Positions 1 to 40,081 of a stretch of 40,081 bases of DNA are shown one piece after another. Under the pieces are notes generated by a model, which searched no databases, was not told the DNA's origin, and saw nothing but the letters and a program-made list of their open reading frames with translations. The position numbers were made by a program, and so were the translations under genes. Positions within the stretch are counted from its first letter, which is position 1. Every line of letters begins with the position of its first letter. Source of the DNA: Armatimonadota bacterium (GTDB taxonomy: Bacteria; Armatimonadota; Fimbriimonadia; Fimbriimonadales; Fimbriimonadaceae); assembly GCA_021413725.1 (NCBI GenBank), contig JAIOPU010000208.1:1-40081 (forward strand), in the 5' to 3' direction.

Positions 1-698
1 TTGGTCCCCGTACCAATTTCTGTATTGCCGACGGTCGCCCGGTCAACGCAGGTATTGGCCCCGATCTCCACAAAATCTCCCAGCAAAACGCCCCCGACTT
101 GGGGAATATGCATATGCTTTTTACCGTCAAAGGCAAATCCAAAACCGGGTGCACCTAAGACCGCACCCGAATGTATGAGACAAGCCATGCCCATCATCAC
201 ATCCTTCACCAAAGTAACCCCCGGCTTCAGAGTGGTGTGCTCACCGACGACACAGCGGTCACCGACGAAACATCCTGAATGGATTTCGCTTCCCGCCCCG
301 ATCGTTGCCTCTGCCCCGACGACGCAAAATGCTCCAATCTTTGCCGTTTTGTCAACTTGCGCGGTCGGATCAATTTGGGCGGTCGGATGCACCCCTGGCG
401 GCAGCGTTAGTGGTCTCGCCGCGAGTCCAAGCATCATTCCGAATGCGGCGCGTGGCGAGCGCACTCTTAGAAGGGGAACTCCCAAATTGCCAGTACCTAA
501 CGGTACCAAGCAAGCTCCCACACCTGAACCAATAATCTTGGGGAAGTACCTATCGGATTCCGCAAACGTAATACCCGACGGATCGTTGGTTCCTGCTCCG
601 ACCGGCCGCAAGATCACTGCTTCCGCAGGCCCGACGAGTTCGGCGCCCAAGATTTGCGCTAGTTCGCCAAGAGTCCACGATGATTGTTCTGCAGCCAT
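1..698 (-). CDS. lpxD: UDP-3-O-acylglucosamine N-acyltransferase LpxD (3' part outside the window)
   Basis: LpxD transfers a 3-hydroxyacyl chain from acyl-ACP to the 2-amino group of UDP-3-O-acylglucosamine, the third step of lipid A synthesis. The reading frame, from ATG at 698 and open to the window edge, gives about 232 residues. It starts MAAEQSSWTLGELAQIL, a typical LpxD N-terminal uridine-binding domain (about residues 1-100). Left-handed beta-helix hexapeptide repeats follow (IGAFCVVGAEATIGAGSEIH, then the GAPGFGFAFDGKKH and VEIGANTCVDRATVG blocks). E. coli LpxD has 341 residues, so about 100 remain beyond the edge, including the region of the catalytic His. The start lies 40 nt inside the 3' end of the upstream lipoprotein gene, so translation is probably coupled. 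It is the last visible gene of the bamA-skp operon, a common lpxD neighbourhood. Confidence 0.93.
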   Translation of the reverse strand, partial: MAAEQSSWTLGELAQILGAELVGPAEAVILRPVGAGTNDPSGITFAESDRYFPKIIGSGVGACLVPLGTGNLGVPLLRVRSPRAAFGMMLGLAARPLTLPPGVHPTAQIDPTAQVDKTAKIGAFCVVGAEATIGAGSEIHSGCFVGDRCVVGEHTTLKPGVTLVKDVMMGMACLIHSGAVLGAPGFGFAFDGKKHMHIPQVGGVLLGDFVEIGANTCVDRATVGNTEIGTGT

Positions 699-1669
699 TG
701 CTTAAATTCTGATGTGGCATCCCGTGCACTTGTTTGGCTTCGTTTTACAAGTCGGTAATGTCGAGTGGCTAACCATACCTCAAGTGCACTCTTGACTTCC
801 TCCGGCGGAAGTACCGACAAGTTCACATGAGAGTTTATTCGACCCGGGGAGAGTGATGTGCTTGGTAAATTCATCCGCGCGGCTTCACTTTTGGGAAGAG
901 TGACATTGAGCGCAAGCAGAGCCTTCTTGTCGACTTCGACCGCTCGGGCATTGATCGCCGCCTTCGCCTCGGCCTGCGCTTCAGCTTGGGCCTCATTCAG
1001 CATTCGAGCAACCTTTAACGTATAGCTTGCTTGCGCTTCTTCACTTTCTTTGCGCGATACGTTCAGGATTTGTTCTCGAGCTGCCAGATAGCTCGCATCA
1101 AGGTCGATGATCTTTTCCCGAATCTCAGCTATGACCGCCGAGTTTTTAGGAAGTAGTTCTGCACGACGACGAATGAACCGTTGCGAAACCCGTGTCCCTT
1201 CGGGAAATCCTGCCTTGGCCGCTAGCTCGAATACACGCGGTCCTTTCTTTGCCACGTGACGATCCAGTTCTGCACGCAGTTTCACCAATGCGGCGTCGTC
1301 GATGGCAAGCAACTGTTGATCCAAGTCAGCTTGAAGCTTAGCTCTTTCTTGCTCCGCAGCCTTGAGTTTGTTGGCGCGAAGTCGCTTGGTAACTTGGTCC
1401 AACGCTCTCGCCCGATTTGCCTCAACCAGCACCTCGGCCGCCTTAACACGACTGCCTGCTTCGCCGACAAAGAGGTTCTCGCTAGGATTTCCGTCCAGGA
1501 TAGACTGGGCACCGGCAATCGATTGCGAGGGTAATTGCTCAGGGGTAGACGGAACCGGAACCGCAATTCGCACACTCGCAAGATTCACAAAGACGTCCTG
1601 TTCTACCGGCGCAGGCAGGCATCCGGCAAGGATAGCCTGAACCAAAACCAGGAGCAGCAGGCGCTTCAT
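659..1669 (-). CDS. Predicted lipoprotein with coiled-coil middle, in the bamA-skp-lpxD operon
   Basis: I do not recognise a named family. The 336-residue product starts MKRLLLLVLVQAILAGC, a lipoprotein signal with lipobox LAGC and Cys17 as the lipidation site. Residues about 75-245 are rich in Ala, Glu, Lys and Gln with heptad-like spacing (for example RMLNEAQAEAQAEAKAAINA), so a long helical or coiled-coil region is likely. The C-terminal 100 residues look more globular (LALNVTLPKS, EEVKSALEVWLATRHYRLV). A ribosome-binding sequence, AGGA, lies just upstream of the ATG. The gene follows ompH by 6 nt and overlaps lpxD by 40 nt. Position and helical character suggest a periplasmic envelope-biogenesis partner of the Skp/BamA pathway; that role is inferred from context only. 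Confidence 0.8.
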   Translation of the reverse strand: MKRLLLLVLVQAILAGCLPAPVEQDVFVNLASVRIAVPVPSTPEQLPSQSIAGAQSILDGNPSENLFVGEAGSRVKAAEVLVEANRARALDQVTKRLRANKLKAAEQERAKLQADLDQQLLAIDDAALVKLRAELDRHVAKKGPRVFELAAKAGFPEGTRVSQRFIRRRAELLPKNSAVIAEIREKIIDLDASYLAAREQILNVSRKESEEAQASYTLKVARMLNEAQAEAQAEAKAAINARAVEVDKKALLALNVTLPKSEAARMNLPSTSLSPGRINSHVNLSVLPPEEVKSALEVWLATRHYRLVKRSQTSARDATSEFKQWLQNNHRGLLAN

Positions 1670-1675
1670 AGTTTC

Positions 1676-2320
1676 CTACTTCGCCGTGTTCATTTGCTTT
1701 GTTGTCGCATCCGTTAAGTCATTCACCCCGAACGGAGCGACTGTAGTTTCCATCACGATGGTAAAACCACCTGCCTTTGCGACTGTTTGAAGAGCTAGCT
1801 TCGCCTTATCGATTGTCGCTTGCTGGGCGGTCTTTTGCAGATCTTCCAACTCGTTTTGGAAGTCGCCGCTCCAGCGCGACACCAAATCTTCCATCGCCAG
1901 CGCACGCTGTGAGTACTCCCGAATCAGTTCTCGCTCAGCATCGGTGAGAGTTTGCTTTTGGCTGAGGTCATTTCGACGTTTGTCGCTCGCGATCACATCG
2001 GCCTTGATCTTCTCAATTTCCTTCTTCTCCTCTTCCGTCGGAGTCACTTTCAGAGTCAGCTCCTTCAACCGCTCCGCCTGCTCGCGGGTCAGAACCTTAT
2101 ACGTTGTCACGAAGTCGATGAGTCCGCGACGGAGTTTCAGTTGAGCGTTGAGTTTGTCGGTACTCGCTTTGCCCGAGTCGCTCATTTGGATGACTTTGTT
2201 AAGATCCACTACGCCGGTCTTCTCGGTTCCCCCTTGGAATCCCGATCCAACCATGACTCCCAGGAGAACGAAGGCAACGCCCCATCCACCGTACTTCGAA
2301 AAGAAATTTTGATTTTGCAT
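1676..2320 (-). CDS. OmpH/Skp-family periplasmic chaperone
   Basis: Skp/OmpH proteins are periplasmic trimeric chaperones that hold unfolded outer-membrane proteins on the way to the BAM complex. The 214-residue product begins with a short basic stretch and one hydrophobic segment (GGWGVAFVLLGVMVGSGF, about residues 11-28) acting as signal or anchor. The family's opening strand VVDLNKVIQMSDSGKA follows at about residue 37. A long charged helical region (about 55-175: LKLRRGLIDFV, KKEIEKIKADVIASDKRRND, ELEDLQKTAQQATIDKAKL) matches the Skp tentacles. The C-terminal GGFTIVMETTVAPFGVNDLTDATT resembles the usual VDxTDxV end. Its place directly after bamA is the classic arrangement. A TATAAC sequence five nt before the ATG might be an internal promoter. 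Confidence 0.87.
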   Translation of the reverse strand: MQNQNFFSKYGGWGVAFVLLGVMVGSGFQGGTEKTGVVDLNKVIQMSDSGKASTDKLNAQLKLRRGLIDFVTTYKVLTREQAERLKELTLKVTPTEEEKKEIEKIKADVIASDKRRNDLSQKQTLTDAERELIREYSQRALAMEDLVSRWSGDFQNELEDLQKTAQQATIDKAKLALQTVAKAGGFTIVMETTVAPFGVNDLTDATTKQMNTAK

Positions 2321-2352
2321 TTGATGTTATATGTTTAAGACGTTTTTCTGAG

Positions 2353-4146
2353 TTAGAAACTTCCGCCAATTGAGAAGTGAGTTCGATTTTTGCCCTTGTC
2401 GTCGAACCCAAGGTCGATCCTAATTGGGCCGAGTGGGGTCACAAACGCCGCGCCAAGCCCATATCCGAGGTGGAATTTCATGCTACTGGATTGTGTGAAG
2501 TCCTTGATCGTGCCATATCCACCCCAAGCTCCCCCGTAATCGGTAAACCCAATGATACTGAAGCTCTTTTGGATCGGAACACGGTATTCGACGGTGGAGA
2601 CGAAGCTGCGGTTGCCCCAAAACCTTTGGTCGGCATAGCCACGGAGAGAATCTGACCCGCCCACGAAGATTTGCTCAAAAAACGGAGAGGTTCCTTTGAT
2701 GAATCCGAGCTTAGCTCGGACAGCAAGAACCTTTCTCGGGTCGGCAAACTTCTTGGGGTCCGTCGGTCGACGGGAGAAAAACGCTTTGTATTCGAGATTG
2801 GTTCGAACGAAATTGTTCTTTCCAAGCACACTCTGATTTCCCCCAACACTGCCTCCGACTTTCGTGATATTCGCGAGCGCAGGCTCGATCGAAAGTTTCA
2901 CAAAGTCGCCCTCGGATGGGGAAAGAGGAACATCTCGGCGGTCTCGGACGCCGGATAGGTTGAACGTGAGCAAACTGCCGTCCTGTTGGATGTAGTCGTC
3001 AGGCGATGTATTCCGCAAGTTGATCGTGTTGATCGCTTCGTAGTTGACTCCATAACCAAAGCTGTAGATATCCTTTGCCGTCCGCGAAATGGAAACGCCG
3101 CCACCAGTTCGACGTTCGTCGAATCGCTTGTCGGTTGTGTTGTTCCCTCCTCCGCTTTGGCTGGAACCAATCCCACTTCCCGCGAAGTAATTGAGAATTC
3201 GGCTGTATGCGCGTACAGAAAGCGAGGTGTCGCTGTTCTTAAAGTACGGGTCTACAAAGTCAATGAAGGATGAAACGCCAGTGCCTGCCGTATCCTGTTG
3301 GAGGTTAAAGCTGAGGGTCTGGCCCGCGCCCCTAAAGTTCGAATCTGAATATCGGATTGACCCCGCAAGTTTGCTGGTGGGATCAAGCGCGGCTCCAAAA
3401 CCGATTTGCGCTGTTTTATCCTCGCGGAAGTCCATCAGCAAGTTGAATTTTCCAAGATCCTGAGTGGCCTCAGAGCTTGCGTCGATACTCTTAAACCACA
3501 GAGTACTCTCCAAACGGCGGCGATCATTTGCCCAGGTCAACTCGTTGAAAGCGGTTCCCGGTTTGGTCTTCATGATCCGCCGGATTACGCTTGGGCGAGT
3601 GCGGTTCAGATTGGTGAGTTTGATCTCATTGACCGTACGCTCGATAATCTGGATGTTGAGAGTTTCGGGAGCCGAGTCAAGGGGAGCAATTTCAGCTTCA
3701 GCAAAGTACCCTCGCTTCTGGTAGAGATCACGAATCGCATTGGCCGTAGGCACTATATTGCGGAGGTTGAAAACTTCATTTGCCGGCTGCTTCACCAGCT
3801 TCAAGATTTCATCGAGCTTGAAAACTGTTCCTCCGGCAACCCGAATTTCCTTGATCATCGGATTTTCCCGCACTTCAACCATGACTTGCCAGTCAGTGTC
3901 GTTAATTTGGCGGGGAATGATGTCGGCGTCTTTAAAGAAGCCCAGTTCCAGAATCGCGTCCCGATCCCGAGCGCGGTCGGAATCAATATAGGGGCGACCC
4001 TGCTGCATCCGCATCACGGCGATAATCGCATCTTTGCTGATGTTCTTGTTGCCATTGATAAGCACCTCTTTGATGATCGCGCTCTGGGCCGATGCGGCCG
4101 AGCAGATAATGATTTGTGCGTATAGTGCGAGTAGTCCTTTGCGCAT
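2353..4146 (-). CDS. bamA: Outer-membrane protein assembly factor BamA (Omp85 family)
   Basis: BamA folds and inserts beta-barrel proteins into the outer membrane. The 597-residue protein has a signal peptide (MRKGLLALYAQIIICSAASAQ) and then about three POTRA domains (about 22-95, 96-170, 171-245). The first contains IKEVLINGNKNISKDAI and GRPYIDSDRARDRDAILELG; the third contains TVNEIKLTNLNRTRPSVIRR. The barrel follows (about 245-597). The lid-loop motif (V/I/L)RG(F/Y) is seen as SDSLRGY, and the protein ends in Phe after HFSIGGS, a normal barrel terminus. Proteobacterial BamA has five POTRA domains and about 800 residues, so this shorter three-POTRA form points to another phylum. It heads the operon bamA-ompH-lipoprotein-lpxD; the ATG at 4146 follows GGAAGAG about 12 nt upstream. 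Confidence 0.94.
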   Translation of the reverse strand: MRKGLLALYAQIIICSAASAQSAIIKEVLINGNKNISKDAIIAVMRMQQGRPYIDSDRARDRDAILELGFFKDADIIPRQINDTDWQVMVEVRENPMIKEIRVAGGTVFKLDEILKLVKQPANEVFNLRNIVPTANAIRDLYQKRGYFAEAEIAPLDSAPETLNIQIIERTVNEIKLTNLNRTRPSVIRRIMKTKPGTAFNELTWANDRRRLESTLWFKSIDASSEATQDLGKFNLLMDFREDKTAQIGFGAALDPTSKLAGSIRYSDSNFRGAGQTLSFNLQQDTAGTGVSSFIDFVDPYFKNSDTSLSVRAYSRILNYFAGSGIGSSQSGGGNNTTDKRFDERRTGGGVSISRTAKDIYSFGYGVNYEAINTINLRNTSPDDYIQQDGSLLTFNLSGVRDRRDVPLSPSEGDFVKLSIEPALANITKVGGSVGGNQSVLGKNNFVRTNLEYKAFFSRRPTDPKKFADPRKVLAVRAKLGFIKGTSPFFEQIFVGGSDSLRGYADQRFWGNRSFVSTVEYRVPIQKSFSIIGFTDYGGAWGGYGTIKDFTQSSSMKFHLGYGLGAAFVTPLGPIRIDLGFDDKGKNRTHFSIGGSF

Positions 4147-4475
4147 GAGATTTTGTCTCTTCCGTTGAGTTCACTAAGTTTAGACGGTCTGGACCAAAAT
4201 AATTTTGGGGGCAACCTTACGAGCCTTTACGGCTATGCCCGCAATAATAGTTGCCTTCTTTCTCCCCGTAAACTCACTGCGCGTATAAGTGTGGGAAAGT
4301 GCAGACCCACGTATTTACACCGCCTCAGGTTCGAAGTTCGCGTGGAAAACTATCTGTGTCAGCCACAAACGGCTGGACATGAACCCCACATCCAACGGCT
4401 GAGGCTCCTTCCAATCCCGCCTCAGTCAATATCCCAAGCCCCAACGGCCGACCCTTCGCCAGGTCGGCCCCTTTT
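4147..4475. other. Gene-free region between bamA and tatD
   Basis: No convincing protein-coding gene is seen. The stretch must hold the bamA operon promoter on the minus strand, but I could not settle on one. It also contains an interrupted palindrome at 4194-4208 (CCAAAAT, one base, ATTTTGG) about 48 nt before the bamA start, possibly an operator. A run of plus-strand hairpins ends in a terminator (listed separately). A 118-codon plus frame crossing the region runs straight through the terminator and has no family resemblance. Confidence 0.6.
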
Positions 4476-4477
4476 TT
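4291..4477 (+). ncRNA. Candidate structured RNA with four hairpins ending in a terminator
   Basis: On the plus strand four inverted repeats follow each other: GTGGG/CCCAC (4291-4295 with 4306-4310), CAGCC/GGCTG (4360-4364 with 4371-4375), CTGAGGC/GCCTCAG (4399-4405 with 4419-4425) and GGCCGACC/GGTCGGCC (4446-4453 with 4462-4469), the last followed by six T. A second copy of GCCTCAG at 4322-4328 could pair with the same CTGAGGC arm, giving two mutually exclusive structures. A TATAAG at 4284-4289 could be the -10 box, but no good -35 is seen. No plus-strand gene exists for this terminator to serve, which argues for an RNA here. It matches no RNA family I know (not tmRNA, SRP, RNase P or 6S by eye). 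Confidence 0.33.
4446..4477 (+). terminator. Rho-independent terminator (plus strand)
   Basis: A perfect 8-bp stem GGCCGACC/GGTCGGCC (4446-4453 with 4462-4469) has an 8-nt loop and is followed by CC and six T. Read on the minus strand the hairpin sits just after the tatD stop but lacks a U-tract, so it is oriented for plus-strand transcription. Confidence 0.75.
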
Positions 4478-5243
4478 ATTTTGTGGACAATTTCGGGAAA
4501 AGAGCGTAGGCATTTGCGGTGGTGATGCGATCGGCCTCTGCCAATGTAACCTCCCATATCTCAGCCAGCTTTGCCAAAACGTGCGAAACAAGGGCTGGCG
4601 AGTTGGGCTTCCCGCGAAATTTTTGCGGGGGCAGATAAGGCGCATCGGTTTCTATCAGGACTCGGTCTCTCGGAGCACCTTGAATAATCTCCCTCAATTC
4701 AACCGCCTTCGGGTAGGTCAGGGGCCCATCAACTCCAAGATAACCTCCCAAGTTCAAAACCCTCTGGGCTTCCTCTGCATTCCCGGAAAAGCAATGAAAA
4801 ACTGCCTTGGCCCTCGGAAGTTTGTCGAGCAGGCTCAGCATATGCGGCATGGCCTCCCGGCAGTGGTAGACCATCGGAGAGCCTAGCTCCAGAGCAAGCT
4901 CAAACTGCTCTCGAAAACAAACCTCTTGTTCTGCCGGAGTTGAAAAATCCCAGTGGAAATCAAATCCAATCTCACCGAGTCCAACAACCTTGGAATGTTG
5001 GAGCCAATCTCGAAGCGCACCAATTTTCGTGCTCCGAAAATCTCTCGCGTGAGTCGGATGCCATCCAACCGTAGCGAACACCGCCTCGTACTTTTCTGCC
5101 AAGGAGACTGCCAGGGCACTCGAATCGGAATCAATGCCGATCGCGATGAGTTTCTTGACTCCCGCCTCAATCGCATCCTGGATGGTGTGATCAGGATTCG
5201 GAAACGCCTTGGCATCGTATATGTGGCAATGTGTATCGATCAT
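4476..5243 (-). CDS. tatD: TatD-family metal-dependent deoxyribonuclease
   Basis: TatD-family enzymes are TIM-barrel metallohydrolases, usually 3'-5' DNases of the amidohydrolase superfamily, acting in the cytoplasm on DNA ends. The 255-residue product has the usual length and all the signatures: IDTHCHI (His5, His7), GLGEIGFD (Glu91), VYHCREA (His127), VFHCFSGN (His150) and IETDAPYL (Asp200). The start at 5243 gives the standard MIDTHCH beginning. It lies 7 nt downstream of the NAGPA-domain gene and is the last gene of the minus-strand run from ldcA. The related name YcfH applies to paralogues; the family is certain, the exact orthologue less so. Confidence 0.93.
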   Translation of the reverse strand: MIDTHCHIYDAKAFPNPDHTIQDAIEAGVKKLIAIGIDSDSSALAVSLAEKYEAVFATVGWHPTHARDFRSTKIGALRDWLQHSKVVGLGEIGFDFHWDFSTPAEQEVCFREQFELALELGSPMVYHCREAMPHMLSLLDKLPRAKAVFHCFSGNAEEAQRVLNLGGYLGVDGPLTYPKAVELREIIQGAPRDRVLIETDAPYLPPQKFRGKPNSPALVSHVLAKLAEIWEVTLAEADRITTANAYALFPKLSTK

Positions 5244-5250
5244 TAAAGCC

Positions 5251-6672
5251 CTACTTCGGCTTCGAAGGCGGCACTGTCGTTGGTGCCACAGGCAGGGTTG
5301 AAAGAATTTCTGTGGTCACAACCACCCCTCGACAATAAGCGCGAATGGTGACTTTGCCAGCGCTGATGGCTCGAATACGGCCTGACTGGTCTACCCAAGC
5401 TGCACCCATCGCCGTCCAAATAATCTCCGTTTGAGGGACTTGGCGACCATTGGCTTCCACAATCTTCAATTCCACCGGGTCACCCGTTTTGAGTTCAGCG
5501 GGGCCAGCAAAGCGAAAAGAGTTTGCATCCACAGGGGTCGGGACCTCGGGTCCAAACAACAGAATCGCATTGGCAACTTTGCGTTCCGTTCCATCGCTCG
5601 GTCGGTTGGTAGCCACGCCATTGACAAAAAGTTCGGTGCTACCTCCGCCATCTAAGTTCATCGCATCCACGCATCCCAGGCGAATCATGATATCTGCCAT
5701 CTCGGATAGCGTTGCGCCGACGCTCATTTTCTGGCGCCCGTCAGTCGCAACCAGCATGATATCTCCTTCCTTAGTAACCCCGACCGCGCTCCGTGGGTGA
5801 CGGTCGGTCGCGAATTTCTCGCCGAATCCCGAGTCCTTGAAATCGATGAAAGGCTTAGACTGCCTCACCAGAAAAGGACCGCCGCCGACAACATTGTGAA
5901 TTTTCGTAAAGTCGAGTCCCCCTGTCGCCCACCCAATACCCAGACTGGACCCGACTTGAAGAGCCTTGAGTTCTTCCACCTTTGCCCCGCGCGCCGCAAT
6001 CACCACTTTCCCCGGTTCAACTTTCATCAGGCTCTGGTCTGCGATGACTTGGGCAACAGTGACCGTTTCTTTCGTATTAGGGCCAAAGGTAGCTCCTTTG
6101 GCCACATCGCAGACAAGCATGATGCTTGGCTGCTTTGCGATCACGACCGCGGCCGCGTCCGTGTAAACGGTAATTGCATCATCCTTTGCCTCTTCGTTCA
6201 GCCCACCGATCTCTAGATCAGCCCATTTTGGAATCGACAGCTTGCCGCTCCAAACCAACTTGGTAAACCGGGTGACCCCTTCACCCCAGGCAAAGGTCGC
6301 CCTTCGGGGATCAGGAATACTGAACAAGCGGTCGTTCACGACCATTGCGCCCAAAGGGTCGCCGCTCCAAGGAAAGAAGTCAGCATTGATGGCGGCAATT
6401 GCCCCGCGTCGCTGAACCATTGCCGAAAGACTTTCTCGCCCCTTTTCCTCACTGTTTCCAAAGACTTTTCCGCCGGCGACCTCAGCCTCCAGCCGTAGTT
6501 TTGGAGCCTTTGGGTTTATGCGCAAGACGTGCAAAAGCCGCGGGGCCATGACATCCATTTCCATCCGGTAACTGACTCCTGGGGCGATTGATTTCTCCCA
6601 AACCTGAGCAAAAACGGCAATCGAGGAAGCCACCGCAAGCGCGGCAAAAAACGAACGCAGAAAAATCTTCAT
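5251..6672 (-). CDS. Secreted phosphodiester glycosidase (NAGPA domain) with C-terminal Ig-like domain
   Basis: The NAGPA domain is found in phosphodiester glycosidases and in bacterial proteins labelled exopolysaccharide-related. From ATG 6672 the product has 473 residues with a clear signal peptide (MKIFLRSFFAALAVASSIAVFAQ). A longer in-frame extension to 6885 is antisense-like and lacks any signal, so I reject it. The catalytic domain spans about residues 45-360: AIAAINADFFPWSGDPLGAM, then VGVTKEGDIMLVATDGRQ and the hallmark CVDAMNLDGGGSTELFVNG with ERKVANAILLF. The last about 90 residues (FAGPAELKTGDPVELK, GRIRAISAGKVTIRA) look like a Big_2-type immunoglobulin fold. The gene starts 20 nt after ldcA. 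The substrate cannot be told from sequence. Confidence 0.85.
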   Translation of the reverse strand: MKIFLRSFFAALAVASSIAVFAQVWEKSIAPGVSYRMEMDVMAPRLLHVLRINPKAPKLRLEAEVAGGKVFGNSEEKGRESLSAMVQRRGAIAAINADFFPWSGDPLGAMVVNDRLFSIPDPRRATFAWGEGVTRFTKLVWSGKLSIPKWADLEIGGLNEEAKDDAITVYTDAAAVVIAKQPSIMLVCDVAKGATFGPNTKETVTVAQVIADQSLMKVEPGKVVIAARGAKVEELKALQVGSSLGIGWATGGLDFTKIHNVVGGGPFLVRQSKPFIDFKDSGFGEKFATDRHPRSAVGVTKEGDIMLVATDGRQKMSVGATLSEMADIMIRLGCVDAMNLDGGGSTELFVNGVATNRPSDGTERKVANAILLFGPEVPTPVDANSFRFAGPAELKTGDPVELKIVEANGRQVPQTEIIWTAMGAAWVDQSGRIRAISAGKVTIRAYCRGVVVTTEILSTLPVAPTTVPPSKPK

Positions 6673-6692
6673 TGCAGTCTTTACAGTATGCC

Positions 6693-7610
6693 CTATGAGC
6701 AGGGAGATTCGAGATATTCTAAGGTGCCGTCGGTTGCATTCAATCGAGCAGAAATTCCCAGCGGAACGCTCAGCATGGTCTTCATGTGGCCAAATGGGAA
6801 CCCGAGCACACTTGACACTCCGGCTTGGATCAGTCTCTCTGAAATGATTTCTCGCCAAGGTTTTGCGCCCATTGTCGGGTCGCACTTGTCGTCCGTATTG
6901 GTCATCTCCCCCACAATGATCCCCGCGCAGGACTGCATGAGGCCGATGTTGAAAAGATGGGTCATCATGGCATCAATTCGATGCGGATTTTCGTCAACGT
7001 CCTCGATTAAGAGGAGCTTTCCGCTAGTTTCCAAGGGATCGCGGGTAGCGATACTATCGCAGAGGAGGCAAAGGCAACCGCCGGTTAGGACGCCCTCCGC
7101 AATACCTGGCACGACCGTCTCAGGCTTGCTCGCTTCTACTGGGATGGTGGCATCGCCCGCAAGCAGATTAAAAAACGACTCATGTACCCAAGGCTCGCGC
7201 TCGTAGGCGAGGGTGAGCGCCATGGGGGTGTGGAAAGTCACTAGCCCCCTCCGATTGAGGGCAAGATGCAGCGTCGTAATGTCGCTGAATCCCATAAACA
7301 TCTTTCCGGATTTGGCCATCTCATCTAAGTCCAGAAGCGGCAGAAGTCGAGCGCAGCCGTATCCGCCTCGCGAACATAAAACCGCGGCGCAATCAGGATC
7401 AGCGAAAGCAGCCATGAGGTCTGCGGCACGGCTCTGGTCATTTCCGGCAAGGTAATAGTCTGTGTCGAGGACGTGGGGATAGGTCTTGACGTTGTATCCT
7501 CGTGAACGGATCAAATCAAGCCCCTTTTGGAGTCGCTCATTGTCAATCGAGGAGGCGGGCGAAACAACCCCGATGGTGTCACCGGGCACCAGCGCACGTG
7601 GCTTAATCAT
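6693..7610 (-). CDS. ldcA: LD-carboxypeptidase (peptidase S66, LdcA-like)
   Basis: S66 LD-carboxypeptidases remove the terminal D-Ala from muramoyl tetrapeptides during cytoplasmic murein recycling; relatives of the MccF type hydrolyse microcin adenylates. The 305-residue protein has the family length and both domains. The nucleophile motif GFSDIT places Ser109, LLIEDVDE gives Glu203, and FPFGHM gives His275, the expected Ser-Glu-His triad. Also seen are GVVSPAS near the N-terminus and VLCSRGGYGCARLL. A plausible promoter lies close upstream: TGCCAA at 7643-7648 reads TTGGCA on the minus strand, with a 19-nt spacer to TAGTTT (7618-7623) seven nt before the ATG. I favour the murein-recycling role; MccF-like immunity is the alternative. 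Confidence 0.9.
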   Translation of the reverse strand: MIKPRALVPGDTIGVVSPASSIDNERLQKGLDLIRSRGYNVKTYPHVLDTDYYLAGNDQSRAADLMAAFADPDCAAVLCSRGGYGCARLLPLLDLDEMAKSGKMFMGFSDITTLHLALNRRGLVTFHTPMALTLAYEREPWVHESFFNLLAGDATIPVEASKPETVVPGIAEGVLTGGCLCLLCDSIATRDPLETSGKLLLIEDVDENPHRIDAMMTHLFNIGLMQSCAGIIVGEMTNTDDKCDPTMGAKPWREIISERLIQAGVSSVLGFPFGHMKTMLSVPLGISARLNATDGTLEYLESPCS

Positions 7611-7617
7611 GCCCCTA

Positions 7618-7648
7618 AAACTACCCGGCTCCCGCTAAGATTTGCCAA
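7618..7648 (-). promoter_or_regulatory. Predicted promoter of ldcA
   Basis: On the minus strand TTGGCA (7643-7648), a 19-nt spacer and TAGTTT (7618-7623) precede the ATG by only 7 nt, so the transcript would begin at or next to the start codon. AGGGG also lies just before the ATG but is too close to be a normal ribosome-binding site. Confidence 0.4.
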
Positions 7649-8474
7649 AAAGGGCGAGCTCGCATGCGGGATGATTGAACATCGCAGCGTGGTCGTGCTT
7701 TACATCGGGCGCAGCAACTAACTTCCAGCCAAACTTCCAGCCGTGGCTCTTGGCGGCCTGCTCGCCGAATGCGAAGCATGCTAGTCCACGCTGATATCGA
7801 CCTTCGCCCTGCTTGTTGGCTTCGGCCGTGACATCGAGGTCGTTGTCAGGAACGTTATCCCCCGTCCCGAGATAAATCGTCAGCGGCTGCGCCAGATAGC
7901 TTTTAATCATCTTGTCGTTGCTGAGTTCGGGCGGGAGGTTACCAAAGCCATAGCCAAAGGGCTTCTCTCGCGTTGGGAATAGGTCTGAACCGGGGTTCGC
8001 GGCGACGAGTCGCACGGCACCGGTTTTCATGAATCCGGCCATGCGGATCACAAATTGCCCGCCGGCTGAGTGGCCGATTATGTAGAGGGGCAACTTTGGT
8101 CGGCTTTCAATTTTCTTGATTGCCGCGGCGATTTTTGGTACAAACGCATAGGTCCACTCGCTCGCCGTTGCCGCTTTTCCATCCGGCTGTAAAATTCCGC
8201 CGCGCTGGTACTTGATGCTGGGGAATCGCTCCTTGTCAAATTTCGGCGCGACAATCAACGCGCCGAATCGATCTCCCATTTCCTTCGCATGGTCTCGATA
8301 CTCGTCGGCATTTCGGAGAGTTCCGTGCATCACCATAATCATCCGCTTCCCTTGGTAGCTCTTGGGCTTGTAGGTGAAGGTTTCAATAATGGTCCCACTA
8401 ATATCGAGGTCGAGCTTGCCGATTCCTTCGGGGATCGAAAGGAAATTAGTAAGGGCGATGGCGGATAGGATCAT
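7635..8474 (-). CDS. Alpha/beta-hydrolase, poly(3-hydroxybutyrate)-depolymerase-like fold
   Basis: The 279-residue product has an N-terminal signal-like segment (MILSAIALTNFLSIPEG) and an alpha/beta-hydrolase core: VMHGTLRNADEYRDHA carries the HG oxyanion motif (His50), YIIGHSAGGQFVIRMA the nucleophile elbow (Ser136), and DVKHDHAAMF near the C-terminus the likely catalytic His. LGTGDNVPDNDLD would be the acid region. The layout resembles secreted carbohydrate esterases and PHB-depolymerase-like hydrolases, but the substrate cannot be assigned. It starts 4 nt after the GH76-like gene stops, so the two are probably co-transcribed, and a paired esterase plus glycosidase acting on a polysaccharide would make sense. 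Confidence 0.78.
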   Translation of the reverse strand: MILSAIALTNFLSIPEGIGKLDLDISGTIIETFTYKPKSYQGKRMIMVMHGTLRNADEYRDHAKEMGDRFGALIVAPKFDKERFPSIKYQRGGILQPDGKAATASEWTYAFVPKIAAAIKKIESRPKLPLYIIGHSAGGQFVIRMAGFMKTGAVRLVAANPGSDLFPTREKPFGYGFGNLPPELSNDKMIKSYLAQPLTIYLGTGDNVPDNDLDVTAEANKQGEGRYQRGLACFAFGEQAAKSHGWKFGWKLVAAPDVKHDHAAMFNHPACELALFGKS

Positions 8475-8478
8475 GAAG

Positions 8479-9507
8479 TCAGTCTAGTGCATCAGCGGCC
8501 AAAAAGTACAGCCGTGCCACTGAGGCTTGGTCAATCAGATTTCCTGATGCCTTGTGCGATGGCCAATTATCTGGATAGCGCCCTTCAGCATCTTTGCCTT
8601 CGTGGAGGGCTTGCGCTGTTTTCACCAATGCATTTTTGAATTTCTGCGGCATCGGTTTTCCTTCTGCGTTCGCCAAACTCACCCATCCCTCGGCAAGGAG
8701 GTGAGCGAATTTCCCAGGACCGATCAGCTTGCCCTCCGGTGCCCAGCGTTGCAGGCTGGCTTCGCGCATCGAAACTGCTTCTTCCCGGTATTTTTCCTCT
8801 TTAGTTGCGGTAAAAAGGAGCGCGGCAGACTCAATCATGAGGCCCGTGTTATAGGACCACTTTGTATAATCCACCTTGCCGCTGAGGGATATATTGTCCC
8901 AATAGAGCGAATCTTTGGAGTCTTGAAGGTTACTTCGGGTCCAGTCGTAGAGAGACTTCGCCGTGGACAAGTGCTTCTTATCGACCAGCAATGCCGCCGC
9001 AATGACGGGGGCGTTGGCGCACGTGTTTTTAGACGACTTCGGAGTCTCTCGCCAGTAGATTCCGCCGCCCAATTTGTAGTCAATCCCACTTAGGCAATAG
9101 GTCAATGCAGCATTTGCCCGATCGGGACGCCCGCATTCTAGCATCGCAAATACCATCCAAGCATTATCGTCGTAAAATCGATCTTGATTCTTAGGCATCG
9201 GCAGGACGTCATAGCCCGGAACCGGCCCGGTCGGATTCCAATATTTCTGGGCGGCATTCAGATAGTTGTCCAAATGGCTTTGTAGGCTAGGATTGCGTTT
9301 TGCAGCTTCGGCCAACGCGCGCAACCATACCCCGGTGGACCAGTTGAAGCAGGTCTTTCTTGAGGTCATGGACTCTGCGTATTGACCTGTGCGCTTCAGA
9401 TAGAAGTCCTGATGAATCTGGCGAACCAAGTCATCGCCCCACGCCCGAAGTTCTTTGGCATTGGGCGTGGTGGTCATGAGTGCAACCAAACAGAGGGTGG
9501 CAATCAC
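8479..9507 (-). CDS. Glycoside hydrolase family 76-like protein (endo-mannanase fold)
   Basis: GH76 enzymes are (alpha/alpha)6 barrels; characterised members cleave alpha-1,6-mannan. The 342-residue product has a short signal-like start (MIATLCLVALMTTTPNA) and helix-loop repeats with barrel motifs: CFNWSTGVWLRALAEAA, then FYDDNAWMVFAMLECGR containing the paired aspartates Asp113-Asp114 that are catalytic in GH76, GGGIYWRETPKSSKNTCANAP, WSYNTGLMIESAALLF and NLIDQASVARLYFLAAD. The start codon is GTG at 9507, 4 nt after the stop of the upstream exported protein, which suggests coupling. The family is well supported, but mannan as substrate is only a family-based guess; AGE-like barrels are the main alternative. 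Confidence 0.8.
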   Translation of the reverse strand: MIATLCLVALMTTTPNAKELRAWGDDLVRQIHQDFYLKRTGQYAESMTSRKTCFNWSTGVWLRALAEAAKRNPSLQSHLDNYLNAAQKYWNPTGPVPGYDVLPMPKNQDRFYDDNAWMVFAMLECGRPDRANAALTYCLSGIDYKLGGGIYWRETPKSSKNTCANAPVIAAALLVDKKHLSTAKSLYDWTRSNLQDSKDSLYWDNISLSGKVDYTKWSYNTGLMIESAALLFTATKEEKYREEAVSMREASLQRWAPEGKLIGPGKFAHLLAEGWVSLANAEGKPMPQKFKNALVKTAQALHEGKDAEGRYPDNWPSHKASGNLIDQASVARLYFLAADALD

Positions 9508-9511
9508 TGGG

Positions 9512-11362
9512 TTATTCGCCCACGGAGTTGAAGTTCACAACCAAAATGGTGTAGTCCGTGAGGTCCACAACTCGATCCCCGTTCAGATCAGCGTTTGTAC
9601 TCCAATTTGCGTCGTACGGCGTGGCGTTGAATGCGACCACGACATCGGTGTAGTCGGAGAGATCAATCACGTTATCGGGGATGCTATCCCCGTTAATCAC
9701 GCTAACCGCCATCGAGGCAGTGCTGAGATCGGCCACGGGGACAACCCTTCGCAGCCAGTGCGGTCCTTTGATTTCGACGTTCGCCGCTCCTGTCAAATTG
9801 GTATCAAACGAGAACTCGCCGAGCGCGTTCGTTCGAACTAAATGTGGCTCGGTCGTCGCGCCCTGTCGGACCACCACATTCCAAGTCAAATAGGGGAGGT
9901 AGCCGACATAATCGTCGGCATTGATCGTGCCGGTGACGCGGTGGGTGCCGTTCCCGACTGCGCCGGACCCCCACATTCTTGCCCCAAAAACGTCGCCTGA
10001 GCCAGTGCCCCCGTCGGTCCAGACCATGAGCGCATCGCCTTGCGGCCCGAGAACGGAGTCGAGACGGGCTTTCCCACTGTTCACGCTATAAACCTGGGTC
10101 TCGACCGGATTTCCGAAGAGCAGCGCCCCCGTGGGATCGACTCCGGCAGAGAAGACCACTCCCGTGGTCCCAGAGCGGGCGTCAAAGCCGAAAACACTGA
10201 GCCCGTTTCCGCTCATCGCACACTGAACAAAGCTCTTTTGAAATGTATTGTTCGGCATCACCTCGACCGCGCCAGCACCCCACTGCGGGGTTCCTGTTTT
10301 GTCGAACTTCTGGGCGACAACCTTGTAGGTGCCTTGGGGCGAGGCCAGTGAAGTCGCGCAAGCCACAAAATAGCTTCGAGTCCAAGGATCGTACGCGAGG
10401 GATGCGCCAAGAGCGATGCGGGTCGCATCAACCTGAACAGCCGGACCGGTATTTGCGGTGAATCCTCCAAATTTTGGAATTCCATCTGGCCCTACATGCT
10501 GGACATAAGCCTGTCTTGGTCCAGCGTTCTCATACCAAGCAATCACAAACCCTCCCTCAAAATCAGGAGTCATGGTGGGAAACGTGCCATTTTGCACCGA
10601 ACCTCCTTGTGAGCCATACGGCGATCCAGTTGGTGCATAGACCTTGGTTGGCGTTGCCCCGTTCCAAAGAGCTACATTTAATTCGTCGTACTTCTGCGCG
10701 TACAAATACTTGGAACTCATGAAGTTGGTCGTAAAACCTCGTGTCCAGAGCGCGATCACGGTTCCGTTGTCGCCGAAGGTGATGTCGCTCAAAGTAATTG
10801 CATGCCCGGTTTCTGCGTGGGCGAGCTCGGTCCCGGCTAAGGTTCCGTTAGGATTGACTCGGCGCAAGGAAAATCCAGTGCTCGTGCTCCATCCTGCCAC
10901 GATTTGTCCATTTTCCTGAACCGTGATTTTTGGCGAGTTGAATGACCCGGAACCAGTCGTTACCGAAATACCCGATCCCCAAAGTAGCGATCCGGACGGA
11001 GAAATCTTTTGCACGCTAATGCCGTTGGCGGCATCGCGGTAGCAGACATAAGCGTTGCCATCGCGTCCGACCGTAAACCCATAATCCTGAGTTGATGAGA
11101 AGGCAGTGTCGGCCACCAACACTCCGTCGTGCGCCCATTGCTCGTTCCCGCTCCAGTCAAGTTTCTGCACATAGGTGTCGTAACCCCCGTTCTTATTGTC
11201 CAGCCAGCAAACGTAGGAATTTCCGTCGGCATCGGTGCGAATTTTGGGCCCTACTTGTTCGCTCCCCGCATTAGCGATTGGGAACCCCGTGCTGGTGTCT
11301 CCGGGCCATTGCGCAAAAGCAAAAACGGGGACGAGAGCGAGAATAACGAGAGATCGTATCAT
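9512..11362 (-). CDS. Large exported protein, beta-strand repeats plus C-terminal dockerin-like module
   Basis: The 616-residue product has a signal peptide (MIRSLVILALVPVFAFAQ). Residues about 30-460 consist of repeating strand motifs (DADGNSYVCWLDNKNGGYD, VGRDGNAYVCYRDAANG, ISPSGSLLWGSG, FDKTGTPQWGAGAVEV), typical of a beta-propeller-like surface protein. From about 470 a carboxypeptidase-regulatory-like domain follows (HRVTGTINADDYVG, RTNALGEFSFDTNLTG), then KGPHWLRRVVPV and two dockerin-like calcium loops (NGDSIPDNVIDLSDYTDVVV and ADLNGDRVVDLTDYTILVV). The end module is shared with the protein at 22178-23800. A -10-like TAAAAT (11369-11374) lies six nt before the ATG. No function is known; surface display or adhesion is an inference. 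Confidence 0.82.
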   Translation of the reverse strand: MIRSLVILALVPVFAFAQWPGDTSTGFPIANAGSEQVGPKIRTDADGNSYVCWLDNKNGGYDTYVQKLDWSGNEQWAHDGVLVADTAFSSTQDYGFTVGRDGNAYVCYRDAANGISVQKISPSGSLLWGSGISVTTGSGSFNSPKITVQENGQIVAGWSTSTGFSLRRVNPNGTLAGTELAHAETGHAITLSDITFGDNGTVIALWTRGFTTNFMSSKYLYAQKYDELNVALWNGATPTKVYAPTGSPYGSQGGSVQNGTFPTMTPDFEGGFVIAWYENAGPRQAYVQHVGPDGIPKFGGFTANTGPAVQVDATRIALGASLAYDPWTRSYFVACATSLASPQGTYKVVAQKFDKTGTPQWGAGAVEVMPNNTFQKSFVQCAMSGNGLSVFGFDARSGTTGVVFSAGVDPTGALLFGNPVETQVYSVNSGKARLDSVLGPQGDALMVWTDGGTGSGDVFGARMWGSGAVGNGTHRVTGTINADDYVGYLPYLTWNVVVRQGATTEPHLVRTNALGEFSFDTNLTGAANVEIKGPHWLRRVVPVADLSTASMAVSVINGDSIPDNVIDLSDYTDVVVAFNATPYDANWSTNADLNGDRVVDLTDYTILVVNFNSVGE

Positions 11363-11401
11363 AAGCCCATTTTAACCTACCCTCCGCCCAAAACGGTCAG
11401 T

Positions 11402-11752
11402 TTATTTACTAGGTTTCTTCGCCGGAATGATTGTTTGATATGCCTGAGAAATAATGTCCGCCACCTCCTCCCAGTTCACTTCCACATCAAGGTAAACGCC
11501 GAGCCAGCCCCGAACCCCCACATACGGTGGCCGGAAAAACTTGTCCGGTTCGGCACTCACCATCGCCTCTTGAAATCCTGGAGGTGCTGCGCACCAGACG
11601 GCGACGCGCGAGTCGTGGTGCTGATCGGCGAACATCACAAAGAGCTTCTTGTCTCGGTGGAACCAGGCGGGCTCGCCGTGGCTGAGGCGTTCGGTCGCGT
11701 CAGGCTGTGCCATGCAAATAGTGCGAATTCGAGCTAGAACATCGCCACTCAT
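11402..11752 (-). CDS. MmcQ/YjbR-family protein
   Basis: The 116-residue product matches the small MmcQ/YjbR (CyaY-like fold) family: an N-terminal helix (DVLARIRTICMAQPDATERL), the family core SHGEPAWFHRDKKLFVMFAD, AVWCAAPPGFQEAMVSAEPDKFFRPPYVG split over the centre, and the typical GWLGVYLDVEVNWEEVADIISQAY end. Family members are often called DNA-binding, but the biochemical role is not established. It is transcribed away from the macrodomain gene, with an inverted repeat between them. The minus-strand AATAAT (11759-11764) six nt before the ATG may be its -10 box. It ends 39 nt before the dockerin-tailed gene starts. Confidence 0.85.
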   Translation of the reverse strand: MSGDVLARIRTICMAQPDATERLSHGEPAWFHRDKKLFVMFADQHHDSRVAVWCAAPPGFQEAMVSAEPDKFFRPPYVGVRGWLGVYLDVEVNWEEVADIISQAYQTIIPAKKPSK

Positions 11753-11758
11753 ACCTGG

Positions 11759-11778
11759 ATTATTGCATCCGCAATAAT
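11759..11778. promoter_or_regulatory. Inverted repeat in the divergent promoter between mmcQ-like and macrodomain genes
   Basis: ATTATTGC and GCAATAAT form perfect 8-bp arms around the spacer ATCC. The repeat lies between the two divergent start codons (11752 and 11810) and overlaps the presumed -10 box of the minus-strand gene, as expected for a repressor site. Its half-site TTATTGC also occurs in the palindrome at 23845-23868. Confidence 0.5.
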
Positions 11779-11809
11779 TTTCGTGGACAGGAAGACCATA
11801 ATCTCTAGC

Positions 11810-12328
11810 ATGGTATTAGAGTGCTTCCGTGGACCGCTACTTGATGCGGACGTGGATGCGATTGTGAACGCGGCGAATACTCGGATGCGCGGCGGGGGAG
11901 GGATTGACGGGGCGATCCATGCCGCCGCCGGTCCCAAGCTGTTGCAGGAACTTTGCCGAGTCGCCCCGAGCGGAATTGCGCCGGGGAAAGTTGTGGTCAC
12001 CCCCGGCTTTGAGCTCAAACAACCCTGGATCATCCACGCGGTCGGGCCTCTTTGGCGCGGAGGGAAGCACCATGAAGCGGATTTACTCGAGCAATGCTAC
12101 CGCCGCGCGCTCCACGCCGCGCTCGTAAATGACTTCAAATCCATCGCATTTTGTAGCATCGCGACGGGGTCTTTCGGGTTTCCTTTAGAAGAAGCGGCGG
12201 AAATCGCGGTGTCCACGGTCGTTCATCAAATTGAGCGGGATTCGATGGAATTGGAGAAGGTCGAGTTCTGGATGTTCGCGAAGGCGGAGTTCGAGGTTTA
12301 TTCGAAATTGATTGAAGAGCTAAGCTAA
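11810..12328 (+). CDS. Macrodomain protein (O-acetyl-ADP-ribose deacetylase / ADP-ribosyl hydrolase type)
   Basis: Macrodomains of the MacroD/YmdB class bind ADP-ribose and hydrolyse O-acetyl-ADP-ribose or ADP-ribosylated residues. From ATG 11810 the 172-residue protein matches the class from end to end: VDAIVNAANTRMRGGGGIDG is the substrate loop, AIHAAAGPKLLQEL follows, then APGKVVVTPGFELK, IIHAVGPLW and IAFCSIATGSFGFPLEEAAEIA, the second phosphate-binding loop. A GTG at 11783 would add nine residues, but the ATG aligns better with YmdB. CATAAT (11797-11802) lies seven nt before the ATG, arguing for a leaderless start there. The stop overlaps that of the convergent biotin-carrier gene by 9 nt. 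No ADP-ribosyltransferase is visible nearby. Confidence 0.9.
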   Translation: MVLECFRGPLLDADVDAIVNAANTRMRGGGGIDGAIHAAAGPKLLQELCRVAPSGIAPGKVVVTPGFELKQPWIIHAVGPLWRGGKHHEADLLEQCYRRALHAALVNDFKSIAFCSIATGSFGFPLEEAAEIAVSTVVHQIERDSMELEKVEFWMFAKAEFEVYSKLIEELS

Positions 12329-12748
12329 AGGCTGAACGCGGACCAAAAGTTGACCGTCGTCAACCTGCTGTCCCTTCGCCACCGGCAAATCTGCCACCGT
12401 TCCGTCAAACTCGGCAACGACCGGTTGCTGTGTTTTCATCGCTTCTAGTACCAGGAGCCTCTGCCCTTTTTCCACCGCGTCGCCGACGGCGACCATGACA
12501 TCCACGATCAGACCTGGCATCGGAGCTTTGAATTCGCCCGTCGTTTTTCCCGCTGCGCGGGTCCGACCGGCGGGTTCTACGGTGTAGACTCGCCCTCGGT
12601 AGGAAATGAGAGTTTTCCCCTGATGCCGAATCGCCACCGCCGAGTGGGTTTCGCCATCCGCCCGGACAAATAGTTTTCCGGCTGATTCGCTAACTTCTGC
12701 CCCGGATTTGGTCAACTCCGTTTCCACCCCATTCACGACGACTTTCAT
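12320..12748 (-). CDS. Free-standing biotin carboxyl carrier-type protein
   Basis: The 142-residue protein looks like the C-terminal part of a biotin-dependent carboxylase alpha chain standing alone. Residues 1-60 form a small beta-rich domain (VVVNGVETELTKSG, ISYRGRVYTVEP). After a short linker (RTRAAGKTTGEF) comes the biotinyl domain: FKAPMPGLIVDVMVAVGDAV, LVLEAMKTQQPVVAEF with target Lys105, and FDGTVADLPVAKGQQVDDGQ. EAMKT is a biotin-type rather than lipoyl-type motif. The start overlaps the stop of the amidotransferase gene by 4 nt (ATGA), so it is the third gene of the E2 operon. No carboxylase or carboxyltransferase subunit is seen here; the partner must be encoded elsewhere. Confidence 0.86.
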   Translation of the reverse strand: MKVVVNGVETELTKSGAEVSESAGKLFVRADGETHSAVAIRHQGKTLISYRGRVYTVEPAGRTRAAGKTTGEFKAPMPGLIVDVMVAVGDAVEKGQRLLVLEAMKTQQPVVAEFDGTVADLPVAKGQQVDDGQLLVRVQPLA

Positions 12749-13449
12749 CGGTTACCCCGGTAGGCGCGGGCCGCTTCGACAAATGCCTTAAAAATATTTT
12801 TGCTCTCAGCGGCGTTCGGGGTGCGTTCGGGATGCCACTGCACTCCCACGATCCAACGTCCGTCTTCGCTCTCAATGGCTTCCACCGTGTCGTCATCATG
12901 GGTCGCGACAACTCGCAAGCCTTCGCCGATCCGCCCCACGGCTTGGTGATGCCAACTTTCGCCTTTAACTCGAGCGCCCTGGGTGATCTCCGCAAACCTT
13001 GACCCGGGAGTCACGGCATATTCCTGGAGAGGACCGCCGGTGTGCGGAGTTTCGCTTCGGTCCGGAATGTGCTGCTCCAGAGTCCCGCCCATCGCGACGT
13101 TGATCAATTGGCACCCATAGCAAATCCCTAGAATCGGAACCTCTTTGGGCAATGCCCGGAAGAGCGCGAGTTCCGCCGCAGTTCTCGAATCATCATTTGT
13201 CACCGCTTGGTCGTGGTCGGATTCGTCCCAATGCCGAGCTTGGATGTCCATTCCACCCGGAACTAGCCAACCGTCAATCAGCTTAGCAATCGCGGCGGAG
13301 TCTGCTGTGGGAGGGATGATGATGGGGACGCCGCCTGCCTTCTCAATTTCTTCGGTGTAATTCCAGTTGAGCTTAATCGTGCCCCGCGAACGCGCGACAT
13401 CGGGTTGAAATTCCGACTCCGGCGTAATCCCAATGATCGGCTTGCTCAT
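12745..13449 (-). CDS. Class I glutamine amidotransferase, gamma-glutamyl-gamma-aminobutyrate hydrolase (PuuD) type
   Basis: The 234-residue product belongs to peptidase family C26, whose PuuD branch hydrolyses gamma-glutamyl-GABA to glutamate and GABA. It starts with the usual KPIIGITPE and shows WNYTEEIEKAGGVPIIIPP, LVPGGMDIQARHW and the nucleophile elbow PILGICYGCQLINVAMGG (Cys110). GESWHHQAV and VGVQWHPERT supply the His206-Glu208 pair. All triad residues are present. It overlaps the E2 gene by 4 nt upstream and the biotin-carrier gene by 4 nt downstream, so the three are translated in coupling. The neighbours do not point to putrescine breakdown, so the true substrate may differ. Confidence 0.88.
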   Translation of the reverse strand: MSKPIIGITPESEFQPDVARSRGTIKLNWNYTEEIEKAGGVPIIIPPTADSAAIAKLIDGWLVPGGMDIQARHWDESDHDQAVTNDDSRTAAELALFRALPKEVPILGICYGCQLINVAMGGTLEQHIPDRSETPHTGGPLQEYAVTPGSRFAEITQGARVKGESWHHQAVGRIGEGLRVVATHDDDTVEAIESEDGRWIVGVQWHPERTPNAAESKNIFKAFVEAARAYRGNR

Positions 13450-14936
13450 AGGGCTAACGTAGTGTCGATATTCTCGACCAACTCCTTCACGGCCTTGATG
13501 AACGCCGCCGCGCCGACTCCGTTGATCACGCGGTGATCAAAGGTTAACGCCAAATTCGCGTACTTCACCATCTTCAGGTCATCCGAATTTTGATCGAGCC
13601 CCTTATAAACTTCGCCCAAGAACAAAGTCGCCACGCTTGGCGGAACTACAACTGGCACCGCGTCGCGGAGTCCAAAACTCTGCATATTCGTCAAGCTGAT
13701 CGTGACCGACTCGTTAGCTTGGTCTTTCCCGCCTCGGGCGATATCAATTTGCTCCCGCATCCGCCCCGCAAACTGCACCCAGCCGAAAGTATCTGAATCG
13801 TCGACCACCGCCAGCACAAGCTCGTCGCCAGGAAGGCTTACGGCAATGCCGAGGTTCGCGTGGTTGTAAGTTCGGTACTTGTCGTCGCCAAGAATCGTCG
13901 TTCGGAAGCCAGGGAAAGACTTCAGCGCCTGTGCCACCGCGAACGAGAACATGGTGAACGACGAGGGCTGGAAGTCTCCGCCCGCCGTCTTGTAAGAGGC
14001 CCGTCGAGTCTCGATCGCATCCCACCGAACTGCGACCATTATCGTGCCCGGAACGACGAGCTGGTTCCCGCGCACCATGCGCGAGTTCAAAATGCGTTGC
14101 TTGCCCGCGACTGCGGTTTCGACGAATTTGTCTGAAACCACTGGAGTTGCCGCAGGGGCGGGCGCAACTGCCGGGGCTGAACCGGCTAGGAAGCGATCCA
14201 CGTCCTCGGGCATCAGCTTTGATCCAGCCGCAGAAATCTTTTCAAGGTCCGCCGCCGAGATACCTTTCTCTTTTGCATAAGCTCGAGTTCGGGGTGGAAT
14301 ATCCAGTCGGCGACCGCTAGAATCTGAACCGGCTGCCGGCGCAGAAACTGCGGCGGCAACCACAGGAGCAGCCGAAACCGGGGTCCCCGCCGGAACGGCA
14401 CCAGAAACTGTCATCCGCCCCACCGGCGCGCCGATCGCCAGCACGGTGTCCACGGGCGCAAGCCACTCGACGAGTACCCCTTCGTACGGACACTCCACGT
14501 CCATAACGGCCTTATCCGTCTCCATTTGATAAATAATATCGTCGCGTTTAATCGCGTCTCCGGGCTGCTTCAAAACCGCCACTAAACGAGCTTCCTGCAA
14601 CCCTTCTCCGATAGCAGGAATCGTCAAATCGACAAAATTCGAGGCCGCTGGAGCAGAAACGGGGGCAGCGACAACCGCTGGAGCCGCAACCGCAACGCCA
14701 CCGACTTCAAGTCGCCCAACCTCAGCCCCAATGGGCAAAACATCGTCCACCTTTGCAAGCCACTCAGTCAAGACCCCCTCGAACGGCGACTCGACATCCA
14801 TGACCGCCTTGTCGGTTTCCATCTGGTAAATGACTTCGTCGCGCTTGATGGTATCGCCCGGCTGCTTCAAAAAGGCAACCACTCGGGCTTCTTGCAAGCC
14901 TTCGCCAATGGCGGGAATATTCAGGGATTGGAGCAT
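13446..14936 (-). CDS. Dihydrolipoamide acyltransferase (E2 of a 2-oxoacid dehydrogenase complex), two lipoyl domains
   Basis: E2 carries acyl groups on lipoyl-lysine and transfers them to CoA. From ATG 14936 the 496-residue chain has lipoyl domain 1 (residues 1-80, QMETDKAVMDVES, Lys43), lipoyl domain 2 (about 103-180, Lys142), Ala/Pro-rich linkers, a peripheral-subunit-binding domain (about 211-250: DIPPRTRAYAKEKGI, GSKLMPEDVDRFL) and the catalytic domain (about 270-496). The catalytic motif reads FDHRVINGVGAAAF: His468 is present, but the usual Asp of HRxxDG is Asn472. A longer start at 14999 lacks similarity. A perfect TATAAT (14946-14951 on the minus strand) lies nine nt upstream, and GAGGA could serve the ribosome. 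E1 and E3 genes are not in the window. Confidence 0.92.
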   Translation of the reverse strand: MLQSLNIPAIGEGLQEARVVAFLKQPGDTIKRDEVIYQMETDKAVMDVESPFEGVLTEWLAKVDDVLPIGAEVGRLEVGGVAVAAPAVVAAPVSAPAASNFVDLTIPAIGEGLQEARLVAVLKQPGDAIKRDDIIYQMETDKAVMDVECPYEGVLVEWLAPVDTVLAIGAPVGRMTVSGAVPAGTPVSAAPVVAAAVSAPAAGSDSSGRRLDIPPRTRAYAKEKGISAADLEKISAAGSKLMPEDVDRFLAGSAPAVAPAPAATPVVSDKFVETAVAGKQRILNSRMVRGNQLVVPGTIMVAVRWDAIETRRASYKTAGGDFQPSSFTMFSFAVAQALKSFPGFRTTILGDDKYRTYNHANLGIAVSLPGDELVLAVVDDSDTFGWVQFAGRMREQIDIARGGKDQANESVTISLTNMQSFGLRDAVPVVVPPSVATLFLGEVYKGLDQNSDDLKMVKYANLALTFDHRVINGVGAAAFIKAVKELVENIDTTLAL

Positions 14937-14945
14937 TATCCTCAG

Positions 14946-14951
14946 ATTATA
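14946..14951 (-). promoter_or_regulatory. -10 box of the E2 operon
   Basis: A perfect TATAAT on the minus strand ends nine nt before the E2 start codon. No convincing -35 box is seen. The divergent gene at 14990 has a weak TACGCT (14978-14983) six nt before its GTG. Confidence 0.45.
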
Positions 14952-14989
14952 TCTGGCATGGGCGTTCGGCTGGCTGGTACGCTCACTGA

Positions 14990-16015
14990 GTGCAAGCAAT
15001 AGCGAAGACTCGCAGTGCCGCAGGTCTCGAAATCATCGAAGTTGACCCCGCGCCCCTCGGCCCGGGAATGGTACGGCTGAAGGTCGAGCATGGCTCGGTC
15101 TGCGGCACCGATCTCCACATTTATAACTGGGACGCCTGGTCGTCTGCCCGAATCAAACCGGTCCGAATCATCGGGCACGAGTTCTGCGGAACGATCATCG
15201 AAGTCGCGCCCGACGTGACTTCCCGCAAAGTCGGCGACGTTGTCGCCTCGGAATCCCACATCGTGTGCGGGCGTTGCCCTCGATGTATTGAGGGGCAAGG
15301 TCATATTTGCGAAAACACGGTGATCCTCGGAGTCGATGTGGACGGCGGCTTCCGCCCCGAGACCGTGATTCCCGCCGATAACGCACGCCTGATCCCCTCC
15401 GAAGTCCCCAAGCGCGTCGCAAGCATGCTCGATGCTCTTGGCAATGGTGTCCACACTGTTATGGAAGGTCCGGTTGAAGACCGTGTCGGCCTCATCACCG
15501 GCCTCGGCCCGATTGGACTTTTCGGCGTCGCAATTTGCAAGGCTCTAGGCGTGCGCAAGATTTACGCGACCGAAATCAGCGACTACCGAATCGCCATCGC
15601 CGAGGAGTTGGGTGTTGATGTGGTTCTGAATCCGATGAAAGTCGACGTCATGGCGGAACTTCGAAAACTCGAACCCAAAGGCGTCGATTTCACTCTCGAA
15701 ATGTCCGGGCACCCGAGTGCCCTTCCCATTGCCATCGATGCCACCCGCCCCGGCGGGCGCGTCAGCATGCTCGGCGTCTACCCCGGTCCACTCGCGAACA
15801 TTGACGTCAACCAGGCGATCTTCAAGGGGCTGGTTCTCCAAGGAATCGTCGGCCGCAAAATCTGGGACACTTGGCACCAAATGACTTGGTTGCTAACAGA
15901 GAAAAAGCTCAATGTGCTTCCCGTTATCACTCACGAGATGCCGTATCAAGACTTCGACGAGGCCATGCAAATTATGAAGCAAGGCAAAGCGGGCAAGATC
16001 GTTCTGGACTTTTAA
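14990..16015 (+). CDS. tdh: Zinc-dependent alcohol dehydrogenase, L-threonine 3-dehydrogenase-like
   Basis: Tdh oxidises L-threonine to 2-amino-3-ketobutyrate with NAD+. The 341-residue length equals E. coli Tdh. Catalytic zinc ligands are in SVCGTDLHIYNWDAW (Cys38) and IIGHEFCG (His63-Glu64). The structural-zinc lobe holds Cys93, Cys96, Cys99 and Cys107 (CGRCPRCIEGQGHIC). The Rossmann motif appears as ITGLGPIGLFGVAICKALG, and ATEISDYR suggests NAD preference. The IYNWDAW sequence after CGTD and RKIWDTWHQMTWLL near the end are characteristic of Tdh rather than generic alcohol dehydrogenases. The start is GTG at 14990, 53 nt from the divergent E2 start. No kbl (ketobutyrate-CoA ligase) gene is adjacent, which weakens the substrate call slightly. 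Confidence 0.85.
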   Translation: MQAIAKTRSAAGLEIIEVDPAPLGPGMVRLKVEHGSVCGTDLHIYNWDAWSSARIKPVRIIGHEFCGTIIEVAPDVTSRKVGDVVASESHIVCGRCPRCIEGQGHICENTVILGVDVDGGFRPETVIPADNARLIPSEVPKRVASMLDALGNGVHTVMEGPVEDRVGLITGLGPIGLFGVAICKALGVRKIYATEISDYRIAIAEELGVDVVLNPMKVDVMAELRKLEPKGVDFTLEMSGHPSALPIAIDATRPGGRVSMLGVYPGPLANIDVNQAIFKGLVLQGIVGRKIWDTWHQMTWLLTEKKLNVLPVITHEMPYQDFDEAMQIMKQGKAGKIVLDF

Positions 16016-16029
16016 CCCAGATTCACAAG

Positions 16030-16076
16030 TTTTCCACAGAAAAAGCAAATAAAATGTGGAAAAACCTTGCTTTTTT
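16030..16076 (+). promoter_or_regulatory. Overlapping inverted repeats after tdh (terminator-like or DnaA-box-like)
   Basis: TTTTCCACA (16030-16038) and TGTGGAAAA (16055-16063) are exact inverted nonamers, each one base from the DnaA-box consensus. AAAAAGCAA (16040-16048) can instead pair with TTGCTTTTT (16067-16075), which ends in a T-run. The two stems interlock and cannot form together. The second could terminate tdh transcription. Confidence 0.4.
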
Positions 16077-16096
16077 GGGGGAACCTGGGTTATAGT
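16067..16096 (+). promoter_or_regulatory. Promoter of the unknown gene at 16106
   Basis: TTGCTT (16067-16072), an 18-nt spacer and TATAGT (16091-16096) form one of the best sigma-70-type promoters in the window. Transcription would start about 16103, only a few nt before the ATG at 16106, so there is no room for a normal leader with a ribosome-binding site. Confidence 0.6.
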
Positions 16097-16105
16097 AGTA
16101 ATGTT

Positions 16106-16540
16106 ATGGCGGTTAGACTTCCCACTCGGCCCGGCGGAATTCGCTGGGTGCCTCCATCGGGATGCGACACTGCCGTCGGCTACGCGCCTGACGGGGACGC
16201 CAGCCTCATATACATTTACGTCAATAACCTGTCCGTCGCCAGTTGGCTGGAAGTGCTGATGCAAGGCGATCAACCCGGGCGCACCGTGCGGACTTTCCTG
16301 ACTTGGCGCGAGTTTGTCGAGACTTTTATGGACCAGGAGCCTGACATGGTGATCCTTGATTCCGAAAAAGCCATCGTAGATGCGAAAAGTTGGTTCCAAA
16401 CTCCAGAGTCCAAGGCAAAATACGTTCTTGCCATGCACCAAGAACCCGACATGACCACATTGGATGCGATGCTGAACTTTAGCGACGTCCTTCTCATGGA
16501 CATTCCGCAGTATCTCTACTCGCTCCGCGAACTCGAATAG
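16106..16540 (+). CDS. Hypothetical protein, 144 residues
   Basis: I do not recognise this protein. The start at ATG 16106 (MAVRLPTRPGGIRW) is chosen because a strong promoter ends ten nt upstream; a longer frame from 16067 would begin upstream of the transcription start. There is no signal peptide or membrane segment, so it should be cytoplasmic. Alternating strands and helices (ASLIYIYVNNLSVASWLEVLM, DMVILDSEKAIVDAKSWF, KAKYVLAMHQEPDMTTLDAM, SDVLLMDIPQYL) faintly recall a receiver-like alpha/beta fold, but no phosphoacceptor pattern is complete. It lies 24 nt before comM on the same strand, so the two may share transcription, although comM has its own -10-like box. Confidence 0.65.
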   Translation: MAVRLPTRPGGIRWVPPSGCDTAVGYAPDGDASLIYIYVNNLSVASWLEVLMQGDQPGRTVRTFLTWREFVETFMDQEPDMVILDSEKAIVDAKSWFQTPESKAKYVLAMHQEPDMTTLDAMLNFSDVLLMDIPQYLYSLRELE

Positions 16541-16564
16541 CGCAATCTCCGCTAAAATGTCAGC

Positions 16565-18079
16565 GTGATTGCAAAGGCATTCGGCGCGGCACTGGTTGGC
16601 ATTGATGCAATGCCGATCGAGGTGGAGGTCGACTTCCGCTGGATAAAGGCCGACCGCCTTTTCATCCTCGTCGGCCTCGCCGATAAAGCCGTGGACGAGA
16701 GCCGCGTCCGTGTCAAGAACGCAATCATCAACGCCGGGCTGGATTGGCCGAGCGCGGTCATCACCTGCAACCTCGCTCCCGCCGATCTCCGCAAAGACGC
16801 TCCCTCCCTCGACCTCCCCATCGCCGCCGCAATTCTGGCGTTGCACAACCAGTTTCCGATCAGCGAACTCGAAGGAACTGTCCTCATGGGCGAACTCGGG
16901 CTCGATGGCAATTTGCGCTCGATTGATGGCGCGGTCAGCGCCGCGATCATGGCTGGGGAAAAAGGCTATCGCCGTCTGATCGTCCCTTCCGCGAATGCCG
17001 CCGAGGCCGCGATTCTTCCCGATGTCGAGGTCTACGGAATCGATTCTCTGCGAGATTTAGTCGAGCTGATGAACGGCTCGCTGATGTTTATTCCAACCGA
17101 TCTCGCGACTTCCGCCCAGCAAAAGGACGGCCACCACCAGGTGGATTTCTCCGACGTGAAGGGTCAAGTCCACGCGATCCGCGCTCTCGAAATCGCGGCC
17201 GCCGGAGGCCACAACATTCTCATGTCCGGCCCGCCCGGCTCGGGCAAGACCATGCTCGCCCGCCGCCTGCCCACGATTCTGCCGCCGCTTTCCATCGAAG
17301 AAAGCATCCAAGTCACTCGGATTTATAGTGCATCGGGCAACAAGTCTGGGGTCAAAGGCCTCGTCTGGGAGCGCCCTTTCCGCCCGCCTCACCACACCGC
17401 GAGTTATGCTGCGATTGTCGGCGGCGGCAAGTTCCCCAAGCCCGGAGAAATCTCGCTCGCCCACTTCGGTGTGCTGTTTCTCGATGAAATGCCTGAGTTC
17501 GGGCGCGATGTTTTGGAAGCTCTTCGGCAACCTCTCGAAGACGGCGTGGTGACGGTTTCGCGCGTCCAATCGACTATGGAATTCCCCGCCGAATGCATTC
17601 TCGTCGGCGCGATGAACCCCTGCCCCTGCGGATTCAAAGGCTATCCCGAGGCGCAGTGCGTCGGCGCAAATCTCTGCGACCGCTACGCCTCGCGCATCTC
17701 CGGCCCGCTCATGGATCGGATCGATCTGCACATCTCCGTCCCCCGCCTCAAACCCGACGAGCTCATGAACCGCCAACCCGGCGAACCCTCCTCCGCCATC
17801 CGCGATCGCGTCATTCAAGCCAGAGCGTTGCAAGCCAAAAGAATCGGCGGCGCAGGCGGAGTAAACGCCAAAATGACCCCCCGCGACATCCGCGAAATGG
17901 TGAAGCTAGACGAAGAATGCGAGCAATTCATGAAATCAGCCGCCAGCAAACTCAACCTCTCAGGTCGAGTGTTCGACAGGTTGCTGAAGGTCGCCCGCAC
18001 CATCGCCGATCTCGCGGGGGCGGAAGATGTGAAGAAGGTGCATCTCGCGGAGGCGGTGCAGTATCGGGAGAGGGGGTAA
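16565..18079 (+). CDS. comM: YifB/ComM-family Mg-chelatase-like AAA+ ATPase
   Basis: ComM is a hexameric AAA+ helicase that promotes branch migration during natural transformation. The 504-residue protein has the full family layout: an N-terminal Lon-protease-like domain (about 1-165; EVDFRWIKADRLFILVGLADKAVDESRVRVK split, LGELGLDGNLRSIDGA), the AAA+ core with Walker A SGPPGSGKTMLARRL (about 218-232), RPFRPPHHTASYAAIVGGG, Walker B GVLFLDEMPEF, the zinc-like NPCPCGFKGY, and DRIDLHISVP with the C-terminal Mg-chelatase lid (LSGRVFDRLLKVARTIADL). The start is GTG at 16565 (MIAKAFGAALVGIDA), with TAAAAT (16553-16558) six nt before it. No competence genes are adjacent. Confidence 0.93.
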   Translation: MIAKAFGAALVGIDAMPIEVEVDFRWIKADRLFILVGLADKAVDESRVRVKNAIINAGLDWPSAVITCNLAPADLRKDAPSLDLPIAAAILALHNQFPISELEGTVLMGELGLDGNLRSIDGAVSAAIMAGEKGYRRLIVPSANAAEAAILPDVEVYGIDSLRDLVELMNGSLMFIPTDLATSAQQKDGHHQVDFSDVKGQVHAIRALEIAAAGGHNILMSGPPGSGKTMLARRLPTILPPLSIEESIQVTRIYSASGNKSGVKGLVWERPFRPPHHTASYAAIVGGGKFPKPGEISLAHFGVLFLDEMPEFGRDVLEALRQPLEDGVVTVSRVQSTMEFPAECILVGAMNPCPCGFKGYPEAQCVGANLCDRYASRISGPLMDRIDLHISVPRLKPDELMNRQPGEPSSAIRDRVIQARALQAKRIGGAGGVNAKMTPRDIREMVKLDEECEQFMKSAASKLNLSGRVFDRLLKVARTIADLAGAEDVKKVHLAEAVQYRERG

Positions 18080-18179
18080 GTACCCCGCATCAGGGCCGAC
18101 GATGAGCAGAGGCTCCCGAGTGGTTCCTTGGGGCCGGCAGGAAACGGACGGTGTGAACTATGGCAATGAAATCACCGCA

Positions 18180-19031
18180 TCATCGATCGTTTCGTCTACG
18201 GCCGAAAGCGATTATGAACAGGGTGACCACCGCAAGACCTGATGGCTCAGGGACAGCTTGCACGGTTAGCTGGGTTCCTGAACTGGTGAGATTGCCCGCG
18301 CCGACAAACGAGTGCCCGAGTTGAGAACCATGGGCTGAATTCCGATACGTAATGCCGATCCCTGTTTCTAACGGTGCATCGCCATAGCTCTCGCCCACAC
18401 CAAGATTGTTTTTGAACTCGTAGTCGTAGAGTCGGCTTTTGGTACCCTGAGTCCCCATCTTAAACCAATGTCCGGGGTCGTTGGTTGTGTTGAGAATCAA
18501 CGAAGTCCCAAGTCCAGCCCGACGTTCAGTGCGGTCGTAATCGCCTCCTGGCAGATACTCTCCATGCGGGGCGATGATAGTGGGTCTAAGTGGCGCGGCA
18601 TCCTGTACACCATTCTGATCAACGTCAACTATGCCACCTTGCTGGTCATACATGTCGAATGTACCGAAGTTACTGGCAGAGGATCCGGTACCGGGCCCCG
18701 CAAACGCAATCTTCCGATGCATGAATGCAGAGGTTTGAATGTTAGATCCATTAGAGCTAATCGCTCTGTCATAGGCCATGTGCACTGAAATTGCAACAGT
18801 CACAAAGTCCTGGCTCGTAAGTTTCTCGGTCCATACCTGCAGTTTGAACCGTCCACCCGCGTGCACCCGTAACGGGCTTGCCTGCAAAATCTCATCTCCG
18901 ACAGCGCGCCCGTTGAGTGTTGCGGTCGCTTGATCTCCATAGCCGTAGTAGAATCGAAAGTCTTGCGCGTGTGCGGCAACAAACGGGCCAAACGAGCATA
19001 GAACCAGAGCGGACCTGAAACAAATCTTCAT
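18180..19031 (-). CDS. Exported PEP-CTERM-anchored protein of unknown function
   Basis: From ATG 19031 the product has 283 residues: a signal peptide (MKICFRSALVLCSFGPFVAAHAQ), a body of about 230 residues rich in Gly, Thr and Asn, and a C-terminal PEP-CTERM sorting signal. That signal is VPEPSGLAVVTLFIIAFG followed by the basic tail RRRNDR. PEP-CTERM proteins are processed by exosortases and are often extracellular or matrix-linked; no exosortase gene is in the window. The start is supported by GAGG seven nt upstream, while an upstream in-frame start at 19073 would precede the signal peptide by 14 polar residues. A TATAAT (19081-19086, minus) gives a leader of about 40 nt. The body matches nothing I recognise. 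Confidence 0.8.
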   Translation of the reverse strand: MKICFRSALVLCSFGPFVAAHAQDFRFYYGYGDQATATLNGRAVGDEILQASPLRVHAGGRFKLQVWTEKLTSQDFVTVAISVHMAYDRAISSNGSNIQTSAFMHRKIAFAGPGTGSSASNFGTFDMYDQQGGIVDVDQNGVQDAAPLRPTIIAPHGEYLPGGDYDRTERRAGLGTSLILNTTNDPGHWFKMGTQGTKSRLYDYEFKNNLGVGESYGDAPLETGIGITYRNSAHGSQLGHSFVGAGNLTSSGTQLTVQAVPEPSGLAVVTLFIIAFGRRRNDR

Positions 19032-19080
19032 TTTTTTACCTCTCGATGCAAAACGACGAACACCTGTCCCCAACTCTTTA

Positions 19081-19086
19081 ATTATA
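19081..19086 (-). promoter_or_regulatory. -10 box of the PEP-CTERM gene
   Basis: Perfect TATAAT on the minus strand. Transcription would start about 19074, giving a leader of about 43 nt that carries GAGG (19039-19042) before the ATG at 19031. Unlike many genes here, this one has a conventional leader. Confidence 0.5.
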
Positions 19087-19136
19087 CAGCAGATTCCCGG
19101 AATCGAAGGAATTTACGAAATTATTAACTTTCCGTA

Positions 19137-19357
19137 ATGCAGACTGAGATCATCCAGAAATTGGTTGACTCCTATCTCCCCGCGACCGAATGGCTGTGAC
19201 TCCTGAAAAATCTGATCAAAATCCACCATTAGATAAAGGCACACCAGAAGAAGAATCCCAGTTCCGCGACCCGCCCCCTCTTCCCGGTAAACTAGAGGCG
19301 TTATGTCAATTGCTGTACTCCCCTTCAACGCCGGACCCGATACGCGCCCTAATCTAG
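19137..19357 (+). other. Two tiny overlapping reading frames before the TPR gene (doubtful)
   Basis: Frame one (19137-19199) encodes MQTEIIQKLVDSYLPATEWL and stops. Frame two (19190-19357) starts inside its last codons and begins MAVTPEKSDQNPPLDKG, then an acidic, Pro-rich stretch; it runs 55 nt into the TPR gene in another frame. The sequences look protein-like, and TAACTT sits six nt before the first ATG. They may be one frameshifted small gene, a leader peptide, or chance. Confidence 0.2.
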
Positions 19358-21147
19358 CTCGCCAGCTCGCCGCGTATGCCGCCGAGATTGTGCGCGTTCG
19401 AACCGGAGCAGAAGTGAATTCCGTCAACTATCTCGTCCGACTCGACGAGAGCCCGAACCCGCGGCTGGCCAACGTCAACGCCGCCGAGGTGCTCAACGAA
19501 TACCAAATGATCGAGCAGCTCTTCGAGCAGGCCGACATCGCCGTTGCCGTCGATGGTTTGCTGGTCGAGAACGGGGAGAACGATTTCACCCTCACGATTC
19601 GCCACTTCGAGCGCGGGAACGAGACTCCCACCTCGGTGGACGAATATTCGCTGACGCCCTTCACGATCCTGAATTCGATGAAAGACGTCATCGTCAAGCT
19701 CGCCGCTTCCGCCGGACAAAAGGTGGACGAGACGAAGGACGAGGAGCTTTTTGGAACTACGAACGGCCTTGCCTTCCAGAAATTCCTCGAAGGTTTCGAC
19801 GCTCCGACCTACATCGACAAAACTCAAGGTCGAGTAGCCGAAGAATTCTCCCCCGAGTCGGCTTGCGACGTTCTGATCGAAGCCGCCGAACTCGACAAAG
19901 AATGGGAAGCTCCCTACATCGCCCTTCTCCAACTTTGCCGAATGTGCATCCAGGGTCAAATCGGCACCGCCGAAATCACGGAGAAAGCCCTCAACAAGGC
20001 AATCGAACTTTTCCCCGAAGACGAACGCGCCATGGTCGTCCTCGCCGAGCTTTACCAAGCCATCGGCAACTTCCAAGGAGCCACGGATGTTCTCGAAAAG
20101 GCAATTAAGGCCAACGACAAAGAGCCAGCGCTTTTGACTAGACTTGGTATCGCCCAAGCTTCGATGAACATGCCCGTGAACGCAGAGCGCAACTTCCGCG
20201 CCGCCCTCGCAATGGAAGGTGAAGACAAGCCTTCGCTCGACTTCCTTGCGCAGGTCTTGCAGCAAACCGGTCGAATGCACGAAGTTCCTGCTCTGTACCA
20301 AGCCCAAATAGACGAGAACGCACAGAACGGAGGAGCCTACGTCAAACTCGCCCAAGCTCTTGCGGGAGACGGACAGATTGACGAAGCCCTGAAGGTCTTC
20401 GAAAAGGGCATCGAAACCGTCACCGAGAACTTGGTGATCAAGCGATTTTATGCTCCGGTTTTGGCTCAACGCGAAGATTTTGACCGCGCGATGGACTTCT
20501 ATGAGGACTGCCTCGACGAAGCTCCCGCCGACGTTCAGCTCAACATCGAATACGCCCAAACGCTCATGGCGGCGGGACGACAGTTCGAAGTGCCAAAGAT
20601 TCTTCGCGAAGTTTTGAACCTGAATCCGGACCAAAACACCCGCGCAAACCTCCTCGCCTGGCTCCTCGAGCTTGAGCAACCCAAGCGCGTGGAAAGCGTC
20701 GGCAACGCGCAAAAGAAGCTCGAAGCCGAAGACTTCCAAGGCGCCCTTCGTGACCTAAAGCCGATGAAGAATTGGCTCGCCGACTATTGGAAGATGTGGG
20801 CTCTGCTCGCCGCTGCTCTGAACCGCACAGGTGAATTTGAGGAAGCAGAAGAGACCGCGAAGCGGCTCATCGACCTCTTCCCCGGTTGCGAAATGGCCTA
20901 CGCCGAACTCGCCACCGCCCTTGGGAACCAAGGCAAGGATGAGGAGTGTTACCACGCGATGCGCTTCGGCCTCACCCAGTGCCAAGGCTCAATCCCCATC
21001 GGAATCAACCTTGGACTTGCTGCCCGTCGACTCGGCCAAGAAGACGAGGCCAACGCCATCGCCGCTGGCATCCGAGAAGCGCTTGCGGGTCAACAGCCCG
21101 AGATTGAGCCCATTTTGGCGGAGATCGAAGGCAAGACTGTCGTTTAG
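19303..21147 (+). CDS. Cytoplasmic TPR-repeat protein with TolB/FlgO-like N-terminal domain
   Basis: The 614-residue acidic protein has no signal peptide. Residues 1-145 start MSIAVLPFNAGPDTRPN and continue with VRVRTGAEVNSVNYLVRL and ADIAVAVDGLLVENGENDFTLTIRHFERG, which resembles the nucleotide- or ligand-like domain found before TPRs in TolB-N/FlgO-type proteins. From about 195 to 600 there are many TPR-like helix pairs (EKALNKAIELFPEDERAMVV, LAELYQAIGNFQGATDVLEK, VKLAQALAGDGQIDEALKVF, AYAELATALGNQGKDEECYH). TPR arrays bind partner proteins; the partner is unknown. The -10-like TAAACT (19288-19293) ends nine nt before the ATG. A strong terminator follows the stop. Long antisense frames over this gene are products of its codon bias. 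Confidence 0.8.
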   Translation: MSIAVLPFNAGPDTRPNLARQLAAYAAEIVRVRTGAEVNSVNYLVRLDESPNPRLANVNAAEVLNEYQMIEQLFEQADIAVAVDGLLVENGENDFTLTIRHFERGNETPTSVDEYSLTPFTILNSMKDVIVKLAASAGQKVDETKDEELFGTTNGLAFQKFLEGFDAPTYIDKTQGRVAEEFSPESACDVLIEAAELDKEWEAPYIALLQLCRMCIQGQIGTAEITEKALNKAIELFPEDERAMVVLAELYQAIGNFQGATDVLEKAIKANDKEPALLTRLGIAQASMNMPVNAERNFRAALAMEGEDKPSLDFLAQVLQQTGRMHEVPALYQAQIDENAQNGGAYVKLAQALAGDGQIDEALKVFEKGIETVTENLVIKRFYAPVLAQREDFDRAMDFYEDCLDEAPADVQLNIEYAQTLMAAGRQFEVPKILREVLNLNPDQNTRANLLAWLLELEQPKRVESVGNAQKKLEAEDFQGALRDLKPMKNWLADYWKMWALLAAALNRTGEFEEAEETAKRLIDLFPGCEMAYAELATALGNQGKDEECYHAMRFGLTQCQGSIPIGINLGLAARRLGQEDEANAIAAGIREALAGQQPEIEPILAEIEGKTVV

Positions 21148-21170
21148 AAGCGACTTGTTCTAAAGCGAAA

Positions 21171-21197
21171 AGCCCCCCGTTCACCGGGGGCTTTTTT
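21171..21197. terminator. Bidirectional Rho-independent terminator
   Basis: AGCCCCC (21171-21177) and GGGGGCT (21186-21192) form a GC-rich stem with T21192-T21197 on the plus strand and four A before the stem, giving a U-tract in both directions. It lies between the convergent TPR gene and the ctlX-like gene. Confidence 0.85.
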
Positions 21198-21198
21198 A

Positions 21199-22083
21199 TC
21201 ACCAAATTTCCGCTAACATGCACCGGGCGGAGCCGCCACCAACCGTTTCGATGGTCGGGATTTTGAGGGGGATTGTGGCCCCGAAGTGCCGCAGTCGTTT
21301 CACCTGCTCGTCCGACATCGAGTCGAGTCCAGTTTGCGAGATCACAAAAACTTGGTTTCCATGACAATCCTTGAGGGCAAGTACATTGGCCCCGAAACAG
21401 CCCATCTGGGCTTTGCTGATTTCAAGTACCTCGCGATCACTTTGAGCGAGTCTTTCGACGATTTCACGCCGCTGTTGTTGGGGATCAAGGGTTTCGGTGG
21501 CGAGGATCGCGATGCCCTCTCCGAGAGAGAGCACGACGTTGGTGTGGTAAATCGGTTGCCCGGCATAAGTTGCGGAGAACAGGACCAACTCGTAACCCAA
21601 CTTCGCGCATAGTTCCTGGGCGAGGCCAGCATTCGTTCGAGGCGACTCTGCGGCGAAGGCGATTCGAGACTCGTGGTCAAAGATCAGGCTACCCGTACCT
21701 TCCAAAAACCTGTCGGCGGAAGCATAGAGTGAGAGGTCAATCGTTCTCTGAATATGAGGAAACATCTGGAGTAAGGCGTCCTCGCGCACCTCTGATCGGC
21801 GAAAGGAGGAAAGCATCGGATACAAAACGAGAGTGCCGTGCGGGTGCATGCTGAACCAGTTGTTTGGGAAGAGGGCGTCCGGCTTTGGGGGCTGGGGCGT
21901 ATCTTCCAAAATGTGGACGGTGATTCCAGCAGTGCGCAAAACCGAAACAACTGCGTCGAACTCGGCGAGGGCAAGCGATTGCGTATCACCTTCAACAGGA
22001 CGTTGGAAGGCGTTGGATTCGGCAGTTTCGGGATTAAATCCGAAACGGCATGGGCGCACCATAAGTACTTCGTTTGTCAGCAC
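21199..22083 (-). CDS. ctlX: CtlX-like guanidino-group hydrolase (arginine deiminase/amidinotransferase superfamily)
   Basis: The 294-residue product matches the citrulline-utilisation hydrolase branch (CtlX) of the penteins, which hydrolyse or transfer guanidino or ureido groups through a catalytic Cys. Signatures run in order: VLMVRPCRFGFNPETA at the N-terminus, PDALFPNNWFSMHPHG (Asp69), RFLEGTGSLIFDH (Glu128), YAGQPIYHTNVVLS (His180) and the C-terminal TVGGGSARCMLAEIW with nucleophile Cys288. All core residues are present. The start is GTG at 22083; an ATG seven codons later would cut the conserved first strand. TATTGT lies ten nt upstream as a possible -10. It ends at the shared terminator. 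Dimethylarginine hydrolase activity is the main alternative. Confidence 0.85.
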   Translation of the reverse strand: MLTNEVLMVRPCRFGFNPETAESNAFQRPVEGDTQSLALAEFDAVVSVLRTAGITVHILEDTPQPPKPDALFPNNWFSMHPHGTLVLYPMLSSFRRSEVREDALLQMFPHIQRTIDLSLYASADRFLEGTGSLIFDHESRIAFAAESPRTNAGLAQELCAKLGYELVLFSATYAGQPIYHTNVVLSLGEGIAILATETLDPQQQRREIVERLAQSDREVLEISKAQMGCFGANVLALKDCHGNQVFVISQTGLDSMSDEQVKRLRHFGATIPLKIPTIETVGGGSARCMLAEIW

Positions 22084-22106
22084 GAGTTCAAAAACAATAC
22101 CCTGCC

Positions 22107-22153
22107 AAAAAAAAACAAAAGGCGGTTCCTAGCCGGGGGACCAGGTTCCGCCT
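22107..22153 (-). terminator. Rho-independent terminator of the exported protein gene
   Basis: On the minus strand AGGCGG and CCGCCT (22148-22153 with 22120-22125) close a hairpin, with CC/GG pairing further in. A T-tract of four, one G and nine T follows (22107-22120). It ends the gene at 22178 and lies just upstream of the ctlX-like start. Confidence 0.75.
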
Positions 22154-22177
22154 ATTCTAACCCTCGGCGGTTATATC

Positions 22178-23800
22178 TTAGTTATCGCCAACCATATTGA
22201 AGTTCGTCGCGACAATAATGTAGTCAGTCAAATCCACTACACCGTCACCATTGAGGTCAGCGCTTGCCTGCCAGTTTGCCGAAGGCGCGTTTCCGTTGTT
22301 TGGATCCACCAATAGTGCGTTGAATGCGACGACCAACTCGGTGTAATCGGTTAGGTCGACGATGTTATCATCGTGAACATCGCCATTGATCAGCGAGAAG
22401 TTCAGGCTATTCTTAGTACTTGCATTGACCAAAATTGACTTAGCGAGCCAGTGCGAACCTTTCACGAAGAGGTGGAAGTCGGCTGAGCCAAGGTCCACCT
22501 TCGAGAGCCAGCAGAAGTGGCCACGCGGATCGAGCTTGCCCGTCCAAGAGTCCACCGTTGTGCCAGAGGAATCCTTTAGGGTGAAGTTTAGAGTTTCATT
22601 CGACTGGTCTCCGATAAAGTCAAGCAAGGTACCGTCGCCGCGCAAAGCGGTGCCTAGGTGCACGACAAACGTCTTGGCCGGACCCGTTGCTGGCAAGCTC
22701 ATAACTCCGGCCACCCACTCTCCATCGGGCGAGATCGCTGCGGGTCGAATAAGGTTTACCGCGTTTCGTGTTCCCGGATAGTAGTTGTCGACAAGGTCAT
22801 TCAATCGAACTTGTCCCATCGTCGGAGTCCAGACGAATCCAACGTTCAGGGCCAAATTGCTTGAGTTTGCAAAGTCAACATAGAATCCAGTCATCACATC
22901 GCCGTATGAACTCAAGCCTGAGGTTGTTGCGCGAAATTGCAAACTGCCGGTCATTAAAGGAACGTATTGAGCCTTGCCGGTCACGCGGTCGAACAGGCAG
23001 GCTTGCTGACCGATTGCCGAAGAACCGCTGGTCGCCATCAATCGTCCGTCTGCACTCATCGCAACCGGCGCAGGAATCGTTTTAATGGTCGCAGAAGTTG
23101 GAAGGGGATAAGGAGCAAGCATTGCAACTCCTGGTTGCCAAACGCCTCCAACTTTGTTCCAATAGAATCCAGCAGCCGAACTCGACGAGTAGCCTCCGAC
23201 ATAAGTTCCGTCAAAGTTCGCACACTGTGCTCGACCGTTTGAAGTTGGCACAACGCCCGCGCCAAGGAGGTTTGTCGTTCCCGCAATCGTGCCGAGCATC
23301 GGAGCGACTCTGTTCGTGGCGTAACTTGTGGTCGAAGAACCCATGTATGCTTGGCCCGTAACTGTGAGTCCGTCGCCGGAAATTCCCCAGCTACTAGCGC
23401 CGAGTCTCGGAGTACCTGAGCTGGAGTAGTAGTTAAGCGCACCAAAGGCGGTTGTGACTCCTGTTGTAACATCAAATTGCGCGAGGACGTTGTGTACGGT
23501 TGCATCGCCAAATGCATTGCTATCGATTCCAACGTTGATCTTCGTTCCGTCGTACGAAATTCCAGGGTAACCGGAGAATGAAGACGAAGTGTTAGCTGGC
23601 GCCGGGATAAAGACTTTTGCGTTGATATCGGTGCCAACGCAGTAGAACGCTTGCGTGCCCGTGGAACCCACCAAAGTTGGAACGCCGGCATTTGCGGTTA
23701 TGCCGCTAAACGACACCGCATTTGTATACTCGTAGTATTGCGCATGGCTCAAAGCGGCCAGTGCCAAAGTTGTGAAGGAAAGAAAAAACTTGCTATTCAT
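22178..23800 (-). CDS. Exported protein with C-terminal dockerin-like module
   Basis: The 540-residue product has a signal peptide (MNSKFFLSFTTLALAALSHAQ) and a body of about 360 residues with repeated strand motifs (GISYDGTKINVGIDSNAFGD, SSWGISGDGLTVTGQAYMG, PVAMSADGRLMATSGSSA, AISPDGEWVAGVMSLP), resembling the HAF or propeller-like repeats of surface proteins. The C-terminal 150 residues hold a carrier-like domain (TLNFTLKDSSGTTVDSWTG), then KGSHWLAKSILVN and two dockerin-like loops (NGDVHDDNIVDLTDYTELVV; ADLNGDGVVDLTDYIIVATN). This end aligns with that of the protein at 9512-11362. Expression is probably regulated: TATAAT at 23879-23884, a 20-bp palindrome right after the transcription start, and GGAG ten nt before the ATG. 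Confidence 0.82.
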   Translation of the reverse strand: MNSKFFLSFTTLALAALSHAQYYEYTNAVSFSGITANAGVPTLVGSTGTQAFYCVGTDINAKVFIPAPANTSSSFSGYPGISYDGTKINVGIDSNAFGDATVHNVLAQFDVTTGVTTAFGALNYYSSSGTPRLGASSWGISGDGLTVTGQAYMGSSTTSYATNRVAPMLGTIAGTTNLLGAGVVPTSNGRAQCANFDGTYVGGYSSSSAAGFYWNKVGGVWQPGVAMLAPYPLPTSATIKTIPAPVAMSADGRLMATSGSSAIGQQACLFDRVTGKAQYVPLMTGSLQFRATTSGLSSYGDVMTGFYVDFANSSNLALNVGFVWTPTMGQVRLNDLVDNYYPGTRNAVNLIRPAAISPDGEWVAGVMSLPATGPAKTFVVHLGTALRGDGTLLDFIGDQSNETLNFTLKDSSGTTVDSWTGKLDPRGHFCWLSKVDLGSADFHLFVKGSHWLAKSILVNASTKNSLNFSLINGDVHDDNIVDLTDYTELVVAFNALLVDPNNGNAPSANWQASADLNGDGVVDLTDYIIVATNFNMVGDN

Positions 23801-23848
23801 GATCTGCTCCGGAATTCTGGGACCAAAAAGTCTTCCGGTCTCAGGTTA

Positions 23849-23868
23849 TTGCAATAACGTTATTGCAA
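23849..23868. promoter_or_regulatory. Perfect 20-bp palindromic operator
   Basis: TTGCAATAACGTTATTGCAA is its own reverse complement, and it overlaps a second perfect palindrome, GTTATTGCAATAAC, at 23845-23858. It lies about 4-24 nt downstream of the expected transcription start of the exported-protein gene, a classic repressor position. The central CG resembles LacI-family operators. Confidence 0.65.
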
Positions 23869-23878
23869 CTATCTCAGT

Positions 23879-23921
23879 ATTATACATCAGGTTTGGCGCA
23901 AATCATAGAATTTGCGTCAAA
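23879..23921 (-). promoter_or_regulatory. Promoter of the dockerin-tailed gene with two upstream 11-bp boxes
   Basis: TATAAT is at 23879-23884 (minus strand). No TTGACA-like -35 is seen at the right distance. Instead two related boxes sit there: TTTGGCGCAAA (23892-23902, reverse complement TTTGCGCCAAA) and TTTGCGTCAAA (23911-23921), centres 19 bp apart in opposite orientation. They may be activator sites replacing a weak -35. Confidence 0.5.
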
Positions 23922-23950
23922 TTCAGGTAATATTACTGGGGCAAGTGTCC

Positions 23951-23999
23951 AACTCTTACGCTAAACAGGGCACAATTCGCCGCAGTTAATACAAGAGTT
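23951..23999. repeat. Long-loop inverted repeat after the ABC operon
   Basis: AACTCTT (23951-23957) and AAGAGTT (23993-23999) are exact inverted arms around 35 nt, three nt beyond the stop of the last ABC gene. No T-run follows, so termination is doubtful. It is the only structure seen between the ABC operon and the next promoter. Confidence 0.25.
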
Positions 24000-24002
24000 C
24001 GG

Positions 24003-24776
24003 TCACTCAGCGTCTTCGCGAGGCAGGTACTCAAATTCCGAAAACCAGAAGCAACCGATGCCCATGAAAACCGCCGCGATCAGGATCATAGCGGGGACAG
24101 CGGTGCTCGGGACGATGGGGTTGTCTCCCATGGATCCCGCAAGTAATTTCAGCGCTCCGCCATTTCCGTCGGGCAAGCTCGGATGCTGCGCCAAGCCCGA
24201 CATGTGCCCAAAAATCGAACCGTAAATCAGCGAGCCGGGGGTGTTGCTGAACATCGTCTCCGCGCCGAAAGCGTAGAGCAGGCAGATGGTCGTCGCCTTG
24301 TTCGCGATGAGCGAAATAAAGACAAAGAACCCGCCATAAGCCGCGGCTCCCAGGACGATCGCCTCAAGATCGGGCAAGAATGTCGCGCCGAACATCTTGG
24401 AAGGGCCAAGGACCAGCGCTCCAAAGCAAAGTTGGCAAAGCACACAAATGATAATCACCGCAGTGATGCTGGCGAGGGTTCGGAAAAGGAGGATTTTCCA
24501 GCGTCTCACCGGGCGCGTTAGGAGGTAAACGACTGTCTTTTGCTCGACTTCTTGGGCAATGACAGCGGTACTGAACACCGCGCTCGCGAGTGCAACAAGA
24601 CGGAAGACGAACATTGAGGACAAGAGGCCGTATTTTTGAACTGCCGTCGCGCCCTCGAAGTAGTTGGAGGCTTGCGCACCCACCACCGCGATCAAAACGA
24701 CCACGATCATCCACGGAATCAACCGCTTGGGGCGGAGCATATCGCGAAGAGCAGCTGAGAAAATATAGGCTTCCAT
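24003..24776 (-). CDS. ABC-2-type transporter permease (second of two)
   Basis: The 257-residue membrane protein has about six hydrophobic segments: LIPWMIVVVLIAVVGAQ, MFVFRLVALASAVFSTAVIA, LASITAVIIICVLCQLCFGA, AIVLGAAAYGGFFVFISLIA, a weaker stretch near 175 and PAMILIAAVFMGIGCFWFSEF. AQEVEQKTVVYLLTRPVRRWKILL between segments two and three is the typical ABC-2 coupling region. Its start overlaps the stop of the ATPase gene by one nt (TGATG). It is the last gene of a four-gene ABC operon. The substrate is unknown; ABC-2 systems export drugs, lipids, polysaccharides or peptides. Confidence 0.83.
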   Translation of the reverse strand: MEAYIFSAALRDMLRPKRLIPWMIVVVLIAVVGAQASNYFEGATAVQKYGLLSSMFVFRLVALASAVFSTAVIAQEVEQKTVVYLLTRPVRRWKILLFRTLASITAVIIICVLCQLCFGALVLGPSKMFGATFLPDLEAIVLGAAAYGGFFVFISLIANKATTICLLYAFGAETMFSNTPGSLIYGSIFGHMSGLAQHPSLPDGNGGALKLLAGSMGDNPIVPSTAVPAMILIAAVFMGIGCFWFSEFEYLPREDAE

Positions 24777-25687
24777 CAGTTTGTCACCAAGTATCGGAAG
24801 ACCGATTCCAAATTATTGTCGGGGCTGGAGAAGCCGTCAATCGGCAAGCCGTGTTGCACTGCCAAACTGGGCAAATAGTCATAGAACTTATCCGGCTCGC
24901 GTGTCTGGATTTCCAAGCCGTCTCGTTCGAACGAGATGTTCGAGATGTAAGGGAGACCGGCGAGTTGGGTCGCAACTTCGCGGGCTTGGGTTGTTGCGAT
25001 TCGGATCCGGTGGGGATACTTGTCGATCAGCTCGCGGATAACGCCGATATTGCCAGTTGCAAGCAGGCGACCCCGGTGCAGAAGCACGATATTAGAGGTC
25101 ATTTGCTCGACTTCGAAAAGAATATGGCTGCTCACGAGAATGGTCTTGCCGTCCTCGGAAAAAGTTTGCAGAAGCTGCATGAATTCTCGCCGACCGACGG
25201 GGTCAAGGCCGTTGAGGGGTTCGTCGAGAAGCACCGCTTGTGGATCGTGAATCATCGCCTGGGCGAGTTTCACGCGCTGGCGCATACCCTTGCTGTAACC
25301 TGCGATTTTCTTATGCGCGCGATCTGCCATGCCAACGCGCTCAATCATTCGCCTTGATCGCTCTCGTGCCTCTGTTTTGCCGTATCCGGCAAGCCGCCCC
25401 AGGTGCTCGACAAATTGAAATCCGTTCATGTGCTCGTAGAAATTATCGATCTCGGGGCAATATCCGATGAGTTTGTAGACTTCAGGATTCGCGAACGGAG
25501 TTTGTCCGTAAACTGAGACCGTTCCGGTCGTCGCGCGGATTTGACCCGTGATCATGCGGAGCATGGTGGACTTCCCTGCGCCATTGAGGCCCAAAAGCGC
25601 AGTAACGCCAGTGGGAATCGTGCATGTCACATCGTTGAGGCCGATAATCTGACCATACCAGCGAGAAGCTTCTTGGAAGACGATCAT
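24776..25687 (-). CDS. ABC transporter ATP-binding protein (second of two)
   Basis: From ATG 25687 the 303-residue protein is a complete nucleotide-binding subunit: A-loop region ASRWYGQIIGLNDV, Walker A GLNGAGKSTMLRM, the Q-loop in LIGYCPEIDNFYEHM, signature YSKGMRQRVKLAQAM, Walker B VLLDEPLNGLDPVGR and H-loop ILVSSHILFEVEQM. A C-terminal 90-residue extension (YPHRIRIATTQAREVATQL) is usual for CcmA/NatA-type ABC-2 ATPases. A longer start at 25756 was rejected because it lies inside the upstream permease and reads as basic junk. The chosen ATG overlaps the permease stop by 4 nt. It pairs with the permease at 24003. Confidence 0.88.
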   Translation of the reverse strand: MIVFQEASRWYGQIIGLNDVTCTIPTGVTALLGLNGAGKSTMLRMITGQIRATTGTVSVYGQTPFANPEVYKLIGYCPEIDNFYEHMNGFQFVEHLGRLAGYGKTEARERSRRMIERVGMADRAHKKIAGYSKGMRQRVKLAQAMIHDPQAVLLDEPLNGLDPVGRREFMQLLQTFSEDGKTILVSSHILFEVEQMTSNIVLLHRGRLLATGNIGVIRELIDKYPHRIRIATTQAREVATQLAGLPYISNISFERDGLEIQTREPDKFYDYLPSLAVQHGLPIDGFSSPDNNLESVFRYLVTN

Positions 25688-26658
25688 CCTACCACCTCCA
25701 CGGCGCGAACTCTGCGCCACGCGATTGCCCACCCGGCGGCGCACAGCGCAAGCCAAATGAGGGCGGTGAAAATTGGGCTGGGGACGGGAACTTCCGCCAT
25801 TCTTTGGCGGGCTCCCCCGCCCCCAAACGGTTGCGATCCGGCTGTCCCGAGAATGTTCTTGGCGATGGCAATTTGGATTCCGTCAATGCTGCAGTAGAAC
25901 AAATTCAACAGAGCAGGCGGAATGTCCGCAATTCGGCTCCGCCCATGTCCACCTTGAAAGAGAATGGCGATTTTGACGAACACTGTGAAGAAGTTGGAGA
26001 CCATGTAGAGTCCGGCAAAGACGATCCCTGCAATTCGACCCTGGTTGAACATGCTTGACACGCCCAGAATAACCGACGCACTCAGAGCTGAACCAAGGAC
26101 CGCTATGGGAATCATCTTTAGGATCAGCCACCCCGCCGCACCCACGAATCCGTAGCTTGCAAACGAGGTCATTCCGTAAAGCCAGAAAAACAGTGTGGGA
26201 ATAAGTTGCATCAGGAGTAGCGGCAAGAAAATTCCCAGCCATTTCCCAAGCAAGTAGTCCGCTTTCGTGCAAGGTTTGCTCAAGTACACGAGGAGCGCAT
26301 TCGCACGGTTGTCATTAGCAATGGAAGCGGCCCCGAGTATCCAGGTCATCACGAAAAATAAGAACTGACCGAAGGAGAATCCGAGCAAAAATTGGTCCTT
26401 CCAGACAATGTTTGCGAGAAAGCCTTTCAACGCCTGTTCACCTTGGGGACCATTGTTGACCGCCATCTGCTCCAAGAAGAAGAAGATAATAATCATGATC
26501 GCGTAGTACCACCCGGAAGCTGCCATTAGCACCCAAAGAAATCGATTCTTCACTTGCTTTTTAATTTGGTACTTAGCAATCGCCCACCATCGCTTCGAGA
26601 CTCCCCCAAGAGGGCCATCGTAGCCGCGATAGGTTAGATCAGCAATCGGTGAACTCAT
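25684..26658 (-). CDS. ABC-2-type transporter permease (first of two)
   Basis: The 324-residue protein has six or seven membrane segments: FLWVLMAASGWYYAIMIIIF, FLLGFSFGQFLFFVMTWIL, FLPLLLMQLIPTLFFWLYG, a pair about 170-205, IAGIVFAGLYMVSNFFTVFV and FTALIWLALCAAGWAIAW. NDNRANALLVYLSKPCTKADYLLGK, between segments two and three, is the ABC-2 coupling motif and parallels VEQKTVVYLLTRPVRRWKILL in the downstream permease, so the two are distant paralogues. Its start overlaps the first ATPase by 4 nt. A conserved-looking N-terminus (DLTYRGYDGPL) precedes the first membrane segment. Confidence 0.83.
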   Translation of the reverse strand: MSSPIADLTYRGYDGPLGGVSKRWWAIAKYQIKKQVKNRFLWVLMAASGWYYAIMIIIFFFLEQMAVNNGPQGEQALKGFLANIVWKDQFLLGFSFGQFLFFVMTWILGAASIANDNRANALLVYLSKPCTKADYLLGKWLGIFLPLLLMQLIPTLFFWLYGMTSFASYGFVGAAGWLILKMIPIAVLGSALSASVILGVSSMFNQGRIAGIVFAGLYMVSNFFTVFVKIAILFQGGHGRSRIADIPPALLNLFYCSIDGIQIAIAKNILGTAGSQPFGGGGARQRMAEVPVPSPIFTALIWLALCAAGWAIAWRRVRAVEVVG

Positions 26659-27569
26659 CGAATCACCTCTAAGAAAGCTTCTTCAAGCGAACGTTGCGCG
26701 AGATCGTAGCCTCTCACTTGGGTCCCGACCGCGGTTGCCGCGTCGAAAACGATCTTGCCCACATCCGAGGGCAAACCCTTGCCCTGAACTCGGTAGATAT
26801 TGCGATGGGCGCTGAGGAGGGTGACGCCTCGTTCTTGAAGAGCTTGCATAAATTTGGGATTTTCCTCTTTGAGTTCCACGTCGATGGGCGCGCCTTCGAC
26901 TTTCCGTAGGTCTTTGATCAGCCCCTGCGCCCGGAGTTTGCCCTGGGCGACGACGATTACTTGGTCGCAAGTTCTTTCGATGTCGGGGAGAAGGTGGCTG
27001 CTGACGATCACGTTGACGTTCTTGCCGTGGCTCACGGAGCGGATGAGTTCCAGCATCTCCTCGCGACCACGCGGGTCGAGGCCATTTGTCGGTTCGTCCA
27101 AAAGCAAGAGCTTGGGTCCGTGAATAAGGGCCTGAGCCAGTTTGATCCTCTGCTTCATGCCGGTCGAGTAGGTTTCCACCAGGCGGTACCGAGCTTCGCC
27201 GAGTCCGCAGTATTCCAACACTTCGTGAGATCGGCGGAGAGCGTGGTTGCCGGGCATTCCGGCGAGTTCCCCTGCGTAGGCCACGAAAGCAACTGCACTC
27301 ATTCCAGGGATGTGGCAATCCTGCTCCGGCATCAGACCCACCCTTTGGCGAATCAGTGGACCTTCTCTGAGAATGTCCGCGCCCAATACATGACCGCCGC
27401 CAGTGGCAGGTTTAACGAATCCGAGAATGGTTTTGATGAGCGTGGTCTTCCCCGCGCCATTGGGGCCGAGTAGCCCCACACATCCTTCAGGAATATCGAC
27501 GGAAAAATCACTCAGGGCGGTAAACCGCCCATATTGCACCGTCAGTCCTCGAATCTCTGCAACCGCCAT
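26655..27569 (-). CDS. ABC transporter ATP-binding protein (first of two)
   Basis: The 304-residue ATPase shows YGRFTALSDFSVDIPEG, Walker A GLLGPNGAGKTTLIKT, the Q-loop VGLMPEQDCHIPGM, signature YSTGMKQRIKLAQAL, Walker B LLLDEPTNGLDPRGRE and H-loop VIVSSHLLPDIERT, then the C-terminal domain common in ABC-2 ATPases. It heads the operon ATPase-permease-ATPase-permease, all genes overlapping by 1-4 nt. I choose ATG 27569 over 27578 because the -10-like TAGAAT (27577-27582, minus) ends seven nt before it and overlaps the earlier ATG; TTCCGA lies 17 nt further up. The difference is only three residues. Confidence 0.88.
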   Translation of the reverse strand: MAVAEIRGLTVQYGRFTALSDFSVDIPEGCVGLLGPNGAGKTTLIKTILGFVKPATGGGHVLGADILREGPLIRQRVGLMPEQDCHIPGMSAVAFVAYAGELAGMPGNHALRRSHEVLEYCGLGEARYRLVETYSTGMKQRIKLAQALIHGPKLLLLDEPTNGLDPRGREEMLELIRSVSHGKNVNVIVSSHLLPDIERTCDQVIVVAQGKLRAQGLIKDLRKVEGAPIDVELKEENPKFMQALQERGVTLLSAHRNIYRVQGKGLPSDVGKIVFDAATAVGTQVRGYDLAQRSLEEAFLEVIR

Positions 27570-27650
27570 AGGGTTCATTCTACTTTGAGTCTGTGGGTTT
27601 CGGAAGGGCGACCGGGACTAATTGACCAGCAGATTCTTAATTTTGTTGCA

Positions 27651-28199
27651 TTATTGGGTTTTGAGGAGGTGGAGGCGGTGCTGGAAGATGTCGAATTTCT
27701 TTGATTCGCGTTCGGTGGCGCACCATTTTTCGATTTTTGGAATGTCGATTGGGTGGAGTTTCGCTACGGCAAGGGCTTGCTCGAGTCCGCTGTAGTCGTC
27801 GTTGAAGAGGAACCATACCAGGCGATCTCGTACGCAGTCTGTCGGGGTTAGGATGTGGAGCAATTGGTCGCACTTTCGCAAAGTGTCCCATTTATGAATG
27901 AGTTCGCTTCCGATGGCTAGTGGGCCGGTGGGGAATTCCAGAGTAAATGTTGTGTGTGGATGGATGTAGGTCTGGCCCTTTTCGACAAACCCGAGGGCGG
28001 TCAGGGGTTCGTTGGAAGGGTTGTCGCCTACGAAATTTAGGGAAAGGATGAAATCCAAGTCTCGGGATTGGTAGGCGTCGGGCGCGTAAACCGTCGCCGC
28101 CCCGCCTCCAGAGAGGATCGCTGTGGAACCGGATTTGTCCATGGCGGTGCAGACGATGTACGCGAGGTCTTCGAGCGTCGTGCTATGGTCAATCTTCAA
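27651..28199 (-). CDS. Nucleotidyltransferase-fold protein, possible toxin of a toxin-antitoxin pair
   Basis: The 182-residue protein has the nucleotidyltransferase signature of AbiEii/DUF6036-type proteins: a helix (DLAYIVCTAMDKSG), AILSGGGAATVYAPDAYQS with Gly31-Gly33, then RDLDFILS with Asp47 and Asp49 as metal ligands, and a later strand TTFTLEFPTGPLAIG that could supply the third carboxylate (Glu). The C-terminal half is helical (LHILTPTDCVRDRLVWFLFN, GLEQALAVAKLHPIDIPKIE). Such proteins act as toxins that modify tRNA or other targets, or as housekeeping enzymes. It overlaps the winged-helix gene by 4 nt (28196-28199), the usual antitoxin-toxin coupling. Toxicity is an inference from arrangement. 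Confidence 0.75.
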   Translation of the reverse strand: MKIDHSTTLEDLAYIVCTAMDKSGSTAILSGGGAATVYAPDAYQSRDLDFILSLNFVGDNPSNEPLTALGFVEKGQTYIHPHTTFTLEFPTGPLAIGSELIHKWDTLRKCDQLLHILTPTDCVRDRLVWFLFNDDYSGLEQALAVAKLHPIDIPKIEKWCATERESKKFDIFQHRLHLLKTQ

Positions 28200-28534
28200 A
28201 TCTGCTTACCTGAACGCCTAGGTCGCCGCCGATTTTCAGCGAGTTTCGTCTGCATCGCCGTGTCTTGCAACGCCATTTTGTCCAGGAGTGCTTTGAGCTC
28301 TGCGATCAAAAGGTATCTGGGGTTCAGCCGGACGCGTCGGGTTCGGCCTTCTTCAACTCCAATGACAAGTCCAGCCCGCTCCAGGCTGTCGATGGCCTTT
28401 TGCGTTAGGCTGAGGCTGATCGCCAGGACTCGCGCGACTTCAGAGGCGTGGGTTTCCTTGAGCATGTGGATTGCGAGCAGGGTGTTTGTTCGGTTCAGAG
28501 TTCCAAATAGACCAACCCGGTATATTTTTGCCAT
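28196..28534 (-). CDS. Winged-helix transcriptional regulator, possible antitoxin and autorepressor
   Basis: The 112-residue basic protein has one winged helix-turn-helix (about residues 10-70): LNRTNTLLAIHMLKETHASE, VARVLAISLSLTQKAIDSLE as recognition helices, and the wing GLVIGVEEGRTRRVRLN. A helix (YLLIAELKALLDKMALQDTAMQTK) that may dimerise follows, with a very basic tail (ENRRRPRRSGKQI). It resembles MarR/ArsR-like regulators rather than AbiEi. The next gene, a nucleotidyltransferase, overlaps it by 4 nt. Two copies of AGGTG-N4-CACCT lie 23-58 nt upstream of its start, so autoregulation is likely. The -10-like TAGTAT (28541-28546, minus) is six nt before the ATG. Confidence 0.75.
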   Translation of the reverse strand: MAKIYRVGLFGTLNRTNTLLAIHMLKETHASEVARVLAISLSLTQKAIDSLERAGLVIGVEEGRTRRVRLNPRYLLIAELKALLDKMALQDTAMQTKLAENRRRPRRSGKQI

Positions 28535-28556
28535 TTCTGGATACTACCTTAAAAAG

Positions 28557-28592
28557 AGGTGACACCACCTATAAAAGAGGTGATATCACCTC
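28557..28592. promoter_or_regulatory. Two palindromic operators upstream of the winged-helix gene
   Basis: Site one is AGGTG-N4-CACCT at 28557-28570; site two is the same pattern at 28578-28591 inside a perfect 16-bp palindrome GAGGTGATATCACCTC (28577-28592). Their centres are exactly 21 bp apart, two turns of DNA, so two dimers would bind on the same face. They lie just upstream of the presumed -10 box. Confidence 0.7.
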
Positions 28593-28604
28593 CAAAAGCG
28601 GTAG

Positions 28605-28634
28605 AAAAAATGCCCCGGTCATGGCGACCGAGGC
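28605..28634 (-). terminator. Rho-independent terminator of ftsZ
   Basis: On the minus strand GCCTCGGTC and GACCGGGGC form a 9-bp stem with one G-T pair (28626-28634 with 28612-28620), a 5-nt loop and then an A and six T. It lies 35 nt after the ftsZ stop and insulates the toxin-antitoxin-like pair from ftsZ transcription. Confidence 0.8.
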
Positions 28635-28668
28635 TAGTGTTGGACCAGTACGTAGCGTTAAAAATCGA

Positions 28669-29805
28669 TTACATGCCCAACTTTTGGCGGCGCAAGAATG
28701 CCGGAACGTCCAGATCAATCTCATCCAATTGAATCTGAGTCGGCATCTGCGGTTGCACCATTACCTGTGTGCTCGGAACCGCGCTCACCACACCGGGAGT
28801 CTCAGTGGGGCGCGTCGTAAAAACCTCGCGGTCTCTCGGAGTTACCCTTTTGATCTCAGGCATTCCTGCCGCGAGGAGCGTAATGTAGACTTCGCCATCG
28901 CCACCATCGCGGGCGACATGACCGAGGAAGACATCAGCGTCTTCGGCGTCGGCGAACTGCATGATGTACTCCATCGCGTCGTAGGCTTCCCCAATCGAGA
29001 AGTCGCGACCGGCGGTGATGTTGATGAGAAGTTTCTTTGCGCCCTCAATCGAGGTCTCGATGAGAGGACTGCTGACGGCGGCCTGCGCGGCGAGTTTTGC
29101 ACGCTGCTCGCCCACGCCTCGGCCCATTCCCATGAGCGCGACTCCAGCATCCTTCATGACCGTGCGGACATCAGCGAAGTCCACATTGATCAAGCCGGGA
29201 AGAAGGATGATGTCGGAAATTCCCTGCACGCCTTGGCGCAGGACATCGTCGGCGGCCTTAAAGGCCTCCATCATAGTGGTCTTTTTCTCAACGAACTGCA
29301 CGAGGCTGTCGTTCGGAACCGTGATCAAAGTATCGACGTGGTCTTTCAGTCGCGCCGCGCCCTCAGCTGCTTGGCGTCTTCGTCGCGGACCTTCGAAATT
29401 AAACGGTTTAGTGACGACGCCAACGGTAAGAATTCCCAGCCGGCGAGCCATTTCGGCGACAACCGGTGCACCACCGGTGCCAGTTCCACCGCCCATACCA
29501 GCGGTGATGAAAACCATATCGGCTCCATCAAGTAGAGCGGAAATTTCGGCTTCGCTCTCACGAGCAGCGGTCTCACCTTTGGCAGGATCTCCCCCCGCAC
29601 CTAAGCCGCGCGTGGTCGCTTCGCCGAGTTGAAGCTTAGTTTTGGCTTTATTCAGGTCAAGCGCTTGCGCATCTGTGTTCATGGTGATGAACTGGACACC
29701 GGCAACGCCGACTTCAACCATTCGGTTGATCGCATTACCGCCCGCGCCACCGATACCGATGACCTTAATATTTGCCTGATTGTCGAAGAGATTCTCCGGT
29801 TTCAT
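28669..29805 (-). CDS. ftsZ: Cell division protein FtsZ
   Basis: FtsZ is the tubulin-like GTPase that forms the division ring at mid-cell. The 378-residue protein is of normal length. The GTP-binding part is clear: [17 protein letters not shown] (about 13-29), [25 protein letters not shown] and the signature [18 protein letters not shown] (about 103-120). The T7 loop region [13 protein letters not shown] carries the catalytic Asp. A variable linker with Pro and Gln follows, then the conserved tail [11 protein letters not shown], which binds FtsA or ZipA-type partners. It is transcribed alone: the gene upstream is divergent, there is no ftsA or ftsQ next to it, and a terminator follows at once. 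Confidence 0.98.
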
Positions 29806-29816
29806 ACCTGTAATTT

Positions 29817-29844
29817 CCTATAGTGAAACCTGCCCCGTTTTCAG
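29817..29844 (-). promoter_or_regulatory. Predicted ftsZ promoter
   Basis: On the minus strand CTGAAA (29839-29844), a 16-nt spacer and TATAGG (29817-29822) lie 11 nt before the ftsZ ATG. ACAGGT just before the ATG may be a weak ribosome-binding site. The rest of the divergent gap to 29962 is AT-rich with no other clear motif. Confidence 0.45.
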
Positions 29845-29962
29845 AGCCAAGTTCTATCGTGCTATTCCAGACGCCCCTCGCACCCAAAAAGAACCTAATT
29901 TCTCGATAATTGCACCAAATGGTTAAAAATTTTTGTCTACGGAAGCAGAGTAGACTCGCGAT

Positions 29963-30931
29963 ATGCCTATTCGAGTCGGCATTTTGAGTGCGGCGCACGT
30001 TCACGCGCCGAGCTTTGCCCATGCCTTTAAGAAGTCCCCCCGCGCTGAGTACGTCGGCGTTTGGGATGACGACGAGTCCCGCGGACTCAAGTTTTGCGCG
30101 GAACATTCCGGAGTTTTTTGCAAGGATCTGCACCAATTCCTCAACACTGTTGATGCTGTCTGCATCAGCAGCGAGAACACCAAGCACCGCGCCCTCGCGG
30201 AAGTCGCTGCGAAGCAGGGCAAGCATATTCTCTGCGAAAAGCCTCTGGCGACGACCGTTGAAGATGCGGAAGCCATGATCGCCGCCGCAAATGCTGCGGG
30301 GGTTATTCTAGCGGTCGCCTTCCCCTGCCCCTTTTCTCCCGCGTTCCAAAAACTCTGCGCTCGAGTCAAGAATGGCGAGATCGGGCAAATTTTAAGCGTC
30401 TGCGCAACCAATCGAGGGACTTGCCCTCATGGATGGTTTGTCGACAGGCACCTCAGCGGAGGCGGAGCGATGATCGACCATACCGTGCATGTTGCCGATC
30501 TCCTAAAGCGACTCCTCAACGAGGAACCGACAAAGGTCAAAGCCAGCGTAGGGAGCAATCTCTACAGCCAGGATTGGGAGGATACGGCGATGCTAAACCT
30601 CGACTATGCGAGCGGAATTTTTGCAACCCTCGACTCAAGCTGGTCCCGGCCGGCATTCTACAAAACGTGGGGTGATGTGACCATGAATGTCGTCGGCACC
30701 CTCGGCGTGATTGAACTCGATATGTTCGGACCCGCGGTTGACGTGTTTAAGTCTGGGACAAAAACGCACAGCCAAGCCGGATTTTCCAGCGACCTCGACC
30801 GGCTCATGATCGAAGACTTTCTCTGGGCAATTGAGGAAAAGCAGGCACCGATGTCCTCTGGCGAAGATGGACTTGCCGCAGTGCGAGTCGCGTGTTCAGC
30901 ATACGAAAGCTTAAGAGAGGTGGTCACTTGA
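29963..30931 (+). CDS. Gfo/Idh/MocA-family oxidoreductase
   Basis: Members oxidise or reduce sugars and inositols with NAD(P). The 322-residue protein begins with a Rossmann strand (IRVGILSAAHVHAPSFAHAF; the glycine-rich motif is replaced by SAAHVHA), then EYVGVWDDDESRG, VDAVCISSENTKHRALAEVAA and the signature KHILCEKPLATTVEDAEAM with the catalytic-region Lys. GGGAMIDHTVHVADLLKRLL is the substrate-side helix with His. A C-terminal sheet follows. The substrate is not determinable. The -10-like TAGACT (29951-29956) ends six nt before the ATG. The stop overlaps the start of nfo by 4 nt (TTGA), so the two are translationally coupled. The odd nucleotide-binding loop is a known variation in sub-families. 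Confidence 0.87.
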   Translation: MPIRVGILSAAHVHAPSFAHAFKKSPRAEYVGVWDDDESRGLKFCAEHSGVFCKDLHQFLNTVDAVCISSENTKHRALAEVAAKQGKHILCEKPLATTVEDAEAMIAAANAAGVILAVAFPCPFSPAFQKLCARVKNGEIGQILSVCATNRGTCPHGWFVDRHLSGGGAMIDHTVHVADLLKRLLNEEPTKVKASVGSNLYSQDWEDTAMLNLDYASGIFATLDSSWSRPAFYKTWGDVTMNVVGTLGVIELDMFGPAVDVFKSGTKTHSQAGFSSDLDRLMIEDFLWAIEEKQAPMSSGEDGLAAVRVACSAYESLREVVT

Positions 30932-31764
30932 GTTTGCTCGGAGCGCACATGCCGACGGCAGGCGGAGTTCACACCGGAATCGAGCGCGGCGACGCCATCG
31001 GGGCGACGGCGATTCAGATTTTCACAACCAGCCCCAGGCAGTGGAAAGCGCGGGAGCTGACGGACGAAGTTCTAGAAAAATGGAACGCCGCCAAAGCCAA
31101 GAGTCCCATTCAGGCCTATGTCTCCCACGATAGTTATTTGGTTGATCTGAGCTCAAATCTCGAAGAAAATCGAACGAAAAGCGTGGATTTTCTAGTCGGA
31201 GAATTGACCCGATGCCACCTGCTCGGAATTCCCAACGTGGTCTCCCACATGGGATCGGGCAAAGATGAGGAGTTGGGCTGCAAACTCATCGCCGAGAATC
31301 TCCTGCGAGTTCTCGCCGAGACTCCCAATGACGTCACCCTCCTCATGGAGACCACGGCGGGACAGGGCTCTGACTTGGGTTACAAGTTTGAGCAGTGGGC
31401 GCGAGTGATTGAACTTGCCGGCAACCCCGACCGCCTCGCGATCTGCCTCGACACGTGCCACATATTCGCGGCGGGCTACGATATTCGGACTGCAGAGACC
31501 TATGCGGCGACGTTCGAGGAGTTTGATCGCATTATCGGAATTCCAAGAATCAGAGCGATCCATTGCAACGACTCGAAAAAGGACCTCGGGACTCGGGTGG
31601 ATCGCCACGACGCAATCGGCAAAGGCTTTATCGGAGAGACTGCTTTTCGGTGCTTGGTAAACGATCCTCGGTTCATAAATACTCCGATTCTGCTGGAAAC
31701 GCCGGATGCCGAGACCATGCATGCGGTGAATTTGGCGACTCTGAGGAGTTACGTTGAGGGTTGA
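30928..31764 (+). CDS. nfo: Endonuclease IV (AP endonuclease)
   Basis: Nfo cleaves DNA 5' to abasic sites in base-excision repair. From TTG 30928 the protein has 278 residues, the normal size, and begins LLGAHMPTAGGVHTGIERG, the standard start; GAGAGG lies nine nt upstream. An ATG at 30892 in the same frame lies inside the upstream gene and adds unrelated residues. Metal ligands of the trinuclear zinc site are visible: His in SHMGSGKDEE, Glu in LLMETTAGQGSDLG, Asp and His in ICLDTCHIFAAGYDIR, His and Asp in AIHCNDSKKDLGTRVDRH with the second DRHDAIGKG, and Glu in ILLETPD. All are intact. Coupled to the oxidoreductase, an unusual partner. Confidence 0.95.
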   Translation: MSLLGAHMPTAGGVHTGIERGDAIGATAIQIFTTSPRQWKARELTDEVLEKWNAAKAKSPIQAYVSHDSYLVDLSSNLEENRTKSVDFLVGELTRCHLLGIPNVVSHMGSGKDEELGCKLIAENLLRVLAETPNDVTLLMETTAGQGSDLGYKFEQWARVIELAGNPDRLAICLDTCHIFAAGYDIRTAETYAATFEEFDRIIGIPRIRAIHCNDSKKDLGTRVDRHDAIGKGFIGETAFRCLVNDPRFINTPILLETPDAETMHAVNLATLRSYVEG

Positions 31765-32326
31765 AGGCAATGAGCTGATAGGGACCTCACCGGTAGTGTT
31801 TGAAAAAACGAGTTTGAGCCTAGCTATAAAGTACAAATGGAGTGAGCGGCTTGGGAAAATTTTGGTTGTGGCAGGATTCGTTTTCACAACTGTTGTGCTT
31901 TTGGTACCGCAGTTTGTCCATGAAAACGACAATAGGACGAGTGGACTTGACAAAGTGTTCTTAGCCCTAATTCTAGGAGTGCCCTTTGCTTTCATGGGGT
32001 TTTGCACGCTCTTTGGCTGGACTCGAGTTTTAGCTACGCTGGACCATATGGAGATCAGTCGAGATTGGTTACTCTTTCGCACGAAGAAAAAATTTGACAT
32101 GCGAGGAGTCCTACAATTTCTCGTACTTGATCGTAGCTATGCACATTCCGCGGAAATTTTTAGTGGCTCACGTACACTCTACTTCGTGGACGTGAATCAA
32201 TTTGTCCACCCGATAGTTCGAGATGCTCCGTCTGCCGCGACTGCAGAAATCATATCTGATAGCTTGCATAAATTCTATGGCCTTTCAATAATTCATCTGA
32301 ATTTAGCCACATTCGCTACAGATTAG
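31754..32326 (+). CDS. Hypothetical membrane protein, paralogue A
   Basis: This 190-residue protein matches no family I know. It has two membrane segments (ILVVAGFVFTTVVLLVPQFV, about 36-55, and VFLALILGVPFAFMGFCTLF, about 68-87). A soluble C-terminal domain of about 100 residues follows (LDHMEISRDWLLFRTKKKF, LQFLVLDRSYAHSAEIFSGS, TLYFVDVNQFVHPIVRDAPS), resembling PH-like strand patterns. The gene at 32362 encodes the same architecture and is clearly related. The start is uncertain: TTG at 31754 overlaps nfo by 11 nt, and GTG at 31796 is the alternative. Base composition looks more AT-rich than the neighbours, by eye only. Confidence 0.6.
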   Translation: MRVEGNELIGTSPVVFEKTSLSLAIKYKWSERLGKILVVAGFVFTTVVLLVPQFVHENDNRTSGLDKVFLALILGVPFAFMGFCTLFGWTRVLATLDHMEISRDWLLFRTKKKFDMRGVLQFLVLDRSYAHSAEIFSGSRTLYFVDVNQFVHPIVRDAPSAATAEIISDSLHKFYGLSIIHLNLATFATD

Positions 32327-32361
32327 CCGACGATCGCAAACCTACCGGATACACCAATTCG

Positions 32362-32937
32362 ATGCTATATCCCAAAGATCCAAACATTTCAGTAGTTCGC
32401 GACAAGGAGACACTGAATATCTCTTACAAGTGGCCCCGGAACTCAGCATGGCTTCCGTCATGCACCGGACTGTTCTTTGCCTTCGGCACATTTGTGGTGC
32501 TAAATGACCCCTTGGAAAACGGTGTCCCTCGTACTTTAGGAAATTTCCTTGTGGTACTCGCGATTCTAGGAAGCATTTCAGTTGCGTTGCTTGTCGCGGG
32601 AGCTGCATTCTGGTTGAATAAAACTTCACTGACCGCCACCGCAGACAACCTTGTCATCGAAACCACACCCGTTAGTTTTAGACGTCGGCAGCAATTTGAG
32701 GCGAAAATGATTCTGAGGTTTTTCGCTTACAGCCCAAGCCGAGTGACGTCGACGAAGTCGAATGACAATTTTACGGCAATCTTTTTGATGGACACGGACC
32801 AAGTGGTGCACCGAATGGTCGCGACGTTACCGAGCCGATTCGCCTCGAACCAAGTTGTGCACGAGTTACAAATCTTTTACTGTTTGGAGGACTTGCCGAT
32901 TTTTGGGGTCACCGGAAATGGGGATCAGGCAAGATAA
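32362..32937 (+). CDS. Hypothetical membrane protein, paralogue B
   Basis: This 191-residue product parallels the preceding one: an N-terminal strand (ETLNISYKWPRNSAW; compare LSLAIKYKWSERLGK), two membrane segments (LFFAFGTFVVL, LGNFLVVLAILGSISVALLVAGA) and a C-terminal domain with matching order (ADNLVIETTPVSFRRRQQFE, MILRFFAYSPSRVTST, AIFLMDTDQVVHRMVATLPS, VVHELQIFYCLEDL). It is a diverged tandem duplicate. Start ATG 32362 has no good ribosome-binding site. It lies 35 nt after paralogue A and 51 nt before the dehydrogenase gene. The domain could be PH-like, as in YdbT/YvbH-type membrane proteins; this is a guess. Confidence 0.6.
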   Translation: MLYPKDPNISVVRDKETLNISYKWPRNSAWLPSCTGLFFAFGTFVVLNDPLENGVPRTLGNFLVVLAILGSISVALLVAGAAFWLNKTSLTATADNLVIETTPVSFRRRQQFEAKMILRFFAYSPSRVTSTKSNDNFTAIFLMDTDQVVHRMVATLPSRFASNQVVHELQIFYCLEDLPIFGVTGNGDQAR

Positions 32938-32988
32938 CCGGGTTATTGTGGCGAGGCAAATTCCCTAAAAGTATCGTATAACATAGCT

Positions 32989-34488
32989 ATGTTCAAATGG
33001 ATTCCTCTTCTGTCCCTGACCGCCGCGACTGGCGCGGTTGTTGCTTGCATGAATGGCCCGAAAGCCACCCCAACTGCCGCAGCCGTGAAATCAGTCTCCA
33101 AGACGCGCTTGGAACTCCAGTCGGTCAATGTGACCCAGATGTATGAGCAAAACTGCGCAAATTGCCACGGTGCAAAAGGCCAAGGAGGCGGTGCTGGGAC
33201 CAAAACGCTGAATACCAAAGACCTCTTTCAACAGGACAAAGACAAGCGATTCTTCGACGCGATCAAGAACGGACTTCCAGAGTCTGGAATGGAAGCCTTT
33301 GGGAAAACGCATTCCGACGAGGAAGTTTGGTCACTGGTCGTGCACATTCGCGAAATGCAAAACGCGAGTCTGAGAAACGAATTTGGCGGTCCAAAGGCGA
33401 CCGATGGCGTCTACACTGCAAAGACTGAGAAATACCGTTTGGAGACGGTGATCCCGCGATCGGCAGGACTCAAAGTGCCTTGGAGTGTGGACTGGTTGCC
33501 CGACGGCAAAATGCTGATCACCAACCGCACCGGCGTGATGAACATCTTGGAGGGAGGAACACTCACCGGGGTTGTGAACGGATTGCCAAAAACCTACCAG
33601 AACGGACAAGGTGGCCTTATGGATGTGGCCGTGCACCCGCAATATGCCAAGAATGGCTGGATTTATCTTTCATTCTCGGATACGGGCAAAGAAAATCCGA
33701 ACAATGGATTTACGAAGATCGTGCGAGGAAAACTCAAATTTGAAGGTTCCGATGCCCAATGGACCGAGCAACAAACAATTTACGAAGCTGCGCAATCCGA
33801 ATACTCAGGCGGCGGAGTGCACTTTGGAAACAGAACAGCCTTCGATGGTAAAGGGCACGTATTTGTCGCCTACGGCGAACGAGGCCAAGGAATGCCGTCG
33901 CAAGACTTGAGCCGGACAACCGGAAAAATCCTGAGACTGAACGAGGACGGGACCGTTCCCAAAGACAATCCATTTGTCGGAAAGCCCGGAGCGATTGGTG
34001 CGATCTGGTCTTACGGCCACAGAAACCCGCAAGGTCTGGTCATGGGACTGGACGGCGTTCTTTGGGATACTGAGCACGGCCCCCGCGGCGGTGATGAACT
34101 CAATCGCATTGACAAAGGCGCGAATTACGGCTGGCCGTTGGTCGCCTTCTCCATCAACTACAACGATTCTGCCACGTGGACGCCCTGGCCCAAGCCCGAG
34201 CAAAAGATTGTGCTCCCTGAACTGCGATGGATTCCATCCATCGCAGCAAGTGGTCTGGATGTGGTCAAGGGCTCTGCATTTCCAAGTTGGAAAGGCGATC
34301 TCGTCGCAGGAGGCCTGGCGGGTTCAACTGTGATCCGAGTCAAAGTGAAGGGCGGAAAGTACGTCGAACAGGAAGAACTGATCCACGGTATCGGTCGTGT
34401 GCGAGATGTGGCGGTCAGCCCGGCAGGAGAAATTTTTGTAATCCTGAACGACCCGGATAGCATCGTAAAACTTGTGCCCGTGAAGTAA
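32989..34488 (+). CDS. Cytochrome c-fused PQQ-dependent aldose sugar dehydrogenase-like protein
   Basis: Soluble PQQ glucose/aldose dehydrogenases (GSDH, YliI-type) oxidise sugars in the periplasm and pass electrons on to a cytochrome. The 499-residue protein has a signal with a lipobox-like VVAC (Cys20). A single-haem cytochrome c domain follows (about 45-125; CANCHG at 56-61, GMEAFGKTHSDEEVWSLVVHIR with the distal Met), then a six-bladed propeller (about 140-499). The propeller shows VPWSVDWLPDGKMLITNRTG, GQGGLMDVAVHPQYAKNGWI, NRTAFDGKGHVFVAYGERG, WSYGHRNPQGLVMG and DTEHGPRGGDELNRIDKGANYGWP, all typical of the family. Fusion of donor enzyme and cytochrome in one chain is logical. TATAAC (32977-32982) ends six nt before the ATG. 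Confidence 0.88.
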   Translation: MFKWIPLLSLTAATGAVVACMNGPKATPTAAAVKSVSKTRLELQSVNVTQMYEQNCANCHGAKGQGGGAGTKTLNTKDLFQQDKDKRFFDAIKNGLPESGMEAFGKTHSDEEVWSLVVHIREMQNASLRNEFGGPKATDGVYTAKTEKYRLETVIPRSAGLKVPWSVDWLPDGKMLITNRTGVMNILEGGTLTGVVNGLPKTYQNGQGGLMDVAVHPQYAKNGWIYLSFSDTGKENPNNGFTKIVRGKLKFEGSDAQWTEQQTIYEAAQSEYSGGGVHFGNRTAFDGKGHVFVAYGERGQGMPSQDLSRTTGKILRLNEDGTVPKDNPFVGKPGAIGAIWSYGHRNPQGLVMGLDGVLWDTEHGPRGGDELNRIDKGANYGWPLVAFSINYNDSATWTPWPKPEQKIVLPELRWIPSIAASGLDVVKGSAFPSWKGDLVAGGLAGSTVIRVKVKGGKYVEQEELIHGIGRVRDVAVSPAGEIFVILNDPDSIVKLVPVK

Positions 34489-34522
34489 CTAGGGTTTGTA
34501 TGGACGCCGCCAAGGTACCCTT

Positions 34523-35125
34523 ATGGCTGGAATTTCCAACCGGAGTAGCACATTGGCAACTGACACAAGCGATTTTAAGAACGGGCTAGCAATTTACATC
34601 GACGGCGACGTCTACCAGATCATCGAGTTTCAACATGTGAAGCCCGGCAAAGGCGGGGCGTTCGTCCGTACCAAGCTGCGCAAACTCAAGAACGACACAA
34701 CGATCGAAAAGACATTTCGGTCCGGCGAAAAATTTGAGTCGGCTTATTTGGACAAGAAAAAAATGCAGTATCTGTACCGAGCGGGCAACGATGTCACTCT
34801 GATGGACATGGACACCTATGAGCAGATTGCTGTTCCGTCGGAGCAGATGGGCGCAGGGATGAAGTTCCTGAAGGAAGAAGCCGAGCTGATCTGCATGACC
34901 GTGGACGACGTTCCTCTGGGCTACGAAATCCCGAGCTTTGTGGAGCTTGAGATCACATCTTGCGATCCCGGTTACAAGGGCGACACTGTCAGCGGCAGCT
35001 CCATGAAAAACGCTACCGTCGAAACCGGGGCGGTCGTCCAGGTTCCGTATCATATCAAGGAAGGCGATGTCATCAAGATCGACACGCGCAGTGAAAACTA
35101 CATCGAGCGCATCAATCGCAAGTAA
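34523..35125 (+). CDS. efp: Elongation factor P
   Basis: EF-P rescues ribosomes stalled at polyproline stretches. The product has the three beta-barrel domains: KOW-like domain I (SDFKNGLAIYIDGDVYQIIEFQHVKPGKGGAFVRTKLRKL), OB domain II (ATLMDMDTYEQIAVP region) and domain III (GYKGDTVSGSSMKNATVETG, VPYHIKEGDVIKIDTRSENYIER), each split here for brevity. The modifiable tip lysine is in KPGKGGAF (Lys43 from the chosen start). The start is ambiguous: ATG 34523 with AAGG seven nt upstream gives 200 residues; TTG 34553 with GGAG eight nt upstream gives the family's usual length; a frame from 34496 is too long. A lysine at the tip fits EpmA-type or unmodified EF-P. It is followed by alr after 6 nt. 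Confidence 0.94.
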   Translation: MAGISNRSSTLATDTSDFKNGLAIYIDGDVYQIIEFQHVKPGKGGAFVRTKLRKLKNDTTIEKTFRSGEKFESAYLDKKKMQYLYRAGNDVTLMDMDTYEQIAVPSEQMGAGMKFLKEEAELICMTVDDVPLGYEIPSFVELEITSCDPGYKGDTVSGSSMKNATVETGAVVQVPYHIKEGDVIKIDTRSENYIERINRK

Positions 35126-35131
35126 TCGGTT

Positions 35132-36238
35132 GTGAATCCTTACCCCCGAACCTGGCTTGAAGTGGATTTTTCCGCTATGGCGCAGAATTTGGCGTTGCTC
35201 CGCTCAACAATCGGAGCTTCGCCCCAACTGGGCCTTGTCGCCAAGGCCGATGCTTATGGGCATGGGCTCGTTCCGGTGGGTCGTTTTGCTGTTCAAAACG
35301 GCGTGGACTGGCTGATGGTGGCGACGGTGCAAGAAGGAATTGCCCTTCGCGATGCGGGCGTTACCACTCCGATTCTAGTTCTTTCTCCGATTTTGCCCGT
35401 CGAGGCCGAGCAAGCTGTTTTTTATCGGTTGCGAATTCTTGTTGAAAACGATGAGGTCGCGCTTGCCCTGGAGGCTGCCGCTGAAAGGCAGGAATCCAAG
35501 GCAAAAATCCATATCAAAGTGGACACCGGAATCTCGCGATTTGGCGCAACTCCTTTAGAGGCGTCGGAACTAGCCATGAGGTTGCGCCATCTTCCGAATG
35601 TTAACCTCGAAGGCATCAGCACCCACTTTGGCGATAGTGGCAACGACCCCGAGCGAACCGAGGAGCAGATTCGCAAGTTCGATGCCGTCCTCAAAGTTTG
35701 CACTTCCCAGGGCATCAGTTTCAAATACGTCCACGCGGCAAATAGCGCCGGAACGGTTCGATTCCCGTCTTCGCACCGGGATTTGGTGAGGGTGGGAATT
35801 GCCGCTTATGGAATTGACCCATATGGGCTTTATAAACCGGGCGAACTGAGGCCGATGATGACCTGGAAGGCTCGCATCATGGCCCTTCGGGAGCGACCCG
35901 CCGGTACTTGGGTGAGTTACGCCAAAACACGCCAACTCGAAGGGACGACTAAGATTGCCACTCTGGGTGTAGGCTACGGCGACGGGTATCCGCGTTCGCT
36001 CAGCAACCTTGGTTTTGTTATGATTCAGGGAGTTCGGTGTCCTGTCCTGGGCTTAGTTTGCATGGATCAGCTTCTGGTTGACGTCACTTCCATTGCTACA
36101 ATCGCAGTTGGGGATGAAGCGATTTTGCTCGGCGAACAGGTCCCAGCACCAGAACTGGCTCGACTTAGCGGGACAAACTCCCACGAAATCGTGACTCGCA
36201 TTATGAGCCGCGTCCCCCGCCGATACCGGTACATCTGA
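35132..36238 (+). CDS. alr: Alanine racemase
   Basis: Alr interconverts L- and D-alanine with PLP, supplying D-Ala for peptidoglycan. The 368-residue protein has the N-terminal TIM barrel with the PLP lysine in LVAKADAYGHG (Lys38), VDTGISRFG, GISTHFGDSGNDPER and HAANSAGTVRFP. The C-terminal beta domain carries the second catalytic residue in VGYGDGYPRSLS (Tyr282) and the VCMDQLLVDVT motif. The start is GTG at 35132, 6 nt after the efp stop. Pairing with efp is unusual but has no obvious functional meaning. It is followed by the tRNA-Thr gene after about 40 nt. Confidence 0.95.
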   Translation: MNPYPRTWLEVDFSAMAQNLALLRSTIGASPQLGLVAKADAYGHGLVPVGRFAVQNGVDWLMVATVQEGIALRDAGVTTPILVLSPILPVEAEQAVFYRLRILVENDEVALALEAAAERQESKAKIHIKVDTGISRFGATPLEASELAMRLRHLPNVNLEGISTHFGDSGNDPERTEEQIRKFDAVLKVCTSQGISFKYVHAANSAGTVRFPSSHRDLVRVGIAAYGIDPYGLYKPGELRPMMTWKARIMALRERPAGTWVSYAKTRQLEGTTKIATLGVGYGDGYPRSLSNLGFVMIQGVRCPVLGLVCMDQLLVDVTSIATIAVGDEAILLGEQVPAPELARLSGTNSHEIVTRIMSRVPRRYRYI

Positions 36239-36259
36239 ACCCATCGAAGGGTCCGAAGG

Positions 36260-36265
36260 TATAAT
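36260..36265 (+). promoter_or_regulatory. -10 box of tRNA-Thr
   Basis: Perfect TATAAT, 12 nt before the tRNA 5' end, so transcription would start about 36272. A weak CTGAAC lies 19 nt upstream as the only -35 candidate. Confidence 0.55.
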
Positions 36266-36277
36266 CTCCTGTGCCAC

Positions 36278-36352
36278 GCCTTCGTAGCTCAGCGGCAGAG
36301 CATTCCCTTGGTAAGGGAAAGGTCACGGGTTCGATTCTCGTCGAAGGCTCCA
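36278..36352 (+). tRNA. tRNA-Thr, anticodon GGT
   Basis: The 75-nt cloverleaf is complete. Acceptor arms GCCTTCG (36278-36284) and CGAAGGC (36342-36348) pair fully, with discriminator T and an encoded CCA (36350-36352). The D-arm is GCTC...GAGC. The anticodon stem TTCCC/GGGAA holds the loop TTGGTAA, giving anticodon GGT, which reads ACC and ACU. The T-arm carries GGTTCGATTC. The frame of the following acyltransferase gene is open through this gene, so automatic pipelines may start a protein inside it. Confidence 0.97.
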
Positions 36353-36411
36353 TCACTCCATTTGATGAATTTCAGCAAGTTCGTCACCTCCATTCTCTCG
36401 ATGGATTACGA

Positions 36412-37458
36412 ATGCTCAGCATCCTTCCCGTTTTATTTGGCCACCTTGTTGCGCCGGTTTCGAACGTCGAAAGCCCGCTTAACTTAGCATTGGTCGGCGT
36501 CTGGCTATTCTTTGTCATCAGCGGATTTCTGATTTCCACACTGCTTTTGCGCGAAAAGCGCGATTTTGGGCGGATTGATTTGCTCGCCTTTTATGTCCGC
36601 CGGGCATTGCGAATTTTTCCTCTCTATTTTCTGATTTTGTTTCTGTACATCTTTTTGGTGCCCCGATTTGAACCGAGTTTGGAGCGGCAGCAGGAGTTTT
36701 GGCGGCAACTCCCCGCGTTCTTTACGTTCACCCAAAACATCGTCGCGACTCCCGGCGTGACGAACAGCATTTTCTACTATTCGTGGTCGCTGGCCGCCGA
36801 AGAGCAGTTTTATGCGTTCTGGCCCGCGCTTGCAGCGTTTTGCCGCGGGCGCTGGGTTTTGTCAGTGCTTTTGGTGGTCGGAGTCGTTTCTTACTGCACC
36901 GAAATTGGACTCGTCGACTGGCCGAAGTACGAGTCACTAGAGTGGAAACTCGTTGTCGTCGGGGTGACGAAACCGATCTTGTTCGGTGTCGGGCTCGGAT
37001 ACGCGCTGATGAACCAGCGGGTATACGAATGGCTCGCACGGTTCTGGCGGGGCTGGATTCCAGTCTTTGCTATTTTGTGGGTTCTTGGGTTTCTTTGGCT
37101 GAGAGGACAGCAAGGTGCTTTCTACGGCAAATGGACGCACCCGTTCATCCACGTTGGATTGGCCGCGCTCGTGTGGTCGTGTGTCGTGAGTCCGAAGGGC
37201 TGGTTATATGGTGTGCTTAACTCAACTACGGCCAAGTACATCGGAACGATCAGCTACGGCCTCTATATGTGGAACATCCTGTCATTTAACCTGGTGAATA
37301 CTCTGGCCAAGGATGCGCCACGGCCCGTGATTTCGCTACTTGCCTTTATGGTCACTTTTGCCATTGCTGGCCTGAGTTACCGTTTGTTCGAACGACCGAT
37401 TTTACAATTCAAGAATCGCTTCCAGCCCAGCGCAAGGCTGCATCGAGAATCTCATTAG
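36412..37458 (+). CDS. Acyltransferase family 3 membrane protein, start codon unresolved
   Basis: Acyltransferase-3 proteins (OafA/NodX type) are membrane enzymes that O-acylate surface sugars. The frame encodes the family's start HSLDGLRMLSILPVLFGHL, then VGVWLFFVISGFLISTLLLRE, AFYVRRALRIFPLYFLILFL, SWSLAAEEQFYAFWPALAAF and the end GLSYRLFERPILQFKNRF, with about ten membrane segments. The catalytic His is in FGHL. ATG 36412 is the first ATG, but it cuts LDGLR. The only earlier standard start, GTG 36271, would translate tRNA-Thr. ATG 36365 lies in another frame; restoring one lost base near 36380 would give MNFSKF followed by RHLHSLDGLR, a natural N-terminus. The gene may therefore be frameshifted. 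Confidence 0.75.
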   Translation: MLSILPVLFGHLVAPVSNVESPLNLALVGVWLFFVISGFLISTLLLREKRDFGRIDLLAFYVRRALRIFPLYFLILFLYIFLVPRFEPSLERQQEFWRQLPAFFTFTQNIVATPGVTNSIFYYSWSLAAEEQFYAFWPALAAFCRGRWVLSVLLVVGVVSYCTEIGLVDWPKYESLEWKLVVVGVTKPILFGVGLGYALMNQRVYEWLARFWRGWIPVFAILWVLGFLWLRGQQGAFYGKWTHPFIHVGLAALVWSCVVSPKGWLYGVLNSTTAKYIGTISYGLYMWNILSFNLVNTLAKDAPRPVISLLAFMVTFAIAGLSYRLFERPILQFKNRFQPSARLHRESH

Positions 37459-37513
37459 GGGTCGGAGCATTTTGCAGAATCGTGCCTCGGTAAGGAAAGG
37501 CTTTCGCGAAAGC
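37409..37513 (-). pseudogene. Out-of-frame C-terminal remnant next to the truncated glycosyltransferase
   Basis: In the frame one step from the glycosyltransferase, minus-strand codons 37513-37412 read AFAKAFPYRGTILQNAPTPN followed by EILDAALRWAGSDS and a stop. This reads like the end of a real enzyme (a helix-ended PTPNEILDAALR). It directly adjoins the point where the glycosyltransferase loses family similarity, so it is probably that gene's own tail after an internal deletion and frameshift. It overlaps the 3' end of the acyltransferase by 50 nt. Confidence 0.45.
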
Positions 37514-38201
37514 TCAGCTTCCCGGCAAAGTCCTCAACCCCGGGCAACTCCAATGGCGGATCAGCCGGTCCGCCGACTCCGGCCACTGCGAATCCATTTT
37601 GCGATAATTTTGATGCGATTTCCCGCCAGCCATCGAGAGGATAGTTCTTGTCAGGGCTACTGGACCCGGTGTTGATCGTAATCAACTTCCGCCCGCGAAG
37701 GTCGGTGGGACATGCAGTCATTATCGGCATGATCGGGAGTTTGGGCTTTTCAAATTCTCCGAACCGTGCGAGGGTCTCGAACATCTGGTCGACTTTGTGC
37801 ACCGAAGTCGTGGTCACGACCGGGTTTAACCTTTTGGATAAGGCGTCTGTCGCGTTACACTGTACTCGGTTCTTCGCCCCGGACAACCTCAGTAAGAGAG
37901 CGGTTTTTGTATGGCCTTGGAAGTCCACGCCGAAGTCCAATCCGATGTGTCGCAATCCAGTGTAGAACTTAAGTTGATCGCGCCATGTGTTCAAGTTCCA
38001 TCGTGCATTCTTCCACTTTTTCCTCGGAAGAAGGTAGTAATGTTGCACCAATCGCACGTCGTCAATGGCGGACTCAAATCCTTGTTCGGAGGCAAACCAA
38101 AACTCCGCATCTGGCCTGGCGAGACGGACGGAAGTGATCGGCCACGCCGCCATAATCACGTCGCCGATCGCGCGGTAGCGCAAAAAAAGCCACTTTTCCA
38201 T
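37455..38201 (-). CDS. Glycosyltransferase family 9 (heptosyltransferase-like), truncated, probable pseudogene
   Basis: GT9 enzymes add heptose or other core sugars to lipid A. From ATG 38201 (TGATG with the stop of the acyltransferase gene) the frame gives 248 residues: FLRYRAIGDVIMAAWPITSV, HIGLDFGVDFQGHTKTALLL with RLSGAKNRVQCNA, then the start of the second Rossmann domain (LITINTGSSSPDKNYPLDGW, VAGVGGPADPPLELPGVEDF). After AGKLSFRESL similarity ends and eighteen unrelated residues lead to a stop. The missing part would hold the donor-binding DTGxxH region, and family members have about 330-350 residues, so roughly 80-100 are lost. A perfect palindrome, GCTTTCGCGAAAGC (37500-37513), sits at the break. 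The product is unlikely to be active. Confidence 0.8.
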   Translation of the reverse strand: MEKWLFLRYRAIGDVIMAAWPITSVRLARPDAEFWFASEQGFESAIDDVRLVQHYYLLPRKKWKNARWNLNTWRDQLKFYTGLRHIGLDFGVDFQGHTKTALLLRLSGAKNRVQCNATDALSKRLNPVVTTTSVHKVDQMFETLARFGEFEKPKLPIMPIMTACPTDLRGRKLITINTGSSSPDKNYPLDGWREIASKLSQNGFAVAGVGGPADPPLELPGVEDFAGKLSFRESLSLPRHDSAKCSDP

Positions 38202-39118
38202 CAATCGAGCAGTCCTCGTTGGCGTGCACTTTTCCATCGGTCATGAAACCAGAGCCATTGCTCGGGATAGCGCTTGACAATGCGCTCTAGGGAACCGTGA
38301 ATCGCGCGCATCATCCCTTCGCCTTTGGCTTCGTAACCTGGTTCTGGTTCAAGCGCAGGCTCGAAAATTATTCGATATTTCTGCGGCCCCTCGTAAGCGC
38401 ACCATCCACAGACCACCACCGACTTCGTCCGAGCCTGGATGACTCCAGGGCCAAGTACAGTTCCTGCTGTCTTCCCAAAGAGCGGAATGAATATCTCGTC
38501 CTCGTTTTGATCCGGCAGAATTCCAACCATCTCATTGCGACGCAAGGTTTCCAGAATGCCCTTTGCAGCTCCGCCACGGGCGAGAAGTTTTGTGCCTGCT
38601 CCCGTGCGAATAGCATTAACCTTTTGGTTAAGAGAAGTATTACGTACATCGCGGGCCACGACCGTTAATTTGTAACCACTGAGGCTCAACCACTGGGCAA
38701 GAAGCTCCCAATTTCCAAAGTGCCCAGTGATAAAAATAACTCCCTTGCCTTCAGCAAGCGCGTTGTCCAAATATTGAAGCCCCTCAATTTCAACCATTTG
38801 GTTGAGTTGTTCTAGAGTGCGATTTGCGGAGGTGATGAAATCCGCAGTCGTGCGTCCGTAGTGTTCGAAAACCTTTTGGGCAAGTGCTTGCATTTCGGCT
38901 TCTGACATCTCTGGAAAGACCAAACGAAAATTCCGATAGGCTCTCTCGCGGTGCTTTTTGGAGGACTTGAACAGAAAACGTCCGAGTTTGGCACCCGCCT
39001 TTTCCGCTTCCACCGGAGATTTGCGAAGGAGCCATTTTTGAGCCTTCGAAAACACGGCATAGCCTAATCTCCCCTCTAGCTCGCGTCGTTTTTCTTTCCA
39101 AGTTGGTCGATCAGCCAT
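38201..39118 (-). CDS. Lipid A acyltransferase, LpxL/HtrB family
   Basis: LpxL/LpxM-type enzymes add secondary acyl chains to Kdo2-lipid IVA at the inner membrane; the family also includes phosphatidylinositol mannoside acyltransferases. The 305-residue protein has the family size. The active-site motif HxxxxE is in FITGHFGNWELLAQWL (His133, Glu138). Further signatures are VVARDVRNTSLNQKVN, LLARGGAAKGILETLRR, VGILPDQNEDE and PEQWLWFHDRWKSA at the C-terminus. A typical N-terminal membrane anchor is weak here. The 5' end overlaps lpxK by 43 nt and the 3' end overlaps the glycosyltransferase by 1 nt, so lpxK-lpxL-GT9 form one translational unit for lipid A and core. Confidence 0.9.
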   Translation of the reverse strand: MADRPTWKEKRRELEGRLGYAVFSKAQKWLLRKSPVEAEKAGAKLGRFLFKSSKKHRERAYRNFRLVFPEMSEAEMQALAQKVFEHYGRTTADFITSANRTLEQLNQMVEIEGLQYLDNALAEGKGVIFITGHFGNWELLAQWLSLSGYKLTVVARDVRNTSLNQKVNAIRTGAGTKLLARGGAAKGILETLRRNEMVGILPDQNEDEIFIPLFGKTAGTVLGPGVIQARTKSVVVCGWCAYEGPQKYRIIFEPALEPEPGYEAKGEGMMRAIHGSLERIVKRYPEQWLWFHDRWKSARQRGLLD

Positions 39119-40047
39119 TGTCGAAATTCTTCCTTAGGCTCGACACGAACCTCATAGTCCGCGATCAGCCACTGGTAGTCAGCGAGGTCAGGGCGTTCCA
39201 AAATCTTCACCCAATCCTTTGCCGAGCATAGAATTGTAGACCCTTTCGGCGTCATTTGTAGCAGAGACTCGCTTTGCAACGGGTCATGGTCGCCTTTGAT
39301 GAGCTTGCGCGAGAATCGCCAGCCGTGGTTTTCAAGGGACTCAAAAAATGCCTCGGGACGGGCCAGAGCACAAAGAACTAGGTCAACCTTTCGCGCTGTT
39401 GCCGGACTCCCATCGGACGTCGAAACAAGTCCCTCAGTGCGCACCACGTCAAACCTGTCGTTCGGAAAAATCAGGTCTGCTCGACCAGAGGTCAGCACCG
39501 TCTCTCGATAAGGCCCAGCTGGGAAACATAATCTATTCTCTGACTTCGGATCGATGACTATGGTCAAATCTTTTGCCAAGGGAAGATGCTGAAATCCGTC
39601 ATCCATCAGCATCACATGGTCGGGAAAATGCTCGTGGCACAGTGCGGCTGCGCGAACGCGATTGCGACCAATAATCAGCGGAACGGACGGCAATTTTATC
39701 CTCATCAGGGCAGGCTCATCCCCCCATCGGGAAGCCAACAATGGTCCTTCGGGAGCCAATGAAGCTTCTTCAGAACCGGGACTTCCGTACCCAGAAGCCG
39801 AGATTGCGACCTTGTGCCCTGCGTCAACCAAGATGCGAGCAATTTCAATGGTTAGAGGAGTTTTTCCGGTGCCCCCAACCCTCAAATTTCCAACACAGAT
39901 TACGGGCTGGTGAGGCCGTTTGGCACGCTTGATTCCCGTCTGATAAAGACCCAAATAAACCGCCCAACCGGCGGCATAAATGAACGACAGCGGTGCGAGG
40001 GCCACGCTAACAGGTTCAATTTTCTCCCAAAAAACCGGGTTTCCCAT
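39076..40047 (-). CDS. lpxK: Tetraacyldisaccharide 4'-kinase LpxK
   Basis: LpxK phosphorylates the 4' position of the lipid A disaccharide, giving lipid IVA, at the inner membrane. The 323-residue protein has the expected length. An N-terminal amphipathic or membrane segment (VALAPLSFIYAAGWAVYLGLYQ) is followed by the Walker A motif VICVGNLRVGGTGKTPLTIE (P-loop about 53-63). SASGYG, GDEPALMRIKLPSVPLIIGRNR and the Walker B-like VMLMDDGFQHLPLAKDL, also conserved in the family, come next. ALARPEAFFESLENHGW and GDHDP are C-terminal motifs. The start at 40047 directly follows the stop of another minus-strand gene by 1 nt. Together with lpxL and lpxD elsewhere in the window it shows that the organism makes lipid A. 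Confidence 0.95.
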   Translation of the reverse strand: MGNPVFWEKIEPVSVALAPLSFIYAAGWAVYLGLYQTGIKRAKRPHQPVICVGNLRVGGTGKTPLTIEIARILVDAGHKVAISASGYGSPGSEEASLAPEGPLLASRWGDEPALMRIKLPSVPLIIGRNRVRAAALCHEHFPDHVMLMDDGFQHLPLAKDLTIVIDPKSENRLCFPAGPYRETVLTSGRADLIFPNDRFDVVRTEGLVSTSDGSPATARKVDLVLCALARPEAFFESLENHGWRFSRKLIKGDHDPLQSESLLQMTPKGSTILCSAKDWVKILERPDLADYQWLIADYEVRVEPKEEFRQWLIDQLGKKNDAS

Positions 40048-40048
40048 C

Positions 40049-40081
40049 TCAGAAGTAGGCGATGGTCACGCCCGCCCCACC
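40049..40081 (-). CDS. C-terminal ten residues of an upstream gene, possibly an outer-membrane barrel
   Basis: The minus frame entering from the right edge reads GGAGVTIAYF and stops at 40049-40051, 1 nt before the lpxK start. The strand-like end with a terminal Phe and Tyr two residues earlier is typical of outer-membrane barrels, but ten residues cannot identify it. The short gap suggests it shares the lpxK operon. Confidence 0.4.
   Translation of the reverse strand, partial: GGAGVTIAYF

Follow-up and report, generated by a model that had tools for sequence, protein, structure and literature searches.

The DNA analysed here (hereafter the window) is a stretch of 40,081 nucleotides from an Armatimonadota bacterium, contig JAIOPU010000208.1. 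On its minus strand it carries a pair of genes that the initial annotation had read as a winged-helix gene and a nucleotidyltransferase gene overlapping by 4 nt, and this reading stands. The first gene (28196..28534, minus strand) starts with ATG and encodes a protein of 112 aa, here called wHTH, with a MarR/ArsR-like winged helix and a basic C-terminal tail, predicted to be both autorepressor and antitoxin. The second (27651..28199, minus strand) starts with TTG and encodes a Pol-beta-type nucleotidyltransferase (NTase) of 182 aa with a C-terminal helical domain, predicted to be the toxin. According to the ORF calls the two genes have the sequence TTGA in common (28196..28199, minus strand), an arrangement consistent with translational coupling.

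An intrinsic terminator (28612..28634, minus strand) separates the module from ftsZ. It had been described as strong; the 10-bp stem with seven G-C pairs, followed by T6, is indeed present, its strength being a reading of the sequence. The region scanned contains seven matches to terminator-type consensuses versus 5.2 expected, this terminator among them. The interval from the NTase stop codon to the ABC-transporter gene (27579-27650) yielded no terminator, so transcripts may read through between these two genes. The ABC gene is not adjacent to ftsZ in relatives. An empty site between the two was sought, and since they are not neighbours in relatives none could be demonstrated. The genome encodes two FtsZ-like proteins (28669-29805 of the window and G000:C66:1560-2624), 53% identical to each other; most of the 31 relatives searched have two as well.

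The NTase has no match that holds up in Pfam, NCBIfam or PADLOC. It does match phrog_13263, a PHROG family with no function recorded, at 3e-21. Its nearest profile is DUF2204 (PF09970), with hhalign probabilities of 75-85%; the NTase itself is not matched by PF09970 and three of 19 family members are so weakly (best 0.0019), which suggests a distant relative at most. Low-scoring matches to glutamate-cysteine ligase (TIGR01434, 0.019; 1v4g, 0.022) were not backed by other members and were dismissed as chance. The AlphaFold2 model, made with 79 family sequences, has a pLDDT of 93.3 and a pTM of 0.89. Its nearest structures according to Foldseek are ANT(2'')-Ia, 5uvd, MenT1 (8an5) and LnuA (probability 1.00, E 1e-3 to 1e-2, TM near 0.5). 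In terms of modelled fold alone, antibiotic-type NTases (ANT(2'')/Lnu) and the toxin MenT1 are equally near.

The nucleotidyltransferase motif reported earlier is present as LSGGGAATVYAPDAYQSRDLDF. Motif I spans residues 30-49 (SGG ... S45-R-D47-L-D49; 28053..28112, minus strand) and includes the metal-binding DxD. Alignment identifies E88 (27936..27938, minus strand), a position with D or E in the family, as candidate third catalytic carboxylate, and R124-D125-R126 (27822..27830, minus strand), conserved as K/R-D-R, opens the C-terminal helical domain. Residues G31, S45, D47, D49 and D125 are invariant in the 79 NTase sequences, whereas G32, E88, K124 and R126 are nearly so, the latter two reaching at least 90%. 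The catalytic site is intact. S45, two residues ahead of the DxD, is invariant in both alignments A1 and A4. In MenT1 the corresponding motif is T39xD41xD43, of which T39 is phosphorylated upon antitoxin binding (PMC11375011); by analogy, NTase S45 would occupy the position of this threonine.

The partner protein is best described as MarR-like. In Pfam wHTH hits MarR_2 at 2.9e-05, which is under the curated cut-off, and it matches PHROG 18520, of unknown function, at 6.8e-07. Its AlphaFold2 model (pLDDT 86.8) shows a winged helix, helices at 77-100 and then the tail, and Foldseek retrieves ScoC/MarR-type regulators (best E 5.8e-4). The tail, RRRPRRSGKQI in the window (residues 102-112; codons at 28199..28231, minus strand), is predicted to be disordered, with a pLDDT of about 63-65 for these last 11 residues. 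It is nevertheless nearly invariant: the family pattern RxRPRRxGKPL is among the most conserved parts of wHTH, the strict pattern is found in 77 of the 81 distinct sequences and the remaining four show small changes. R102, P105, R106 and K110 are invariant or nearly so. A DNA-binding N-terminus followed by a disordered, nearly invariant tail is an antitoxin-like build. One locus, L165, was considered as a natural fusion and rejected, as it is a frameshift that removes the tail. In another, L170 (CAMAXE010000012.1), titled Klebsiella pneumoniae, the wHTH tail matches that of the uncultured gammaproteobacterium L144, and the record is probably a mislabelled MAG.

Upstream of wHTH, two sites of the form AGGTGNNNNCACCT at 21 bp from each other had been pointed out, and both were found exactly, at 28557-28570 and 28578-28591. 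The latter is the centre of a perfect 16-bp palindrome, GAGGTGATATCACCTC (28577..28592), also recognised earlier, which we designate as putative operator 1; it fits the pattern AGGTNATATNACCT without mismatch. Putative operator 2, AGGTGACACCACCT (28557..28570), was identified by motif scan. The form AGGTGNNNNCACCT is expected 0.05 times in the whole window and two occurrences were reached in none of 100 shuffles. The 21-bp unit has a third, degenerate copy (28540-28560, 81% identical) that ends within 6 bp of the start codon; the operator-like part was placed at 28536..28549, with a tentative -10-like hexamer, TAGTAT, 6 nt before the start codon. A sigma-70 promoter scan yielded no candidate that passed, the spacing of the -10-like hexamer is not enriched across the family, and a conserved leaderless promoter, when tested across the family, was unsupported.

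The core of the palindrome, the 14-mer AGGTGATATCACCT (28578-28591), occurs nowhere else exactly in the window's assembly, which is 88% complete; single-mismatch versions are located at C33 and C125. A related site, AGGTGATATTACCT at G000:C33:4534-4547 (L206), is a perfect fit to the family operator and immediately precedes the start of a RidA-like gene, which may be chance or a second wHTH target. Across the family, palindromes are found upstream of wHTH in 56 of 108 regions (shuffle frequency <=0.05). If up to two mismatches are allowed, the pattern AGGTNATATNACCT is present in 44 of the 106 upstream regions, spanning phyla, where 0.6 are expected, and it is perfect in 13 of these 106 versus 0.0 expected. 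The pattern was picked after the palindrome survey and is therefore not blind, but the excess is far larger than that effect. Conservation of the operator supports the predicted self-regulation by wHTH.

Homologues were collected most effectively with a query alignment centred on Campylobacterota and Bdellovibrio members; single-protein scans of genome contigs and tblastn of phages gave no match. The possibility that the NTase is a housekeeping enzyme found without the regulator, named at the outset as one that would speak against the toxin-antitoxin reading, was checked in two ways and not borne out. Among 95 loci recruited by the NTase alone or as NTase plasmid matches, 93 have a wHTH gene directly upstream on the same strand, and the two unpaired loci are broken copies with wHTH remnants; these loci are not all independent, since several Leptospira prophage loci are near-identical. 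Among 101 relatives, NTase and wHTH (E < 1e-11) are confined to 17 genomes, each of which has both, side by side and in a constant order. The same-genus genome G001 has neither. More distant NTases of the same phylum that lack a wHTH partner (L018, L085-L089) are possibly solo relatives of the toxin-like NTase. No third gene could be assigned to the module: no Pfam family is present in more than four of the 107 flanking proteins. Some integrases and Fic, PIN and AbiE genes were seen near the pair, without background control.

By record titles, mostly of MAGs, the pair is found in about 20 phyla, among them Campylobacterota, Chloroflexi, Acidobacteria, Cloacimonadota, Aminicenantes and, by one record, Woesearchaeota. 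Complete records place it on plasmids of Bdellovibrio, Sulfurimonas, Sulfurospirillum and Leptospira, and it is also present in prophages and IMG/VR contigs. Sequence identity does not follow taxonomy. NTases from an Armatimonadetes and a Cloacimonadota record share 83% identity, where the best for the window's NTase in that set is 40%, and those from a Flavobacteriaceae and a Campylobacteraceae record are 72% identical. With due caution regarding MAG binning, this points to horizontal transfer of the pair.

Broken copies of either gene also occur. A broken NTase is found beside an intact wHTH in about ten loci (G011, G012:C2, the first G005 copy, G175, L115, L123, L154, L170, L. kirschneri pLiSL22 and L. 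weilii pDO6). In pDO6 (L212, NZ_CP040842.1, about 51742-53039) IS5-type transposase genes directly follow an N-terminal NTase fragment while wHTH is intact, which looks like an IS5 insertion. The tandem at G005:C7:2539-3941 (L037/L046) consists of an intact wHTH, an NTase remnant, a second intact wHTH and an intact NTase. The reverse situation, a broken wHTH with an intact NTase, was encountered in L. noguchii p2 and p3, where p1 of the same strain holds an intact pair, and at G058:C659, where C271 of the same genome does. This is the pattern a toxin and its antidote would leave. The excess of NTase breaks, 10 of 12 events, is by itself not significant after correction for gene length (P about 0.1, calculated by hand), and errors in MAG assembly may account for some of the single-base breaks.

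Taken together, we consider it likely that the pair is a mobile, autoregulated, type II-like toxin-antitoxin module from a family for which we found no description. Its genes are adjacent, overlapping and co-occurring, and its distribution is patchy and associated with mobile elements. A toxin-antitoxin-type pair distinct from AbiE had been suggested at the outset, and comparison supports this well: the basis consists of the obligate pairing, mobility, an operator that crosses phyla, decay, a fold near that of MenT1 and an antitoxin that is not of the AbiEi type. The pair, its operator, tail and conserved active site are read from the sequences and the fold is a predicted one. From these we infer toxicity, target and neutralisation, as well as whatever part the pair may play in maintaining plasmids or defending against phages.

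The mechanism we propose is as follows. A wHTH dimer would bind AGGTNATATNACCT palindromes over its own promoter and so repress the operon, for which the window offers two good sites and a weak one, spaced by two helical turns. The NTase would attach a nucleotide to an acceptor in the cell, most likely the tRNA 3' end or another RNA, such that free NTase would halt growth. wHTH would neutralise the NTase by direct contact, most likely via its disordered basic C-terminal tail; the antitoxin may also bring about phosphorylation of NTase S45, in a MenAT-like manner. More tentatively, and with some doubt as to whether all of its parts will hold, we suggest a new toxin-antitoxin family of many phyla, its NTase being neutralised by a minimal MarR-like antitoxin through an 11-residue tail, RxRPRRxGKPL, under a single operator code, AGGTNATATNACCT, in about 20 phyla, with possibly a new nucleotide-acceptor target.

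The main rival explanation is that the NTase modifies a small molecule, an antibiotic or nucleotide-like poison, in the way of ANT(2'') or Lnu enzymes, controlled by a MarR-type repressor that a ligand would release. It is a serious rival, given that MenT1 is no nearer in fold than the ANT(2'')/Lnu enzymes: the nearest structures include ANT(2'')-Ia and LnuA, with ANT(2'')-Ia level with MenT1. One family member moreover weakly matches Lnu(E) (E 0.077), and wHTH is MarR-like. However, wHTH is short, shows no evident ligand-binding domain and ends in a nearly invariant tail, and the two genes are almost never found apart, which is unusual for a resistance enzyme, while the pair extends over about 20 mostly environmental phyla. 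A resistance gene would also tolerate loss of its repressor, whereas an intact NTase with a broken wHTH is found only where an intact pair is present elsewhere. We regard this explanation as rather unlikely. Still another reading, which we hold to be improbable, has the NTase nucleotidylate wHTH in a reversal of the type VII HEPN-MNT logic, the pair then being a sensor or regulator without toxin. MNT proteins that AMPylate their HEPN partners provide the precedent (PMC7641770) and wHTH offers a conserved, exposed tail, but that tail contains no conserved Tyr, Ser or Thr acceptor and no other recurrent neighbour gene is available for regulation.

A further alternative retains the toxin-antitoxin module and differs in the role of the tail, which would be a DNA-binding arm for the minor groove, with neutralisation occurring via another surface or via S45 modification as in MenAT3. 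The tail is Arg/Pro-rich, as are DNA-binding arms, many operators have A+T-rich flanks, and the residue corresponding to the phosphorylated position of MenT, S45, is invariant. The tail is, however, equally conserved in relatives of the window whose operator flanks are G+C-rich (L025, L029), and we judge this alternative to be unlikely, albeit one to be taken into account.

If the toxin-antitoxin reading is confirmed, the NTase toxins, so far mostly represented by AbiE and MenAT, gain a two-gene family that is very widespread and has a far smaller antitoxin. The nearly invariant tail would then, if it acts as proposed, offer direct access to the way in which an NTase toxin is silenced, and the operator that crosses phyla allows autoregulation to be checked in vitro using any of the family's members. 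In the plasmid records examined the genes are annotated as just hypothetical or winged-helix, so current defence and toxin-antitoxin annotation likely misses the system. In the open-licence literature we found neither an earlier description of the family nor a paper on MarR, ArsR or winged-helix antitoxins.

Several known systems resemble the pair. ANT(2'')-Ia and LnuA, the nearest folds (E 1.4e-3 and 6.7e-3, TM 0.5-0.56), have the same size and two-domain plan and share 10-14% identity with the NTase; to our knowledge they do not form an obligate pair with a wHTH-type regulator. PHROG 13263 and 18520 are likely the same two families as NTase and wHTH. HEPN-MNT and the PADLOC candidate system PDC-M05 involve NTases, as does the system described here. 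wHTH matches part of PADLOC's PDC-M05A (20-102 of 201, 2.5e-07), as do all 21 family members, and PDC-M05A is named as the NTase of PDC-M05, with a HEPN protein as partner (PMC12988326). Membership of HEPN-MNT (type VII) or PDC-M05 was rejected: the partner is a wHTH, a HEPN gene is absent and no PADLOC match of the NTase holds up.

AbiEi/AbiEii, a type IV abortive infection system, likewise consists of a wHTH regulator gene followed by an NTase gene and is autoregulated through inverted repeats in its promoter (PMC7319586). AbiEii (PF08843) reaches an hhalign probability of 42% against the NTase, obtained from relatives, while in Pfam the NTase is unmatched at E up to 1 and a PF08843 search of its own genome was empty. 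AbiEi has a large C-terminal antitoxin domain, whereas the 112-aa wHTH lacks one and ends in an 11-residue tail; PADLOC returned no AbiEi match for wHTH. That the antitoxin does not look like AbiEi, as the initial annotation remarked, is thereby borne out, and the pair is not AbiE. MenAT of M. tuberculosis (MenT1/MenA1, MenT3/MenA3) is likewise a two-gene system whose NTase is of the Pol-beta type. The solved structures nearest in fold to the window's NTase include MenT1, and the Ser/Thr at position -2 of the DxD is conserved here too. Sequence similarity to MenT is remote, a profile search having found no MenT PDB chain, and neither MenA1, a 7.4-kDa protein, nor MenA3, a wHTH with a large C-terminal domain, is related to the wHTH partner. 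As judged from sequences and models, the pair resembles MenAT in layout and fold rather than being a member of it.
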